From NCBI RefSeq assembly GCF_011064595.1, contig NZ_JAALJI010000001.1:124001-188000 (forward strand): a stretch of DNA of 64,000 nucleotides, written 5' to 3'. This document shows positions 1 through 64,000 of this stretch, in pieces. The DNA is from Paludisphaera soli (GTDB lineage Bacteria; Planctomycetota; Planctomycetia; Isosphaerales; Isosphaeraceae). Every line of letters begins with the position of its first letter. The stretch's first letter is position 1. A program made the translations under genes and the position numbers. The notes below the pieces were generated by a model. It did no database searches. It had not been told where the DNA came from and saw nothing but the letters and a program-made list of their open reading frames with translations.

Positions 1-118
1 CGTCGACCGGACCGTCGTCCTCGTCATGCCCGGCTCCCGCGCGGCCGTCGAGCTGGCCATGACCCGGATCATCCTCCCCGAACTCCCGCACCTCGTCCGC
101 GAGGCGCGGAAGTTGTGA
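1..118 (+). CDS. MoaB/MogA-type molybdopterin biosynthesis protein, C-terminal end (partial)
   Basis: Only the last 38 or so codons lie in the window; the frame enters at base 2 and stops at TGA 116-118. The visible end contains a 'VMPGS' loop, then 'AVELAM' and 'ILPELPHLV', which matches the conserved C-terminal block of MoaB/MogA proteins. Those proteins adenylylate molybdopterin before molybdenum insertion. A moaC gene at 27291-27785 supports molybdenum-cofactor synthesis in this organism but is too far away to share an operon. The call rests on a short fragment, and MoaB, MogA or a CinA-like fold member cannot be told apart here. Confidence 0.7.
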   Translation, partial: VDRTVVLVMPGSRAAVELAMTRIILPELPHLVREARKL

Positions 119-150
119 CGTCGATCTATCCAGGCATGAAATCATAAAGT

Positions 151-250
151 CCTTCCCCCCTGGCGGGGGAAGGTGGCCCGAAGGGCCGGATGAGGGGGGG
201 ACGAGCACGAACGCCGTCGCCGATCGTCCTTCTCCCACCAGGGGAGAAGG
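151..250. repeat. Dispersed palindromic intergenic element
   Basis: This 100-base block sits between two converging genes. It contains three hairpins in a row: a CCTTCCCCCC/GGGGGAAGG stem (151-173), GGCCC-GAA-GGGCC (175-187), and CCTTCTCCC/GGGGAGAAGG (228-250). The outer arms are related to each other. The architecture matches the widespread 'CCTTCTCCCC...GGAGAAGGTGGCCCGAAGGGCC' family of bacterial intergenic palindromes. It may serve as a bidirectional terminator for the MoaB-like gene and rsmG. Confidence 0.65.
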
Positions 251-268
251 AAGTCCGTGATGAGCGGA

Positions 269-1747
269 TCAGCCCCGCGCCCGCCGCGACCACGCATAGA
301 GCGCCACGGCCGTCGCCGTCGCCGCGTTGAGGGATTCGACGCCCTCGGCGATCGGGATGCGCCGCCTCGGCCCCCGTCGCAAGTGCTCGGGGAGGCCGGG
401 GCCCTCGACGCCCACGACCAGGCCGAAGGTCGCCGGGAAGGGCTCGGCGTCCAGGTCCTCGCCGGCGGCGTCGAGTGCGATCAAGGGGGTCGAGGAGTGC
501 AGCTCGCGAATCGACGGGCCCGTCATCAGTTCGGTCTGGAACAGCGCCGGGCCGGCGGCGCGGCTGGCGCGGGGGTGGAACGGGTGGGCCGCTTCTTGCA
601 GGAGGACCACGCGCGGGACGCCGAAGGCCGCAGCCGACCGGATCACCGCGCCCACGTTCTCCGGGTCCTGGAACGGCACGAACAGGGTGCAGCCCTCAGG
701 CCAGGGATCGGCGTCCGACCACGAAGGGATCGCCCGGGCCACGACGAGCAGGAGGGGCGCGTGCGTGCCGGCCGCGTCGAGGGTCTTGAACAGGGGCGTC
801 GACAGGCGGTGCCAGGTCCACGAGGCGTCGGCCGGGGGGGGGCCTTCGGAGTCGGTGATCCAGCCGACGACGCGGTCGGGGAAGCGTTCGGCGACCTCGG
901 CGGTGATCCTCGGGCCCGAAAGAATCGCCTGGCCGTGCTTGCGGACGCCCCGGCCGGTCAGCAGGTCGGAGAGCTGGCGAAACGTCGCGTTCGACTCGCT
1001 GGTGATCTCGCGGACGACCCCTTCGAAGGCCCGCGCGGCGCGCGCCGGGGCGTCCCTCGAGGAGAGCGGCGGGTCGGCGTCGGTCCGCTCGTAGACGACC
1101 AGCCGGCGGTCGTGGGTCGTGCCGGGGATCGAGTAGGCGTGGTCGGCCTCCAGGCGGAACTGGGCCTTCCAGTCGCGGTCGGCCTCCTCGATCTCGGGGT
1201 CGCAGCCGGGCCCCTTCATGAAGATCATCCGGCCGCCGGGCTCGATGCACGCGGCGACCCGCTCGAACGTCTCGGGGATCGAGGCCACCGCCCGGGTGAT
1301 GATCCCCCGGACCTTTCCGGGGTAATCCGGCCCCAGCTTGTGGGCGTAGACCTCGGTGCCCTCGAACCCCAGCCGCTCGCAGACCTGCCCCAGAAACTCG
1401 GCGCGGGCCGACCGGGGCTCGCACAGGATCATGTGGACTTCGGGCCGGGCGATCTTGAGCGGCACGCCGGGCAGCCCAGGGCCGGAGCCCATGTCGATCA
1501 GCGGCGAGGGGAGGTCGACGAACTGGAGGACCAGCAGGCTGTCGACGTAGTGCTTGAGGACCATGTTCTCGAAGTTGTGGATCCGCGTCATGTTCAACGC
1601 CGGATTCGCCGCGCGGAGCATCTGGTGATAGGTCCAGAGGGCGTCGTACTGGTCCGACGCCAGTTCCACGCCGCAATCGCGCAAGAGGGCCTCCAGGCCG
1701 CCACGTCCAGGTCTCAACGACGCCTCCCCCAACCGCTCGAACCGCAC
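269..1747 (-). CDS. rsmG: RsmG 16S rRNA G527 methyltransferase fused to a SpoU/TrmH-family RNA methyltransferase
   Basis: 492 residues, about twice the usual RsmG length. Residues 1-225 are RsmG (GidB): 'NMTRI' and 'HYVDSL' near the N-terminus, then the SAM loop 'DMGSGPGLPGVPLKI' and 'ITRAVA'. RsmG methylates N7 of G527 in 16S rRNA. From about residue 235 a SpoU substrate-binding-like segment starts ('ITSESNATFRQL'). The SPOUT catalytic domain follows, with motif 1 'DPENVGAVIRSAAAFG', motif 2 'VGVEGPGLP' and motif 3 'IPIAEGVESLNAATATAVALY'. That domain 2'-O-methylates tRNA or rRNA ribose in this family; the target here cannot be assigned. The two domains are joined in one continuous frame with no internal stop. 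The gene is divergent from the FtsH-like gene at 1960. Confidence 0.9.
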   Translation of the reverse strand: MRFERLGEASLRPGRGGLEALLRDCGVELASDQYDALWTYHQMLRAANPALNMTRIHNFENMVLKHYVDSLLVLQFVDLPSPLIDMGSGPGLPGVPLKIARPEVHMILCEPRSARAEFLGQVCERLGFEGTEVYAHKLGPDYPGKVRGIITRAVASIPETFERVAACIEPGGRMIFMKGPGCDPEIEEADRDWKAQFRLEADHAYSIPGTTHDRRLVVYERTDADPPLSSRDAPARAARAFEGVVREITSESNATFRQLSDLLTGRGVRKHGQAILSGPRITAEVAERFPDRVVGWITDSEGPPPADASWTWHRLSTPLFKTLDAAGTHAPLLLVVARAIPSWSDADPWPEGCTLFVPFQDPENVGAVIRSAAAFGVPRVVLLQEAAHPFHPRASRAAGPALFQTELMTGPSIRELHSSTPLIALDAAGEDLDAEPFPATFGLVVGVEGPGLPEHLRRGPRRRIPIAEGVESLNAATATAVALYAWSRRARG

Positions 1748-1959
1748 GAATGCCCGTCGCGTCGCGGGCGCGGCTCCATCGTACCCGCCCCGCGTCGAAG
1801 CGACGACGTCAAGAGCCGCCGGAACGGCTCGGCCGGCGAGTCGGCCGACTCGCGGGAGCCTCTCGATGCCGAGCGTCGGCTGTTTTCGTCTCGCCCGTCC
1901 GGTAGAATCGTCTCGTCTGGGCCGCCCTTTTTGCCAACGTCGCAGGAGATGGTTCGCTC

Positions 1960-2499
1960 GTGGATAAACGACAGATCTCGCGGCGGCTCGCCTTTCTGAG
2001 GATCCTCCCCAGGCCCCGGACCTGGGCGATCCTGCTGATCCTGGGTTTCCTCTTCTGGCAACTCATCCCCGATGCGGCGACCATGCCGTTCAATCCCTGG
2101 TTCCTCGATCAGGTCGAGGAGGGGAACGTCAAGAGCCTGATCCTGAACGGCCTGGAAGCCCATGGGGAGCTTCGTGAACCCCGGGAATTCCAGGCGAAGC
2201 CCGGAGCCGCTGCGATCCTCGTTCGGAGATACCGGACTCAATTTCCCACCGAGGCAGCGGTCCAATCCGCGGTCGACGACTTGATGACGGGAGGCGAGAC
2301 TCTTGAGGATCGCGTGCTGATCGAGAGGCGCGACGAAGTACGGCCCAACGAGACCGCCTCCCGGGTGCTGTTCACGAGCGCGATCGCGTCGCTCGCCTTC
2401 TGGTACGGCATGCGGAGAGGATACGCCTTGAAGGTCGCCGCCGACGCGGCGGGGCTCGGGACGGCTTCCCCGGAACCCCCCGGCCCCGCTACCCCCTGA
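1960..2499 (+). CDS. Truncated FtsH-like protein: membrane and extracytoplasmic domain only
   Basis: 179 residues. It starts with GTG, preceded by AGGAG at 1944-1948; a TAGAAT box at 1903-1908 could be its -10. A membrane segment ('WAILLILGFLFWQLIP') is followed by a soluble domain and a second membrane segment ('VLFTSAIASLAFWYGM'). It aligns collinearly with the first ~180 residues of the FtsH encoded 140 bases downstream. Shared blocks are 'NPWFLDQV', 'NVK.L', 'GELRE', 'FP.E..IQ/VQ' and 'EDRV.IE'. It then ends, with no AAA+ domain and no zinc protease domain. It therefore looks like a duplicated 5' half of ftsH, kept as a separate intact gene. It could insert into or modulate the FtsH hexamer (inference). 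It cannot itself be an ATPase or protease. Confidence 0.85.
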   Translation: MDKRQISRRLAFLRILPRPRTWAILLILGFLFWQLIPDAATMPFNPWFLDQVEEGNVKSLILNGLEAHGELREPREFQAKPGAAAILVRRYRTQFPTEAAVQSAVDDLMTGGETLEDRVLIERRDEVRPNETASRVLFTSAIASLAFWYGMRRGYALKVAADAAGLGTASPEPPGPATP

Positions 2500-2524
2500 C
2501 CTTCGGTCGCTTTTCCGCTACAAT
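2496..2524 (+). promoter_or_regulatory. Probable promoter of ftsH
   Basis: CTGACC (2496-2501), a 17-base spacer and TACAAT (2519-2524) match the -35/-10 consensus at 4/6 and 5/6 positions. The site starts inside the last codons of the FtsH-like gene, about 115 bases before the ftsH ATG. It would let ftsH be transcribed independently of its short paralogue. Confidence 0.5.
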
Positions 2525-2640
2525 TCCATGAACGCCCGTCGGTCGCCGTACCCCGAGTCCCCCCGAACGACCGGGAAGGGCCGGGCCGGGGCCTCCCGGA
2601 TGTTGTGACGCGTCGCCTTGGTTCTATAGAGTGAGACCGC

Positions 2641-4650
2641 ATGGAGAACCGACCTCAGCAGCAGGAGCCCCCGCGCCGGCCGTCGCCCCCTCCCGCCCGC
2701 AAGCCCAACGGGGCCGCGGGCCCGCCGACGCCCCCTTGGCTCTGGGTGATTCTCCTCGGGGGATTCGCCTTCATCTTCTGGCAGTTCATCCCCAAGCCCG
2801 AGACGTCCGTCCCCTACAACCCCTGGTTCCTCGACCAGGTGGACCAGGACAACGTGAAGGCCCTCTCGCTCATGGGGACCGAGGCGCGCGGCGAGTTGCG
2901 CGAGGCGCGGCCGTATCAGCCGTCGCCGACCTCCGCGACCGAGGTGGAAGTCCGGAAGTTCATCACCTATTTCCCGTCGGAAGACTCCATCCAGCCGGTC
3001 GTCGAGGCGCTTCGCAAGAAGGGCAAGAAGCCCGAGGACCGGGTGCGGATCGAGCCCAGCCCGGCGAACCAGGCCACCGGCGTCGTCTGGCTGATGCTCC
3101 TGCTGCCGACGTTCCTGATCCTCGGCTTCATTTACCTGATGATGCGCCGGGCCCGCGACCAGTTCGACGGCGGCATCCTCGGCAGCTTCGTCAAGAGCCC
3201 CGCCAAGCGGCACGACAAGTCCAAGCAGAGGACGACGTTCGAGGAGGTCGCCGGGCTGGAGAACGCCAAGGCGGAACTCCAGGAGATCGTCGAATTCCTC
3301 AAGAGCCCGGAGAAGTTCCAGCGCCTGGGGGGCCGGATCCCCAAGGGAGTGCTCCTGATCGGCCCTCCGGGCACCGGCAAGACCCTGCTCGGCCGCGCCG
3401 TGGCCGGCGAGGCGGGGGTGCCGTTCTACTCGATCTCCGGGTCCGAGTTCATCCAGATGTTCGTCGGCGTGGGCGCCAGCCGCGTCCGCGACATGTTCAA
3501 GACGGCCAAGGAGAACTCCCCCTGCATCCTGTTCATCGACGAGATCGACGCCGTCGGCCGGGTCCGCGGCGCGGGGCTCGGCGGCGGGCATGACGAGCGC
3601 GAACAGACCCTCAACCAGATCCTCACCGAGATGGACGGGTTCTCCCCCAGCGAGAGCGTCATCGTCCTGGCCGCCACCAACCGGCCCGATGTGCTCGACC
3701 CCGCCCTGCTCCGCCCCGGCCGGTTCGACCGCCACGTCACCGTCGACCTGCCGACCAAGAAGGGCCGGCTGGAGATCCTCAAGGTCCACGCCCGCAATGT
3801 CCCCCTCGCCGACGACGTCGACCTCGGCCGGATCGCGCGGAACACCGTCGGCATGAGCGGCGCCGACCTGGCCAACCTCGTCAACGAGGCCGCACTGCTC
3901 GCCACCCGCGAGGATAAGGCGGCCGTCGACGACAAGGACCTGGAGGCCGCGCTCGACAAGGTGGTCCTCGGGGCCAAGCGCGAGGAGGTCATCACCGACC
4001 GCGACAAACGGGCCACCGCTTACCACGAGGTCGGCCACGCCCTCGTCGCCTGGCTCACCCCCCGGTCCGACCCGGTGCACAAGGTCACCATCATCCCCCG
4101 AGGCCGCTCCCTCGGCGTGACCCAGTTCATGCCCGAGGAAGACCGCGTCAGCTACAACGAGAGCCAGATCAAGGCGCGGTTGTACAACGCGATGGGGGGC
4201 CGGGCCGCCGAGCGCCTGATCTACAACGACCTGAGCACCGGCGCCGCCCAGGACCTCGACCACGCCACGCGGCTCGTCCGCAAGATGGTCACCCAGTGGG
4301 GCATGAGCGAGCGCGTGGGCCCGGTCTCGTTCCGCTCCAGCTCCGAGCACCCGTTCCTCGGCCGCGAGATGTCCGAGCCTCGCGACCACTCGGAGCACAT
4401 GCAGCAGATCATCGACGAGGAGGTCGCCCGCATCCTCCGCGAGGCCGAGGAGCACGCCTTCCGCCTCCTGGAGGAGCATCGCGACGAGCTGGAACGCCTG
4501 ACCGAGGCCCTCATCGAGAAGGAAGTCCTCACCGAGTCCGAGATCACCCAGCTCATCGGCAAGCGCTCCGGCCACGTCGAGCCCGAGGCCGCCGGCGCCG
4601 CCGCCCCGGACGGCGGCGAGGTGGTGGCGTCGCTGGACAACCCGAGCTGA
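2641..4650 (+). CDS. ftsH: ATP-dependent zinc metalloprotease FtsH
   Basis: 669 residues, normal for FtsH. A proline-rich cytoplasmic head is followed by TM1, an extracytoplasmic domain and TM2 near residues 145-165. The AAA+ module has Walker A 'GPPGTGKT' (241-248), Walker B 'LFIDEID' with D300/E301, and an arginine-finger 'RPGRFDR' region. The M41 protease domain carries the zinc motif HEVGH (462-466). FtsH is a membrane-anchored hexamer that degrades misfolded membrane proteins and short-lived regulators. Its N-terminal part is clearly paralogous to the 179-residue protein encoded just upstream. A strong hairpin follows the stop codon. Confidence 0.97.
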
Positions 4651-4677
4651 ATCGGAAGCTCGAGCGATCGACCCGTA

Positions 4678-4718
4678 GCCGCCCCGGCGGGAGACCACCC
4701 GCCGGGGCGGCTTGCTTT
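4678..4718 (+). terminator. Intrinsic terminator after ftsH
   Basis: A perfect 14-bp stem (4678-4691 with 4698-4711) has a 6-base loop 'AGACCA' and is followed by TTGCTTT. It lies 28 bases past the ftsH stop codon. Confidence 0.75.
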
Positions 4719-4744
4719 CGACTTCCCCCGGGAGGCCCGCCGCG

Positions 4745-5377
4745 ATGGCCCACCTCGTCCTGCTCGGCGATTCGATCTTCGACAACGCCCGCTACGTCCC
4801 CGACGCCCCCTCGGTCGTCGACCACCTCCGCCGGGGGCTCCCGGCCGGCTGGAAGGCGTCGCTGCTCGCCGTCGACGGGTCGGTCACGGCCCAGGTGCCC
4901 GGCCAGCTGGCCCGCTTGCCCGCCGACGCCTCCCATCTCGTCGTGAGCGTCGGCGGCAACGACGCGCTGCGGTATTCGGGAATGATCGCGCGCGAGCCCG
5001 TTTCCTCGTTCCCCGACGCGCTGACCCGGTTGGCGGACATCGCTGAGACCTTTCAGCGCGAATATCGGAGGATGTTGGGGAGCGTGCTGGCCCTCGACCT
5101 GCCGACGTTCGCCTGCACCGTCTACGACGCGATCCCGGGGCTCGAACGCTCCGATCAGGCCGGCCTGCGCCTGTTCAACGAGATCATCCTGCGCGAGGCG
5201 TTCGCGGCCGGCTTGACGGTGATCGACCTCCGTCTGATCTGCACCGAGGCCGCGGATTACTCGATCCTCTCCCCCATCGAACCGTCCGGCCGTGGGGGCG
5301 GCAAGATCGCTGGGGCCGTCGTCCGCGCCCTGGCCGACCCGGACGGGCCCGGGACCACCCGCCGGGTCGTCGTCTGA
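4745..5377 (+). CDS. SGNH/GDSL-family hydrolase
   Basis: 210 residues from ATG 4745. An upstream in-frame TTG at 4712 lies directly behind the terminator hairpin and is not chosen. The SGNH block I motif 'LLGDSIFDN' gives the nucleophile Ser near residue 9, and 'SVGGNDAL' is block III. The usual C-terminal DxxH is not visible. In its place the end reads 'SPIEPSGRGGGKIA', so catalysis may differ from a textbook GDSL esterase or the His may be supplied elsewhere. No signal peptide is seen, so it is probably cytoplasmic. Substrate unknown. Confidence 0.8.
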   Translation: MAHLVLLGDSIFDNARYVPDAPSVVDHLRRGLPAGWKASLLAVDGSVTAQVPGQLARLPADASHLVVSVGGNDALRYSGMIAREPVSSFPDALTRLADIAETFQREYRRMLGSVLALDLPTFACTVYDAIPGLERSDQAGLRLFNEIILREAFAAGLTVIDLRLICTEAADYSILSPIEPSGRGGGKIAGAVVRALADPDGPGTTRRVVV

Positions 5378-5410
5378 CCGGGCGACCGCCCCGACGCGAC
5401 GGGTCGCGCC

Positions 5411-5438
5411 TTGCGGCGCGGGCGTCCGCTGGTATGGT
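5411..5438 (+). promoter_or_regulatory. Candidate promoter of the PfkB kinase gene
   Basis: TTGCGG (5411-5416), 16 bases, TATGGT (5433-5438). If it is used, transcription starts near 5445, which excludes any translation start upstream of that point and supports GTG 5519. Confidence 0.35.
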
Positions 5439-5518
5439 GGAACCGGCCTCGACGCATCCGAGGTCCGACCGTTGAGGCCCCGATTCCTCCCGCCCTCCTT
5501 CCCAGGGATCATCCAGCC

Positions 5519-6511
5519 GTGCCGACGCCTCCCTCTCCGTCCTCGACTTCTCGGCCCCCCGTCGTCTCGGCGGGCATGGTCCTGGTGGACCACCTGACGC
5601 CCCCGATCTCCCACATGCCGAAGCCCGGCGAGCTGATCGCCGTCGACCAGCTCTACCTGAACATCGGCGGCGGAGCGGCCAACACGAGCATGGCCCTGGG
5701 CCGGCTGGGCGTGCCGGTGTCGGTCTCGGCCCGCATCGGCGACGACGCCTTCGGCCGGTTCATCGTCGAGTCGCTCCAATCCGGCGGCGTCGGCACCGAC
5801 GACATCAAGATCGACCCCGAGCGCGAGACGAGCCAGACGCTCATCGTCAACGTCCAGGACGAGGACCGCCGGTTCATCCACACCCTGGGCGCGAACCGGG
5901 GCTACGTCCCGGCCGACATGGACGCCGCGCTGGCCGTCCCCCCCAAGGTCCTCCACATCGGCTATTTCCTGATCCTCCCCCAGCTCGACGGCGAGGGCCT
6001 GGCGAAGCGCTTCGCCAAGGTCCAGCAGGCCGGTGGGCACACGATCCTGGACGTCGTCACCCCCGGCCCCGGCGATTACATCGAGCCCCTGCGCAAGGTC
6101 CTCCCCTACACCGACGTCTTCGTCCCGAACACGGACGAGGCGGCCTTGATCCTGGGCGAGCACGACCCGATCCGCCAGGCTCGCGCCTTCCGCGACATGG
6201 GCGCCCGCCGCGTGGTGGTGACGATGGGGGACCGGGGCCTGGTGTCGCTCTCGAACGACAACGAGGTCCGCATGGGCTCGTTCCCCGTCACGTTCGTCGA
6301 CGGCACCGGCGGCGGCGACGCCTTCAACGCCGGCTACATCGTCGGACTGCTCGAAGGCAAGTCCGAGCTGGACTGCCTCACCCTCGCCAGCGCCGTGGGG
6401 GCGAGCTGCGTCCGCCAGGTCGGCGCAACCCCCGGCGTCTTCCGTCGCCACGAGGCCGACGAGTTCCTCGCCCGCCACTCCCTGCCGATCGACAGCCTGG
6501 CCGTCAGCTGA
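5519..6511 (+). CDS. PfkB-family sugar kinase
   Basis: 330 residues from GTG 5519. The ribokinase fold begins just after the start ('VVSAGMVLVDHL'), with the substrate Gly-Gly motif 'NIGGGAANTSMALGRLG'. The C-terminal PfkB signature 'DGTGGGDAFNAGY' holds the catalytic Asp and the anion hole. PfkB kinases phosphorylate sugars or nucleosides at a primary hydroxyl with ATP; the substrate cannot be read from the sequence. An earlier in-frame ATG at 5411 would add about 36 arginine- and proline-rich residues of no family likeness and lies inside the likely promoter. The gene stands alone between the SGNH gene and a repeat-rich gap. Confidence 0.88.
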   Translation: MPTPPSPSSTSRPPVVSAGMVLVDHLTPPISHMPKPGELIAVDQLYLNIGGGAANTSMALGRLGVPVSVSARIGDDAFGRFIVESLQSGGVGTDDIKIDPERETSQTLIVNVQDEDRRFIHTLGANRGYVPADMDAALAVPPKVLHIGYFLILPQLDGEGLAKRFAKVQQAGGHTILDVVTPGPGDYIEPLRKVLPYTDVFVPNTDEAALILGEHDPIRQARAFRDMGARRVVVTMGDRGLVSLSNDNEVRMGSFPVTFVDGTGGGDAFNAGYIVGLLEGKSELDCLTLASAVGASCVRQVGATPGVFRRHEADEFLARHSLPIDSLAVS

Positions 6512-6553
6512 CCCGGCCCCGAGCCCACTCCGGGACGAAGCCGATTCCCCATC

Positions 6554-6583
6554 GAGGCTCCGCGACCGCCGTCGCGGGGCCTC
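6554..6583. terminator. Terminator-like hairpin after the PfkB gene
   Basis: A 13-bp stem (6554-6566 with 6571-6583) with one T-G pair and loop CGCC. There is no clear U-run. It sits 42 bases past the PfkB stop in a gap between converging genes. Confidence 0.55.
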
Positions 6584-6694
6584 GTTCGCGTTCCGCGTCC
6601 CCGTTCGGCGAATCGGGGCCACTGTTATCCTGGGACGTTCCGCAAACCGCCGCGCTCGTCGGCGATTCGCCGGTCGCGAAGAACCGGGCGAAGC

Positions 6695-6714
6695 GCGCCG
6701 AACGAAGCCAATTC
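6695..6714 (-). repeat. Dispersed 20-base repeat, copy 1
   Basis: The reverse complement of this 20-mer is identical base for base to 34873-34892, about 28 kb away in the other orientation. Degenerate copies flank both sites, so this looks like a family of short intergenic repeats. Confidence 0.75.
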
Positions 6715-6822
6715 CTGGGTGCCGTTTTCCTCGGTTAAGATGTTGCAGAGATTCGGCTTCCGGCCGATGGGTTCGTTTTCGGGGCGGTGCGAACGAAGCC
6801 GATTTCGGGCGGCCTGGGCGTA

Positions 6823-7245
6823 TCAGATGTCGACGATCACCTCGGCGAACCAGCCGTCGTCCCGGCGTTCCAGGATCAGGCCGTGGTAGGTGGCGGCCTT
6901 GACCTCGTGGTCGAGTTCGTGGCGGTCGGGGTTGATGGGCTCCCCGGCGATCGCGGCGGTCAGAGACAGGCCGTCGGGGGCGACGATCACGTCGAAGCGG
7001 CCGTAGAGCGCGTGGCGGGTCTCGACGCGGAAGATCAGCTCGTTGAGCCAGTCGACCAGGAGCCGTTCGGGGGAATCGGAGGTCAGGGCGACCGTCTCCT
7101 CGGCGCGGGTCTCGATGGTCGATCGATCGGCGGTGACCACGTCGAAGAGCCCCTCGGCGGCGGACCGGAAGAGGTCGGCCAAGTCGTCGGCGAAGACCCG
7201 AAGCCCCAGGTCGGCCGTATGCTCGAAGACTTCCACGCGTCCCAT
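6823..7245 (-). CDS. Archease-family protein
   Basis: 140 residues from ATG 7245, chosen because GGGGAGG lies 6 bases upstream; an ATG at 7251 is too close to that site. The N-terminal 'EVFEHTADLGLRVFA', the central 'AAEGLFDVV' and 'LLVDWLNELIF', and the C-terminal 'EVKAATYHGL' are the conserved archease blocks, including the acidic metal-binding residues. Archease activates the RNA ligase RtcB by speeding guanylylation, in tRNA splicing or RNA repair. No rtcB is in this window, so its partner must be elsewhere. Confidence 0.88.
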   Translation of the reverse strand: MGRVEVFEHTADLGLRVFADDLADLFRSAAEGLFDVVTADRSTIETRAEETVALTSDSPERLLVDWLNELIFRVETRHALYGRFDVIVAPDGLSLTAAIAGEPINPDRHELDHEVKAATYHGLILERRDDGWFAEVIVDI

Positions 7246-7345
7246 GCCCATCCTCCCCCAACTCTTCCGCTCCGCCCGATCGGGAGGGCCTGGATCGGAC
7301 CTCGCGTCAGATCCCAAGGTTCGCCGCGGCCTGCTGGGTGCTGGG

Positions 7346-8974
7346 TCAGTAGTCGGTCAGGCCGATCTTGGCGGGGACGGTGAACCGGCCGGGGCGACTC
7401 TCGACGATGTGACGAAGCCACTCCTCGGGGTATCCGGTCTCCCGGGCCTCTCCTTCGGCGTCCTTGGTGTATCCGTCGACGTGCCGGGTGAGGATGGTTT
7501 CGGCCAGGGCCTGCCAGCCGTGGAAGACGTTCTCGGCGGTGGACGTGCTGTAGGAGGTCAGGAACGACCGCGCCAGCGCCGGGTCGGTCGCGACGAGCTT
7601 CGCGGCGGCTTCCTCGATGATCGGCTGCATCTTGAGCATCGCCCCTTCCTGCTTGGCCTGGGCGGCCTGGACGTCCGGGAAGACGTGGGACCAGCGGTCG
7701 TAGGCGAGGTTGGAGACCAGGTTCATGATCCAGAAGGCGGATTGCCACGAGAACTTCTGGTAGTCGCCCGCCACGTACGAGGGCGGCAGGGCCTCGATCG
7801 AGCAGTACAGCGGGGTGAAGCACGACGTCGAGGCGTCGTCCGGGGTGAACCAGGTCACGCCGCCCACGGCGTCCGGCAGGCTCGCCCGGCTCTGGTGGAC
7901 CACGGTGAAGCCGGCGTGCGGGGCCGCGATCGGCCGCTCGTGCATGTACTCCTTGCCGTCGACGTGGAAGACCAGGGGCCGGAGGCGGAAGGGGCTGTTG
8001 AACGGCCCGGCGTCCACTCCCTGGGTCATGTCGTAGGGGGTGCCCTCGAAGTGGTCGCGCATAAGGCCCATCACGTCGTGGACCGAGAGCGGCTCGTCGG
8101 GCTTGATGAACAGCGGGTAGTCCTCGGCCCCCTCCTCGCCCCGGAACCAGGCGTCGGAGAAGCTCGCCGAGGGGGCGGAGCGGCGGTAGACGCTCCAGAC
8201 CCGCCCGGCGCAGGCGCGTCGGGCGGAAGGTCCGTGGTCCGGGTGGTAGGCGTCGCGGTAGCGGAACGGCTCGCCGGACTTGGGGTCGTAGTAACCCTTC
8301 TCGATCGCGAAGGAGATCACGTCCGGGGCGTAGAGCCAGTGCTCCGGGTCGTCCAGGGGGAACGTGGTGATCCGGCTCATGTTGGCGTGCGCCGTGATGC
8401 AGTCGTCCGGGACGCGGGCGGCGACCCAGACGATCCCCTTCCGGTCCGGGCCCTTGTTGATCAGCTCCATGATCCAGGCCTCATCCTTGTCCGCGATCGA
8501 GAGCGTCTCGGCCGAGCTGCCGTAGCCGTGCTCGCGGCAGAGCGCGTCGACCAGCGCGATCGCCTCGCGTGCGGTCTTCGCGCGCTGGAGGACCAGGAGC
8601 ATCAGGGCGTCGTAGTCGAGCAGGCCCTTCCGGTCGCGCAGCTCGCGACGGCCGCCGGTGGTGGTCTCGCCCATCGAGACCTGATGCTCGTTGATGAGGC
8701 CGACGACCGTGTACGTGCGCGACGCCTGGGGTATGCGGCCCCGGACGTCGTCGGTCTCCCAGCCCTTGACCTCGACCGTCTCGCCCGCCGGGTGTTCCCC
8801 GCCGGGGATGCGCAAGAGCCGGGGCATGATCGTGATGTCGGAGGAGTAGGTGATCATGACTGAGCCGTCTCGTGACGCCTTGCGGCCCACCAGGATGTTC
8901 GTGCAGGCCGAAGCCGCGCTCGCCGTCGCCGAGGCGACGACCGCCCACACCAGGACATTCCGGACGCCCGTCAT
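7346..8974 (-). CDS. Peptidase family C69 (dipeptidase-like), exported
   Basis: 542 residues from ATG 8974, preceded by AGGTGG. A signal peptide ends at 'ASAASA', directly followed by Cys24-Thr-Asn ('CTNILVGRKAS'). In the Ntn-hydrolase C69 family a Cys exposed at the mature N-terminus is the nucleophile. Family hallmarks follow: 'DGSVMITYSSD', 'GLINEHQVSMGETT', 'YGSSAETLSIAD' and 'AWIMEL'. C69 enzymes hydrolyse dipeptides or small amides. Signal cleavage would itself generate the catalytic N-terminus, implying activity outside the cytoplasm. It diverges from bcp. Confidence 0.88.
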   Translation of the reverse strand: MTGVRNVLVWAVVASATASAASACTNILVGRKASRDGSVMITYSSDITIMPRLLRIPGGEHPAGETVEVKGWETDDVRGRIPQASRTYTVVGLINEHQVSMGETTTGGRRELRDRKGLLDYDALMLLVLQRAKTAREAIALVDALCREHGYGSSAETLSIADKDEAWIMELINKGPDRKGIVWVAARVPDDCITAHANMSRITTFPLDDPEHWLYAPDVISFAIEKGYYDPKSGEPFRYRDAYHPDHGPSARRACAGRVWSVYRRSAPSASFSDAWFRGEEGAEDYPLFIKPDEPLSVHDVMGLMRDHFEGTPYDMTQGVDAGPFNSPFRLRPLVFHVDGKEYMHERPIAAPHAGFTVVHQSRASLPDAVGGVTWFTPDDASTSCFTPLYCSIEALPPSYVAGDYQKFSWQSAFWIMNLVSNLAYDRWSHVFPDVQAAQAKQEGAMLKMQPIIEEAAAKLVATDPALARSFLTSYSTSTAENVFHGWQALAETILTRHVDGYTKDAEGEARETGYPEEWLRHIVESRPGRFTVPAKIGLTDY

Positions 8975-9112
8975 GGATCCACCTCTGTGTCTGATAGGCC
9001 GCGAATGCGACCGCTCGCCAGGGCCGGCCGCGACCCTGGCGAGCGGAGCATCCCGAGGATAGGTCGAGGCGGCGAGGAGCACAACCCCCGCGGCTTCCTC
9101 CTCAGGTTCGAC

Positions 9113-9141
9113 TTGAGGGGGCCTGGAGGGGCTGCTAGCAT
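9113..9141 (+). promoter_or_regulatory. Candidate promoter of bcp
   Basis: TTGAGG (9113-9118), 17 bases, TAGCAT (9136-9141), 41 bases before the bcp ATG. Confidence 0.45.
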
Positions 9142-9181
9142 CCCGGGATTCCTGGACCATCATTCGAAAAAGGACCGCCCG

Positions 9182-9646
<465 letters not shown>

Positions 9647-9652
9647 AGCCGA

Positions 9653-9680
9653 GCGGGCGAGGGCCGAGGCCCTCGCCCGC
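9653..9680. terminator. Bidirectional terminator-like hairpin between bcp and the sigma factor gene
   Basis: A perfect 12-bp GC stem (9653-9664 with 9669-9680) and loop CGAG lie between two converging genes. There is no U-run. Confidence 0.65.
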
Positions 9681-9696
9681 AGGGGCGGCGTGAAGC

Positions 9697-10410
9697 TCAG
9701 GCGGTCTCGCGGCGCTGGTTCTCGGCGGCCCGGGCCTGGGTCTGGGCGAAGGCTTCCAGCTCGTCGTGGCCGCTGCGGAGGTGGGCTTCGAGCTTGCGGA
9801 GGGCCTTGTACTTCTCGTCGCTGACGCGGTTGACGGGCATGCCCAGGTCGGCGCCGATCTCGGGGACGGACCAGCCGCGCATCCAGAGTTCGACGATCCG
9901 GTCCTGGCGAGCGGAGAGGACGGCGCGTCGGGCCGCTTCGAGGATCTCGCCCAGTTCCATTCGCTCGCGATCCCGCTGGTCGGCGTCGGGCGCCGGCAGG
10001 GCGAGGGCGTCGATCGGCTGGTGGCGCTTGGTCCGCTGCACGCGCTTGCGCACCATGTCGATGGCGCGGACCAGTTCGCGGCGTTCGGGCGTGTCGTCGG
10101 AGAGGACCTGGCCGAGGTCGAGGCGGCCGTCGCGAGCCTTGGTGAGCAGGCGGCAGCAGACCTCCTGGGTGCAGTCGTCCCACAGCCGGGGGTCGAGCCG
10201 GGCGTTCCGCCAGCAGACCGTGCAGTAGCGCTGGATGTCGCGGACCATGTCCGATTCGGACGCCTGGGCGGTCAGCGCGGCGAGGCCGATGACCAGGGCC
10301 ATGGCGGCGGGCCCGGCCTTCGCCTTGTATGAGCGCGTCACCACGACGCCGGAGCCGCCTTCGGCGATCGGCTGCGAGGCGAGTGCGGGATTTTTGAAGT
10401 CGTCCTTCAT
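9697..10410 (-). CDS. Sigma-70-family (ECF-like) RNA polymerase sigma factor
   Basis: 237 residues from ATG 10410. In-frame starts at 10434 (ATG) and 10473 (TTG) are also possible and none has a good ribosome site. The middle resembles sigma region 2 ('LDPRLWDDCTQEVCCRLL'). The C-terminal third is a region 4 helix-turn-helix ('QDRIVELWMRGWSVPEIGADLGMPVNRVSDEKYKALRKL'-like, two abutting helices). The stretch between them is poorly conserved. A hydrophobic run ('AAMALVIGLAAL') before region 2 is odd for a cytosolic sigma factor. No anti-sigma gene lies next to it. It would direct RNA polymerase to an unknown promoter set. Confidence 0.75.
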   Translation of the reverse strand: MKDDFKNPALASQPIAEGGSGVVVTRSYKAKAGPAAMALVIGLAALTAQASESDMVRDIQRYCTVCWRNARLDPRLWDDCTQEVCCRLLTKARDGRLDLGQVLSDDTPERRELVRAIDMVRKRVQRTKRHQPIDALALPAPDADQRDRERMELGEILEAARRAVLSARQDRIVELWMRGWSVPEIGADLGMPVNRVSDEKYKALRKLEAHLRSGHDELEAFAQTQARAAENQRRETA

Positions 10411-10536
10411 GATGATCGGTGCGGATGGGTGCATCGTGCCGGGTATGCGAGTCACGCCGTCGTCCTTCAACAAGACGATCGTTAGGGCGTTCCTCGCCGA
10501 AAATCAACCCGAGATGGGGCGATTCCTAGTCTGGTT

Positions 10537-11625
10537 CTACCGAACGTCCGGGGGAACCGCAAGTTGAAATCCGGCCTGCTCGACGGGCCGGGGGGCGGCC
10601 GCCTCGATCAGGATGGCCCGGAGCCGGGCGACCGTCTCGGGGCTCTCCACGCAGAAATGGCCCGCGGGGACGATCGTCTCGGACGCGACGTCGTCGAGGT
10701 GGGCGCTCAGGTAGCCTATGAGGCCGTCGTCGCCGCCCGGACCGCGGGGCCCGTTCTTGATGGGGATGATCGAGTGCATCGCCACGGTCGGCGGCGGCCG
10801 AAGCGCCAGCAGCTCCGCGAGCGTCGGCGAGTCCCAGCGCATCTGGTCGATGCTGGTGAGCAGGCCCAGCCGGAACGTGGGCTTGAAGAAGTCCGGGGGG
10901 TTCGCGGCGATCAGGCGGTGGTACGCCTTCAGCAGCGGGTCCGGCGGGCGGACCAGGCGGGTCGCCACGTCGTGGAGCAGGCGCTGGTCGGGCGTGCCGC
11001 CCCGGTGCGGGGTTGCGATGAAGACGACCGTGCGGACCTCCGGCCGGGCGCGGAAGACCAGCGAGCCCCGGGCCAGCTCGGCGTCGCCGGGTTCGCCGAC
11101 CAGCCGGTCCGGCGGGGAGTCGCTGGCGAGCCGCCAGAAGCGGTCGCCGCTGTCGACGGCCGCCAGCTTGGCCAGGATGCCCCCCATGCTGTGGCCTATG
11201 AGCACCATCCGGTCGAACGCCGGATCCCGCCTCTCGGGATCGAAACGCTTCCGGGCCTCCTCCAGGGCGTTGCGGAGCCGATAGGCCGAGTACGGGAGCG
11301 GGTCGCCGCTCGCGTAGCCGAAGGTCCAGAACTGGAATTTCGACGCCAACGCGGGGTCGGACTCCAGGGTCCGAATCAGGGGGGCCCACATTTGCGGGCC
11401 GATCCAGAAGCCGTGGACGAGCACGACCGGGATCTTCCCCGGCGCGTACGGCGAGGGAGTCGAGAGGCCGATGGACTCATATCGGATCGGGACGCGGGTC
11501 GCAGTCGGGACGCCGGCGGCGTGACCCGTCGTCGGCGCGTCCTCCCCCCGCGTCTCGGTGAATCCCGAGCAGGCCGCCGAGGCGACCAGCCATGCCAAGG
11601 CCCAGATCCTCATCCGCCGACTCAT
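10537..11625 (-). CDS. Exported alpha/beta hydrolase (lipase/esterase-like)
   Basis: 362 residues. The N-terminal hydrophobic segment ends in 'ASAAC', a possible but weak lipobox, so this is either a lipoprotein or a secreted enzyme. 'PVVLVHGFW' is the oxyanion strand and 'LIGHSMGG' the nucleophile elbow. 'GDDGLIG' and 'PAGHFCVE' probably give the catalytic Asp and His. This matches secreted lipase or esterase folds; the substrate is unknown. Its ATG overlaps the mgtC-like stop by 4 bases (11622-11625), so the two genes are probably translationally coupled, third in a recQ > mgtC > hydrolase run. Confidence 0.85.
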   Translation of the reverse strand: MSRRMRIWALAWLVASAACSGFTETRGEDAPTTGHAAGVPTATRVPIRYESIGLSTPSPYAPGKIPVVLVHGFWIGPQMWAPLIRTLESDPALASKFQFWTFGYASGDPLPYSAYRLRNALEEARKRFDPERRDPAFDRMVLIGHSMGGILAKLAAVDSGDRFWRLASDSPPDRLVGEPGDAELARGSLVFRARPEVRTVVFIATPHRGGTPDQRLLHDVATRLVRPPDPLLKAYHRLIAANPPDFFKPTFRLGLLTSIDQMRWDSPTLAELLALRPPPTVAMHSIIPIKNGPRGPGGDDGLIGYLSAHLDDVASETIVPAGHFCVESPETVARLRAILIEAAAPRPVEQAGFQLAVPPDVR

Positions 11626-12302
11626 AGCGTTCTTCCTTCATAGGAAACGTCCAGGACCCCCTCGGTCCCTTGCAGCCGCATCGCCAGGGCCAGGAGGCCC
11701 TCGTCTGAAATCCGGTCCAGGGTCGCCACGACGCGGACTCCTCGGCCCGTCTCGTCGGCGCGGGCCCGAAAGTCCCGCACCGCCAGCCCGGGCTCGACCA
11801 GCGCCGAGTCCACCACCCGGGCGGCGGCCTCGCGATCCTCGACGAGGATCGAGATCGCTCGGGGGAACGGCCTGACGCCGACCCGATCCTCGACCCACCG
11901 CAGGCCCGTCAGGACCACCAGGGCCACGACGGTCGTCGCGACCGCCGCCAGGTAAAGGCCGCCGCCGGCCGCCAGCCCGACCGCGGCGACCGTCCACACG
12001 CTGGCCGCCGTGGTCAAGCCTAGCACGGCTTCGTTGCGACGGAGGATCGCCCCGGCGCCCAGGAAGCCGATCCCGGTGACCACCTGCGAGGCGACCCGGG
12101 AGGGGTCGAGCTGGACGTGGTGACGGCCCCGCACCTCCTCGAACCCGCCCGTCGAGACGATCATGAACAGGGCCGAGCCCAGCCCGACGAGCATGTGGGT
12201 GCGGAGCCCGGCGGCCTTGTCGGCCCGGTGCCGCTCCAGGCCGACCGCCCCGCCGAGCGCGGCGGCGACCGTCAGGCGGATCAGCAGCTCCCACGTCGTC
12301 AT
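11622..12302 (-). CDS. MgtC/SapB-family membrane protein
   Basis: 226 residues. Four or five membrane helices in the first 140 residues include the family signatures 'GGAVGLERHRADKAAGLRTHMLV', split by a loop, and 'GIGFLGAGAILR'. A soluble ACT-like C-terminal domain follows. MgtC proteins affect magnesium homeostasis and membrane potential; some bind and inhibit ATP synthase. The gene starts 25 bases after recQ ends and overlaps the hydrolase gene by 4 bases, so all three are probably on one mRNA, although their functions have no obvious link. Confidence 0.9.
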   Translation of the reverse strand: MTTWELLIRLTVAAALGGAVGLERHRADKAAGLRTHMLVGLGSALFMIVSTGGFEEVRGRHHVQLDPSRVASQVVTGIGFLGAGAILRRNEAVLGLTTAASVWTVAAVGLAAGGGLYLAAVATTVVALVVLTGLRWVEDRVGVRPFPRAISILVEDREAAARVVDSALVEPGLAVRDFRARADETGRGVRVVATLDRISDEGLLALAMRLQGTEGVLDVSYEGRTL

Positions 12303-12327
12303 CGTCGACCTTCCTCGACCTTGTTGG

Positions 12328-15222
12328 TCATCGTCCGGTCCGGCAGGCGCGGAAGAGGGGCCAGAGGTGCACGCGGTCGGCCGGTCGTTCGGGGGCCTCG
12401 CCGTCGGGATGGGAGGCCGCCCAGGCGTCCCACTCGGCGACGACCGCGGCCGGTGCGAACGCCGACGGGTCCAGCGACGATCCTCGTCGCACCATCCAGG
12501 CCAGATGACGGGCTACGACCGCCGGGTCCAGCCCCCGGATCGCCGCGGCTTCCTCGATCGAGAAGCCCCGATCCAGGAGCCGCCAGGTCCATTCCTCGGT
12601 GGAGACGCGCGCGGCGGGGGCGGGATCGGGGAGCGGGGGAGGTTGGTCGGGCGGGACCTGTCGCTCCTCGACGCCGGGCACCCAGGCCGTCGAAGGCGCG
12701 GCGGCTCGGGGGCGGGGGGCTTCCTCGACGAGGTTCGCGCGGGGCCGGGGCCGGACCTCGACCGCCGCCGGCCCGTCCCCGGCCGGGGCCGCCGCGACGG
12801 CTTCCAGGATGGCGTCGCCGTAGCGTTCGACCCGCGCCCGGCCGAGCCCCTTGATCTCGCCCAGGGCCGCGGGAGTCGCCGGACGCTGGCGGACGAGGGC
12901 CTCCATCGTCTGGTTGGTGAAGACGCAGTAGGCCGGCTGCTTGGCCTCCTTCGCCCACTGCTGGCGGAGCGCCTTGAGGCGTTCCCAGAGCGGGTCCCCG
13001 CTCAGGTCGGAGGCGTCCGAGGGCTCGCGAGGGGTGGCGGACGACCGCGACGAGGACGACGCCGAAGCCCCGGCCGGCGCGGCCAGGCCGTGGACGGCGG
13101 CGAACTTGCGGGCGGCCTCCCGCGAGAGGGCCAGGGAGAGCGGCGGGGCCTCGCGGTCCCGGAGCCACGCCCAGCCGGCCTCGCTGAGCGAGACGACGGG
13201 CTTGAAGCCGTCGACCGCCTGGCTCTCGACCAGCCCGGCGCCCCCCAGGGCGTCGATGACGTCGGCGATCTCGCGGTGCGTCAGGCCGCTCTGACGGAGG
13301 ATCCCGAAGGTGCTCAAGGCTTGCAGTCCGCTGCGGCCCATCCGCTCGGAATCGGACCCAGCGAGCATCTGCGCGACCGACGTCTTGCCGAATCGCCCCT
13401 TCGCCCGGGCGACTCCCGAGAGGACCTTCTGGATGGTCTCGCGCGCCTCCGGTGCGTCGACGACGGTGACGTCGACCCGGCCGTCCCCCTCCTCGGCGCG
13501 GCAGTTGTCGCAGCCGCCGCAATGCTCGGAGAGGTTCGCCCGCTCGCCGAAGTAGCTGAGGATCAGGGATCGCCGGCAGATCGGGCTCATCGCGTACTGG
13601 GTCATCCGGTCGAGCTTTTCGTACTCGTGCCGCTTGCGGACGTCCAGCTTGCGGAAGTCGATCTCCAGGTCGCGTGGCTTGCGGTTCCGGTCGACCACCC
13701 GCAGGGCGTTGCCCCGGAACGGCGGGATGAAGTCGATCGGCAGCTCGGCGGTCAGCCCCTTGATCGCCCGATTGAGCGCGGGCCGGTCGATCCCCAGGGC
13801 GGCGGCCAGCTCGTCGGGCCGGAAGTAGCAGGGCTCGCCGACGCGGCCCCGGGTCAGGGCCTCCAGGCCGGCGAGGACCGCCCGCTTCACCGGTGCCTGG
13901 GCGCTGACCCGCTCGACCAGGCTCCCCTCGGCCTCCTCGGCCTCCAGGTTGAACCGGACGATCGCCATGTTCTCGCGGGGCGAGAACTTCTCGATCGCCC
14001 CGGCGTCGTCCAGGATCTTCAGCGCCGCGCCGACCCCGGACTCCTTCACGTCCACCCCGGATCGCTCCATGATCTGGCCGAGGGTCAGCTCGATCGGGTC
14101 GTCATCCAGCGTCCTGAGGAAGTCGTAGACCTGGTGGACGATCGACTTGGGCGGATACTCGTTCTCGATGAACATCTCCTGGAGCCGGCGGTCCCCCGCC
14201 GAGTACAGGAGGACGCAGACCGAAGGCTCGCCGTCGCGGCCGGCGCGACCGGCCTCCTGATAGTAGGCCTCGATGGTTCCGGGCATGTTGAAGTGGATGA
14301 CCGACCGGATGTCGGGCTTGTCGACCCCCATGCCGAAGGCGTTCGTGGCGACCACCACGTCGGCCTCGCCGCTCATGAACTCGTCCTGGGCCCGGGCCCG
14401 GGCGTCGCGGTCGAGGCCGGCGTGGTAAACGACGACCTCGCGTCGCAGCTCCTTGGCGACGTAGCCGGCTACCGTCTCGCAGCGGGCCCGGCTGGAGGCG
14501 TAGATGACCGACGGACCGGGGAACCGCCGGAGGGTCCGGGTCAGTTCCTCCAGCTTGGCCTCGTCGCGGCCGGTCCGGGCGACGACGTAGCGGAGGTTGG
14601 GCCGGTCGAACCCGGTGACGAACAGGCGAGGGTCCTGGAGGCCCAGTTGCTCGGCCACGTCGCGCTGAACCACGTCGGTGGCGGTGGCCGTCAGGGCGAT
14701 GCAGGGAGGCGAGCCGATCCGCTGCCGGGCGTCCCCGAGGCGGGCGTAGTCGGGGCGGAAATCATGGCCCCATTGGCTGATGCAGTGGGCCTCGTCGATC
14801 GCCAGGAGGGCCGGCCGGACCCGTTCGAGCATCGCCGTGAACCGACCGCTGCGGAAGCGCTCGGGGGCGACGTAGACCATGTCGTAGAGGCCGGCCTCGA
14901 TCTCGGCCATGCGCTGCCGCTGAGTGGCGGGGTCGATGCTGCTGTTCAGGAGGGTGGCGCTGACCCCCCGCTGGGCCAGGGCGTCCACCTGATCTTTCAT
15001 CAGGGCGATGAGCGGGCTGACGACCAGCGTAAGGCCGGGGACCACCACCGCGGGGAGCTGGTAGCAGAGGCTCTTGCCGCCGCCGGTCGGCATCACGCAG
15101 AGCACGTCCCGGCCCCCCAGGACCGCCTCGATGACCTCGCGCTGGCCGGGCCGAAATTCGCGCAGGCCGAACCGCTCGCGAAGCGCGTGTTCCAGATCGA
15201 CCGGCCCACCGACGAGACTCAT
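12328..15222 (-). CDS. recQ: ATP-dependent DNA helicase RecQ
   Basis: 964 residues, longer than E. coli RecQ (about 610). Walker A 'MPTGGGKS' is near residues 44-51, with DEAH in 'LAIDEAHCISQWGHDFRPDY', 'ALTATAT' and 'QEAGRAGRDG'. The RQC zinc site is 'CRRSLILSYFGE' followed by 'CGGCDNC', then a winged helix. A Ser-rich linker leads to an HRDC-like domain ('QPAYCVFTNQTMEALV'). The extra C-terminus ends in a helix-turn-helix-like segment ('RGFSIEEAAAIRGL'), as in some RecQ with a helicase-HTH tail. RecQ unwinds DNA 3' to 5' in recombination repair. Confidence 0.95.
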   Translation of the reverse strand: MSLVGGPVDLEHALRERFGLREFRPGQREVIEAVLGGRDVLCVMPTGGGKSLCYQLPAVVVPGLTLVVSPLIALMKDQVDALAQRGVSATLLNSSIDPATQRQRMAEIEAGLYDMVYVAPERFRSGRFTAMLERVRPALLAIDEAHCISQWGHDFRPDYARLGDARQRIGSPPCIALTATATDVVQRDVAEQLGLQDPRLFVTGFDRPNLRYVVARTGRDEAKLEELTRTLRRFPGPSVIYASSRARCETVAGYVAKELRREVVVYHAGLDRDARARAQDEFMSGEADVVVATNAFGMGVDKPDIRSVIHFNMPGTIEAYYQEAGRAGRDGEPSVCVLLYSAGDRRLQEMFIENEYPPKSIVHQVYDFLRTLDDDPIELTLGQIMERSGVDVKESGVGAALKILDDAGAIEKFSPRENMAIVRFNLEAEEAEGSLVERVSAQAPVKRAVLAGLEALTRGRVGEPCYFRPDELAAALGIDRPALNRAIKGLTAELPIDFIPPFRGNALRVVDRNRKPRDLEIDFRKLDVRKRHEYEKLDRMTQYAMSPICRRSLILSYFGERANLSEHCGGCDNCRAEEGDGRVDVTVVDAPEARETIQKVLSGVARAKGRFGKTSVAQMLAGSDSERMGRSGLQALSTFGILRQSGLTHREIADVIDALGGAGLVESQAVDGFKPVVSLSEAGWAWLRDREAPPLSLALSREAARKFAAVHGLAAPAGASASSSSRSSATPREPSDASDLSGDPLWERLKALRQQWAKEAKQPAYCVFTNQTMEALVRQRPATPAALGEIKGLGRARVERYGDAILEAVAAAPAGDGPAAVEVRPRPRANLVEEAPRPRAAAPSTAWVPGVEERQVPPDQPPPLPDPAPAARVSTEEWTWRLLDRGFSIEEAAAIRGLDPAVVARHLAWMVRRGSSLDPSAFAPAAVVAEWDAWAASHPDGEAPERPADRVHLWPLFRACRTGR

Positions 15223-15302
15223 GGATGCCGCCCCCCGAGGACCGCGCGGGACGGACGCCCCTCCGCGCCGCGAACCCGACGGCCGCCGCCGCCCTCCACG
15301 AC

Positions 15303-15333
15303 ATTATAAACGGCCGAGAGGCCGCTGCGTCAG
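15303..15333 (-). promoter_or_regulatory. Candidate promoter of recQ
   Basis: On the minus strand a perfect TATAAT (15308-15303) follows CTGACG (15333-15328) with a long 19-base spacer. Transcription would start about 75 bases before the recQ ATG. Confidence 0.45.
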
Positions 15334-16457
15334 CCCCCGACCCGCTGCGGCCAGGATGCCGTTTCTGATGTTTTTGAGATTGGTGAATTCGATGGTTTTT
15401 TATTTGACAGGGGCGTTGCGGGCTTGTAAATTTTGCCTTCAAGTCGCCCGCAGTCGTCGATCGCGGCGGCCGACTCTCCGACTCCGAGTAGAGGTCGGGG
15501 CCCAACTCTCCTCTCTAAGCCCCGACGCTGGGGTCGGGCGAGGCGGCTGAGGAGGTTTGGCCTTCTTAATACTCTAAGGCGCGATTTTTGCTCTCTCGGT
15601 GACGGGTCCTTAGGGGTGGAGACGGCCTTCCCCCCCGACGGCTCCCTCAAACCGACCCCCCCCCTCCTAGCGGTTCTGGATAGGTGGCGATGCTCCTCGG
15701 CTTCAACGCGAACCCGGACGATGCGGCTCTGACGAAGGCCCAGCGTAAACGCCAGGCAAGGAGGTTGGCCCATGCGGCTTCTCGTGGCACGACGGATGGA
15801 ACGACATCTTGTTCCTGTTGACGCCTCAGCCCCGATCGTCGGCTTTGTATCGAGGCCGTTCTTCGCCATCCCGTCACGCGAGGCGTTCGTACTCGCCTGA
15901 TGCGCGGACCACCGATCGGCTCCGCCCCTCGTCCCGAGGAGCGTCGCCTCTTTCAGTTCGCAGAGACCCCCACGCGGGTCCAAGGCTCCCGAAGTGATGT
16001 CAGGAGTGATCGTCCCGAGAAGAAATCTGGGGCGGGTCGACTCCCTGAGAAGCCCGAGCGTCCGCCTCTGAGGCTTCGGTTTGAATGCCAGGAAATCGAG
16101 ATTGTCGAAGAACTTAAGGACGATGGGCAGTATCATGAATTCCACCACTTCCTCTCACCCCCAGGGCTCAACCGTCGGGTCGTTCCATGAGGGGCTTGAG
16201 TATCTGGAAGGACGGCTCTGGGATCGGGCTCGCCGGAATCTCCGGCTGCTTTACAACGGCGGCCTCGCCACGACCTCGGCCCCGAACCAGGGCCCTGCCT
16301 CTCGTTCCCTCGCCGTCGCCAATCCCAAGATCTGACCTCACCCCCACCTCGTCGAGAGCCCTTTGGGTCGATGTGGACCCTAAGCACAGGGTTCTACGGC
16401 CGGATCCCTCCCCAGGATCACCACGCCCTGCATGTGGTCAGGCGTGCGGGCCGTCGC
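15334..16457. other. Gene-poor 1.1-kb stretch, less GC-rich, no recognisable gene
   Basis: Between recQ and the nuclease-like gene. AT-rich runs occur near 15361-15440, unlike the surroundings. Reading frames here (for example 15330-16148 minus and 15900-16190 plus) have no motif, no credible start and unlike composition. It could be a decayed gene, a non-coding RNA locus or old foreign DNA; the sequence does not decide. Confidence 0.5.
15404..15432 (+). promoter_or_regulatory. Consensus-like promoter with no assigned gene
   Basis: A perfect TTGACA (15404-15409), 17 bases, TAAATT (15427-15432) on the plus strand, in an AT-rich pocket. Transcription would start near 15439 and run into the gene-poor stretch. 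Confidence 0.5.
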
Positions 16458-17135
16458 TCAAGTCAAGGCCGCGACGTCGCCCACGGCGCGGTAGATGAGG
16501 CTGTTGCCACGCTTCCCCACCGTCTCGGCCGCCCCGGCCACGCGCAGGCAATAAGCAACACGCTGGGCGAAATAGAGCGGCCTGCCCAATTTGCGAGCAA
16601 GGTCGGCGGTCGTGAACTGATCTCCAGGTTGAAATCCGGGAGGAAGAAGGTCCCAGAGATCAACCGGAGAGTACAGGCGCGACGACTCCACGATCTCGAC
16701 CAGGCGACGATCGACCACGACATAGCCGGGCCGTCGGCGTCGCGTGACGCGGACCTCCTCCACGTCCACGCCCAGGAGATCCACGCCGAGGTTCGGATCG
16801 GGGAGGAACGGGGCCAGCCCCACGAGGTCGTCGAAGACGTCCGTCAGGCTCCCTCGACGCGGGCTGCGGCGGCGTGAGAGGTCCGGCCCTTCGGCGCGAT
16901 CCCGGCGGACGACGGTGCGGCGGAGGACGATCGGCCGGATCACGCGCATCCTATGGTGAGGAAGCAGCCGTCCCAACTTGGGCCTCAGGCTTCCCAGGCT
17001 CCCCGACTGGATCTCGATCAGGGTGCCCTCGGCGTCCACGGCGTCGATCCGGAAGCCCTCCACGGCGACCTCGCAACGGCCGCCGCGGAGCGTCCCGAAG
17101 TGCTCTTTCAGGCTGCGATGCAGGCTGGATTCCAT
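16458..17135 (-). CDS. Hypothetical protein with a possible PD-(D/E)XK nuclease-like core
   Basis: 225 residues from ATG 17135; an in-frame TTG at 17165 is an alternative start. I do not recognise the family. The N-terminal part reads 'EVAVEGFRIDAVDAEGTLIEIQSG', split here as Glu, then Ile-Asp, then Glu-Ile-Gln, followed by a basic helix. That resembles the D...(E/Q)xK active site of PD-(D/E)XK nucleases, with Gln in place of Lys. The C-terminus ('FTTADLARKLGRPLYFAQRVAYCLRV') looks like a winged helix. It lies 46 bases downstream of pyrE on the same strand and is probably co-transcribed. A DNA-acting role is inference only. Confidence 0.6.
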   Translation of the reverse strand: MESSLHRSLKEHFGTLRGGRCEVAVEGFRIDAVDAEGTLIEIQSGSLGSLRPKLGRLLPHHRMRVIRPIVLRRTVVRRDRAEGPDLSRRRSPRRGSLTDVFDDLVGLAPFLPDPNLGVDLLGVDVEEVRVTRRRRPGYVVVDRRLVEIVESSRLYSPVDLWDLLPPGFQPGDQFTTADLARKLGRPLYFAQRVAYCLRVAGAAETVGKRGNSLIYRAVGDVAALT

Positions 17136-17181
17136 CCCGAGGTTCGTCCTTGAATCGTGGCCCAAGAGCCGTCGGCCGGGT

Positions 17182-17763
17182 TCAGGCCGGCGGGAGCGGC
17201 TCGACGCCGAGGTCGCGGATCGTCAGGAGGCTGCGGAAGGCCAGGCCGCGGGCGGCGAAGTTCGCCGCGGCCCCTTCGAGGCGGTCGAGGACGGCGATCA
17301 CCACGGCGACCTTGCAGCCGAGCGCCTCGACGGCGTCGACCGCCTGGAGCGAGGACCCGCCGGTCGTGGCCACGTCGTCGACGATCGCGACGGTCGAGCC
17401 CGGCTCCAGCGGCCCCTCGACGAGGTTCCCGGTCCCGTGCCCCTTGGCCTGCTTGCGGACGAGGAACCCCCGCAGTTCGGGCCTGCCGAGGTCCGGCGCG
17501 AGCGCCAGGGCGGCGCCCACGATCGGGTCGGCGCCCATCGTCAAGCCGCCGACGGCCGCGATCTCGGGATGATCGTCCAGCACCTTCAGGACGCCCCGGC
17601 CGATCAGCCGCGCGCCCTCGGCACCGAGGGTGACCTTGCGGCCGTCGATGTAGTAATGCGAGCTGCGGCCGCTCGCCAGCGTGAACTGGCCGACGCGGAG
17701 GGAGTCTCGCTTCAGCAGTTCCACGAGCGATCCGCGATGCCCTTCGTTCCATTCCACCGCCAT
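17182..17763 (-). CDS. pyrE: Orotate phosphoribosyltransferase
   Basis: 193 residues. 'FTLASGRSSHYYIDGRKV' is the orotate-binding N-terminal block, and 'GADPIVGAA' and 'FLVRKQAKGHGTGN' follow. The PRPP motif is 'VAIVDDVATTGGSSL'. It joins orotate to PRPP to give orotidine 5'-monophosphate, the fifth step of pyrimidine synthesis. No other pyr genes are nearby. The FG-GAP gene lies upstream on the same strand with a 121-base gap, and the nuclease-like gene downstream. Confidence 0.95.
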   Translation of the reverse strand: MAVEWNEGHRGSLVELLKRDSLRVGQFTLASGRSSHYYIDGRKVTLGAEGARLIGRGVLKVLDDHPEIAAVGGLTMGADPIVGAALALAPDLGRPELRGFLVRKQAKGHGTGNLVEGPLEPGSTVAIVDDVATTGGSSLQAVDAVEALGCKVAVVIAVLDRLEGAAANFAARGLAFRSLLTIRDLGVEPLPPA

Positions 17764-17884
17764 GGGCGACGGGTCCTTTCCTGGGTTTGTCTCATCGGGT
17801 GAGGGTCGCCGGGCCGGCGGCCGCGGGGCCCCGGTCCGTCGAATAGGCGGGATTATAACGACTTCGACGGAGGCCGTCGCGGCC

Positions 17885-19129
17885 TCAGCGGGCGGCGTCG
17901 GGCCGATGCGGGACCACCGCGAACTTGCTGACGTCGTAGAACGCGACGCCCAGGCCGCCCGGCAGGGCGACCAGCGACCTCGGGCCCCGGCCGGGGAACT
18001 CGACGACGTCGCGGTCGACGAATCCGGCCCCGAACGCCGGGTCGCCCGAGCCCCGCCAGCGGACGAGCTTATGGGAGAGGTGGCAGGCGGCGGCTAGGTC
18101 GAGGACGCCGTCCCCGTCCTCATCGTAAAGGAGCACGTCGCGGATCTCGTCGGCGGTGGCCTCGCCCGTCTTCGGCGTGCCCGGCGTGTAACTTCCGGCG
18201 AACCGGAAGCCCTCGGGGGCGTTGAGGAAGACCGCGACGTTGTCGCTGACGCCGCGGTTGCCGACCACCAGGTCGACGCGGCCGTCGCGGTCGACGTCCC
18301 CGCTCCTGAGGTGGTAGGGGACCGCCCCGTTCGAGTGGAACATCCGCCAGCGGGCGAAGTCCCCCTCCCCGTCGCCTCGCCAGACTTCCACCAGGTTGGA
18401 GGAGTAGATCGTGAAGGCGAGGTCGGCCACGCCGTCGCCGGAGAAGTCGGCCGCGACCACGTCGCGAGGGCCGGGCATGAGGTCGCGGCGATGCTGCGCG
18501 AACGTCCGGTCGCCGCGATTCCGGAGGACCACGAAGAAGTCGCTCGACCAGGCGACCGCGACCAGATCGAGCCTCCCGTCCCGGTCGACGTCCGTCGCGA
18601 CGATCGAGGTCAGCCCCGGCGCGGCGTAGGCCGGCGCCCCGTCGCCCGCGAAGCTCTTCTCGTAGCGGAAGGGCCCCCCCTCGATGCGGACGTGTTCCGC
18701 GGCCTTGAGGAGCGAGGGCGGATCCTCGCCCCACAGGATCGACAGGTCGCGGCCGTCGTTCGCCTGGAAGTTGACCACGGCGACGTCGAGCCGCCCGTCG
18801 CCGTCGAGGTCGGCCGGGATCGCCGTGTAAGGCCCGAAGCCCACCGGGAAGTCGCGACGGACCCGCGGCTCGGCCGAGCCTTCGGTGAGCAGCACGGTCA
18901 ACACGTCGTTGCCGGGGCGCGGCTCGGTAGGCGGGAGCAGTTCGCCCCGGCACGGCAGGATCGCGTCCGGCGCGCCGTCGCCGTCCAGGTCGGAAGCCGA
19001 GACGAAGTAGGGCCCGGAACTGGTGGCGTGGAAGGTCTGGGCGCGGATCGTCGGCGCGAGGCCGCCGAGCAGGAGCAGCGCCAGGCCGAGCTTCGTCGCG
19101 TCCTTCCGGTGGGGCGTCCTCATGATCAT
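17885..19129 (-). CDS. Secreted FG-GAP/VCBS-repeat protein
   Basis: 414 residues from ATG 19129 (ATG 19123 is equally possible). A signal peptide ('LGLALLLLGGLAPTIRAQ') precedes a chain of repeats carrying the Ca-binding core DxDGDGxxD: 'DLDGDGAPDAIL', 'DLDGDGRLDVAV', 'DVDRDGRLDLVA', 'DFSGDGVADLAF', 'DVDRDGRVDLVV' and 'DEDGDGVLDLAA'. These six or so blades suggest an integrin-like beta-propeller outside the cytoplasm. Such proteins are numerous in planctomycetes; ligand unknown. Confidence 0.88.
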   Translation of the reverse strand: MIMRTPHRKDATKLGLALLLLGGLAPTIRAQTFHATSSGPYFVSASDLDGDGAPDAILPCRGELLPPTEPRPGNDVLTVLLTEGSAEPRVRRDFPVGFGPYTAIPADLDGDGRLDVAVVNFQANDGRDLSILWGEDPPSLLKAAEHVRIEGGPFRYEKSFAGDGAPAYAAPGLTSIVATDVDRDGRLDLVAVAWSSDFFVVLRNRGDRTFAQHRRDLMPGPRDVVAADFSGDGVADLAFTIYSSNLVEVWRGDGEGDFARWRMFHSNGAVPYHLRSGDVDRDGRVDLVVGNRGVSDNVAVFLNAPEGFRFAGSYTPGTPKTGEATADEIRDVLLYDEDGDGVLDLAAACHLSHKLVRWRGSGDPAFGAGFVDRDVVEFPGRGPRSLVALPGGLGVAFYDVSKFAVVPHRPDAAR

Positions 19130-19398
19130 GGCTCTACGAAGTCGGTCGTCGATCAGGGGCTTCGGGCGGTCCAGGCTATCACCGCGAGGAGTGGGGACCA
19201 AGGGGCAAGGCCCGGGGGCCCGGGGCGGCCGGCCTTCGCGGCCTCTTTCCCTTGACAGCCGAGGCCCGCCGGGGCATCCTGCGCACACGACCGGAGGACC
19301 GAATCGGGCCCTGCGACGCTCGTCGCCCGAGCGCGGCCGCGGGGACTTGGACCTCCCGTTTCAGCCCGGCTTGAGATCTCACGGAGGAGGACGCCAGG

Positions 19399-19599
19399 AT
19401 GATCGCCGACGACTGTCCGGATCGCGTGGTCGCGTGCGTGGGGCGTATCGCCAGGGACGCCGCCCGACCGGGGGTGGGCCCGGCCCTGGATCGCTGCCTG
19501 GAAGATGTCGACGCCCTCCGCCGCGACGACCGGATCACGGCCGAGCAGCGGGAGGCCCTGCGGCTGATCCTGCTGGGCATCGGCCTGCACGCCGCCTGA
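19399..19599 (+). CDS. Small hypothetical protein (66 residues)
   Basis: It starts at ATG 19399 with a strong site GGAGGAGG 9 bases upstream. The product is acidic and helical ('PALDRCLEDVDALRRDD', 'EQREALRLIL') with no known motif. A real small gene is plausible because of the ribosome site and composition. A chance open frame in GC-rich DNA cannot be excluded. Confidence 0.45.
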   Translation: MIADDCPDRVVACVGRIARDAARPGVGPALDRCLEDVDALRRDDRITAEQREALRLILLGIGLHAA

Positions 19600-19740
19600 G
19601 CCGGCCGCGCGAGGGCGCGAGTCCCGTGCATCGTCGGCCCTCGGCGCGTAAACTGGACTGATCGAGCGGCGGGTCGCGCGAGAGTCTCCGCCGCGTCATC
19701 AGCGAGCAAGCATCGAGGAAGCGGGAAGGACGGCGGAGTC

Positions 19741-21114
19741 GTGAAGGGAACGCGGATCGCGAGCGTCTCGGGCATCCGGGGATGGGTGGGAGACGGGCTG
19801 GACCCGGCGGCGGCCCTGGAATTCGCGGCGGCCTACGCCAGCCAGTGCGAGCCGGGCGCGATCGTCCTCAGCCACGACGGTCGGCTCACCGCCCCGGTGT
19901 TCGAAGCAGCGGTCGCCGCCGGGATCGCCGGCGCGGGCCGCGAGGTCTGGAAGGTCGGCGCGACCGCTACGCCGACCGTCGGCGTACTCGTCCGCGAACG
20001 CGGCGCGGCGGGGGGCGTGCAGATCTCGGCCTCGCACAACCCGCCCGAGTACAACGGCCTGAAGTTCTTCCAGCCCGCCGGCATGGTCCTGAGCCCCGAG
20101 GCGGGCCGGGGCGTGCTCGATCGCTGGAAGCGCAAGGACTTCGCCTGGGCCCCGTTCGACGGCCTGGGGCGGATCCGCAACCTCGACGAGCCCGACGAGG
20201 TCCATCTGGAGCGGGTGCTGGGCGTGGTCGACGTCGACGCCATCCGCGCCCGCCGGTTCACCGTGGCCCTCGACGCCTGCCACGGCGCGGGGGGGAGGTT
20301 GGGCAAGGCCCTTCTCGAACGCCTGGGATGCCGCTCGATCGTCCTGGGGGGCGAGCCCGACGGCCGTTACGACCACACGCCCGAGCCCACCGCCCGGAAC
20401 CTGGCCGACTTCGCGAAGGTCGTCCCCGCCGTCGGCGCCGCGGTCGGCTTCGCGCAGGATCCGGACGCCGATCGCCTGGCCCTCGTCGACGAACGGGGCC
20501 GCTACATCGGCGAGGAGTTGACGCTCGCCCTGGCCGCCCTGCGCCGGCTCGGCCAGGAGACGGGCCCCGTCGTCCTGAACCTGTCGACCTCCATGACGAC
20601 CGAGGCGCTGGCCCGCGACCGGGGATGCCCGGTGATCCGCACGCCGGTCGGCGAGATCCACGTCGTCGAGGCGATGCTGGCGAACGGGGCCGTGATCGGC
20701 GGCGAGGGGAACGGCGGCGTGATCGACCCCCGCGTCGGCCTGGTGCGCGACAGCTTCGTCGGCATGGCGCTGACGCTCGACCTGCTGGCCTCGAGTTCCG
20801 AGTCCAAGCCGCTCTCGGCCTGGGTGGAGGAGCTGCCGCGGTTCGCGATGGTCAAGGACCAGTACCCCCTGCCCCCCGGGCTCGGCCCCGACGCGATCGC
20901 CGGGCTCTGGGAGCGGATCGCCGCCGCGTACGAAGGGGCCGAGGTCGACCGTCGCGACGGCCTCCGGCTCGCCTGGCCGGACCGCTGGGTCCACGTCCGG
21001 GCGAGCAACACCGAGCCGATCGTCCGCGTCATCGCCGAGGCCGGCAAGGAGTCCGACGCCCGCGCCCTGGCCGACCGCGTCGGCCGCCAGGTAAGCGAGG
21101 AAGGTCGATCATGA
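19741..21114 (+). CDS. glmM: Phosphohexomutase (phosphoglucosamine mutase-like)
   Basis: 457 residues from GTG 19741. 'SGIRGWVG' replaces the usual start block. The active-site serine loop is 'ISASHNPPEYNGLKFF', the metal-binding loop 'DPDADRLALVDERG', the sugar loop 'GGEGNGGVI', and the phosphate-binding C-terminal 'RASNTEPIVRVIAE'. All four catalytic elements of the alpha-D-phosphohexomutase family are present. GlmM converts glucosamine-6-P to glucosamine-1-P for peptidoglycan or LPS. Its length fits GlmM, but a phosphomannomutase role is not excluded. Its stop overlaps the start of the HAD phosphatase gene (ATGA, 21111-21114). Confidence 0.85.
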   Translation: MKGTRIASVSGIRGWVGDGLDPAAALEFAAAYASQCEPGAIVLSHDGRLTAPVFEAAVAAGIAGAGREVWKVGATATPTVGVLVRERGAAGGVQISASHNPPEYNGLKFFQPAGMVLSPEAGRGVLDRWKRKDFAWAPFDGLGRIRNLDEPDEVHLERVLGVVDVDAIRARRFTVALDACHGAGGRLGKALLERLGCRSIVLGGEPDGRYDHTPEPTARNLADFAKVVPAVGAAVGFAQDPDADRLALVDERGRYIGEELTLALAALRRLGQETGPVVLNLSTSMTTEALARDRGCPVIRTPVGEIHVVEAMLANGAVIGGEGNGGVIDPRVGLVRDSFVGMALTLDLLASSSESKPLSAWVEELPRFAMVKDQYPLPPGLGPDAIAGLWERIAAAYEGAEVDRRDGLRLAWPDRWVHVRASNTEPIVRVIAEAGKESDARALADRVGRQVSEEGRS

Positions 21115-21848
21115 CCGCGATCGCGGCCTCGACCGGTGCCGGTGCCGGCCCCGAAGGCGGCTGGCCGACCTTCGACAAGGCCCCGTCGGCGGCGTTCATC
21201 GACGTCGACGGCACCCTCCTCGCCGAGACCACGACGTACCTCTTCGCCCGCATCCTGATGAGGCGCGGGCTGCTGCGCCGCTCGTCGCTGCTGCGGGCCC
21301 TGTACCACGGGCTCCAGCATCGCTTCGGCCGGCTCGACTACGGGGCCCTGATCGCCTACGGGTTGAAGAGCATCGCTTCGATCCCGGTCGTGGAGCTGGA
21401 ACGGATCGCCTACGAGAACTTCGCCGAGCACGTCAAGCCGCGGCTTTACCCCGGGGTGGTCGACCATTTCAACGCCCTCCGCAAGATGGGGACGCCGCTG
21501 GTGCTGGTGTCGTCGTCCCCCGGCCTGGTGATCGAGCCGCTGCGGATCTTCCTGGGCTGCGCCGACGCCCTGACGACGAAGGTCGTCATCAACAAGGGCC
21601 GGCTGGTCGGCGTCGGGGGCGGGCCCCCCTGCTACGGCGAGGGGAAGCTCTTCTGGGCCGAGGAATGGGCCGCTCGCTACGACCTGCCGATGGCCGAGGC
21701 CGCGGCCTACGCCGACAACTGGAGCGACCGCGCGTTGCTCGATCGGGTCGGCCGGGGCGTCGTGGTCCATCCCGGATCGCGGCTCCTGAAGCTCGCCCGC
21801 TCGCGAGGCTGGGACGTCGTCCGCCCCGGCCGGCCCTCGAAGGGCTGA
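21111..21848 (+). CDS. HAD-IB family phosphatase
   Basis: 245 residues. HAD motif I 'FIDVDGTLL' carries the nucleophile and acid Asp pair. Motif II is 'LVLVSSSPG', and motif III/IV 'YADNWSDRALLDRVG' carries the Mg-binding acids. 'RLVGVGGGPPCYGEGKLFW' is typical of subfamily IB (SerB-like) enzymes. The substrate is not evident. The 4-base overlap with the phosphohexomutase implies coupled translation and perhaps a shared sugar-phosphate pathway (inference). Confidence 0.85.
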   Translation: MTAIAASTGAGAGPEGGWPTFDKAPSAAFIDVDGTLLAETTTYLFARILMRRGLLRRSSLLRALYHGLQHRFGRLDYGALIAYGLKSIASIPVVELERIAYENFAEHVKPRLYPGVVDHFNALRKMGTPLVLVSSSPGLVIEPLRIFLGCADALTTKVVINKGRLVGVGGGPPCYGEGKLFWAEEWAARYDLPMAEAAAYADNWSDRALLDRVGRGVVVHPGSRLLKLARSRGWDVVRPGRPSKG

Positions 21849-21905
21849 TCCGGCGAAACGCGAAGGACGCACGGGCCGGACCCTCCCCCTGGTCTGGACT
21901 TCGCC

Positions 21906-21934
21906 TTGACGGGTCCTCCGGGTCGGACTAGATT
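21906..21934 (+). promoter_or_regulatory. Probable promoter of the FlgI-like/HEAT gene
   Basis: TTGACG (21906-21911), 17 bases, TAGATT (21929-21934). Transcription starting near 21941 leaves a leader of about 140 bases before ATG 22080. Confidence 0.55.
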
Positions 21935-22079
21935 CCGGCGATCGTGGGCCCGATCCGGTCCCGCGGCGCCTGCGCCACAGGGACGTGGGCGGGCGCTCTT
22001 GCGCGAGTGACGCGTCTTCTTCATCTCTTGAAGGCGAGTCCGGGGGTTCTCCCCGAGCGGTAGGCAAGGAGGCAGGTCC

Positions 22080-24122
22080 ATGCGTCGGACAATCCCCAGG
22101 GCGTCCTGGGCGTTGGGAGCGTTGGTCGCGGTCGCGGCCCTGGCAGGCAACCAGGTCGGCGCGGGGCCGTTGAAGAAGAAGGCCGCGGCGGAGGGCGCCC
22201 CGAAGGTCGACGAATCCGTCGGCGACCTGGCGTACGTCTTCCAGAACGGCGAGACCTCCGTCGAGGGCGTGGGGCTGGTCTCCGGCCTGGACGGCACCGG
22301 CGGCGACGCCCCGCCGTCGTGGCACCGCGAGCAGCTCGTCGACGAGATGAGCAAGGCCGGCATCGAGTACCCCAGCAAGATGCTGGAGAGCAAGCAGTTC
22401 GCGCTCGTGATCGTGCGGATGAAGATCCCCACCGGGGCCTCGCCGCGCGACCGCTTCGACGTCGAGCTGGAACTGCCCCCCGCCAGCTCGGTCAAGAGCC
22501 TGGCCGGCGGCTACCTGATGAACACGAGGCTCCGCGAGGTCATGATCGCGGGCGGCAGCCCCAAGACCGGCACCGAGCTGGCCGCGGCCTCGGGCCCGGT
22601 CATGATCGGCGACTCCAAGAATCCGGGGAACCCCAAGGCGGGCCGGGTCCTCGGCGGCGGCCGGGCCAAGAAGGACCACCCGTACAAGCTGGTCCTGAAG
22701 GAGAACCGCCAGCTCATCCGCAACGCCGGGATGGTGGAGAAGGTCGTCAACGAGCGATTCCACCAGAACGAGCGCGGGCAGCAGAAGGGCGCCAGCACCG
22801 CCAAGACCGACACCTACCTGGAGCTTCGCGTCCCGGCGGTCTACCACCAGAATCAGGAGCGCTACTTCCGCGTAGTCCAGCTCCTGCCGATGGTCGACAC
22901 CCCCGAGCTTCGCGAGAAGCGGCTGGAGGCGACGGCCCGCGAGCTGCTGGACCCGAAGACGGCCGGCGTGGCCGCCCTGAAGCTGGAGGCGCTCGGGCCG
23001 TCGGCCTCGCAGGCCCTGGAGGCCGGCCTCCAGAGCGAGGACCCCCACGTCCGCTTCTTCGCCGCCGAGGCCCTCGCGTACCTCGACGAGCCAGGCGGCG
23101 TGAAGGTGCTGGGCGAGACCGCGATCCAGATGAAGCAATACCGGGCCTACGCCCTGGCCGCCCTCGCCGCCATGGAGGACGACTCCGCCCGGATCCGCCT
23201 CCGCCACCTGATGGACGAGACGGACATCGAGGTCCGCTACGGGGCGTTCAACGCCCTGCGGACCCTCGACCCGACCGACGCCATGCTCGGCCAGGTCCGC
23301 ATCCTCGACGACCCCCCGGGCGACGAGCCGATCGACGAGGAGGGCTCCGACGCCATGGCGATGACGATCATCTCCCGCAGCCGGCCCCGCGCCGAAGACC
23401 CGTTCGCCCTCTACATCGTCGACTCCGAGGGGCCCGCGGTCGTCCACGTCTCGCGATCCCGCCGATCCGAGATCGTGGTCTTCGGCCGCGGCCAGAACCT
23501 GCTCCCGCCGCTGGTGCTCGGCCAGGGCGACATCCTGCTCAACGCGGCCGACCACGACGACGCCGTGGACATCTCCAAGATCGTCCCCAGCCGTTTCGGC
23601 TCCGACGTCAAGGTCCGCAGCTCACTGGAGATCGGCGAGGTCCTCCGCCACGTCGCCCGACTCGGCGCCACCTACCCCGAGATCGTCGCGATCCTGGACG
23701 CCGCGGAGAAGCAGAAGAACCTCCCCGGGCCCCTGTACGTCGACTCGGTCCCGCAGGCGAACATGCAGTACCTGAACAAGGCCCTGCTGGGCCAGGACGA
23801 CGCCCCGAAGGTCGACGACGAGGTCAAGCCGGCCTCCGGCTCGTTCCTCCGCCGCATGTTCACCCGGGGCCGGGGCGAGCCCGACGACGACCGCTCGACC
23901 GCGAAGAAGGAACCCAAGTTCCCGGGCTCCAGGCCCGACGACGGGAAGGACGCCGAGGTCGACGCCGACGAGGCGAAGGCCCCGGCCGGCGACGGGCCCG
24001 TCGCCAAGAAGGACGACGCGCTCCAGAAGACCGGCGGCTTCGCCGCGACGTCCGAGGAGGAATCGTCCCGTCCCGGGGGCCGTCCCCGGATCCTCGACGT
24101 CTTCCGCCGCCGCGGCCAGTAA
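22080..24122 (+). CDS. Exported FlgI-like protein with HEAT-like repeats
   Basis: 680 residues with a signal peptide ('LGALVAVAALAGNQVGA'). Residues 55-95 read 'VEGVGLVSGLDGTGGDAP' followed by 'LVDEMSKAGI', matching the 'YGLVVGLNGTGD...LNQMGI' block of flagellar P-ring protein FlgI. The following 'FALVIVRMKIPTGASPRDRFDVEL' also fits. About residues 300-420 form HEAT-like helical pairs ('FFAAEALAYLDEPGGVKVLGE', 'YGAFNALRTLDPTDA'). The C-terminal 120 residues are charged and low in complexity. No flagellar gene is nearby, so a structural envelope role in place of a P-ring seems more likely (inference). Confidence 0.75.
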   Translation: MRRTIPRASWALGALVAVAALAGNQVGAGPLKKKAAAEGAPKVDESVGDLAYVFQNGETSVEGVGLVSGLDGTGGDAPPSWHREQLVDEMSKAGIEYPSKMLESKQFALVIVRMKIPTGASPRDRFDVELELPPASSVKSLAGGYLMNTRLREVMIAGGSPKTGTELAAASGPVMIGDSKNPGNPKAGRVLGGGRAKKDHPYKLVLKENRQLIRNAGMVEKVVNERFHQNERGQQKGASTAKTDTYLELRVPAVYHQNQERYFRVVQLLPMVDTPELREKRLEATARELLDPKTAGVAALKLEALGPSASQALEAGLQSEDPHVRFFAAEALAYLDEPGGVKVLGETAIQMKQYRAYALAALAAMEDDSARIRLRHLMDETDIEVRYGAFNALRTLDPTDAMLGQVRILDDPPGDEPIDEEGSDAMAMTIISRSRPRAEDPFALYIVDSEGPAVVHVSRSRRSEIVVFGRGQNLLPPLVLGQGDILLNAADHDDAVDISKIVPSRFGSDVKVRSSLEIGEVLRHVARLGATYPEIVAILDAAEKQKNLPGPLYVDSVPQANMQYLNKALLGQDDAPKVDDEVKPASGSFLRRMFTRGRGEPDDDRSTAKKEPKFPGSRPDDGKDAEVDADEAKAPAGDGPVAKKDDALQKTGGFAATSEEESSRPGGRPRILDVFRRRGQ

Positions 24123-24748
24123 GCCGCCCCCGCTCCCGCTCGCGGCCCCGAGCCGGTCCGACGCCCGCCGTCGTCCGGCGCGGGGCCCGCAGGCCCCTTC
24201 CCGCCCCCCCCGGCACCCCCGCCGACGCGCCGGCCGCGACCCCCTCGCGACCCGCGCCACCTCGTCGACCGCCCGGTTTGCGACGACTACTCGTCGCCCT
24301 CCTTAAAGTCCCAGGCGTCGCGGCTCGAATATTAGTCTTGACGGTCAGGTCCGCTACGGCAAGGAAGCGAGCGACGCCCTTGATGGTTGCGGGTTCGGAC
24401 CGCCTCTCGCTCCCTAGGGAGCGGGAGGCCCACCGGCTTTACGGCCCGGGGGGAGGGTTGCGGGAACTTCCGCCAGCGATGGTGGGGGGGCCGGACCTGA
24501 GCCGCGGCTTACCAAAACTTGAGTCTTGATTCGAGTTGCAGGAACGCGGGCCCTTCAGGCGATAAAGAACGGGGGAAGGGTTGGAGCGATTGGATGGAAT
24601 CTCGGCCCTGGCGAATGGACGACCCGGAAACGGGGAAGGCCGATCGCCGGGATGGAGCCCAGCCGTCGCCGGCCCGACGTGGTTCCTACCGGAGGGAGGA
24701 GGAAGCCTCCGTGGCCTCGCACCCATCAGGGCGAGTGGAGTCCTCGAG
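24123..24748. other. Intergenic region with hairpin upstream of the HTH-receiver gene
   Basis: 626 bases without a supported gene. The first 170 bases are C-rich. The hairpin at 24404-24428 (CCTCTCGCTCCC-TA-GGGAGCGGGAGG, one T-G pair) is the main structure. The AT-richer part near 24505-24540 may contain the promoter of the gene at 24749, but no clear -35/-10 pair was found. Confidence 0.5.
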
Positions 24749-25324
24749 ATGAAAAAGGTGTTTACAACCGGCCAGGTCGCGAAGATTTGCAAAGTCGCGC
24801 CTCGGACCGTGAGCAAGTGGTTCGATTCCGGACGCTTGCGAGGATATCGCATCCCCGGCTCTCAGGATCGCCGGATTCCGCGGGAACACCTCCTGCGGTT
24901 TCTCAAGGAGCATGGAATGCCCTTGGGCGATCTCGAGGCCGAGGTCTATAACAAAATCCTGGTCGTCGGGGCCGACGCCCCGCTCCAGTCGGTCCTCCGG
25001 GATCATCTCCGCGAAGGGGACGATTTCCGGATCGAGACCGCCGCGTCGGGCTTCGAAGCCGGCATCCGCGCCGAGAGCTTCCATCCCGATTGCATCATCA
25101 TCGACATGGCCCTCGGGCGGATCGAGGCCGGGCAGATCGCGCAGAACCTGCGCAAGAGCCCTGACCACCAGTCCACCATCCTCCTGGCCCTGACCTCCGA
25201 CGAGCCCGGCGAGGAGATCTTCTCGCTCGGATTCAACGACGGGTTCAAGAAGCCGTTCGACGGGGCCCTGCTCGCCGAGCGGATCCGCCGGCTGATCTCG
25301 CAGAAGAAGTCCGAAGAGCCCTGA
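24749..25324 (+). CDS. HTH (MerR/excisionase-type) DNA-binding domain fused to a receiver-like domain
   Basis: 191 residues from ATG 24749; GGAG lies 11 bases upstream. Residues 1-55 are a winged-helix excisionase/MerR-type domain ('FTTGQVAKICKVAPRTVSKW', 'DSGRLRGYRIPGSQDRRI'). Residues 70-185 have a CheY-like pattern: 'KILVVGAD' where a receiver has its acidic pair, 'DCIIIDMALG' with the likely phosphoacceptor Asp, 'LLALTSDE' for the Thr/Ser switch, and 'GFKKPFD' with the conserved Lys. It looks like an inverted response regulator with DNA binding first. No histidine kinase is adjacent. 'VVGAD' in place of 'VVDDD' may weaken Mg binding. Confidence 0.8.
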   Translation: MKKVFTTGQVAKICKVAPRTVSKWFDSGRLRGYRIPGSQDRRIPREHLLRFLKEHGMPLGDLEAEVYNKILVVGADAPLQSVLRDHLREGDDFRIETAASGFEAGIRAESFHPDCIIIDMALGRIEAGQIAQNLRKSPDHQSTILLALTSDEPGEEIFSLGFNDGFKKPFDGALLAERIRRLISQKKSEEP

Positions 25325-25568
25325 TCAGATCGAATCGCCGAAGGTCGCGCGTCGTCCCGGGGACCCGACGCCGACCGCCGCCACGGTTCTCCGGACGGTC
25401 GAGCCCGAGCGGCCCGCCCCCCCGACCCAGCCCGGGTCGAGGAGGCGGGCGGCCCGGGCTCGCCGGCTTTTCCGCGGAGCCCCCCTGGTCAGCCCGCCTC
25501 GCCGACCTTTACGATACGCTCTCCCCCACCACGCCGGACGAGGCGACGCCCCACGAGACGCCGACGCG

Positions 25569-27173
25569 ATGCGCAACCCGCCGGGCACCAGAGCCGACCG
25601 CATCACGCCCCGCCGCCTCGGCCTGTCCGCCGGCCTCGTCGCCGCGATCCTGACGCTCGCGACCCTCCGGGGGCCGGGCCTCACCATCGACGAACCGCTG
25701 GACGTCCGCCCGGGGCGTGACTACGTCGCCCTGCTGGCGAGGTCGGGATGGAGGTTCTTCGAACGGGCCAACGTCGACGCCCTGTTCCGAGACAACGCCG
25801 AGCACCCGCCGCTGGGCCGCTGGCTGCTGGGGATCGCCTCGAAGACCTTCGAACCGTTCGAAGACTGGATTTTCGGGCCCGACCCGACCGGGCTTCACGT
25901 CCTCTCGGGCCGGGTCGCGCCGGCCCTGGCTTTCGCGGGGCTCGTCGGCCTGATCGCCGCCGAGGCCGGCCGACGCTGGGGGCTCGCGGCCGGGGTCGCG
26001 TCGGCCTGGTCCCTGATCGCCATGCCCCGGGTCTTCTCCCACGCCCACCTGGCTGCGCTCGACACGTTCCTCGCCCTCTTCTGGACCCTGGCGCTCCTGG
26101 CCGCCGCCCGGGCGGTCGACGCGCGACGCCCCCTGCCGGCCATGCTCGCGGCCGGCCTGCTCTGGGGCATGGCGCTCCTGACCAAGATCCACGCCTGGTT
26201 CCTCGCGCCGCTTATTCTGGCCTGGGCGCTGGTCCGGCTGGGCACGGGGAGGGCCCTCGGCTTGGTCGCGGGCTGGACGGCCGTGGGCGTCGCGACCTTC
26301 GTCGCGGGCTGGCCGTGGCTCTGGCACGATACGCTCTCGCGCTGGGGGGCGTTCTGGGGGACCGGGATCGTCCGCACGTCGCTCCGGGTCGAGTACCTGG
26401 GGCGGATCTGGTCCGACCGCGAGATCCCCTGGCACTATCCCTGGGTCTACTTCGCCGTCACCGTCCCTGTCTTGCTGCACGCCCTCGCGGCCTTCGGGCT
26501 GGCCCGCGCCTGGAAGGGGCGTCGCGACGACCCGTTCCCCGGCCTCCTCGCCGGCTCGATCCTCCTGTTCCTGCTCCTCTTCAGCCTGAAAGGCCCGGTC
26601 TACGACGGCGAGCGGCTGTTCCTGCTGATCTTCCCCGCGTGGGCGATGCTCGCCGGCCTCGGCTTCGCCGCCGCCTGGGGTCGCTGGGGGGGATCGAGGG
26701 CGGGCCGGGTGGGGCTGGTCGCCTTGATGCTGACCCAGGGGGGCGGGACGGCGACGATGCACCCGTTCGGCCTCAGCTACTACAACCTGATGGTGGGGGG
26801 GCTGCCCGGGGCCGAGCGACTCGGCCTGGAGCCGACCTACTGGGGGGACGCGGTCGATAGAGTCTTGCTCGACGAGCTGGCCCGCCGGGTCCAGCCGGGC
26901 CAGGTCGTGGCGCTCGCCCCGACGCTCTACCCCGGCCAGGGCGTCGCCACGACGACCGCCGCCCTGGTGCGCCGGGACGTGGTGATCCGCGACGAGTCGG
27001 CGGTCGCCGAGGCCGACTGGATCCTCGTCTCCCGGCGTCGGGCCTACTGGAGCCCTGAGCTCACCCGGCTGCTGGCCGACCCCTCCGCCCGACGAGTCGC
27101 CGCGCGAAGCCGCCAGGGCGTCTGGCTCTCCGGGCTCTGGAGTGTCTCGAAGCGTCCCGAGCCCTCGCCGTGA
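25569..27173 (+). CDS. Membrane glycosyltransferase, GT39/PMT-like (ArnT fold)
   Basis: 534 residues with about ten hydrophobic helices. The first outer loop has the acidic pair in 'TIDEPLDV' that GT-C enzymes use for catalysis, followed by 'EHPPLGRWLLG', a PMT-family signature. GT39 enzymes move a sugar from a polyprenyl-phosphate carrier to protein or lipid on the outer face of the membrane. The acceptor is unknown. A polyprenyl diphosphate synthase gene is 0.6 kb downstream, but moaC lies between, so a pathway link is only suggestive. Confidence 0.82.
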   Translation: MRNPPGTRADRITPRRLGLSAGLVAAILTLATLRGPGLTIDEPLDVRPGRDYVALLARSGWRFFERANVDALFRDNAEHPPLGRWLLGIASKTFEPFEDWIFGPDPTGLHVLSGRVAPALAFAGLVGLIAAEAGRRWGLAAGVASAWSLIAMPRVFSHAHLAALDTFLALFWTLALLAAARAVDARRPLPAMLAAGLLWGMALLTKIHAWFLAPLILAWALVRLGTGRALGLVAGWTAVGVATFVAGWPWLWHDTLSRWGAFWGTGIVRTSLRVEYLGRIWSDREIPWHYPWVYFAVTVPVLLHALAAFGLARAWKGRRDDPFPGLLAGSILLFLLLFSLKGPVYDGERLFLLIFPAWAMLAGLGFAAAWGRWGGSRAGRVGLVALMLTQGGGTATMHPFGLSYYNLMVGGLPGAERLGLEPTYWGDAVDRVLLDELARRVQPGQVVALAPTLYPGQGVATTTAALVRRDVVIRDESAVAEADWILVSRRRAYWSPELTRLLADPSARRVAARSRQGVWLSGLWSVSKRPEPSP

Positions 27174-27290
27174 GGTCCCTTCACGGCCCGCGGGCACCTT
27201 GCATGAAGATTCAGGGGACACCCTCTAGCCGTCGTCGGGGTACTTCGTAGAATACGTTCAGAACGAATTGAACGAAATTCCGGGGGCCGC

Positions 27291-27785
27291 ATGGCGGAGC
27301 TGAGTCATTATGATGGGGAGGGGGCGAGCCGGATGGTCGACGTCTCGACCAAGCCGCCTTCCCTGCGCACGGCGAAGGCCAGCGGACTGGTCCGCATGGC
27401 GGCGTCGACCTTGCGGCTGATCCTCGATCGCAAGGCCGCCAAGGGAGACGTCCTGGAGACGGCCCGGCTGGCGGCCATCATGGGGGCGAAGCGGACCGGC
27501 GACCTGATCCCACTTTGCCATCCCATCGGGCTCGACTCGGTGGAGGTCGAACTGACGCCGGAGCCGCCCGACGCCGTGGCGATCGTGGCGACCGTCAAGG
27601 TCCACGGCCGGACGGGGGTCGAAATGGAGGCGCTGACTGCGGTGAGCGTCGCCGGATTGACGATCTACGACATGTGCAAGGCGGTGGACCGGGGCATCGT
27701 GATCGAGCGCGTGCGCCTGGAGGAGAAGACCGGGGGCGTGCGAGGCGGCTACAAGCGGGACGGATCGGGACGGGCCGACGCGTGA
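27291..27785 (+). CDS. moaC: Cyclic pyranopterin monophosphate synthase MoaC
   Basis: 164 residues. '[18 protein letters not shown]' is the opening, then '[17 protein letters not shown]' with the conserved His, '[26 protein letters not shown]', and '[12 protein letters not shown]'. All are invariant MoaC blocks. With MoaA it turns GTP into cPMP, the first step of molybdenum cofactor synthesis. A TAGAAT box at 27248-27253 may be its -10. The polyprenyl synthase gene follows at once and is probably co-transcribed. Confidence 0.96.
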
Positions 27786-27817
27786 CGGACGACGGACGAA
27801 GCGGAGTGGAGACGGGC

Positions 27818-28825
27818 ATGACGAGACCATCAGGGCTGCAGGCCGAGGAGAGCCGACGGACGCTCGGACGCCTGTTCGCGCCCATCCAGGCCGAGATGGC
27901 GGACGCCGAGCGGATCTTCCAGGACGAGCTGGGGAGCCGCTTCCCGTTCGTGCAGGCCCTTGTCGAGCACTGCGGCGATTATCAGGGCAAGCGGCTGCGC
28001 CCGGCGCTCGTCCTGCTCACGGCCGGGGCCTGCGGCCGGACCACGCCCGCCCACCCGGTCCTGGCGGCGGTCGTGGAGATGGTCCATACGGCGACCCTCG
28101 TCCACGACGACGTGCTCGACGAATCCATGGTGCGACGCCACGCCGCCACGGTGAACGCCGAGTGGGGCAACGAGACCGCCGTCATGCTCGGCGACCACCT
28201 CTTCGCGCACGCCTACCATCTGGCGGCGTCGCTCGACTCCACGCTGGCCTGCCGGTGGGTCGGCCAGGCCGCCATCGAGGTCTGCGAGGGGGAGATGCAG
28301 CAGTTGCACCACCGCGGCAATCTCGACCTCGACGAGCCCTCCTACTTCGAGATCATCGCCGGCAAGACCGCCGCGCTCACCTCCGTCTCCTGCCGGCTGG
28401 GCGCCCACTACGCCGGCACCGAAGAGGCCGTCGTCGATTCCCTGGAAGCCTACGGACGTCACATCGGGATGGCGTTTCAGATCGCCGACGACGTCCTCGA
28501 CATCTGGGGCGACGAGCGCGCCACCGGGAAGAGCCTGGGGACCGACCTGGAGAAGCAGAAACTCACCCTGCCCCTGATCCGCCTGCTGGAGATCGGCGCC
28601 CCGGACGCCGTGGAGGTCGCGCGGCGGCTCCTGAGCGAGGCCCGGGCCGATTCCCGCCGCCGTCTCCAGCCCCTCCTGGAAGAGTCCGGGGCGCTCGACT
28701 ACGCCTGGGCCAAGGCGCGTTGGCACATCGACGCCGCCCTCGGGGCCCTCGAAGTCGTCGGCCCCTCCGCCTACAAGGACGTCCTGGTCGCCATGGCCGA
28801 ATACGTCGTCCGCCGCTCGTCCTGA
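27818..28825 (+). CDS. Polyprenyl (trans-isoprenyl) diphosphate synthase
   Basis: 335 residues from ATG 27818, with GGAGA 6 bases upstream; an in-frame GTG at 27782 overlapping the moaC stop is a weaker option. 'GKRLRPALVLL' is followed by the first Asp-rich motif 'LVHDDVLDES', 'GDHLFAHAY', 'GKTAALTS' and the second motif 'QIADDVLDIWGDE'. These bind Mg-diphosphate for chain elongation from IPP. Chain length is not predictable by eye; octaprenyl-type quinone side chains are most common in this subgroup. Confidence 0.92.
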   Translation: MTRPSGLQAEESRRTLGRLFAPIQAEMADAERIFQDELGSRFPFVQALVEHCGDYQGKRLRPALVLLTAGACGRTTPAHPVLAAVVEMVHTATLVHDDVLDESMVRRHAATVNAEWGNETAVMLGDHLFAHAYHLAASLDSTLACRWVGQAAIEVCEGEMQQLHHRGNLDLDEPSYFEIIAGKTAALTSVSCRLGAHYAGTEEAVVDSLEAYGRHIGMAFQIADDVLDIWGDERATGKSLGTDLEKQKLTLPLIRLLEIGAPDAVEVARRLLSEARADSRRRLQPLLEESGALDYAWAKARWHIDAALGALEVVGPSAYKDVLVAMAEYVVRRSS

Positions 28826-29291
28826 GTGCATCGGGCCAGACCGCCACGCCCCTCCGTCCCGGGGTCGTCATCCCGTTTGCGTGACCCGAAAAGTTGAACA
28901 GTCGTTGATCTTTGCAAGGTCGGAAGCGGCCGGCGGCCTTTCCAGCCTCGGACTGGAAGGCGAGCGGCTCCGGCTCCGCCAGGGCCACGAACGTCGCCGG
29001 AACGTTCGTACGGCCTTGGCGATTATTTAACGCTTTTTGATTGCAAGCCTCGCGCCGAAGGCTATCATGAGGCGCAGACGCGATCGGAAAACGTCGGCGG
29101 GATTTCCAACAGTCCGTCGTCGCCCCTCGCCCCAGGCACGACGTCAAAGCCCCCGCCCCGGGGGTCCGCCGCCCCCCAGGCGGCCCGAGACCTCGACGCC
29201 GGCCCCGATTTGGTGTTTGTGTTTTCGTCGGGATCTTGCGGTAACGGAAACCAAGGACCCCCGCATCGGGGAGAATGCTTGCGGTCGAGTC
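28826..29291. other. Intergenic region with two hairpins upstream of the XRE regulator
   Basis: 466 bases. A bulged hairpin near 28936-28962 (GCCTTTCCAG with CTGGAAGGC) may end the moaC-polyprenyl synthase transcript. A perfect 8-bp inverted repeat ACGAACGT/ACGTTCGT (28987-28994 with 29002-29009) could be an operator for the HTH gene downstream or part of a terminator. Confidence 0.45.
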
Positions 29292-29753
29292 ATGGAACTG
29301 AAGCAGAAGCTCCAGATGCTGATGAAGATCCGGAACCTGAACGGCCAGAAACTGGCCAGGCTCTCCCAGGTCAGCGACTCGGAAATCTCCCGGATCCTCC
29401 AGGGGAAATCTCGACCCGGCCTCGACAACGCCCTCCGGCTCGCCCAGGCCGTCGGCGTCTCGCTCGACTACCTGGCCGACGACCAGATCGAGATCGAGCC
29501 CGCCCGCCCCGAGGACGCCGTCTCCGCCGAGGATCACAAGCTCCTGGGTCTGTGCAACAGGATCGGCGCGGAGGAGGCCCAGCGTGTGCTGGAGATCGTC
29601 CGCATCCTGGGCTACGAGGTGGCCATGGCTCGGCTCATCGGGGCCTCCTCCAAGCCCGTCATCGAGCGGCTGGATGACGAGTCCGAGTCCCGTCCCAACC
29701 TCTCCAGCAACGGCACCCACCTCACGCGCTCGACAGCCTCCGCGTCGGCCTGA
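29292..29753 (+). CDS. XRE-family helix-turn-helix regulator
   Basis: 153 residues from ATG 29292. The Cro/cI fold spans residues 3-60: 'KLQMLMKIRNLNGQKLARLS', the turn 'VSDSEISRILQGKSRP', then 'LDNALRLAQAVGVSLDYL'. The C-terminal half has one more helical segment ('AQRVLEIVRILGYEVAMARL') that could form a dimer surface. No target is known. It converges on rpoN. Upstream in-frame codons exist but give low-complexity sequence, so the ATG beside the HTH is preferred. Confidence 0.88.
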   Translation: MELKQKLQMLMKIRNLNGQKLARLSQVSDSEISRILQGKSRPGLDNALRLAQAVGVSLDYLADDQIEIEPARPEDAVSAEDHKLLGLCNRIGAEEAQRVLEIVRILGYEVAMARLIGASSKPVIERLDDESESRPNLSSNGTHLTRSTASASA

Positions 29754-29777
29754 ACGCCGGAGGCTCTCGCAGCCGAC

Positions 29778-29807
29778 CCCGCCGGCCGAGTCCAAGGACC
29801 CGGCGGG
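29778..29807. terminator. Terminator-like hairpin between the XRE gene and rpoN
   Basis: CCCGCCGG (29778-29785) pairs with CCGGCGGG (29800-29807) across a 14-base loop, between two converging stops. No U-run. Confidence 0.45.
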
Positions 29808-29828
29808 CGAGGGGCCCGGACGTCGCCG

Positions 29829-31283
29829 TCAGAACTGCTTGCGCTGACGGCTCGACGGGATCATGAGCGCCTGGCGATACTTGGTCACGGTGCGTCGCGC
29901 GACCTTCAGGCCGTGCCGGCCCATCTCGTCGACGATCTCCTCGTCGGACATCGGGTTCGACTTATCTTCCTTGGAGACGACCTCGAGCAGCTTCTGCTTG
30001 ATGGTGTCCCACGCGATCTCCTCGCCGTCGGCGGTGACGGTCCCGCCGCCGAAGAAGCGTTTGAGGGGGAAGATGCCTCGCGGGCTCTGGACCCATTTGT
30101 CGTCCACCGCCCGGCTGACGGTCGTGACGTGGACCCCCACGCGGTCGGCGATCTGCTGCATCTTGAGCGGTTCGATGAACTCCGGCCCCTTGTCGAGGAA
30201 GGGCCTCTGGTGTTCGATGATCGCTCGGGCGACCTTCAGCAGCGTGTTCCGGCGTTGCTCGATCGACTCGATGAGCCAGCGGGCCGACTGGATCCGTTTC
30301 TGGATGAACTCGCGCGCGGCGGGGTCGGTCCCCTTGTTGCGAAGCTGCTTCTGGTAGTAGCGCGAGATCGAGAGGTTCGGCGTGTGCTCGTCGACGAGAC
30401 GGACGTCGTAGGTGCCCGTCTCGTTGGGCTCGACGATCAGGTCGGGGACGACGTACTGGGTGTTCTCGGTGAGGGTGAACGACGAGCCGGGCCGGGGGTT
30501 GAGCCGCCGCAGGTGCTCGATGGCCCCTTTGATCGTCTCGATCGAGAGGCCGGTCTTCTTCTCGATGGTGGGCAGACGGTTGTGCTGCAGGTCGTCGATG
30601 TGGTGGGTGATCAGGGTGCGGAGGATGTCGTGGCAGGGCATGTCCGGGGTGAGCTGGAGGAGGAGGCACTCCTTCAGGTCGCGGGCTCCCACTCCGGGCG
30701 GGTCGAGCTTCTGCACCATCCGCAGCGCGTCTTCGGCCTGCTCGACGGTTACGTCGCGGCCGAAGTCGCGGGCGACGTCGTGGAGCGTGACGTTCTTGGG
30801 TAGATAGCCGTTGTCGTCGAGGTTGTAGATCAGGTACTCGGCCAGGTCGCGCAAGACCGAGTCGCAGTCGAAGAACCCGAGCTGTTCGGTCAGGCTGTCG
30901 TGGAAGGAGCGCGGCCGCGACGCCATGTTCTGCATCGCGTCGAGCTTGCGGTCGCCCTCTTCGCTGAGCGAGGCTCGGCTGCGGCGTGGGCCCTCGTCGT
31001 ACAGCTCGCTCCAGTTCTCGTCGAGGTTGATGAGGCTGTCGAACTCGTTCGGCTCGGGTTCCGCCGGCTCGGCGACGGCCGGCCCGGCGGCCTCCTCGCC
31101 GTCCTCGGAAGGTGACGCCGACTCGCGGAGGTCGACCAGCACCGGATTCTCGCTCAGCTCCTGCTCGATACGCTCCTGCAAGGCCATGATCGGCAACTGG
31201 AGGATTTCCATCGACTGGATCATCCGAGGCGCCATGCGGAGGCGCATCTCGGTTCGCATCTGCTGAGAGGTATCAAGCCGCAT
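29829..31283 (-). CDS. rpoN: RNA polymerase sigma-54 factor
   Basis: 484 residues. Region I is Gln/Leu-rich ('RMIQSMEILQLPIMAL', 'LSENPVL'). An acidic region II follows, then the core-binding domain ('LDPPGVGARDLKECL'), the -12-binding helix-turn-helix ('ADRVGVHVTTVSRAV') and the C-terminal RpoN box 'ARRTVTKYR' that reads the -24 element. Sigma-54 needs an AAA+ activator to start transcription; none is encoded in the window. A sigma-54-type promoter lies 87 bases upstream on the same strand, which suggests self-regulation. Confidence 0.96.
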   Translation of the reverse strand: MRLDTSQQMRTEMRLRMAPRMIQSMEILQLPIMALQERIEQELSENPVLVDLRESASPSEDGEEAAGPAVAEPAEPEPNEFDSLINLDENWSELYDEGPRRSRASLSEEGDRKLDAMQNMASRPRSFHDSLTEQLGFFDCDSVLRDLAEYLIYNLDDNGYLPKNVTLHDVARDFGRDVTVEQAEDALRMVQKLDPPGVGARDLKECLLLQLTPDMPCHDILRTLITHHIDDLQHNRLPTIEKKTGLSIETIKGAIEHLRRLNPRPGSSFTLTENTQYVVPDLIVEPNETGTYDVRLVDEHTPNLSISRYYQKQLRNKGTDPAAREFIQKRIQSARWLIESIEQRRNTLLKVARAIIEHQRPFLDKGPEFIEPLKMQQIADRVGVHVTTVSRAVDDKWVQSPRGIFPLKRFFGGGTVTADGEEIAWDTIKQKLLEVVSKEDKSNPMSDEEIVDEMGRHGLKVARRTVTKYRQALMIPSSRQRKQF

Positions 31284-31370
31284 GATCCAATTTCCTCAGT
31301 ACCGACGGGCCCTCGGCGACGCCGAGACGGTGAGCATCCGGCCGACGCTCATCTCGGCGTGATGTACTCC

Positions 31371-31386
31371 AGCAAGTATTATGCCG
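31371..31386 (-). promoter_or_regulatory. Sigma-54-type promoter upstream of rpoN
   Basis: The minus strand reads CGGCATAATACTTGCT: GG and GC separated by exactly 10 bases, the -24/-12 rule. It matches 9 of 12 conserved positions of TGGCACG-N4-TTGCW. It lies in the 210-base gap between recR and rpoN. Confidence 0.55.
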
Positions 31387-31493
31387 CGCGGTCGCGGGCT
31401 TCAAGGGTGGACCCACGCGAAGTCACCGGAAGGCGACCGGCGCATCCCTCATGATGCGCCGGAACTACCCGGCGATGCGGCGGTTGCGACGCG

Positions 31494-32099
31494 TCAGAAA
31501 GGTTGCCGACCGGTGAGGGCGTCGGCCAGCATGTCGCGGCTGGCGAACTCCAGGGTGCTGCCGGACGCCAGTCCTCGAGCCAGCCGGGTGATCCGAACGG
31601 GCTCTTCCTGGAGCCGCTGGGCGATGTACAGCGCGGTGCCGTCGCCCTCCAGGTTGGGGTTCGTCGCCATGATCAGCTCGCGGACGGTCCGCTCGCGAAC
31701 GCGAGCCTCCAGCGCGGCGATCGTCAGTTGGTCCGGACCCATCCCTTGCAGGGGGGCGAGCCGGCCCAGGAGGACGTGGTAGACGCCGGGATACGACCCC
31801 GACTTCTCGATCGCCAGGAGGTCGCGGGATTGCTCCACGACGCAGACGAGCGAGGAGTCGCGTCGCTCGTCGCGGCAGATGGAGCAGAGCGGTTCCTCGA
31901 CCTCGGTCAGGTGGAAGCATCGCCCGCAGTGCCGGACCTGCTCCTTGGCCGACCGGATGGCTTCGGCCAGCTCCAGGGCCTCGTCGACCGGGCACTTGAG
32001 CAGGTGATGGGCCAGCCGCTCGGCCGACTTGGCGCCGATGCCGGGGAGCCGGCCGAGGGTCGTGGTCAGGCGGTCCAGCGCCGCGCCGTAGCCGGCCAT
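31494..32099 (-). CDS. recR: Recombination mediator RecR
   Basis: 201 residues. A helix-hairpin-helix ('LGRLPGIGAKSAERLAHHL') is followed by the four-Cys zinc finger ('CGRCFHLTEVEEPLCSIC') and a Toprim domain ('VCVVEQSRDLLAIEKSG'). RecR with RecO and RecF loads RecA onto SSB-coated gaps. Its ATG lies one base after the ybaB stop, so dnaX-ybaB-recR is a tight operon, as in many bacteria. Confidence 0.96.
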   Translation of the reverse strand: MAGYGAALDRLTTTLGRLPGIGAKSAERLAHHLLKCPVDEALELAEAIRSAKEQVRHCGRCFHLTEVEEPLCSICRDERRDSSLVCVVEQSRDLLAIEKSGSYPGVYHVLLGRLAPLQGMGPDQLTIAALEARVRERTVRELIMATNPNLEGDGTALYIAQRLQEEPVRITRLARGLASGSTLEFASRDMLADALTGRQPF

Positions 32100-32100
32100 T

Positions 32101-32442
32101 TCAGGAGCCTCCCCCCCCGCCCGGGAAGAGCCCCGGCGGGAGCCCGCCGGAAAGCGAGGTCAGGGACTGGGCGGCGTTGTCGCGCACCTTGACCAGGGCC
32201 GAATTGACGGCGGCCGCGACGAGATCCTCGAGCAACTCCACGTCGCCGTCGGCGACCAACTTGGGGTCGATCCGGATCGAGACGACTTCCATGCGGCCGT
32301 TGGCCTTGGCGGTCACGGAGCCGCCGCCGGCCTCGCCCTGGGCCTCGATGTTGCCGAGGGCCTCGGCGGCCTTGGCCATAGATTCGCGGATCTTGCCCGC
32401 ATTCTTCATGAGGTCCGCGATGTCGCCAATTTTGCCAAACAC
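32101..32442 (-). CDS. ybaB: YbaB/EbfC-family nucleoid-associated protein
   Basis: 113 residues. An N-terminal helix ('IADLMKNAGKIRESMAKAAEALG') is followed by 'GGGSVTAKANGRMEVVSIRIDP' in two short blocks and the C-terminal helix 'LEDLVAAAVNSALVKV'. This is the usual YbaB layout. A Gly/Pro-rich tail follows. The protein forms a dimer that binds DNA. It sits between dnaX and recR, its standard position. Confidence 0.95.
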   Translation of the reverse strand: MFGKIGDIADLMKNAGKIRESMAKAAEALGNIEAQGEAGGGSVTAKANGRMEVVSIRIDPKLVADGDVELLEDLVAAAVNSALVKVRDNAAQSLTSLSGGLPPGLFPGGGGGS

Positions 32443-32543
32443 GGAACGTCGCCCCCTTGTGGTCGGCGTGCTGAGGACAGGCTCGAAACGAGATCGGCCG
32501 ACCCGTCGGGGTCGTCGCCCAGATCACCGGCTCCGGGGGCGAC

Positions 32544-34400
32544 TCAGAGGTCGGCCGTCGCGGAGTCGTCGCCTTCGCGTCGGGTCTCGGCCTCGAAATG
32601 GCTCACCCGGGCCTCGAAAAGTTCCACGACCTTCTGGACCAGAGGGTCGGTCATGAGCTGTTCGAGCCGCCGAGGCCCGCTCTCGGGCGCATCGGCAGGG
32701 GCTGCCGCGGTTTCCGACGACTCGTAGCGGACGCTCAAGGGTCGCTGGAGGAGCCACTGCAAGCACTCGGCGATGCGCTTCCGGGCGTCGTCGGTCCCGC
32801 ACGGGTCGGCCACCGAATTGTATCCCGGCTTGGCCCCGATGACCAGCACGCCCGGCTCGTCGACGCCGATGGGCTGGGCCTGGCTGAGCCGCCAGGACAG
32901 ACTCGCGCCGACCTTCTTCAGCAGGTCGGGCCAGATCCGCTGGATGATCTCCAGGTCCAGTGGCGGCAATTCCTCGGCACGCCGGCTCTGTTCGGCCGCA
33001 AGTTTGGCCTCGATAGGTGTTTGCGGTTCTTCGGGGCGTGGGGCCGGGCGAGACGGGGAAGGTTCGGCCACGCGAATGGGCTCGGGCGAAGCTGGGAAAC
33101 TCGTCGGCTTGCCGATTCCCGACTCCAGGCGTGCGGCCGAGTCGGTGTGAAGGAGCTTCTTTTTGGCGCTGGTTGCCGGCGATTTAGGCGATGGCGAAGA
33201 TCCACCCTCCAGGGCCTTGAGCCTTTGGACCACCTCGCTCAGCTCGTCGAGGTTTTCCAGCCTGGTGATTCGGACCAGAGCCAGCTCCGCGAGCAGTCTG
33301 CCGTGGGAAACGCCGCGCATTCGCGCACGCGCCTCGGCGAGAATCTGCAGGGCCGCCAGAATGGCGTCGGTGGACCAGCGATCCACGGCGGCCTGGAGCC
33401 TCGGCTTCTGCTTCGGGGCGACGGTCAGCGTCAACGACTCGGCCCCGATGGCGAGGACCATGGCATCGCGCAGGAAGTCGATCGTCCCGGCCAGCAGTTC
33501 GGTCGCCTGGACCCCTTCCGTGGTCGCCTGATCCAGCAGAGTCAGGGCGGCGGCCGAATCGTGCCCCGCCAGGGCCTCGATCATCGCCAGCAGTCGTTCG
33601 TCGCTCGCGGTCCCCAGCAAGGCGTGGACGACGTCCGGGGTCAGACGGGGACTGCCCGAGGAGAGCATGCGTTCGAGCAGCGACTGGGCGTCGCGCATCG
33701 AGCCCCCCGCGCGGCGGGCGACGATCTGGAGGGCGTCCAGGTCGGACTCGATTTTCTCGCGGTCGCAGATCTCCTTAAGCGTCTCGACGATCGCCTCGGG
33801 CGAGATCCCGGCGAAATCGTAGCGCTGGCAACGCGACAGGACGGTGATCGGGATCTTGTTCGCCTCGGTGGTGGCGAAGAAGAATTTGACGTGCGGCGGG
33901 GGTTCCTCCAGAGTCTTCAGCAGCGCGTTGAACGCGCCGGTGGAGAGCATGTGGACCTCGTCGATGTAGTAGATCTTGAAACGGGATCGGCTGGGCCGCA
34001 GCGAGACGTTCTGGCGAAGCTCGCGGACCTGCTCGACGCCGTTGTTGCTGGCGCCGTCGATCTCGATGACGTCGACGTCCTGCCCGACCGAGATGGCCTG
34101 GCAGACGTCGCAGACCTGGCAGGGCTCCTCGGTCGGCCCGTTCACGCAGTTCAGGCATTTGGCGAAGATCCGCGCCATCGACGTCTTGCCGACGCCCCGG
34201 GTGCCGCAGAACAGGTAGGCCTGGGCCAACCGATTGAGCCGGATGGCGTTGCGCAGGGCCTGGACGACATGGTCCTGGCCGACAACGTCTTCGAATCGCT
34301 GGGGGCGATAACGCCGGGCGACGACCGTGTAGTTCTCAGCCGGTCCGTCGGGTTCGGCCTGAGAGTCGGCTCGCTTTGTGGAGGCGGGGCCTTGCGACAC
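32544..34400 (-). CDS. dnaX: DNA polymerase III subunit tau
   Basis: 618 residues. Clamp-loader ATPase: 'YRPQRFEDVVGQDHVVQAL', Walker A 'GTRGVGKTS', a zinc site with four Cys ('CLNCVNGPTEEPCQVCDVC'), Walker B-like 'YYIDEVHML', the sensor 'TTEANKIP' and the SRC motif 'LSRCQRY'. Domain III and a Pro/Ser-rich linker follow, then a C-terminal domain binding the polymerase alpha subunit. It loads the sliding clamp. The SRP RNA gene lies 125 bases upstream on the same strand. No convincing frameshift site for a gamma form was found (an A-run at 33160-33164 does not fit). Confidence 0.96.
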   Translation of the reverse strand: MSQGPASTKRADSQAEPDGPAENYTVVARRYRPQRFEDVVGQDHVVQALRNAIRLNRLAQAYLFCGTRGVGKTSMARIFAKCLNCVNGPTEEPCQVCDVCQAISVGQDVDVIEIDGASNNGVEQVRELRQNVSLRPSRSRFKIYYIDEVHMLSTGAFNALLKTLEEPPPHVKFFFATTEANKIPITVLSRCQRYDFAGISPEAIVETLKEICDREKIESDLDALQIVARRAGGSMRDAQSLLERMLSSGSPRLTPDVVHALLGTASDERLLAMIEALAGHDSAAALTLLDQATTEGVQATELLAGTIDFLRDAMVLAIGAESLTLTVAPKQKPRLQAAVDRWSTDAILAALQILAEARARMRGVSHGRLLAELALVRITRLENLDELSEVVQRLKALEGGSSPSPKSPATSAKKKLLHTDSAARLESGIGKPTSFPASPEPIRVAEPSPSRPAPRPEEPQTPIEAKLAAEQSRRAEELPPLDLEIIQRIWPDLLKKVGASLSWRLSQAQPIGVDEPGVLVIGAKPGYNSVADPCGTDDARKRIAECLQWLLQRPLSVRYESSETAAAPADAPESGPRRLEQLMTDPLVQKVVELFEARVSHFEAETRREGDDSATADL

Positions 34401-34524
34401 GAGCCGACGCTCCCTCGTTCCGGTATCGCGGGGCGTCGAGGTCGGGCCGGGCGTCCTGCCCCGAACGTCGCGCTCGTGTTTCGGATCCGTCCGTCAGGTC
34501 CGCCCGCCTTGCGGGGGCCTGGGT

Positions 34525-34629
34525 GAGCCGGGGAGGTTCTCCCGCGCACATGAGGGTGATGCTTATGGCTGCTGCGTTCCCGCCCTGACCAGGTTCACAA
34601 ACCCCCATTGCCCGGGTCCCCCCCGGCTC
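34525..34629 (-). ncRNA. ffs: Signal recognition particle RNA (4.5S, small bacterial type)
   Basis: About 105 bases. The ends pair (GAGCCGG with CCGGCTC). The apical hairpin shows the conserved core 'GGTCAGGGCGGGAACGCAGC' followed by 'AGCC', matching the GGTCAGG...GGAAGCAGC signature bound by Ffh. The RNA and Ffh deliver nascent membrane proteins to the translocon. Its place upstream of dnaX on the same strand is conserved in several bacterial groups. End points are set by the terminal stem and may be off by a few bases. Confidence 0.9.
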
Positions 34630-35426
34630 GCCCGGACCCCCGCCGCGGACGGGTATCAGGCGAACACCCATCATCCGAAACTCCCCCCCGCGACGCAAGG
34701 CCAACCGTCGGCCGAGACATCTCGAAGCTTGCCGGCGACCCTCCCCGCGGCGACCCGGCGGCTCGCCCACTTGATGCGGGAATTGGCTTCGGGATTGGGT
34801 TCGTTCGTCGCCGACGAATAGCCCGTTATTCTGTCCTAATCGCCTGTTTTTCCGACGTTTACGCCGAGTGGAGAATTGGCTTCGTTCGGCGCTAATGACC
34901 ACTTCTCACTCAACCTTCCCGACGGGAGATCGTTTGAGGGGGGCGATCTCGGATGCCACGGGTTGTCCGAACCAGCGGATCGGCCTCGGACCGGCTCCGA
35001 GCCTTCGCCGAGATCCCAGGCCGGCCCCGGCTTCTCTGAGCTTATGGCACACGATGATCTTCCGTGGCATCTTCTTAAGGGGGATTGGGGAATGTCCTCG
35101 AACGCTGGAGTCCGGGACCGCCTTGGCGTTGTATCAATCGGTCGCATTGGGAAAGAGCCGGGCGCAAGGGCCCCTACCCCCAGGATGCACCGGATTCCCG
35201 ACAAGATACGCCGGAATTCCCGTTCGGGAGGGGCACTCCTCGCTCAACACCACCGACACGGGGTCTTCGAGAGGGCTGATCCTGGGTGACACGGGTTCGG
35301 CGAAGCCGTGGCACCCGTAGACCTTCCATCTCGCATCGGTGGAGTTGAATGCGGAGTGTCTCGGGGGGCCGACGGGACGGGAGCGACAAGACCCCCCGAG
35401 CCGCCCCGCAGGCCGGGAATCCCGCC
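34630..35426. other. 797-base repeat-bearing non-coding region
   Basis: No frame here looks coding. It contains the dispersed 20-mer (34873-34892) and a related degenerate copy at 34780-34811. It also has sequences around CCACGGGTT at 34955 and CACGGGTT at 35289. A hairpin-forming GTGACACGG...CCGTGGCAC pair lies at about 35286-35314. It looks like an accumulation of short intergenic repeats. Confidence 0.5.
34873..34892 (+). repeat. Dispersed 20-base repeat, copy 2
   Basis: GAATTGGCTTCGTTCGGCGC, identical to the reverse complement of 6695-6714. Read on the minus strand it encodes 'APNEANS'. Confidence 0.75.
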
Positions 35427-36560
35427 TTAAGCCGTCTTCCGGCGCGTCGAGGCCAGCGCCATCAGCCCGTAGGCGGTGACGAGGTTGGCGTCGCCTTCCA
35501 TGAAGGCGTCGTTCGCGTTGACCCATTCGCCGTTCGGCCCTTGCCGCTTCGCCAGGGCGGCGACGAGGTCGGCCCGCCAGTCGTGGGAGACGCCCGCCGC
35601 GTCCTGGAACGTGTCCGAGCCCAGCAGCGAGAGGGCCTTGCCGAAGACCTGGTAGTAGTAATAGAGCCCACGCTGGCCGAGCCCGGGGTTCTCGTCGACC
35701 GTGTAGTTGTTCTTGATGTACTCCAGCGCGGCCTTGGCGCGAGGGTCGTCCAGGGTCAGGCCGGCGTAGATCAGGCTCTTGAGGCCGGCGTAGGTCATGG
35801 ACGCGTAGGACCGCAGGCCGCCGTCATCGTCGGGGCCGGCGACGCTCGTCCCGCCGTTGGCCGGCGTGTAGATGAAGCCGCCGTCGTTGACCTTCTTGGC
35901 CCAGGGCTGGTCGTTGAACTCGGAGTCCAGATTCTGGCAGCGCGAGAGGAACACCAGGGCCCGCTGGAAGGCCGGGTCGGTGGGGGGGACGCCGGACTCG
36001 CGCAGGGCTTCGAGCATGAACGTGGTGTTCGAGAGGTCGGGCCGATTGTTGCGGCCGCCGTATCCCGAGCCGCCGTAGAACGGGTCGGCCGGGGTCTTGC
36101 CCTCGCCCTCGTCCCACTGGCGATCCTTCAGGAACTCCTGCGAGCCCTTCACGATCGCGTCGTAGCGGCCGTCGGCGTTGGCGTGGTGGAAGGCCATCAG
36201 GGCGACGGCCGTGGCGTAGTTGGCGTGCGCGGCGTCGGGGAGGCCCCCTTCGGGCTTCACGAAGCTTTCCAGGTGGGACAGCCCCTTGACCACCGCCGGG
36301 TCGGCCGGCCCCGCCTGCCCCGATTTCAGCAGCGCGGTGACCGCCAGCGCGGTGATGCCGGGCTCCTTGCGGTCGGCCGACCAGACGCCGTCGCCGTCCT
36401 GCCGCGAGCGGAGGAAGCGGACGGCCTTCGCCGCCAGGGCGTCGACCGAGGGCGCTGCCTCCTGGGCGCGGGCCCGGCCGCTCAGGGCGCCGGGGAGGAG
36501 GGCCAGGGCCGCCAGGCCGGCCGAATTCTCCAGGAACGCTCGACGGTTGCTGAGATTCAT
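35427..36560 (-). CDS. Tat-exported prenyltransferase/squalene-oxidase-repeat protein
   Basis: 377 residues from ATG 36560. The N-terminus has a twin-arginine-type motif ('NRRAFLENS') with a hydrophobic stretch and 'ARAQEA', so it is probably exported folded by Tat. The rest is an alpha/alpha-toroid: QW-like repeats 'FLRSRQDGDGVWS', 'LSRCQNLDSEF', 'GGFIYTPANGG' and 'KRQGPNGEWVN', with aromatic 'YYYYQVFGKAL'. This is the terpene-cyclase fold found in squalene-hopene cyclases, but shorter. The acidic cyclase motif DxDD is not obvious, so an enzymatic cyclase role is unproven. Its partner genes are unknown. Confidence 0.8.
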   Translation of the reverse strand: MNLSNRRAFLENSAGLAALALLPGALSGRARAQEAAPSVDALAAKAVRFLRSRQDGDGVWSADRKEPGITALAVTALLKSGQAGPADPAVVKGLSHLESFVKPEGGLPDAAHANYATAVALMAFHHANADGRYDAIVKGSQEFLKDRQWDEGEGKTPADPFYGGSGYGGRNNRPDLSNTTFMLEALRESGVPPTDPAFQRALVFLSRCQNLDSEFNDQPWAKKVNDGGFIYTPANGGTSVAGPDDDGGLRSYASMTYAGLKSLIYAGLTLDDPRAKAALEYIKNNYTVDENPGLGQRGLYYYYQVFGKALSLLGSDTFQDAAGVSHDWRADLVAALAKRQGPNGEWVNANDAFMEGDANLVTAYGLMALASTRRKTA

Positions 36561-37075
36561 TGCGGAGTCTCGCTTGATCGCTGGGTGATCGGAATGACGC
36601 GCGGGCCGATCGCAATTCGATCCCGTCCGGCGTCGGTGCGCCAAGGGCTTGCCCCGAGCAGGTGCTCGATTCGATCCACCCTATCGCACTTCGGGCGCCG
36701 TGGCTCGGATACCTTTCGAGGCCCGAAAACGCAGGGTTTTCGCAGTTCGATCATCCGGCGAGGGCCCGCCGCGCGGCGAATTCTCGGCCGTCCCAGGCGT
36801 TTTTTCGGCCGTCAGCCGGAACGATGTCCCAAAATCGCGATCGGTCGGTATGGATGGTGTGGCTCAAGCGACGACGCTAGGCCGAACCACCCGGAGGTCC
36901 GTCCGCGTCCGGCTGAAGATCGCCGAGCCTGAAACCAGCAGCGCCCGGGCCGTCGTCCGCGACCAGGCCGACGCCCGACGAACGCACCCCGATCATCCGG
37001 CCCGCCCCTTTCCCGCTCCGGTCTCCCGGCCTGCGTCGAGGGGCTTCGCCGTCCCGAGAACGGCGGCTCGCCCAC
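36561..37075. other. Intergenic region, 515 bases
   Basis: Lies between two minus-strand genes. The only structure seen is a short hairpin CGAAAAC-GCAGG-GTTTTCG (36724-36742). No gene or clear promoter was identified. Confidence 0.4.
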
Positions 37076-38434
37076 TCAAGGAGTCTTGTCGACGAGTTCC
37101 TTGAGGCGGGCGAGCCGCATCTTTCGTCCCTCGTTTTGTTCCGACGCGGGGTCCAGCAACCGCGGATCGCCGGCCCGGGCGGCCCGGAGCACGACGTCGA
37201 CGAGACCGGGGTCCTCGGCGAGCAGGTCGCGGACGCCCTGGACCGACCGCGCGTCCGGGAACGCCAGCCGGCCGAACAGTCGGCGTTGGGCCGCGGCGTC
37301 GATCTCGACGCTGCGGGCGGTCATGGCGAATCCGCCCGGGAACAGGCGGCCGGAGTCGAAGCGCCAGTTGACCCGTCCTTCGGCTTCGACCTCGCCGTTG
37401 GTCTCGGCGCCGACGACCACCTCGCCGGGCAGCCTGACCGAGAAGGCGAAGCGGGGGCCGGGGGGCTGGAGGAACGGCGGGTAGGCGTAAAAGCCGGTCG
37501 TCCGCACGAGCAGAGGGACGATCTTCGCTTCGAACTCCTCCTTGCGGCTTGCGAGGTAGGTCGACCAGGCGGACGCGTAGGGCGGGCCGGAAGGGCTGGC
37601 GAGCACGGCCTCGACCTGCTCGGCGGTCGGGGGCGTCCCGTCTCGGCGCCGGAACGTCGCGGCGATCCGCCCGGCCAGGTGCTCGCGGATGCGTCGCGTC
37701 CCCTCCTCGGCGGAGACGACGGCCCCGTTCGCGTCGTACAGTCCCACGCCCTGCCGTTCCACGGCGAGGACGAACCGTTCGCTCAGGACCCTGGAAGCCG
37801 ATTCGGCGTCGCCCGCGGCCAGGGCCGCGTACCAGGCGTCGAACAGGTCCCGGAAGAACGGGCGGCCTCGCCGGTCGAACTCCGAGATCGCCGCGGAGAC
37901 GTCGAACTCCGCGCCGTAGACCGAGCGGGCCCCCGCCACGGCCCACGCCTGGCCGACGTCCAGGAGGGCGTCGCGGGCCTCCTCGAAGTCGTGTCGGGTG
38001 ACGTTGTTCGTCACCGTCTCGCGCCAGCGATACTCCGCGAACAGGCCGAAGTCCTCGCGTTCGAGGGATCGGGTCAATTCGCTCGCCCCGAACTCGGGAC
38101 GCCCCTCGATCGACTTGCGGAAGTGGGAAGGGATCGCCTCCGGGGCGGCGAACGAGCCCCGGGCATGGAAGTAAGGGATGCCGGTCCTGGCCGATCCCTC
38201 GTCCGGGAACGCGGGCGGCCCGGCCGCATCGGCGACCGACGACCAGCGGGCGTTCCAGGGCGGCTGCAAGGCCCCGTCGGGGAGCAGCTGATCCCTGGGC
38301 TGCCAGATCGACCGATCGCAGGAGCCGTCGGAATGGACGACGGTCTCGACCTGGACCATCGGCGGAGACCCGCATCCGGCGAGGCCGAGCGTCAGGATGA
38401 GCCACGCGGAGAGGGGCGAGACCGGCTGACGCAT
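37076..38434 (-). CDS. Hypothetical lipoprotein
   Basis: 452 residues from ATG 38434. The signal peptide ends with lipobox 'LAGC', so the mature protein starts at a lipidated Cys. The remainder ('VETVVHSDGSCDRSIWQP') belongs to no family I recognise. It is mixed alpha/beta with no transmembrane segment after the signal. A C-terminal segment of small helices ('LAFPDARSVQGVRDLLAEDP') follows. It is probably anchored to the membrane facing outward. It is divergent from treZ. Confidence 0.75.
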   Translation of the reverse strand: MRQPVSPLSAWLILTLGLAGCGSPPMVQVETVVHSDGSCDRSIWQPRDQLLPDGALQPPWNARWSSVADAAGPPAFPDEGSARTGIPYFHARGSFAAPEAIPSHFRKSIEGRPEFGASELTRSLEREDFGLFAEYRWRETVTNNVTRHDFEEARDALLDVGQAWAVAGARSVYGAEFDVSAAISEFDRRGRPFFRDLFDAWYAALAAGDAESASRVLSERFVLAVERQGVGLYDANGAVVSAEEGTRRIREHLAGRIAATFRRRDGTPPTAEQVEAVLASPSGPPYASAWSTYLASRKEEFEAKIVPLLVRTTGFYAYPPFLQPPGPRFAFSVRLPGEVVVGAETNGEVEAEGRVNWRFDSGRLFPGGFAMTARSVEIDAAAQRRLFGRLAFPDARSVQGVRDLLAEDPGLVDVVLRAARAGDPRLLDPASEQNEGRKMRLARLKELVDKTP

Positions 38435-38639
38435 CGTCGGGTCCTTGTCTGATCGTCGAGTCGATGAGGTGGCGCCGCGACGCAACTCGATCGTCGTTCC
38501 CCAATGGGGCGTCGTCAAAGGAAATCGGGGGGTACGAGACTTGCCTACGATGTCGGTCGATTCTGCCGGATCGTCGAAATGACCAGGACTACGACTCGGA
38601 TTGGGGGCCCGGCGACCGCGCGGGCCACGGGAAGGTTTC

Positions 38640-40637
38640 ATGATCGCGAAGACCAATGCGGCGAGCGGACGGACGGAAATCGATCGACGGGTCCCTGTGG
38701 GTGCCGAAATCCAGGACGGCGGCGTCCACTTCCGGGTCTGGGCACCGGGCCGGAAGCGGGTCGAGGTCGTCGTCGAGGGGCCCGAGGGGACGGTCGTCGG
38801 GCTGGAGCCCGAGGCCGAGGGTTATCACTCCGGGTTCGCCCCCGGCCTCGCGGCGGGCACCCGTTACAAGTACCGGCTCGACGGCGAAGGCCCCTACCCC
38901 GATCCCGCCTCGCGGTTCCAGCCGGAAGGGGTGCACGGCCCTTCGGAGGTCGTCGACCCGGCGGCGTTCGCCTGGAGCGATGCGGCCTGGAAGGGCGTGG
39001 AGCTGCGCGGGCAGGTGCTCTATGAGCTGCATATCGGCACCTTCACGGCCGAGGGGACCTGGGACGCGGCCGTCGAGCGGCTCCCCCGCCTGGTGGACCT
39101 CGGCGTCACGGTCGTCGAGGTGATGCCGGTGGCGGAGTTCGCCGGTGCGTTCGGTTGGGGTTACGACGGCGTCGATCTCTTCGCCCCCTATCACGTCTAT
39201 GGACGGCCCGACGCCATGCGGCGGTTCGTCGACCGGGCGCACGCGTTGGGCCTCGCCGTGATCCTGGACGTGGTCTACAACCACCTCGGGCCCGACGGAG
39301 CGTATCACTCGACGTTCTCGGCCGACTATCTGCACAACGATCGTTCCAACGATTGGGGCGACTCGTTGAACTTCGACGGCGAGGGCTCCGGCCCGGTCCG
39401 CGAGTTCTTCGCGTCGAACGCCGCCTACTGGATCGAGGAGTTCCACCTGGACGGCCTGCGGCTCGACGCCACTCACGCCATCCACGACGCGTCGGGCGAG
39501 CACATCGTCGCGACGCTGACGCGCCTGGCGCGCGAGGCCGCCGGCGGCCGCTCGATCATCCTGTTCTCGGAGAACGAGGCTCAGGACGTGCGGATGATCC
39601 GCGCCCCGGACGAAGGGGGATGCGGGGTCGACGCCGCCTGGAACGACGACTTCCACCACGCGGCGCGGGTAGCCGCCACCGGACGCGCCGAGGCCTATTA
39701 CGCCGACTACCGCGGAACCCCGCAGGAGCTGCTCTCGGCCGTGAAGTGGGGATACCTGTTTCAGGGGCAGGTGGTCAAGTGGCAGCAGAAGCGCCGGGGG
39801 ACCTTCGCCCTCGACGTACCGGCCGAGCGTTTCCTGACCTATCTGGAGAACCACGATCAGGTCGCCAACTCGGCGCGGGGGTCCCGGCTCAAATCGCTCA
39901 CGAGCCCCGGCCGTTACCGGGCGATGACCGCCCTCCACCTGCTGTCGCCGCAGACGCCGATGCTCTTTCAGGGCCAAGAGCTGGGGAGCGAACGCCCCTT
40001 CCTCTACTTCTGCGACCATCATGAGGAGTTGGCGGCGGCCGTCCGCGATGGGAGGCGTGAGGAACTCGCCGGCTTCGGCAGCACGACGCTCCCGGAACTC
40101 CGAGAGCACCTGTTCGACCCGACCGCCGAGTCCACCTTCCTCGAATCGAAGCTCATCGAGCCCGACGACTATCGCCAGGCTCCGGAGTTTCGGCTGATCC
40201 GCGACCTGTTGAAAATGCGACGGGAGGATCCGATCTTCCGCGCCCAGGATTCGACCCGCATCCATGGCTCGATCATCGGTCCGGAGGCGTTCGTGATCCG
40301 CTTCTTCGGCGAATCCCCCGACTGCCGCCTGATCCTCGTCAACCTGGGCCGCGATCTCTACCCGGCGGCGAATACCGAGCCGCTGCTGGCCCCCCCGCCG
40401 GGCCACGACTGGTCGGTCGTCTGGTTCAGCGAACATCCCCTCTACGGCGGCTCAGGCATCCCGCCGCTGGAGGCCGACCAGCCCTGGCGCGCCCCGGGGC
40501 ACTCGGCCGTCGTCCTGGCCCCGATCCCGGCCCCGGATCGTCCAGAGGTCGCCGAGATGGGCTCGACCGAGGTCCAGGATTACGACGTCCACCCCGCCTT
40601 GCGTCGTCGCCGCAAGGCGGCTCGGTCCGACGATTGA
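38640..40637 (+). CDS. treZ: Malto-oligosyltrehalose trehalohydrolase
   Basis: 665 residues from ATG 38640, preceded by GGGAAGG. An N-terminal CBM48-like domain ('VHFRVWAPGRKRVEVVV') leads into a GH13 barrel: 'VYNHLGPDG', 'GLRLDATHAI' with nucleophile Asp276, 'FSENE' with acid Glu311, and 'LENHDQVAN'. It cleaves trehalose from the end produced by TreY. TreY and GlgX are encoded 1.6 kb and 4.8 kb downstream on the opposite strand. Its stop codon directly abuts the sulfatase stop. Confidence 0.95.
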   Translation: MIAKTNAASGRTEIDRRVPVGAEIQDGGVHFRVWAPGRKRVEVVVEGPEGTVVGLEPEAEGYHSGFAPGLAAGTRYKYRLDGEGPYPDPASRFQPEGVHGPSEVVDPAAFAWSDAAWKGVELRGQVLYELHIGTFTAEGTWDAAVERLPRLVDLGVTVVEVMPVAEFAGAFGWGYDGVDLFAPYHVYGRPDAMRRFVDRAHALGLAVILDVVYNHLGPDGAYHSTFSADYLHNDRSNDWGDSLNFDGEGSGPVREFFASNAAYWIEEFHLDGLRLDATHAIHDASGEHIVATLTRLAREAAGGRSIILFSENEAQDVRMIRAPDEGGCGVDAAWNDDFHHAARVAATGRAEAYYADYRGTPQELLSAVKWGYLFQGQVVKWQQKRRGTFALDVPAERFLTYLENHDQVANSARGSRLKSLTSPGRYRAMTALHLLSPQTPMLFQGQELGSERPFLYFCDHHEELAAAVRDGRREELAGFGSTTLPELREHLFDPTAESTFLESKLIEPDDYRQAPEFRLIRDLLKMRREDPIFRAQDSTRIHGSIIGPEAFVIRFFGESPDCRLILVNLGRDLYPAANTEPLLAPPPGHDWSVVWFSEHPLYGGSGIPPLEADQPWRAPGHSAVVLAPIPAPDRPEVAEMGSTEVQDYDVHPALRRRRKAARSDD

Positions 40638-42215
40638 TCAACGGCCGCGTTTCGACGCCCCTTCGAAAGGCCTGGAGCCGTAGGCCTCGCGGGGCGGCTT
40701 CGGCGGGACCTTCAACTCCCGCCGGAGCCGCTCCAGCTCGCGCTTCAACTCGGCGACGACCTGCGCGCGGGCCGGGTCGTCGTGGACGTTCCGGAGCTCG
40801 TTCGGATCCTCTTTCAGGTCGAACAGCTCCCAGGCGTCGAGGTCGGGGCCGTCGAACCGGACGAGCTTGTAGCGCGAGTCGACGACGCCGTAATGCGGCC
40901 GGACGTGGTGGGGCTCGGGGTATTCGAAGTACTCGTAATAGAAGTTCTTCCGCCAGTCCGGCGGGGCCTCGCCCCGGAGCAGCGGGACCAGGCTCCGGCC
41001 CTGGACCTCGGGCGGGACCGGCACGCCGGCGGCCTCCAGGAAGGTCGGCGCGAAGTCGACGTTGGAGACGATTCGCGGCTCGATGCTCCCGGGCTTCACG
41101 ACGCCGGGCCAGCGGACGAGCAAGGGCGTCCTGAGCGACTCCTCGAAGATCCAGCGCTTGTCGAACCAGCCGTGTTCGCCGAGATAGAACCCCTGATCCG
41201 AGGCGTAGACGACGATCGTGTTCTCGGCCAGCCCCTCGTCGTCCAGGTACTTGAGGATCCGGCCGACGTTCTCGTCGACGGCCTTGATGCACCCCAGGTA
41301 GTCGTGCATGTAGCGGTTGTACTTCCAGCGGATCAGGTCGTCGCCCTGGAGGCCCGCCTTGCGGAACGCCTCGTTGCGGGGCCGATAGTAGTCGTCCCAG
41401 GCGGCGCGCTGCTCGGGCGAGAAGCGTTCCTTGAAGTCGTTGAGCTTGAGGTCGTTCGGGGTCATCGTGCCGGCGATCGTCATGTCCTGGTCGCGCTCGG
41501 CGAGGGTCCGGCCGGCGTAATCGTCGAAGAGCGTCGGCGGCTCGGGGTAGGTCCGATCGCCGTCATGGCCCAGGTGACGGATCGCGGGCGACCACGGGCG
41601 GTGCGGGGCCTTGTGCTGGGACATGAGGAGGAACGGTCTCGATCTGTCGCGCTTCTCCAGCCACGCGATCGAGGCGTCGGTGACCACGTCGGTGACGTAG
41701 CCGGTGCGTCGGGAGCTCACGCCCATCTCGATCATGTCGGGGTCGTAGTAGATCCCCTGCCCCGGCAGGATGTTCCAGTAGTCGAACCCGGTCGGCTCGG
41801 AGACCAGGTGCCACTTGCCCACGACCGCCGTTTGGTAGCCGGCCTGGCGGAGCAGCTTGGGGAAGGTCGTCTGGGCCCCGTCGAATCGGCTGTTGCTGTT
41901 GTTGTAGAAGCCGTTGAGATGGCTGTATTTCCCGGTCAACACCGTGGCGCGGCTCGGCCCGCAGATGGAGTTGGGGACGAGGCAGCGGTCGAACCGGACC
42001 CCCTCGCGGGCGATGCGGTCGAGGTTCGGCGTGTCGATCAGCTTACGCGGGTCGCCGTAGGCGCCCACGGCCTGGTAGGCGTGGTCGTCGGAGAAGAGGA
42101 AGACGATGTTGGGGCGTCGCGCGGCTTCCTGGCCGGGGGCCGTCGCGACGAGCCAGGGGCCGAGCGCGGCGGCCGTCGCCGCGGCTCGGACGAGCATGGA
42201 GAGCCGTTCGATCAT
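40638..42215 (-). CDS. Exported sulfatase (Cys-type)
   Basis: 525 residues with a signal peptide ('AAATAAALGPWLVATA'). 'NIVFLFSDDHA' supplies metal-binding Asp residues. The formylglycine motif 'SICGPSRATVLTG' has Cys85, and 'GKWHL' and 'YASDQGFYLGEHGWFDKR' are further metal and substrate blocks. Sulfatases of family S1 hydrolyse sulfate esters; the sugar target is unknown. Cys85 must be oxidised by a maturase encoded elsewhere. The gene sits between treZ and treY without a known pathway link. Confidence 0.95.
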   Translation of the reverse strand: MIERLSMLVRAAATAAALGPWLVATAPGQEAARRPNIVFLFSDDHAYQAVGAYGDPRKLIDTPNLDRIAREGVRFDRCLVPNSICGPSRATVLTGKYSHLNGFYNNSNSRFDGAQTTFPKLLRQAGYQTAVVGKWHLVSEPTGFDYWNILPGQGIYYDPDMIEMGVSSRRTGYVTDVVTDASIAWLEKRDRSRPFLLMSQHKAPHRPWSPAIRHLGHDGDRTYPEPPTLFDDYAGRTLAERDQDMTIAGTMTPNDLKLNDFKERFSPEQRAAWDDYYRPRNEAFRKAGLQGDDLIRWKYNRYMHDYLGCIKAVDENVGRILKYLDDEGLAENTIVVYASDQGFYLGEHGWFDKRWIFEESLRTPLLVRWPGVVKPGSIEPRIVSNVDFAPTFLEAAGVPVPPEVQGRSLVPLLRGEAPPDWRKNFYYEYFEYPEPHHVRPHYGVVDSRYKLVRFDGPDLDAWELFDLKEDPNELRNVHDDPARAQVVAELKRELERLRRELKVPPKPPREAYGSRPFEGASKRGR

Positions 42216-42281
42216 GGGGGTTCTCGACGGACGGAGACGCGGGTCATACGGCCGGGTCCGCCGAGTATACCGGGGCGCGGG

Positions 42282-45200
42282 TCACTCCTCCACGAGCAGC
42301 GCGACCGGGAAGGAGGCGAACAGGACGGCGGCGGGGACGGGCACAGTCCCCTCCTGGTCCTCGGGCGTGACGACGGCGCCGGTGAAGGCGTCTCGGTAGC
42401 GGCGGCCGGCGGCCTCGGCCGGCAGGCGGACGACGGTCTCGCCCCAGGCCGCCTCGCCGAGGGGCGTCTGGCCGTCGAAGGACAGTCGGGTCGAGAGCCG
42501 AGGGACGGCCGCGATCGCCGACGCGCCCTCGTGGCTGCGATGGAAGGCGAAGATCGAGGCCTCGTGGCGTCCGGCCGCCTGGAGCGGCGTGTATTCGCCC
42601 TCGGAGAAGAGGCGGGGCGACCGCTTTCGGGCTTGAAGGGCGCGCCAGTGGAGGTAGAGCTTGGCCCGGCCGTTCGAGCAGTTCTCGGCCAGGTCGCGAG
42701 CCAGGGCGGGCAAATCGTCGCCGGCCTCCTCGGCGCGGCGGATCAGCTCGTCGAGCATGGCCTCGCGGGCCTGGTAGTCGACCGGCCGGCGGTTGTCGGG
42801 GTCGACGAGGCTGAAGTCCCAGAGCTCGGTCCCTTGGTAGGTGTCGGGGACGCCCGGCCCGGCGATCTTCAGAAGCGACTGCGCCAGGCCGTTCACCCTC
42901 CCGTGCAGGGCGACCCGCCGCTGGAAGGGCAGGAAGTTCTTGAAGAACGCGGGGTTCTTCGACCGGTCGAGGACGTCGACGATGAAGCCGTCGAGCGCGG
43001 CTTCGTACTCCTCGTAGGGGTTCTGCCAGCTCGTGTTGACCTTGGCCTCGCGGCTGGCCTTGACCATGTAGGCCCGGGTGCGGTCGCGGAACGCGGCGAG
43101 CGCGTCGCCGTCCGCCTCGCCGACGGGCCAGGCGCCGAGGAAGGTCTGATAGAGCAGGAATTCCTCGTTCCGCCCGGGCGCGCGGCTGCCGTCGCTGAGC
43201 GTCCGCTGGTGGATCAGGTTGAGGTCGGCCCACCGGACGAAGGCGTCGAACCACTCCTCGGGGATCTCCGAAAGGACGTCGATCCGCGCCCGCACGTCCT
43301 CGCTCCGCTTGGTGTCGTGGGTGGAGAGGGTCGTCAGGGCGTACGGATGCGTCTGGGCCCGGCGGGCGTACCAGCGGTGGAGCGACGAGGGCGAGGCGCC
43401 GAAGTGGTCGGGCTCGCCGCCGACCTCGTTCAGCGCGATCAGACGGTTGTAGATGTAAAAAGTCGTGTCCTCGATCCCCTTGGCCGTGACGGGCGAGGTG
43501 ACCTGCTGGAACTTTCCCGCGAAGTCGGCCCGCGAGGGCTCGTCGTCGAGGTGGGCATCGGGGCCCTCGGGGCGTTCCAGGAGGACGCGGGTGAGGAAGT
43601 CGAAGATCGCCGGGCTGAGGAGCGGGTTGCGGCGCTTGGCGCGGCCCACGGCCCGCCCCACCAGCTGCCGGTCCTTGGGCAAGACGTTTTCCCGGGTGAT
43701 GTAGCTGCGATAGACGGGGAAGGCCGCGATCACCTCCCGCAGCGCCGTGCGCAGCGAATTGAGCGTGAAGTCCCGGGCGCGACGGTCCCGCAGCGCGATC
43801 CGCTCCAGCTGATTGGCCAGGACGTGCAGCTCGCTGGAGAGCGAGGCGTCCATGATGAGCTGCTTCTTCTCCAGGATGATGTCGCGGTAGGGCGTCGCGT
43901 CGTCGATCAGCTCTTCGTACTGGCGCGTGAAGTTCGCCTCGCTCGACACGTCGACGAACAGGCCGTTGATGCGGTTGAGCGCGTCGTATCCGGAGGTCCC
44001 GTGGGTGGCCCACCCCTCGGGCAAGGTCTCGTCGAATGCGAGGATCTTCTCGACGACGACGTAGAGCCGAGGAGGACGGCCCGCTCGCGGGTCGGAGGCC
44101 GCCAGGGCCTCGCGCAGCGCGGGCTCGACGTCCGCCCAGGCGAAGGCCTCGGCGTGCTGGCCTTCCTGGTGGAGCCGGTGGGCGACGACGAGGACGAGGG
44201 CCTGCTGGAGCCTGTCGAGGTACTGCTGCGGGTCGAGGAGGCCGTCCGGGTGGTCGATCCGAAGGCCGGCGCCGGGCAGCCTCGCGACGATTTCGAGGAC
44301 CAGGCGATGGGTCGCGCGGACGACCTCCTCCCGGTCGGCGCGGAGGGCGGCCAGGGCGTTGATGTCGAAGAACCGGCGGTAGTTGATCTCGTCGGAGGCG
44401 ACGCGCCAGTAGGCAAGGCGGTAGGGCTGGGCGCCCAGCAGGGCGTCGAAGGCGTCGAAGCTCCGGGGGTCGCCGGGCGTCCCGTCGAGGACGTCGAGCG
44501 CGGCGTCGACCGCCTCGGCGACGGCGGGCTGTTCCTCGAACAGCGAGGCCAGCCGGCGCTTGACGATCTCCTTCTCGCGGTGCCGCTCGGCGATGCGGGC
44601 CGGGTCGGTCTCGGAGTGGGCGGGGAGGTTCCGGGCGGCGGTCAGGATGCTCTGGAATTCGAGCACGCCGGGATCTTCCGCGCCGGTCGCCGCCAGGATC
44701 GGCTCGAGGGCCAGTTCCAGGATCGCCTGGTAGCTGCTCGGGTCGAGGGGGAAGCGATGTTCGTGGTAGGCGACGTGGAACGACCCGCCTTCGCGTCCGA
44801 GCTTGATCTCGCCCGCCTCCAGGACGTCCCCGTAGAGGCCTCCCAGGAACGGGAGCAGGACGCGGCCGCGATTCTCGGGCCGGGCGGGGGCGGCCCAGTC
44901 GATGTCGAAGGAGTTCGCGTAGACCGAAGCCTGGCCGTTCTCCAGGACGTCGTTCCACCAGGGGTTCTCGTTGCCGAGGATGCCCATGTGATTGGGGACG
45001 ACGTCCAGCAGCAGTCCCAGGCCGTGCTCGCGGAGCGAGTCGAGCATCGCCTCATGGTCGGCCTCGCCGCCGATCTCGGGGTTGAGCTGGGAGTGGTCGG
45101 TGATGTCGTATCCGTGCGTGCTGCCGGGGGCCGCCTTGAGGTAGGGGGACGTGTAGAGGTCGGTGATCCCCAGCTTCGCGAGGTAGGGGACGATCGCGCG

Positions 45201-45365
45201 GGCGTCTTCGAATCGGAAGCCGGCGTGGAGCTGCACGCGGTAGGTTGCGGTCGGCACGACGCGGCGGCGCTCGATCTCTTCGAACGCCGCGGCGAGCAGG
45301 CCCCGGGCGTAGGTAGCCGGGGCGTCCGGCTCGGGCGCGGCCGGGGTGGGCGGGGTCGCTTCCAT
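42282..45365 (-). CDS. treY: Malto-oligosyltrehalose synthase
   Basis: 1,027 residues, at the long end for TreY. 'TYRVQLHAGFRFEDARAIVPYL' is the opening block in two parts, then 'DVVPNHMG', 'GLRIDHPDGL' with the nucleophile Asp, 'VVEKIL' with the acid Glu, and 'GTSGYDALNRI', which is diagnostic of TreY. It turns the reducing-end alpha-1,4 link of maltooligosaccharides into the alpha-1,1 link of trehalose. Transcribed after glgX on the same strand, with a strong hairpin in between. Confidence 0.95.
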   Translation of the reverse strand: MEATPPTPAAPEPDAPATYARGLLAAAFEEIERRRVVPTATYRVQLHAGFRFEDARAIVPYLAKLGITDLYTSPYLKAAPGSTHGYDITDHSQLNPEIGGEADHEAMLDSLREHGLGLLLDVVPNHMGILGNENPWWNDVLENGQASVYANSFDIDWAAPARPENRGRVLLPFLGGLYGDVLEAGEIKLGREGGSFHVAYHEHRFPLDPSSYQAILELALEPILAATGAEDPGVLEFQSILTAARNLPAHSETDPARIAERHREKEIVKRRLASLFEEQPAVAEAVDAALDVLDGTPGDPRSFDAFDALLGAQPYRLAYWRVASDEINYRRFFDINALAALRADREEVVRATHRLVLEIVARLPGAGLRIDHPDGLLDPQQYLDRLQQALVLVVAHRLHQEGQHAEAFAWADVEPALREALAASDPRAGRPPRLYVVVEKILAFDETLPEGWATHGTSGYDALNRINGLFVDVSSEANFTRQYEELIDDATPYRDIILEKKQLIMDASLSSELHVLANQLERIALRDRRARDFTLNSLRTALREVIAAFPVYRSYITRENVLPKDRQLVGRAVGRAKRRNPLLSPAIFDFLTRVLLERPEGPDAHLDDEPSRADFAGKFQQVTSPVTAKGIEDTTFYIYNRLIALNEVGGEPDHFGASPSSLHRWYARRAQTHPYALTTLSTHDTKRSEDVRARIDVLSEIPEEWFDAFVRWADLNLIHQRTLSDGSRAPGRNEEFLLYQTFLGAWPVGEADGDALAAFRDRTRAYMVKASREAKVNTSWQNPYEEYEAALDGFIVDVLDRSKNPAFFKNFLPFQRRVALHGRVNGLAQSLLKIAGPGVPDTYQGTELWDFSLVDPDNRRPVDYQAREAMLDELIRRAEEAGDDLPALARDLAENCSNGRAKLYLHWRALQARKRSPRLFSEGEYTPLQAAGRHEASIFAFHRSHEGASAIAAVPRLSTRLSFDGQTPLGEAAWGETVVRLPAEAAGRRYRDAFTGAVVTPEDQEGTVPVPAAVLFASFPVALLVEE

Positions 45366-45403
45366 GTGGGATTCCTCCGATCGGGATGGTCGGCCGGGAA
45401 ATG

Positions 45404-45436
45404 GCGGCGGGGCGGGACCTTAGCCCGCCCCGCCGC
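45404..45436 (-). terminator. Perfect hairpin between glgX and treY
   Basis: A 13-bp perfect stem (45404-45416 with 45424-45436) and 7-base loop lie 33 bases after the glgX stop and 38 bases before the treY start. No U-run, so partial attenuation or mRNA end protection is as likely as full termination. Confidence 0.55.
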
Positions 45437-45469
45437 ACTCGGTCGTGATTCTCGCGACGGTCCGGGCCC

Positions 45470-47704
45470 TCAGACCTCGTGGGAGGTCTTGTGCGCCGAG
45501 GGAACGGCCGGCGACGGCGTGTTGGCCTCGCGGCGGAGCACCTGCACCTGCTTGGCGGACAGGTCGGGCTGGGTCTCGCTCAGGTCGCGAGTGAAGAACA
45601 CGGCCATGGAGCGGTCCTTCAGGTCATACACCACGCCACCCTCGCCGATCCAGGGCTCCTGGTCGTCCTCGTACGTCTCCAGGACCCGTCGCCAGACGTG
45701 GCCGTCCTTGGCGGTCGGCAGGGTGAACGGGATCGACTCGTGATGGGCGTTGAGCAGGATCAGCGCCGTGTCGTCCACGACTCCCTCGCCGCGCTCGTCG
45801 ACGTCGCCGATCAGGTCGCCGGCCAGTCGGACGCCCAGGCATTTGACGAAGCCGGCGTTCCAGTCCTCGTCGCTCATCTCCTCGCCCGAGGGCATGAGGA
45901 AGGAGAGGTCCTTGATCTCCGAGCCCCGGAGGGCGCGGCCCTGGAAGAACTTGCGCCGCTGGAAGACCGGGTGCTCGCGCCAGATCTCGGCGACCCGCCG
46001 GGTGAAGTCGAGGAAGCGCTTCTGGTCGTCGCCGAGATTCCAGTTCAGCCAGGTCAGCTCGTTGTCCTGGCAGTAGGTGTTGTTGTTGCCGTTCTGCGTG
46101 TGGCCGATCTCGTCGCCGGCCAGGAGCATCGGGGCCCCTTGCGACAGCATCAAGGTGGTCATGAAATTCCGCATCTGACGCTCGCGCAGGGCGTTGATGG
46201 CGGGGTCGTCGGTCGGCCCCTCGGCGCCGCAGTTCCAGGAATCGTTGTTGCTGGCCCCGTCGCGGTTGTCTTCGCCGTTGTCCTCGTTGTGCTTCTCGTT
46301 GTACGAGACGAGGTCGCGGAGCGTGAAGCCGTCATGGCAGGTGATGAAGTTGATGCTGGCGTGGGGGGCGCGGCCGGACTGCTGGTAGAGGTCGCTGGAG
46401 CCGGTCAGGCGGGTGGCGAACTCGGAGACGGTGCCGCCCTCCCCCTTCCAGAACCGCCGGACGTTGTCCCGGTACATGCCGTTCCACTCGGTCCAGAGGA
46501 CCGGGAAGTAGCCGACCTGATAACCGCCCGGGCCGACGTCCCAGGGCTCGGCGATCAGCTTCACCTGCGAGAGGATCGGGTCCTGGTGGATGATGTCGAA
46601 GAACGCCCCGAGGCGGTCCACCTCGTACAGCTCGCGGGCGAGCGTGCTCGCCAGGTCGAACCGGAAGCCGTCGACGTGCATGTCGACGACCCAGTACCGC
46701 AGGCTGTCCATGATGAGCTGGAGCACGTGGGGCTGGCTCATGTTGAACGTGTTGCCGCAGCCGGTGAAGTCCATGTAGTAGCGGGGGTCCTCCGGGCTCA
46801 GGCGGTAGTAGGCGGCGTTGTCGATCCCCCGGAACGAGAGCGTCGGCCCCTGCTGCTGCCCCTCGGCCGTGTGGTTGTAAACCACGTCGAGGATGACCTC
46901 GATCCCCGCCGCGTGGAGGGCGCGGACCATCATCTTGAACTCGCGCACGGCGGCCAGCGGGTCGTTCGGCTGGGTCGAGTAGCGGGGGTCGGGGGCGAAG
47001 AATCCCAGGGTGTTGTAGCCCCAGTAGTTCACGCGCCCCTTGTCCGTGAGGAACTGGTCGTCGATGTGATAATGGATCGGCAGCAGCTCTACGGCCGTGA
47101 TTCCCAGCGACTTCATGTGCTCGATCGCGGCCTCGGAAGCGAGCCCGGCGTAGGTGCCCCGGACCTTCTCGGGGACCTCGGGCATCAGCTTGGTGAAGCC
47201 CTTGACGTGCACCTCGTAGATGAACGTCTTGTGCCAGGGGGTCAGCGGCGCGCGGTCGTCGCCCCAGACGAACGAGGTGTCGGCCACGGCGGCCAGCGGG
47301 GCGAATTCGGCGCTGTCGCGCTCGTCGAAGGCCAGGTCGGCCTCGGGCGAGTCGAGCGGGTAGCCGAACAGCGAGGGGTCCCACTCCAGGTCGCGGCCGA
47401 TCGCCTTGGCGTAGGGGTCCAGCAGCAGCTTGTGGACGTTGAACCGGTGGCCGTTCGTCGGGTCGAACGGACCGTCGACCCGATACCCGTAGAGCTGGCC
47501 CGGCACCACGTCGGGCAGGTACACGTGCCAGACGTTGGCGGTCTGCTCCCGCAGCGTGATCGTCGCCGACTCTCGCGTCGAGTCCGGCCCGTCGAAGAGG
47601 CAGAGTGACACGCGGGTGGCGTTCTCGGCGAATAGGCTGAAATTCACTCCGGCTCCGTCCCAGGTCGCTCCGAGGGGGAATGGTCGGCCAGGCCAGACGC
47701 GCAT
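45470..47704 (-). CDS. glgX: Glycogen debranching enzyme (isoamylase type) GlgX/TreX
   Basis: 744 residues from ATG 47704. A CBM48-like N-terminus ('[21 protein letters not shown]') is followed by the GH13 catalytic barrel: '[10 protein letters not shown]', '[10 protein letters not shown]' (nucleophile Asp), 'IAEPWDVG' (acid Glu) and 'CHDGFTL'. It hydrolyses alpha-1,6 branches of glycogen. Together with treY and treZ it completes the glycogen-to-trehalose route. Further upstream on the same strand is the surface protein gene (stop 47944). Confidence 0.95.
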
Positions 47705-47943
47705 GAAAGGATTCCTGTGGGTGTGCGGAGGGGGTGGTCGGCGCGAGACCCGACTTGGTCGTCCCGCCGAAGCCGAGGCTCGGCCACCACTGTAGGCAAA
47801 CCGCGCGCCGCAAACCACGGGCCGCCGCGCCAGGAGCCTCGGGGGCCGATCCCCATGCCGCCCCGCCGCGGTGCCGAGGCCCCGGCCGGCGACCGCCTCG
47901 CGAAACCCCCTCGACCCGGGACGAGGCCGGGGCCGGCCGGGGG

Positions 47944-50340
47944 TCAACCCCGTCGCGGCTCGGCCGACCGTTCACGGCCGGCCGAGGGGACCATGCGACG
48001 CGGCCCGCGATACAGCCTCGGCTCCGGGACCGCGAGCGGCCCGGCGGTCGCGGCCTTGCGCCTCCGCCACCATCGGAGCGCCGCCCGCCGGAGGTGGAAC
48101 GTGGAGGTCGTGATGAAGAGCACGCTGAGCGGCACCTCGAGCGAGGCCCGCTCGACCTTGCCGTCGGAGGCGCCGTCTGGCCCCTGGGGCCCCGCTTCGC
48201 CCGGCTCGACGGCCCGGGAGACGAGGTTTCCGACGCTCGGGGCGGTCGGCGTCGGCGCGGCCTCGGGTCCGTCGAAGAGCCATCGCAAGCCCTCCGGGAA
48301 GAGCCCGGCCGCTCGCTCGGCCTGGCGGAGGGCCGAGGCGTCGCCTCCGCCTTCGCCTTGGCCGTCTCCGGCTGCACGGGCGACGGGTTCGTCGCTCGTC
48401 GGGGCTTGCGCCTTCGGCTCCGGCAGGCCGGCGGGGCCTCGGTCGAGGCCGTCGTCCGCCTGCTGGTTCAGGCTCAGGATCAGGGTGGAGATGGCCCGGC
48501 CCCGGCCCGTCGGCGCGGCCCAGGCGACGGCGGTCCCGCCCCCCGGGACGGTCGGCCCGACCACCGGGACGTCGTCGCGGCTCGTCGAAGGCATCCCCAG
48601 TGGCGTCGAGCCGGTCGCCGCGGCGAGCGAACCCGCCGCATAGGCGCCGTCGATCCGGCCCGAGGCCGCCGCGACCGTCGCCGCCGTCGAGTTCATGCGC
48701 GGCGTCGTCGAGGTCGGAGCGGCCCCCGTCCGTGCCGCAGGCGGGCCGGCCTCGCCCCCATCCCTCCGCATGGGGACGTCGATCATCCCGCGATTCCCGA
48801 TCGCGTTGCCGATGAAATACGAGGCCGGGGTGCTCGTGAGGTCGATCCGCCAGGACAACCGAGCCGGGCCGCGTCCCGTGGCGGTCAGCCGGATGACGTA
48901 GGAGCCGGCCGGCAGGATCATCGCGTATTCGCGGCTCGACGAATCGACGCCCAACTCTCGGATCGTCGAGCCGTCGCTCCCGAGCACCTCGACCGAGACC
49001 GTCCCGGTCGTGATCGTCTGCAAGGCCAGCGAACTTTCCGCGGTGATCGTCAGCGGGATCAGGGCCGACGTCCTGGGCCGGAGCCCCAGGTCGCCTCGGC
49101 CGTAAGCGGTCCGCGAGGGCTTGCCGCGAGTCGACGAATCATTGGAGTCCACCGTCCAGCGGGCCAGGGTCGCCGAGGGCAGGCCGTCGACCGTCGGGAT
49201 CCGGCCGACCAGATCCGCGAGCGGTTCGTCCCCCTCCGCGAGCAATCGGTACTCACCGACCGGCAAGGCGCCCTCGAAGGCGAAGCTCATCCGGGCGAAG
49301 CTCGGGTCCAGGCTCGACAGGCGGGCGATGTGGACCGCCCCCGTCGCGTCGACGACGCGGATCGCGTCCGGGGTCAGGCGGCCCGGATTGATGGGCGACG
49401 AGAAGGCGATCGAGAAGCCCGTCGGCGCCCCGTTCGTCCGGTCGACCGTGAACTCGGTCACGCGCGTCGGCTCGGTCGCCGGGTCGGCGACCAGATTCAG
49501 CCGGAAATCGCCGCCGGGCTGGTCCGCCGTCTTGGAGACGACGACCTGATACTCCCCGGGCGGCAGGCCGACGAACAGGTACGGGTCGTTGGGGACGCCC
49601 TGGGGGACGGCCCCCCCGACGCGGGCCGACGCCACGAGGCGGCCGGCGGCGTCGTAGAGGCTCATCGAGGCCAGCAGGTCGCTCCCGATCCGGCCGGCGT
49701 CGAGCTGGAGCCCCAGCCGCCAGAGTCGCTGGTTGCCCGCGAGCTGGATGCGATACGACGCCTCCCCCGCCGCACCCTCCGGCAGCGAGCCGGTCGCCAC
49801 GCGGAGCTTCGGGCCGATCGCGCCGAGGTTCTCGACCCCCTTGCCGCGCTCGGACTCTCGCGTGACCTCGAACTGGGAGAGCGTCTGGTCCTGGGTCCAA
49901 TCCCAGCGCCCCTGGGCCAGGCTCTGCGAAAGCCCGCTCCCGCCGTCGAGGACGACGCGATAGCGACCGACGTCGAGGGGCGTTCCCAGCTCGATCCTGA
50001 TCGTCCCGGTCGCCGGATCGAGCTGGGCCTCGACGTCGGTGTATCCGTCGAGGATCGTGGTCTCCGTCCCGTCGACCTCGACGCGGTAGAGCGCGATCCC
50101 ATAGAAGGTCAGGCTCGACGACCCGGCGCCCTCAAGCCGGAGTACGAGCACGTCCGGCGCTCTCGAGGCCTCGACGGCCTCGCCGTCGGCCGGTGACGTC
50201 GTGAAGGCCGGCGCGACCGCGCCCCCGGTCGCCGCCGAAGCGACCAGGGCGATGGGGGCGGACGCCGTTGAGGGCGTCCGCCGACTCTCCAGGGATTCGA
50301 TCCCGTATCGTTTCTTGCGTCCGAGTAGCCGCTTGCTCAT
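47944..50340 (-). CDS. Large surface protein with planctomycete LExLExR N-terminal motif
   Basis: 798 residues. Residues 14-24 read '[11 protein letters not shown]', the N-terminal motif seen in many planctomycete extracellular proteins in place of a normal signal peptide. The central part has repeated beta-sandwich-like blocks, e.g. '[22 protein letters not shown]' and '[15 protein letters not shown]', resembling pre-peptidase or Ig-like domains. A Pro/Gly/Ala-rich linker follows. The C-terminus has a hydrophobic segment ('[15 protein letters not shown]') and basic residues ('[12 protein letters not shown]'). It is possibly held in the membrane. Function unknown; next to a matrixin with the same motif. 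Confidence 0.7.
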
Positions 50341-50469
50341 GGTTGCACCGCCTTCCGAGCGACTCTCGACACGTCCACCGCTGTAAGGGCGAAGGCCCGT
50401 CGCGGTCGAGGATCCGCGGGTCGGCGGCGGCGAGTCGCATGGAGCCCGCCGCTTCGCCGCGGATCCGGG

Positions 50470-51966
50470 TCATCGGGCGGGGCTTCTCCGCCTCACGGTC
50501 GAAAACCCGGCGAACCCGCCCTGGAACTCCCAGGCGGGCGAGGCGTCGTCCATCGGGCCGAACCCCCAGGCCGGGGAGACGGCGTGGGTGAAGCCCGACA
50601 GCCCGCCCAAGGCCGACGCGTCGGCCGCCGCCGCGGTCACCAGGCGGAACTCGACCTTGCCCGGCGGCCTGGAGTTCGCCCCGGCGGCGAGGAGGCCCGC
50701 GGCCGTCGGCGAGATCGGCGCGACGCCCGGCTCGTGCAGGCTGTCGCCGAGCCCGCTGAGATGGCCGATCTTGACGGTGCCGAGCCCGTGCTCGTGTTCG
50801 TGCTCGTGTTCCTCGCCCTCGGCGTGGCCGTCGGTCATCGTGTTCAGGCCGCCTCCAGTCCCGGTCTGGCTGGCGACGGTCGTGAAGGGCGGGGCGACCG
50901 GGGTCAGGGGGGTCGTACCGAAGTTGACCTGGAACGCGAAGGCACCGGTCGAGCCGCCCGTCCAGGCGGTCGCCCGCACGAGGAAGCCCTGGCCGGCGGT
51001 CACGCCCGGGACCGTGAGCTGCGCGGTGGTGCTGTTGGAACTCCCGAAGGCGTCGCCACGAGAGTTGAGCGAGGCGTCGAAGACGGTCACCCTCGGCGTC
51101 AGCATGCTTAGGTTGGTCGACTGGACCGCGACCGTGACACTCCCGGTGTTGGTCGGGGGGACCACCACCCAGAACCATTCGGTCTGGCCGGGGCTGGTCA
51201 AGTTCAGATTCGCCACCGTGATCTGGTTGGCGGCGTTCTGGGATCCGTCCAGGCTGACCGCTTGCCAGTACATGGAGTTGCTGCGACCGTTGCTGTTCCA
51301 GTAGTCCGGCTGGCGGGAGCCGTACACCGAACGGATCCCGTCGACGTCGTCCGTGTGGAGCGTCTGCTTGACCGTCGTGTAGTACGAATACATGACGGCC
51401 CTGCCGATGTCGGAGTGGCCCATGCCCAGCGCGTGGCCGAACTCGTGGATCGCGACCGTCATCAGGTCGTAGTGGGCGTCGACCATCCAGCTCGTGGTCG
51501 AGTTGAACACGATGTCGCCGGCCAGCGTGCCGCCGTTGATCTGCGGGGGAGAGTAGGCGGCGCCTAGGGTGCCGAACGACAGCGGGATGGCGCTGATGCG
51601 GATGTCGCCGAACCGGCTGTCGCCCTGCTGATTCCCGGGCGCGCCGATGCCCGTGCCGTTGTCCGAGACCTGCACGAGGTTGACGTTGGCCACCGCCTGC
51701 CAGACGGCCGCCGCCGCGTTGATCTCCCTCTGCCACGTCGCGGTGGGCATGCGAGCGTTGAGCGACTGGAAGAGGCTGCTGGGGACGCCGCCGATCGACG
51801 TGCCGTCGGGGACGAAGCTGTAGGTGATCCTCGATCCGTAAACCCAGTCGCCGCCGAGGGTGGAGTAAAGGAGCATCCGCTCCTCGAGCCCCTCCAGCCT
51901 CGGCCGGGAACGGCGGTCGGGCGTCGACGAACGGCCAGGGAGCGGACGATTTCGGGATGATTGCAT
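50470..51966 (-). CDS. Matrixin-type metalloprotease with LExLExR motif
   Basis: 498 residues. The N-terminal 'RLEGLEERMLL' (residues 23-33) is a planctomycete export-type motif. The M10/matrixin domain has 'HEFGHALGMGHS' (HExxHxxGxxH zinc site) and the downstream Met-turn 'AVMYSYY'. A C-terminal region of beta-sandwich-like blocks ('TGQTEWFWVVVPP'-type, pre-peptidase like) follows, then a His/Glu-rich segment ('GEEHEHEHEHGLG') that may bind metal. It probably degrades extracellular proteins. A 130-base gap separates it from the next surface protein gene. Confidence 0.9.
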   Translation of the reverse strand: MQSSRNRPLPGRSSTPDRRSRPRLEGLEERMLLYSTLGGDWVYGSRITYSFVPDGTSIGGVPSSLFQSLNARMPTATWQREINAAAAVWQAVANVNLVQVSDNGTGIGAPGNQQGDSRFGDIRISAIPLSFGTLGAAYSPPQINGGTLAGDIVFNSTTSWMVDAHYDLMTVAIHEFGHALGMGHSDIGRAVMYSYYTTVKQTLHTDDVDGIRSVYGSRQPDYWNSNGRSNSMYWQAVSLDGSQNAANQITVANLNLTSPGQTEWFWVVVPPTNTGSVTVAVQSTNLSMLTPRVTVFDASLNSRGDAFGSSNSTTAQLTVPGVTAGQGFLVRATAWTGGSTGAFAFQVNFGTTPLTPVAPPFTTVASQTGTGGGLNTMTDGHAEGEEHEHEHEHGLGTVKIGHLSGLGDSLHEPGVAPISPTAAGLLAAGANSRPPGKVEFRLVTAAAADASALGGLSGFTHAVSPAWGFGPMDDASPAWEFQGGFAGFSTVRRRSPAR

Positions 51967-52398
51967 GTTCGAAGCACTCCTTTGAGTTGCGGAACTCAGG
52001 TCGCGTCGATCCCTGCAGGCGCGAGTCGGAAGCCTCGACGAATTTCCGGACTCTCCGGATCCCGGCGCCTATGATGCAACCTCTGAGGACAACCCTAGGT
52101 CGCATTCTGACGGTGCGTCAGAAAAAGCGTGAATATTTCCGCCGATTTCATCGTTGGATGATTTCGTGCGACCTGGGATCCGCACTGAGGCGGAAAGTCC
52201 CCGAAAGATGGGGTGAGTGGGTCAGCCGGCGAGGCCGCAAGAATGTGCGGGTCGCTGTCTGTGACCGAGGGCGAAGGGAAGAAATGCGGTGGCAGCGGAG
52301 TCAGGTGACGGAAAACGACGCGGGCGCCGCGTCCCAAATTGAGACGCGACGCCCGACGTTCTATGCTTGGCCTGGTGACTCGACCCGTAAGGGACCAA
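51967..52398. other. Intergenic region with a perfect inverted repeat
   Basis: 432 bases between the matrixin start and the repeat-protein stop. TTCTGACG-GTG-CGTCAGAA (52105-52123) is a perfect 8-bp inverted repeat, about 140 bases upstream of the matrixin ATG. It could be an operator or the end of a transcript from the repeat-protein gene, which runs toward it. Confidence 0.5.
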
Positions 52399-53118
52399 TC
52401 AATAACCCTGAGGAGCAGCCTTGACCGGGGCCTGGGGGGCCGGGGCGACCTGAGGAGCCGGGGCGACCTTGGCCGGGGCCTGGGGAGCCGGAGCGATCTT
52501 CGCCGGGGCCTGAGGAGCCGGAGCGATCTTCGCCGGGGCCTGGGGGGCCGGAGCGATCTTCGCCGGGGCCTGAGGAGCCGGAGCGATCTTCGCCGGGGCC
52601 TGAGGAGCCGGAGCGATCTTCGCCGGAGCCTGAGGAGCCGGAGCGATCTTCGCCGGAGCCTGAGGAGCCGGAGCGATCTTCGCCGGGGCCTGAGGAGCCG
52701 GAGCGATCTTCGCCGGGGCCTGGGGGGCCGGGGCGATCTTCGCCGGGGCCTGGGGGGCCGGGGCGATCTTGGCCGGAGCCTGAGGAGCCGGAGCGATCTT
52801 CGCCGGGGCCTGGGGGGCCGGGGCGATCTTGGCCGGGGCCTGAGGGGCCGGAGCGATCTTGGCCGGGGCCTGAGGAGCCGGGGCGATCTTCGCCGGAGCC
52901 TGGGGGGCCGGGGCGATCTTGGCCGGGGCCTGAGGAGCCGGGGCGATCTTCGCCGGAGCCTGGGGGGCCGGGGCGATCTTGGCCGGGGCCTGGGGGGCCG
53001 GGGCGATTTTCGCAGGGGCCTGGGGAGCAGGGGCGACCTTGCTCGGAGCACCCTGGTTGCTGGCATGGAACAGTTGGCCCGAGACACTCAGGGCAACAAC
53101 TAGAACCGCACTGGTCAT
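52399..53118 (-). CDS. Secreted Ala/Pro/Gln decapeptide-repeat protein
   Basis: 239 residues from ATG 53118, with AGAGGA a few bases upstream. A signal peptide ('SAVLVVALSVSGQLFHA') precedes about 20 copies of the decapeptide APAPQAPAKI. The nucleotide differences among the repeats are silent in this frame, which supports it over the two other open frames through the same array. The Pro-rich repeat should be extended. It may be a wall or matrix component; the composition recalls Ala/Pro-rich linkers. Function unknown. Confidence 0.7.
   Translation of the reverse strand: MTSAVLVVALSVSGQLFHASNQGAPSKVAPAPQAPAKIAPAPQAPAKIAPAPQAPAKIAPAPQAPAKIAPAPQAPAKIAPAPQAPAKIAPAPQAPAKIAPAPQAPAKIAPAPQAPAKIAPAPQAPAKIAPAPQAPAKIAPAPQAPAKIAPAPQAPAKIAPAPQAPAKIAPAPQAPAKIAPAPQAPAKIAPAPQAPAKIAPAPQAPAKIAPAPQAPAKVAPAPQVAPAPQAPVKAAPQGY
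52471..53040 (-). repeat. Tandem 30-bp repeat, 19 in-register copies
   Basis: Nineteen units of exactly 30 bases with no indels, e.g. GCCGGGGCCTGGGGAGCC. Units differ only at a few positions (G/A, C/G), all third-codon positions of the minus-strand gene. Degenerate copies continue on both sides. Confidence 0.85.
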
Positions 53119-53698
53119 CGCGATGTCCTCTGTGATGAGTGAGGTCGTCGGTCGACGTCTCGATCGACTTTGTGAGCAGTCATTCCCGCTGGTGGTCCGG
53201 CTTCGGACGATGTCGAAATCGACCAATCGCCGACACCACCGCCCGTTCGTTCTTCAACTTCCTCCCCGAAGGTCGGATGATGAAGCCTGTCCCCGTTCCG
53301 TTGTCGGGAGACAGCCCGGCAGGCCTCGGTCAGTGGCGGGAGGCAAGGACCGGTCATCATGGCCGTTGTCCATGCTCCACCCCAGCGGTGGCCACTGCAG
53401 GTTATCGGCATCGACTCCCGGCTCGTTCAGTCATCTTGAGAAAATCGAGAGCATGACGCCTTGGGGGGCTCTAGGGGCTTTGACGAGTTTCAAGAGGGTG
53501 GGTGCTTGAACTGGGAGAAATGGGATCGTCCCCCGACGGATTCGAAGCCGAACCAAGATGAAGTTCGGTGAGGAGCCGCTGTCTTGTTGGGGCGGACGAG
53601 TACGAGCCCTTACCTGACGGGGACATGGTGGTCCTCGCGAGGGCTTTGCACTATTAGGATACAGCGTCATCAACTCTACACCGGTATCGGGAGGCAGC
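53119..53698. other. Divergent intergenic region
   Basis: 580 bases separating the repeat-protein gene (minus) and the transglutaminase-like gene (plus). A TAGGAT box at 53655-53660 and GGGAGG before ATG 53699 suit the plus-strand gene. No convincing -35 was found. No further gene is supported. Confidence 0.4.
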
Positions 53699-55246
53699 AT
53701 GCGTATCGGCATCCGGCTCGGTGGTGCGATGTTCGGGGTGGTCGTCGCCCTTTATGGGGCGTCCGCCCGGGCTGACGCCACAGAGCGAGTCGTGGCCGTC
53801 CCCTTGGGGGGCTCGCTCGAAGCCAGGGAAGGCGAGCATTATTACGGGGTGTACGTCCCGACGCGGTTCGGCGGCGAGCTCACCATCAAGGCGACCGAGG
53901 GCGTCGTCGAGGAGATCAAGGGCCCCAACGGCGCGGTCCGGGCCAACGGCCAGGAGGTCGGCGAGGATCAGCAGGGATGGTTCACCTTCAAGGTGACCGG
54001 GGCGAAGAAGCCCTACAAGGTCGAGACCAAGTTCATCCAGAACGCCCAGAGCCTGAAGAAGCCCTGGAACTTCTACTACTGGCCGACCAAGGCCGACTCG
54101 CTGCACGAGCCCTGGGCCGGCGGCAACGCCCGGGTCGACACCATCCAGCTCAAGGGCGACGACGTCTGGGTCGCCAGCCCCGGCGGCTACATCGAGCCGG
54201 GCAAGGACATCGTCATGGCCGGCCGCAACGGCCTGCTCGAGACGACGCCGGCGGCGGGCGACGACGCGACCTGGTTCCCCAACCTTTATGACGACCTCTA
54301 CTGGCTGGGCCCCAACAACACCCTCTTCCAGACACCCTCCCCCTTGCTGAAGTACGACCAGCTCTTCGGCACCTCGGCGCGGATCTGGGAGGCGGTCAAC
54401 ACGCAGAACAACGACATCAGCCGCTGGCCGGGCCACTGCCTCGGCGGCGCCGTGGCGTCGATCCGCTTCAACGACCCGATCCCGGCCCCGGGCACGGGCC
54501 TGACGAAGGACGAGCTGAAGGCGCTCTACGCCGAGCTGGGCGAGAACCACCTCAACCACCGCATCGGCGACTACGCGACCGACATCCCGTCCGGCCCCCC
54601 CCGCCCCGGCCCGGACCCGACCGACTGGAAGGTCTCGCGGGTCCACGCCATGTACGAAACCCACATCCGGGGCGAGCGGATCGCCCTGCTCTCCAACATG
54701 CGGGCCTTCCCCCCCCGGGGCACCGAGGCCGAAGTCTGGAACCAGGCCATCTATAAGTACGTCGCCGAATACAAGTCGATCCCCGGCCGCGGCCCCCGCG
54801 CCGTGAAGATCAACATCCAGGTCCACGCCAACTCGGGATCCTCGCTCAACGGCCAGGACGACAAGGATCGCGTGGTGCACTACGAGTACAACCTGGTGTA
54901 CGGCCTGGACGGGCGGGTCGACGAGACCAACCCCGCCGCGGCCGACTGGATCTCCGTCGGCGGCGAGGCCCTGTTCGCGCCCCTCAACGTCCTCCAGGTC
55001 CTCGACTCCCAGTGGGCGGGCCACAACCCGTACGTCACGCTCGCGAACGTCCAGTCGCTCGACCTGGCCAACGGCGGGTCGAGCACCCGGTTCGCCGGCA
55101 AGGCCCCCGAGTTCCTCCCGGTCGCCCAGTACGAGGCCGGCCGCACGCTCCCCGGCGTCTCCGCGCCGATGTTCGCCGGGTCCAACGGCGGCACGGACGG
55201 CGGCGCTCGTCGCGGCGGCTTCCTCGGATTCTTCCGGGGCCGTTGA
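53699..55246 (+). CDS. Secreted transglutaminase-elicitor-like protein
   Basis: 515 residues with a signal peptide ('FGVVVALYGASARADA'); GGGAGG lies 5 bases before the ATG. 'SRWPGHCLGGAVASI' resembles the active-site Cys block of the TGase-elicitor family (Phytophthora GP42-like, also in bacteria). 'EAEVWNQAIYKYVAEY' resembles its VWNQP block and 'HYEYNLVYGLDGRVDE' the later His/Asp part. The family cross-links Gln and Lys side chains. If correct, the neighbouring Gln- and Lys-rich repeat protein could be a substrate, which is speculative. Other papain-like folds remain possible. Confidence 0.5.
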   Translation: MRIGIRLGGAMFGVVVALYGASARADATERVVAVPLGGSLEAREGEHYYGVYVPTRFGGELTIKATEGVVEEIKGPNGAVRANGQEVGEDQQGWFTFKVTGAKKPYKVETKFIQNAQSLKKPWNFYYWPTKADSLHEPWAGGNARVDTIQLKGDDVWVASPGGYIEPGKDIVMAGRNGLLETTPAAGDDATWFPNLYDDLYWLGPNNTLFQTPSPLLKYDQLFGTSARIWEAVNTQNNDISRWPGHCLGGAVASIRFNDPIPAPGTGLTKDELKALYAELGENHLNHRIGDYATDIPSGPPRPGPDPTDWKVSRVHAMYETHIRGERIALLSNMRAFPPRGTEAEVWNQAIYKYVAEYKSIPGRGPRAVKINIQVHANSGSSLNGQDDKDRVVHYEYNLVYGLDGRVDETNPAAADWISVGGEALFAPLNVLQVLDSQWAGHNPYVTLANVQSLDLANGGSSTRFAGKAPEFLPVAQYEAGRTLPGVSAPMFAGSNGGTDGGARRGGFLGFFRGR

Positions 55247-55582
55247 CCGACGGCCTCCCACGTCCCGCCGACTTCGACCGCCCGACCGGATCCAGGCACC
55301 TCGCCCGGTCCGGCCGGGCGGTCCGGTTTCGAAAGCCGGCGGTCCGCGTGATCCGCACATCCGACGCCTTCGGCGCGGCGGCGCCGGCCCCGGAATCGGA
55401 CGTCTTTCGCGCTTCGGTATTTTCGTCACGGCTGTTCAAGTTCGCCGCCGCCGGGGCCGATCCTTATACCATCGCGAGAGGTCTCTCCGGGGCCGCACTC
55501 CAGCCGAACGAAGGCGACGCCCGGACGCCCTCTCAAACCCTCAGCCGGAACTACCCACTCGATCGAACCGAGGCCGACCGCC
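55247..55582. other. Intergenic region upstream of the ATPase cassette
   Basis: 336 bases. A TATACC box at 55465-55470 with a poor -35 is the only promoter candidate. Nothing else seen. Confidence 0.35.
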
Positions 55583-56071
55583 ATGACTCCAATCCTCGTA
55601 CCCCCCAGCGACGCGACCGCCCGGTTCGACGACGGCGGGTTTGAGTGGGGCTTGGAGCTGATTCGCGTTCCGGACGTCGGCCCCATCCGCCGAAATCCCT
55701 CATCGATCGAGGCCTGGGAACGTGGGTGGGCGGAACGGTCGCGATCGCGGTCGATGACGAGTTCCCCGCGGCCCCGTCGCCGGCTCCGTCGCGAGATCCG
55801 AGTGGCGGCCTGCGTCTGCCTTGCGTTCGCGCCGATCGTGACCGCGGTCGGAGCGTGGGGTGTCCCCCCCGCCCGCAACCTGGCGGCGGCCGAGGTCGCC
55901 TCGCCGGTCCGGGACGACCTGGAAAAGGACGACCAACCCGGTCCCCTGCGGATCCGGCTCTCGATCAAGCCTCTCGGGGCGGTCGAGGCCGAGCCCGAAA
56001 GTCCCGTGGTCTTTCCCGGCTATCTGCTGCCCGCCGAACGTCGCGAGGAGGCGTCCCATGAGGGAAGTTGA
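55583..56071 (+). CDS. Hypothetical single-span membrane protein
   Basis: 162 residues. A basic cytoplasmic part ('RPRRRLRREIR') precedes one membrane segment ('VAACVCLAFAPIVTAVGAWGV') and a short outer tail ending 'PVVFPGYLLPAERREE'. No domain recognised. It overlaps the start of the CpsD-like gene by 14 bases, so the two are likely coupled and may act together in polysaccharide assembly (inference). Confidence 0.55.
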   Translation: MTPILVPPSDATARFDDGGFEWGLELIRVPDVGPIRRNPSSIEAWERGWAERSRSRSMTSSPRPRRRLRREIRVAACVCLAFAPIVTAVGAWGVPPARNLAAAEVASPVRDDLEKDDQPGPLRIRLSIKPLGAVEAEPESPVVFPGYLLPAERREEASHEGS

Positions 56072-56849
56072 CGAGGCCCTCTCCCGCGCCTACGCGCAGC
56101 AAGGGCGCGAGGTCGGCCGGGCCCCTTCCGCCGCCGCCGTCCCCTCGCCCCATCGGCCCGCGCGTCGGCCCGCCCCGACTCGCCCGTCGCAGGTATACCT
56201 CCCGCCGGCCCCGCCGTCCGGCGGCGTGCTGGAATGGCCCGAGGTCGTCGACGTGCTCGAACGCTCGTGGGGCGATCGCTTCCGGCTGATGGCCGACCGC
56301 ATCCTCCAGGCTCGCGAGCAGAAGGGCGTGAAGGTCCTGCTGTTCACGAGCTGCCATCGCGCCGAGGGCCGCACGACGCTCGTGCTGACCCTGGCCCGCG
56401 CCCTGGCGAAGCGGCCGATCAAGACCCTGCTCGTGGACGCCGACCTCTCCGGGCCGATGCTCGGACGATCGCTGGGGCTCCGGCCGACGGTGGGGCTGGA
56501 CGACGTGGTGGAGGACGGGAAGTCCGTCGAGGACGCCCTCGTCGAGTCGCCCGGAGATCGTCTGTGGGTCCTGCCCATGCGCGCCGCGGCCTCGCGCCCG
56601 AGGGACTTCCTCGCGAGCGCCTCGTGGGCCTGCACCATGGCGAAGCTCCGCCGCGACTTCGACCTCGTGCTCGTCGACGGCGGGCCGCTGTTCGCCGGGC
56701 TCTCGGCGGCCGTGCTCCACCGCTCGGTCGACGCGGCGGTCCTGGTGCACAGCCGCGACGCCACCGGCGAGCGCTCGCTGCTGCGGGCTCGCGAGGTGCT
56801 CGAAGCCGGCGGCGTCCCCCTGCTCGGGCTCGCCGAGACCTTCGCCTGA
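56058..56849 (+). CDS. CpsD/BY-kinase-like P-loop protein with altered Walker A
   Basis: 263 residues from ATG 56058 (GAGGAGG upstream). A Pro/Arg-rich head is followed by a ParA/MinD-type fold as in tyrosine autokinases: 'VLLFTSCHRAEGRTTLVLTL' where EGK(T/S)T is expected, so Arg105 replaces the Walker Lys. Walker A' 'LLVDADLSGPMLGRSLGL' and Walker B 'LVLVDGGPL' are normal. No C-terminal Tyr cluster is present. CpsD-type kinases control polysaccharide polymerisation. The Arg substitution and missing Tyr tail suggest a regulatory or weak ATPase. Confidence 0.75.
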   Translation: MREVDEALSRAYAQQGREVGRAPSAAAVPSPHRPARRPAPTRPSQVYLPPAPPSGGVLEWPEVVDVLERSWGDRFRLMADRILQAREQKGVKVLLFTSCHRAEGRTTLVLTLARALAKRPIKTLLVDADLSGPMLGRSLGLRPTVGLDDVVEDGKSVEDALVESPGDRLWVLPMRAAASRPRDFLASASWACTMAKLRRDFDLVLVDGGPLFAGLSAAVLHRSVDAAVLVHSRDATGERSLLRAREVLEAGGVPLLGLAETFA

Positions 56850-56866
56850 ACCCGCCGGGAGGCCCC

Positions 56867-57670
56867 GTGTACGAAGCCCATTACGGCCTCGACCAGCGCC
56901 CGTTCGGCGAGACCGCGCTCGCCACGGCCTACGTCCCGCTCCCCAGCCGGGACGCGGCCCTGCGTCGCGTCCGCTACGGGCTGGAGCACGGGCTGGGCCC
57001 CGCCCTGCTCTACGGCGGCCCGGGCTCCGGCAAGACCCTCGCGGCGAGCCGTCTCGCCGCCGACGTCGGCGCGCCCACGGTCCACCTGACCTTCCCCGCC
57101 ATGCCGGCCCACGACCTCCTCGTCCACCTCGCCGAGGAACTGGCCGGCGCGCCCGTCGACGCCCCGTCGATGGCCTCGGCCCTGCGTAAGCTCCGCGAGG
57201 CCCTGGCCGACTTCGCCGCTCGCAAGGCCCGGCCGCTCCTGATCGTCGACGAGGCTCAACTGATCCAGGAGGCCTCGGTCTTCGAAGCCCTCCGGCTGCT
57301 GCTCAACTTCCAGTCCGGCGGCCTGCCCGAACTCTCACTCCTGCTGGTGGGGACGGGCGAGGTCGTCCTCCAACTCCCCGGGGCTTTCCAGGATCGCCTG
57401 GCCGCGCGCAGCCTCCTGCCTCCGTTCACCGAGGCGGAAACGGCGGCCTACATCCGGGGGCGCCTCGCCTCGGCCGGCGGGGTCGAGCCGCTGTTCACCC
57501 CCGAGGCGCTCGCCGATCTCCACCGCGCTGCCCTGGGCGTCCCCAGGCGCCTGAACCACCTCGCCGACCTCGGCCTCCTCATCGCCTACGCCGAGGGGAA
57601 GCCGCTCGTCGACCCTCGGATCGTCTCGATCGCAGCCCGCGAATTCCAGGCCGACCCGCTGGCCGCCTGA
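56867..57670 (+). CDS. ExeA/GspA-like AAA+ ATPase
   Basis: 267 residues from GTG 56867, with GGGAGG 4 bases upstream. 'YEAHYGLDQRPFGE' is the usual ExeA opening. 'YGGPGSGKT' is Walker A and 'LLIVDEAQ' Walker B, then the sensor 'LLLVGTGE' and the C-terminal 'VPRRLNHLADLGLLIAYAEG'. Such ATPases accompany exopolysaccharide or exosortase gene sets and type II secretion. Together with the CpsD-like gene 17 bases upstream it suggests an envelope polymer export function, though no polymerase or flippase gene is present. Confidence 0.82.
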   Translation: MYEAHYGLDQRPFGETALATAYVPLPSRDAALRRVRYGLEHGLGPALLYGGPGSGKTLAASRLAADVGAPTVHLTFPAMPAHDLLVHLAEELAGAPVDAPSMASALRKLREALADFAARKARPLLIVDEAQLIQEASVFEALRLLLNFQSGGLPELSLLLVGTGEVVLQLPGAFQDRLAARSLLPPFTEAETAAYIRGRLASAGGVEPLFTPEALADLHRAALGVPRRLNHLADLGLLIAYAEGKPLVDPRIVSIAAREFQADPLAA

Positions 57671-57852
57671 TCCTGATGTTGATCCGTCGCCAGCCGACCG
57701 GGACGGGACGCCCGGATTCTGGTACAACCGCCCTCGCGCGGCACGGCGGCCGCGTAGTCCTTCATAGTCAGGGCGAAGGATCGGTCGGACGGCGAAGCGA
57801 CTCGCAGGCGTCCGACGGCCGGTCATCACGTTCCGACGCCAGGAGCGCAGGG

Positions 57853-60012
57853 ATGGATCAGACATCGAGAGGATGCAACCAGGGCGGGGGCGGGCGGACG
57901 GCTCGCACCTTGGCCGCCGTCTGGCTGATCGGGCTCTCCGCGATCTACGCGACGGCCCGCGCCCAGGGGCCGGCGACGGCCGACGCCCCGGATGGCGTCG
58001 AGGTCCTGACCCGAGGCCCGGTCCACGAGGCCTTCGCGGTCCCGGTCGTCAACGATCCCAGGCCGGGCCTGGTCGTCCCCCGGACGCCGCCGGACCCCGT
58101 CGAGGAGATGCCTCCCGACCAGAAGCCGGCCGGCGATCAGGTGCAGTGGATGCCGGGATACTGGAGCTGGGACCAGGGCCGCGAGGATTTCGTGTGGGTG
58201 AGCGGCATCTGGCGCGAGCCCCCGCCCGGACGCCAGTGGGTCCCCGGCTACTGGAACCCGGTCGCCAACGGCGCCCAGTGGATTCCCGGCGCCTGGATCC
58301 CCGTCGGCCAGTCCGCCGCGCCGGCCGACGCGAACGTGCAACTGGCCCAGGGCGAGGCGGCCTACCTCCCCGAGCCCCCCGCCAGCCTGGAACTCGGCCC
58401 GAACATCCCCCGGCCGTCGACCGAGGTCTTCTGGAGCCCCGGCTGCTGGTTCTGGCGACAGGCCCGCTACGTCTGGAGGCCCGGCTTCTGGGCGGCCGTG
58501 CAGCCGACCTGGGTCTGGGTCCCCGCCCACTACGTCTGGACCCCCGGCGGCTGCCTGTTCGTCGAGGGCTACTGGGACCTTCCCCTGGTCGATCGCGGCA
58601 TCCTGTTCGCGCCGGTGTACTACGCCCGGCCGGTCTACCTGCAGCCGGCGTACGTCTACACGCCGACGATCACCATCGCCTCGCCCGGCCTGGTCGCCAA
58701 CCTGTTCGTGCAGCCGACCTACAACCACTACTGCTTCGGCGATTATTACGACACCCGTTTCCTGTCGGTCGGCGTCTTCCCGTGGTTCTCGTTCACGTAC
58801 CAGTCCGGCCCGCGTCCACCGGCCTACTACGACCCGCTGTTCACCTTCTATGCCTCGGTCAACGTGCGGAGCAATCCCGGCTGGGCCTCGCGCTGCCGCG
58901 ACGACTACATCCTCCGTCGCGACAACATCGCGATGCGTCCGCCCCGCACCTACATCGAGCAGACGAGGATCGTGCAGAACAACGTGAACATCACCAACAA
59001 CGTCACGATCATCAACCAGGGCCGAGGCGGACGGCCCGGTCCCGGCCCCGCCTCGATGATCGGCCGTCCCATCGAACAGGTCGCGATGCGCCGGCCCGAA
59101 CCGGGCGTGGCGAGGATGGAGCGGCTCGATGTCGACGCCCGCCGCAATTGGCAGGCTCGCTCCCGCGCCGTGACCGACTTCCGCGTCCAGCGCGCCGGTC
59201 GCGAGCTGGAAGCCGCGCCGCGACCCGGCCCGGGCCCGGGACCAGGCGGGCCTCGGCCGGCCCAGGCGCAGGAACTCGCGCAGGCTCGCCCCCGGCCGTT
59301 CGCGATGCCGGCGTCGCCGGTCTCCGCCCCCCGCCTCGCGCCGGACCAGCGCGGACGCCCAGGCGGCCTTGTGCGTCCCGTGCACCCGAATTCGCCGACC
59401 GTCGGCGATCCCGCGCGTCCGGCCCTCCCCCGGCACGTCGCCGGCGCGAACGTCGAAAACCCCGGTCCCCGTCCTGGCCCCGTCGCACGTCCCGGCCAGG
59501 GGCCGGACCTCGGACGGGCGACGCCGCTGGCGCGCACGGAGCGTCGGGAGCCGCCGACGCCCCGGGGGCCGGCGCGGCCCATCCCTGGGGAGCGTCCGGC
59601 CGCGTCCGTCACGCCCCCGCAGGGGCGAATCCCCGCCGCGCCCCTGGCGAGGCATCAGGTCGAGCCCGGCGCGTCGAGGCCGGCCCCCGCGCACCTCAGG
59701 AACGGCGCCGGTCCCGCGCCCCTCGCGAATCGGCCGCCGCCCGCCGCTCCGCCCGCCGACCGGCCGTTCGCGCCGCGTCACCTGCGCGAGGACGGCTCTC
59801 CCGTCCCTCGGCCCGGACCGGGCGCCGTCCCCGGCGGCTTCTCGCCGCACGCCCAGCCCCCGCGTTCCCTGCCGCGGCGTCCCCCGCCGACCCCGCGCCC
59901 CGAAGGCCAAGCGGCCCGCGCCGCCGCCGCCGAACGTCGCGCCGAAGGCCCGGCCGCTCGCGCCGCCGCGGCGCGTCGCAACGCCGAGGACGGACCACGA
60001 CGAAATCCCTGA
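57853..60012 (+). CDS. Exported WXXGXW-repeat protein with Pro/Arg-rich tail
   Basis: 719 residues from ATG 57853, AGGAG upstream. A signal peptide ('AVWLIGLSAIYATARA') precedes a region of aromatic WXXGXW-type repeats ('QWMPGYWSW', 'FVWVSGIWREPP', 'QWVPGYWNPV', 'QWIPGAWIPV', 'TWVWVPAHYVWTPGG'). A Tyr-rich section and an Asn-rich stretch ('NNVNITNNVTII') follow. The last 300 residues are low-complexity Pro/Arg/Ala. Such WXXGXW repeats occur in exported proteins of unknown role. A terminator hairpin follows. Confidence 0.75.
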   Translation: MDQTSRGCNQGGGGRTARTLAAVWLIGLSAIYATARAQGPATADAPDGVEVLTRGPVHEAFAVPVVNDPRPGLVVPRTPPDPVEEMPPDQKPAGDQVQWMPGYWSWDQGREDFVWVSGIWREPPPGRQWVPGYWNPVANGAQWIPGAWIPVGQSAAPADANVQLAQGEAAYLPEPPASLELGPNIPRPSTEVFWSPGCWFWRQARYVWRPGFWAAVQPTWVWVPAHYVWTPGGCLFVEGYWDLPLVDRGILFAPVYYARPVYLQPAYVYTPTITIASPGLVANLFVQPTYNHYCFGDYYDTRFLSVGVFPWFSFTYQSGPRPPAYYDPLFTFYASVNVRSNPGWASRCRDDYILRRDNIAMRPPRTYIEQTRIVQNNVNITNNVTIINQGRGGRPGPGPASMIGRPIEQVAMRRPEPGVARMERLDVDARRNWQARSRAVTDFRVQRAGRELEAAPRPGPGPGPGGPRPAQAQELAQARPRPFAMPASPVSAPRLAPDQRGRPGGLVRPVHPNSPTVGDPARPALPRHVAGANVENPGPRPGPVARPGQGPDLGRATPLARTERREPPTPRGPARPIPGERPAASVTPPQGRIPAAPLARHQVEPGASRPAPAHLRNGAGPAPLANRPPPAAPPADRPFAPRHLREDGSPVPRPGPGAVPGGFSPHAQPPRSLPRRPPPTPRPEGQAARAAAAERRAEGPAARAAAARRNAEDGPRRNP

Positions 60013-60026
60013 TCCGACCGATCCCT

Positions 60027-60061
60027 CCGGTCGCGGCGGTTCCCGAAACCGCCGCGACCGG
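60027..60061 (+). terminator. Terminator-like hairpin after the WXXGXW-protein gene
   Basis: A perfect 15-bp stem (60027-60041 with 60047-60061) with loop CCCGA, 15 bases past the stop. No U-run. Confidence 0.6.
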
Positions 60062-60135
60062 ATAGGATGGGGACCTGGACGAAAGTCGACGACCCGCCCT
60101 CGACAGGAGCCGGGCGGGGCAACCCAGGATCTCCC

Positions 60136-62763
60136 ATGACCGACGGCAAGGACGACGCCGAAGCGGCCCTCGACGTGCTGGGCGACGTGGCGCGGGGATG
60201 GTTCGCCCAGGCCTTCCCCGCCGGCCCGACGCCGGCCCAGCGCCTCGCCTGGCCGGCGATCGCGTCGGGCGAGAACGTGCTCCTGATCTCGCCCACGGGG
60301 ACCGGGAAGACCCTCGCCGGCTTCCTCGCGATCGTCGACCGGCTCCTGCGTGAGCACGAGGCCGGCGAGCTGAAGCCGGGCCTGCGCTGCGTCTACGTCT
60401 CGCCCCTGCGGAGCCTGGGGTACGACGTCGAGAAGAACCTGTCGGTCCCCCTTCGCGGCGTCCAGCGGCTGATGGGGCTGGCGAAATGTCCCGTCCGGGT
60501 CGGCGTCCGAACCGGCGACACGTCGGCTTATGAGCGTCGGAAGCACCGCGAGGGGCCCCCGCACATCCTCATCACCACGCCCGAGAGCCTGTCGCTCCTC
60601 CTGAGCCAGGCCGGATGGGCCGACCACTGGGCCGGCGTCTCGCATCTGGTCGTGGACGAGGTCCACGCCCTCGCCGCGACCAAGCGCGGGGCCGACCTGG
60701 CCATCTCCCTGGAGCGGCTGGCCGACGCCTCGGGGGCCGAGCCGACCCGGGTCGGCCTCTCGGCGACCTGCCGCCCCCCCGACCCCGTCGCCCGTTTCCT
60801 CGTCGGGCCCTCGCGGTCATGCCGGATCGTCGAGGCTCCGCGCCCGTCGGGATCCCAACCGCTGGAGATCGCCGTCGAGTCGCTGCTCCGTCCCGGCGAG
60901 GGTCCGCATCGGGGCCTGACCTATCGCCGCCTGCTCCGACGGATCCGACAGGTCGTCGGCGAGAACCGGACGACCGTCGTCTTCGCCAACAGCCGGCCGA
61001 TGACCGAGAAGGTCGCCCACGACCTCCGCAACGAGCCCCCCCGGCGCGGCGAGGCGGGCCGGGCGTTCGACGGCGAGACCGAGGTCGCCGTCCACCACTC
61101 GGCGCTCGACGCGACGCGTCGACGCCTCGTCGAGGAGGACCTCAAGGCCGGCAAGCTCCGGGCCGTCGTCACCAGCACGAGCCTGGAGCTGGGCGTCGAC
61201 GTCGGCACGGCCGACCTGACGGTCCAGATCGGACTTCCCGGGGGCGTCGCGCGGTGCGTGCAGCGGATCGGTCGGTCGGGCCACCACGTCGGCGGCCGGG
61301 CGCGTGGCCTGATCCTGGCGGCGACGGCCGCCGAGGTGGCCGCGGCGGCCGTCACCGCCCGCGCGGCGCGGGCCGGTGCGATCGAGCCCTTGAGGCCGGT
61401 GGCCTCGCCGCTCGACGTCGTCTGTCAGCAGCTCATCGGCATGGCCTGCACGGGCGAGACCTCGGTGGACGCGGCGTACGCCCTCCTCCGGAAGGCCGGG
61501 CCGACGGCCGATCTCGGCCGCGAGGACTTCCTCGCCTGCCTCGACTTCCTCGCCGGCGACCTGTCCGGCCCCTCGGGCGCCTTCGAGCCCGAGCCCGGCG
61601 CGACCCCTCGCTGGACCGCGCCGCGGATCTGGAAGCGCAACGGCTGGTTCGGGGTCCGCAACCGCCGCGTCCAGCGCTGGTTCTGGAGCAACGTGGGGAC
61701 GATCAACGCCGAGGAGTCGGCGGCGGTCGTCGCCGACGGCGCGTCGATCGGCACGGTCGAGGGGGCCTACGCCGAACGCCTCTCGCCCGGGGACCGCTTC
61801 GTGCTCGACGGCCGCACGCTGGAGTTTCGCCGGCTCGAAGGGCTGGTCCTTCACGCGAAGCTCGTCGGCGGCGAGGCCGGGGCGCTCCCCGTCTGGCACA
61901 GCGACCGCCAATCGCTCTCGACCGAGTTGGCCGCCGAGCTGGCCGCCTTGCGATGCGAGGCGTCGCGACGCTCCACCTGCGACGGCCCGGACGCTTTCCG
62001 CGCCTGGCTGGCCGCGACGCTGGACCTCGACGCCCGCGCCGCCGAGGTCGTCGCCGAGCTGATCGAGGCCCAGGACCGCTGGAGCGAGACGCCGGGCGTC
62101 GACTCGCTCCTGATCGAGGAGTTCCCCACGCCCCTCGAACCGGGATGGACCTACGCCTTCCACGCCCCCTTGAACCGCTCGGCGAGCGAGGCCCTCGGGC
62201 GGGCCGTCTCGGCGCGGCTGGGGAGGCGGTTCGGCCGCGACGCGACGTTCCAGGCCGCCGACCTGGGCTGGACGATCCGCCTGCCCGACGACGTGCGGAT
62301 CGACGAGGCCGACCTCGCCGAGATAGCGTCGCTCGACCGCCTGGCCGACGACGTGCTCGAAGGGGTCGACCGCGGCGAGCTGGCCGCGCGCCGATTCCGG
62401 CACGTGGCGTCGACGGCGATGATGGTCCTGCGCAATCCCGAGCCCGGCAAGCGGGTGCGGGTCGGCGGGATGAACTGGGTCTCGACCCGGCTCTACCCGC
62501 TGGTCAAGGCGGCCTGCCCCGACCACCCCCTGCTCCGGGAGACCCGCCGCGAGATCCTCCACGACGTGCTGGACGTCCCCGCCGCGCTGCGGTGGCTGGA
62601 GACCCGGCCGACGATCCGGCTGCGGAGGCTGACGGCGCCCTCCCCGTTCGCGACCGCCTGGATCGCCCCCGGCGGCGACGAGCCGATGCAGTACGACTCG
62701 CCGGCCGACGCCCTGCGGCGGCTCCACGCCCGGATGACCGCCGCGGCCGGAGGGTCGTCGTGA
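60136..62763 (+). CDS. Lhr-type DEXH-box helicase (ligase-associated type)
   Basis: 875 residues from ATG 60136. 'SPTGTGKTLAGFL' is Walker A, 'VVDEVHALA' is the DEVH box, then 'TSTSLELGVDVG' (motif IV/V) and 'QRIGRSGHHVGG' (motif VI). A winged helix and Lhr-core C-terminal part complete it. Its length matches the ligase-associated DEXH helicase group. It overlaps the PdeM-like gene (GTGA, 62760-62763). In other bacteria these two sit with a DNA ligase and a nuclease, which are absent here. Confidence 0.92.
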   Translation: MTDGKDDAEAALDVLGDVARGWFAQAFPAGPTPAQRLAWPAIASGENVLLISPTGTGKTLAGFLAIVDRLLREHEAGELKPGLRCVYVSPLRSLGYDVEKNLSVPLRGVQRLMGLAKCPVRVGVRTGDTSAYERRKHREGPPHILITTPESLSLLLSQAGWADHWAGVSHLVVDEVHALAATKRGADLAISLERLADASGAEPTRVGLSATCRPPDPVARFLVGPSRSCRIVEAPRPSGSQPLEIAVESLLRPGEGPHRGLTYRRLLRRIRQVVGENRTTVVFANSRPMTEKVAHDLRNEPPRRGEAGRAFDGETEVAVHHSALDATRRRLVEEDLKAGKLRAVVTSTSLELGVDVGTADLTVQIGLPGGVARCVQRIGRSGHHVGGRARGLILAATAAEVAAAAVTARAARAGAIEPLRPVASPLDVVCQQLIGMACTGETSVDAAYALLRKAGPTADLGREDFLACLDFLAGDLSGPSGAFEPEPGATPRWTAPRIWKRNGWFGVRNRRVQRWFWSNVGTINAEESAAVVADGASIGTVEGAYAERLSPGDRFVLDGRTLEFRRLEGLVLHAKLVGGEAGALPVWHSDRQSLSTELAAELAALRCEASRRSTCDGPDAFRAWLAATLDLDARAAEVVAELIEAQDRWSETPGVDSLLIEEFPTPLEPGWTYAFHAPLNRSASEALGRAVSARLGRRFGRDATFQAADLGWTIRLPDDVRIDEADLAEIASLDRLADDVLEGVDRGELAARRFRHVASTAMMVLRNPEPGKRVRVGGMNWVSTRLYPLVKAACPDHPLLRETRREILHDVLDVPAALRWLETRPTIRLRRLTAPSPFATAWIAPGGDEPMQYDSPADALRRLHARMTAAAGGSS

Positions 62764-63470
62764 ACCCCGACGACGCGGCGTGCCACCCGCACGAGGGCTG
62801 GCTGCTCAGCCCCGAGGGGGCGGCGATCCGGCCCGAGGCGGCGACCGCCGTCGTCGCCGACGTCCACCTGGGATACGAGTGGGCGCGCGGGGCGGCCGGC
62901 GACTGCATCCCGGCCCACTCGCTGGCCGAGACCCGAGCCCGGCTCGAACGGCTCCTCGCCCGGGGCGGCATCCGACGGCTGATCGTCGCGGGCGACCTCG
63001 TCGAATCGCCCCGCCCGTGCGCCCGCACGGCCGCCGACGTCGCCCGGCTGGGAGACTGGCTGGCGGCGCGGGGCGTCGACCTCGTCGTGACCCTGGGCAA
63101 TCACGATCGCAGCCTGGCCGCCTCGCCGAGACCTCCGGCGATCCGCCCGAGCGAATGCGTCGCCGGCTGGACGGTCCAGCACGGCGACCGCCCGAGGGTC
63201 GGCGAACGCGCCGTGATCGGCCATCATCACCCGATCTTCCGGGCTTCGGGCCTGGCCTCGCCCTGCTACTTGGTCGGGCCGAGCCTCATCGTGCTGCCCG
63301 CGTTCTCGGCCAACGCCGCCGGGCTCGACGTCGTCGGCGGGGCGACGCCCGCCGCATGGGCCGACGCCGGGCTCCGCTGCGTCGTCGCCGCCGGCGAGGG
63401 CCTGCTCGATTTCGGGCCCATCGCCACCCTGGCCGAGCGACTCCGCCCCGCCGCCGCGCGGGTGGATTGA
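62760..63470 (+). CDS. PdeM-type metallophosphoesterase (ligase-associated endonuclease)
   Basis: 236 residues from GTG 62760, overlapping the helicase stop. Calcineurin-like metal motifs are 'VVADVHLGYEWARG' (DxH), 'VAGDLVES' (GDxxE), 'LGNHDR' (GNHD) and 'GHHHP' (GHxH). In the ligase-associated DNA damage set PdeM is a Mn-dependent phosphoesterase. The overlap means the two proteins are made together and probably act together on DNA. Confidence 0.88.
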   Translation: MNPDDAACHPHEGWLLSPEGAAIRPEAATAVVADVHLGYEWARGAAGDCIPAHSLAETRARLERLLARGGIRRLIVAGDLVESPRPCARTAADVARLGDWLAARGVDLVVTLGNHDRSLAASPRPPAIRPSECVAGWTVQHGDRPRVGERAVIGHHHPIFRASGLASPCYLVGPSLIVLPAFSANAAGLDVVGGATPAAWADAGLRCVVAAGEGLLDFGPIATLAERLRPAAARVD

Positions 63471-63495
63471 TCGGGCCGATCGGTCGATTTAGGAT
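63467..63495 (+). promoter_or_regulatory. Candidate promoter of the small lipoprotein gene
   Basis: TTGATC (63467-63472), 17 bases, TAGGAT (63490-63495). The -35 overlaps the pdeM-like stop codon. Confidence 0.4.
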
Positions 63496-63539
63496 GAAGG
63501 CTCTGGTCCCGCTCGCGACCGTTTGAAGAAGGCCCCGTC

Positions 63540-63992
63540 ATGACAACCCTCGTGCGCGATATTCGGGGACCACGGCGAAGCCGGATCCTCGCCGCGGCGG
63601 TCGCCGCCCTCGGCTTCCTGCCGCTCGGCTGCGGCTTGTGGCCCTGGGAATCCGAGCCGATCTGGGGCCGGGTCGTCGCTCACGGCCGACCGGTCACCAA
63701 GGGGACGGTGATCCTGATGCCCGTCGCCGAGGACGTGACGACCTGGGGCGTCGGCCCGATCGACCCGACGGGTCGATTCGAGGTCAGTTCGTCCCGCCTG
63801 GACGTCCCCCTCCAGCCCGGCCGCTATCAGCTCTACATCCGGCCCCCGCATTACATCGACTCCAACACGCTGAAGCCCGCGCCCCCGCCCGGCTATGACG
63901 TGCCGGCGAAGTACATGGACCCCGCCCGGCCGATCATCACCGTCCACATCGGCGGCGAACCCACCCGGATCGACCTGACGCTCCAGGACTGA
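63540..63992 (+). CDS. Small lipoprotein with carboxypeptidase-regulatory-like fold
   Basis: 150 residues, start ATG 63540 with GAAGAAGG upstream. The N-terminus has a Tat- or Sec-like stretch ending 'LPLGC', a lipobox. The mature part ('WGRVVAHGRPVTKGTVILMPVA', 'PTGRFEVSSSRLDVPLQPGRYQLYI') has the small beta-sandwich pattern of carboxypeptidase-regulatory-like domains, common in planctomycete lipoproteins. Function unknown. It is the last complete gene in the window. Confidence 0.8.
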   Translation: MTTLVRDIRGPRRSRILAAAVAALGFLPLGCGLWPWESEPIWGRVVAHGRPVTKGTVILMPVAEDVTTWGVGPIDPTGRFEVSSSRLDVPLQPGRYQLYIRPPHYIDSNTLKPAPPPGYDVPAKYMDPARPIITVHIGGEPTRIDLTLQD

Positions 63993-64000
63993 ACCCGCCC

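What the first reader, a model, noticed from the sequence alone, without database searches (positions are those of the whole stretch)
1960..2499. Stand-alone FtsH N-terminal domain beside full-length FtsH
The sequence shows a 179-residue protein collinear with the first ~180 residues of the adjacent FtsH (shared [19 protein letters not shown] blocks and both membrane spans) but ending before the AAA+ and protease domains. FtsH is known to work as a homohexamer, and extracytoplasmic partners (HflK/C, prohibitins) limit it. A truncated paralogue could enter the hexamer or occupy FtsH partners, an inference for a new FtsH regulator. The frame is intact and has its own ribosome site, so it is not an obvious pseudogene.
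Basis: partly seen in the sequence, partly recalled or inferred. Interest (0 to 1): 0.78.

Follow-up and report, generated by a model that had tools for sequence, protein, structure and literature searches.

The report
Stand-alone membrane half of FtsH protease
A planctomycete carries, just before its normal FtsH membrane-protease gene, a second small gene that makes only FtsH's membrane and outer part without the engine or blades; in two related species it appears to be kept by selection, so it may be a natural partner or decoy for the protease.

Summary
ORF 1960-2499 (+) encodes a 179-residue protein homologous to the window FtsH from TM1 to TM2 (50% identity over 107 residues), ending before the linker, AAA+ and protease domains. 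An AlphaFold2 model puts its periplasmic part on E. coli FtsH N-domain structures (1.6 Å over 63-65 residues). A second species of the genus (2 of 6 genomes) has a diverged intact copy at the same place; the two form one clade nested in the genus. They evolve fast, yet neutrality at protein level is rejected for the pair. Residues conserved in FtsH are kept in the periplasmic domain and lost in the linker. A third, independent, younger copy (1 of 45 genomes of the order) also ends right after TM2; it cannot firmly be told from neutral. No degraded remnant was found upstream of ftsH in the 35 other genomes with usable flanks. So this is a narrowly distributed, patchy FtsH membrane-module paralogue rather than an obvious remnant. 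The best mechanism, inferred and untested, is a decoy subunit that co-assembles with FtsH or occupies its HflK/C-type partners. I saw no precedent in eight paper searches. The regulator idea is plausible, not shown.

The parts
1960..2499 (+). stand-alone FtsH N-terminal module (TM1, periplasmic FtsH_ext-type domain, TM2), 179 aa, GTG start
   Evidence: AlphaFold2 model and fold match
1880..1908 (+). promoter-like CTGTTT-17-TAGAAT upstream of the short gene (-10 ends 51 nt before GTG); G002 has CTGACG-17-TAGAAT 53 nt before its start
   Evidence: weak, not reported by the consensus scan; no such box seen for the G019 copy
1944..1948 (+). SD-like AGGAG, 11 nt before GTG
   Evidence: sequence
2496..2524 (+). 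ftsH promoter-like site CTGACC-17-TACAAT; TACAAT with a CTGA(C/T/A)C hexamer 17 nt before it lies upstream of ftsH in the 7 genomes compared; the short gene's TGA stop lies in its -35 hexamer
2641..4650 (+). full-length FtsH, 669 aa (FtsH_ext-like region, AAA, M41)
   Evidence: TIGR01241 794 bits
269..1747 (-). neighbour: RsmG (GidB) fused to a SpoU-type rRNA methylase, divergent from the short gene

Best explanation
A partial tandem duplication copied the start of ftsH (TM1, periplasmic domain, TM2) to a place directly upstream of ftsH in an ancestor within this genus; it has been kept since in at least two species as a small two-span membrane protein. SHOWN BY COMPUTATION: homology, predicted fold, intact frame, single clade for the two copies, protein-level constraint with preference for FtsH-conserved periplasmic residues, release of the cytosolic linker. 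INFERRED: the protein folds like the FtsH periplasmic domain in the cell and meets FtsH or its HflK/C-type partners through the same surfaces, acting as a decoy or spacer subunit. It would take membrane slots in an FtsH ring without supplying an ATPase, or occupy HflK/C, and so lower or retarget FtsH action.
For: Homology and fold: (4v0b Z 9.1, 1.6 Å over 63 residues; 7wi3 Z 8.8, 1.6 Å over 65). Diverged copy in G002: (clade support 98.1/98). Pairwise codon model between the two copies: w 0.08 (F3x4) or 0.19 (F1x4), w=1 rejected with 2dlnL 44.5 and 24.9. Amino-acid identity to G004 ftsH 0.41 and 0.37 against 0.23-0.27 in neutral simulations of equal nucleotide divergence. FtsH-conserved periplasmic columns kept 14 of 18 and 13 of 18, other periplasmic columns 26 of 67 and 16 of 67, linker conserved columns 3 of 12 and 2 of 12. 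Two hydrophobic peaks in each copy. Literature: E. coli FtsH particles that had lost the cytosolic domain showed a C6 periplasmic domain and hexameric TM density (PMC13097134, passages and section 15); the TMs are said to help hexamerisation (PMC13039401, section 9); mutations in the FtsH periplasmic domain affect binding to HflK/C (PMC13220708, passages). The genome has 2 full FtsH and 7 Band_7 matches, two of them neighbours on one contig.
Against: No binding, expression or phenotype data. Present in only 2 of 6 genomes of the genus, absent from G004, the sister of the window's genome. Branches are about 20 times longer than those of the FtsH of the same genomes, so interface residues may be gone; in the TM2 region only 3 of 8 FtsH-conserved columns are kept, and the TM2 peak of the window copy is weakly hydrophobic (1.09). 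GC3 0.80-0.83 against 0.94-0.95 for the first 200 codons of ftsH of the same genomes suggests weaker codon selection. The independent G019 copy is not firmly distinguishable from neutral.
Confidence: 0.42

Rival explanations
1. The duplicate is kept by selection but has moved to a job of its own: a small two-span membrane protein with an FtsH_ext fold that no longer meets FtsH.
For: Very long branches (0.67 and 1.17 after a 0.52 stem) against 0.03 and 0.05 for the FtsH of the same genomes; 10 residues shared by both copies and by no FtsH of the genus, two of them in the doubtful tail; linker and C-terminal tail replaced.
Against: Periplasmic residues conserved in FtsH are those preferentially kept, and in both genomes the gene sits directly beside ftsH.
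Confidence: 0.27
2. A non-functional partial tandem duplicate, open by chance in GC-rich DNA and on its way out.
For: Patchy presence and probable loss; a third copy arose independently in G019 and is compatible with neutrality in two of three tests (2dlnL 0.62 with F1x4, 0.33 in the tree model; 7.1 with F3x4); chance of an open frame under neutral change 0.02-0.17 per copy.
Against: w=1 rejected for the G000-G002 pair under both codon-frequency models; identity to ftsH well above neutral simulation; conserved sites preferentially kept; no broken copy found upstream of ftsH in the 35 other genomes with usable flanks.
Confidence: 0.2
3. The reading frame serves as a cis element: transcription through the short gene crosses the ftsH promoter, which overlaps its stop codon, and tunes ftsH expression.
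For: The stop codon lies in the -35 hexamer of the conserved ftsH promoter-like site; the scan found no terminator-like site between them.
Against: In G003 and G004 another gene, similar to the LigB-type dioxygenase of G002, ends at the same TGA of that block, so the overlap is not special to this gene; a cis role would not keep periplasmic amino acids.
Confidence: 0.08

Closest known systems
FtsH AAA+ zinc protease (TIGR01241), N-terminal TM1-periplasmic-TM2 part
   Same: Same fold in the model, 50% identity over 107 residues to the neighbouring FtsH, same order of TM and periplasmic parts.
   Different: No linker, AAA+ or M41 protease domain; no NCBIfam match at E <= 0.01.
FtsH_ext, PF06480
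   Same: Structure match to E. coli FtsH periplasmic domains (4v0b, 2muy); the G019 copy passes the Pfam cut-off (31.2 against 25.5 bits).
   Different: The window protein scores 12.3 bits and the G002 copy 17.4, below the cut-off of 25.5; a stand-alone architecture.
FtsHi, proteolytically inactive FtsH homologues of plastids
   Same: Non-proteolytic FtsH relatives (recalled; PMC11266112 seen as a search listing, PMC9020784 as listing and passages).
   Different: FtsHi keep an AAA+ motor and lose the protease motif (recalled); here the motor is absent altogether.
Small FtsH inhibitors such as lambda CIII
   Same: A small protein that inhibits FtsH (PMC1838920, start of the abstract in the listing).
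   Different: CIII is not an FtsH paralogue (recalled); the present protein is derived from FtsH itself, and no inhibition is shown.

Membership tests
FtsH protease (TIGR01241) | TM1, periplasmic domain, TM2 | tested here: met
   TM2 of the window copy is only weakly hydrophobic
FtsH protease (TIGR01241) | AAA+ ATPase domain | tested here: not met
   ORF ends at 2499 before any such domain; no AAA match in Pfam or NCBIfam
FtsH protease (TIGR01241) | M41 zinc protease domain | tested here: not met
   absent
FtsH protease (TIGR01241) | conserved linker after TM2 ([10 protein letters not shown] in the FtsHs compared) | tested here: not met
   3 of 12 and 2 of 12 conserved columns kept in the two genus copies
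FtsH_ext PF06480 | sequence score over the curated cut-off | tested here: not met
   12.3 bits against 25.5; the full FtsH of the window also falls just short, 24.1
FtsH_ext PF06480 | fold of the FtsH periplasmic domain | tested here: met
   AlphaFold2 model pLDDT 84.5; 4v0b Z 9.1, 1.6 Å over 63 residues; unrelated ribosomal proteins also score Z 6 to 8.1
FtsH decoy or regulator | binds FtsH or its partners | not testable with these tools
   needs pull-down, crosslinking or mixed-ring structure prediction
FtsH decoy or regulator | protein sequence under selection | tested here: met
   for the G000-G002 pair; inconclusive for the G019 copy

The most novel reading that the evidence does not exclude
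A natural FtsH membrane-module decoy: a paralogue stripped to TM1-periplasmic domain-TM2 that enters FtsH rings or HflK/C-type cages and tunes membrane proteolysis, and that Isosphaeraceae have invented at least twice by partial duplication next to ftsH, both times ending soon after TM2.
Probability: 0.3. Interest if true: 0.75.

Novelty: new variant of a known kind. Interest (0 to 1): 0.5.

Why it matters
What the membrane and periplasmic parts of FtsH do apart from the motor, and how substrates and HflK/C use them, are described as unresolved in recent papers (PMC13097134 and PMC13039401, passages and single sections seen). A bacterium that has already separated this module and seems to keep it under selection would give a natural separation-of-function allele and a way to test whether the membrane module alone can control FtsH or HflK/C.

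Tried and rejected
Rejected: chance ORF (E 8e-29). Rejected: assembly artefact, since the window contig is 790 kb and another genome in 9 contigs (G002) has a copy at the same place. Rejected: use of the shared C-terminal GP.TP tail as proof of orthology; it is promoter DNA. Rejected as parallels: short FtsH_ext frames in G471 (179 aa) and G607 (187 aa) and a 409-residue frame in G546; they run into the linker and the AAA domain, with further FtsH pieces downstream, so they look like interrupted full ftsH genes. Not resolved: G133:C37 (251 aa) lies at a contig edge and was fetched but not analysed; G492:C227 (407 aa) was not followed; the second match of G126 was not listed. No match in phages or plasmids at E <= 0.001.

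Unreliable: the branch-model fit ran to its bounds (w 0.008 and 20, branch lengths of 12-20); only its tests against w=1 are used, and lightly. Counting (NG86) values (dN/dS 0.43 and 0.63) disagree with the codon model (0.08-0.19) because synonymous sites are near saturation; the direction is supported, the size is not. Synonymous divergence between the two copies (pS 0.54-0.65) exceeds that of five compared genes (0.25-0.35); relaxed codon choice may explain it (the unconserved part of the ftsH leader also differs much), an older split is not excluded. The neutral simulation uses G004 ftsH as a stand-in ancestor and two assumed compositions. Outside the order the profile survey is insensitive to fast-evolving copies (187 of 397 class genomes matched), and the listings were cut.

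Papers: 8 of 10 searches used (one search listed 15 of 1,189). None of the titles and abstract starts shown named a stand-alone FtsH N-domain gene; most subscription papers are not held, so this is weak evidence of absence.

Full report
OBSERVATION. ORF 1960-2499 (+), GTG start, 179 aa, is intact. Alignment is good from TM1 to the start of TM2; the FtsH linker after TM2 is not retained and the tail does not align. Pfam sees FtsH_ext only weakly (12.3 bits, cut-off 25.5; the neighbouring FtsH 24.1). NCBIfam gives nothing for the short protein at E <= 0.01. The genome (7.97 Mb, 197 contigs) has no further match to it, but has two FtsH proteases with an M41 domain and seven Band_7 matches, two side by side on contig C110.

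STRUCTURE. With only the window FtsH as companion, AlphaFold2 gave pLDDT 64.8. With 26 sequences (window plus loci) it gave 84.5, mostly 94-96 per ten-residue block from 41 to 110. The order is helix 19-35 (TM1), a mixed alpha/beta domain, helix 131-166 (TM2 and beyond). Best matches among solved structures are FtsH periplasmic domains: 2muy Z 9.4 (5.6 Å, 81 residues), 4v0b Z 9.1 (1.6 Å, 63 residues), 7wi3 Z 8.8 (1.6 Å, 65 residues). Two ribosomal proteins reach Z 8.1, so fold similarity alone would be weak; with the sequence homology it is clear.

DISTRIBUTION. In the genus, 2 of 6 genomes have the extra gene: the window's (G000) and G002, where a 181-aa ORF lies directly upstream of ftsH. 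In the family and order, 45 genomes were held; 41 matched, and 3 had a second, stand-alone copy: G000, G002 and G019. A permissive scan of the held flanks of ftsH in those 41 (1.35-2.5 kb upstream in 38; under 240 nt in G020, G025 and G030, where contigs end) found no diverged remnant in the other 35 with usable flanks. In the class, 187 of 397 genomes matched and the listed rows show no other stand-alone copy except one frame at a contig edge. Across the phylum sample (294 genomes, 191 matched by PF06480) three short frames that I checked look like interrupted ftsH genes. None in phages or plasmids.

ORIGIN. In a tree of 44 N-domains over 139 columns the G000 and G002 copies form a clade (98.1/98), placed inside the genus beside G000 FtsH (79.8/73), on long branches; the G019 copy is sister to G019's own FtsH (97.4/100). 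So there were at least two duplications. The two genus copies share 10 residues not found in any FtsH of the genus, two of them in the doubtful tail. A five-gene tree makes G000 and G004 sisters (94 and 95% ultrafast bootstrap; G005 had only ftsH), so G004 has lost the gene or G000 and G002 obtained it by exchange. The nucleotide tree puts G002 outside the rest, which would need further losses; the protein tree does not, with weak support (60). In G003 and G004 a gene resembling the LigB-type dioxygenase of G002 ends at the TGA in the ftsH promoter block; G002 has both dioxygenase and short gene; in G000 only the short gene lies between rsmG and ftsH. Both independent duplications end soon after TM2: the G019 protein stops at MMRRARGG, the genus copies carry an unrelated tail.

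SELECTION. Codon model for the G000-G002 pair: w 0.076 (F3x4) or 0.191 (F1x4); w=1 rejected, 2dlnL 44.5 and 24.9. Counting methods give 0.43 to 0.63 with near-saturated synonymous sites, so the size is uncertain. Identity to G004 FtsH is 0.41 (135 codons) and 0.37 (138 codons); neutral simulations at equal nucleotide divergence give 0.23 to 0.27, sd about 0.025, and an open frame in 2 to 17% of runs. In the periplasmic part, columns in which at least 80% of FtsHs have the genus residue are kept in 14 of 18 (G000) and 13 of 18 (G002), other columns in 26 of 67 and 16 of 67 (Fisher p 0.007 and 0.0004); linker conserved columns are kept in 3 of 12 and 2 of 12. In the TM2 region only 3 of 8 conserved columns are kept in each, although the stretch stays moderately hydrophobic (peaks 1.09 and 1.95 against 2.45 in FtsH). 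For G019, w is 0.31 (F3x4, w=1 rejected weakly, 2dlnL 7.1) or 0.73 (F1x4, not rejected), identity 118 of 141, and 14 of 22 changes assigned to the short copy are replacements: no firm evidence of function there.

EXPRESSION SIGNALS. ftsH has a conserved promoter-like site, CTGACC-17-TACAAT in the window (2496-2524), with close variants in the seven genomes compared; the short gene's stop lies in it. Both genus copies have a TAGAAT box ending 51 and 53 nt before the start with CTGTTT or CTGACG 17 nt upstream, possibly a copied ftsH promoter; this is suggestive only, and the G019 copy showed no such box.

MECHANISM. Known biology: FtsH works as a hexamer; its TMs are said to help hexamerisation and take part in substrate choice (PMC13039401, section 9 read, other passages seen). 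E. coli FtsH particles that lost the cytosolic domain show a C6 periplasmic domain and hexameric TM density (PMC13097134, passages and section 15); they may have assembled before the loss. Mutations in the FtsH periplasmic domain affect binding to HflK/C (PMC13220708, passages). The linker after TM2 is needed for proteolysis in Aquifex FtsH (PMC7949044, passages). From these I infer that a membrane-bound N-module could join FtsH rings or occupy HflK/C-type cages without a motor, acting as a decoy. This is the best-supported function (0.42), ahead of a separate new role (0.27), a relic (0.20) and a cis effect (0.08).

VERDICT. An intact FtsH-derived membrane protein gene with narrow distribution and signs of selection in two species; new variant of a known kind. 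The genus is perhaps Paludisphaera; that name is recalled, from no call.

Noticed in passing
window 269-1747 (-): RsmG (GidB) 16S methyltransferase fused to a SpoU-type rRNA methylase in one 492-aa protein; homologous ORFs of similar alignment length (about 480-490 residues) upstream of ftsH in G001-G004.
   Followed up: partly
window 2488-2527 and upstream of ftsH in 6 other genomes: Conserved block CTACCC(C/A)CTGA...TACAAT before ftsH; in G000, G002, G003 and G004 the stop codon of the upstream gene is embedded in its -35-like hexamer.
   Followed up: partly
L077, L078, L079: Interrupted ftsH genes in three genomes of one family outside the class, which carry three or four FtsH_ext matches each.
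   Followed up: partly
L035, L036, L037 upstream of ftsH: A LigB-type dioxygenase gene sits between rsmG and ftsH in G002, G003 and G004 but not in the window genome or G001.
   Followed up: partly
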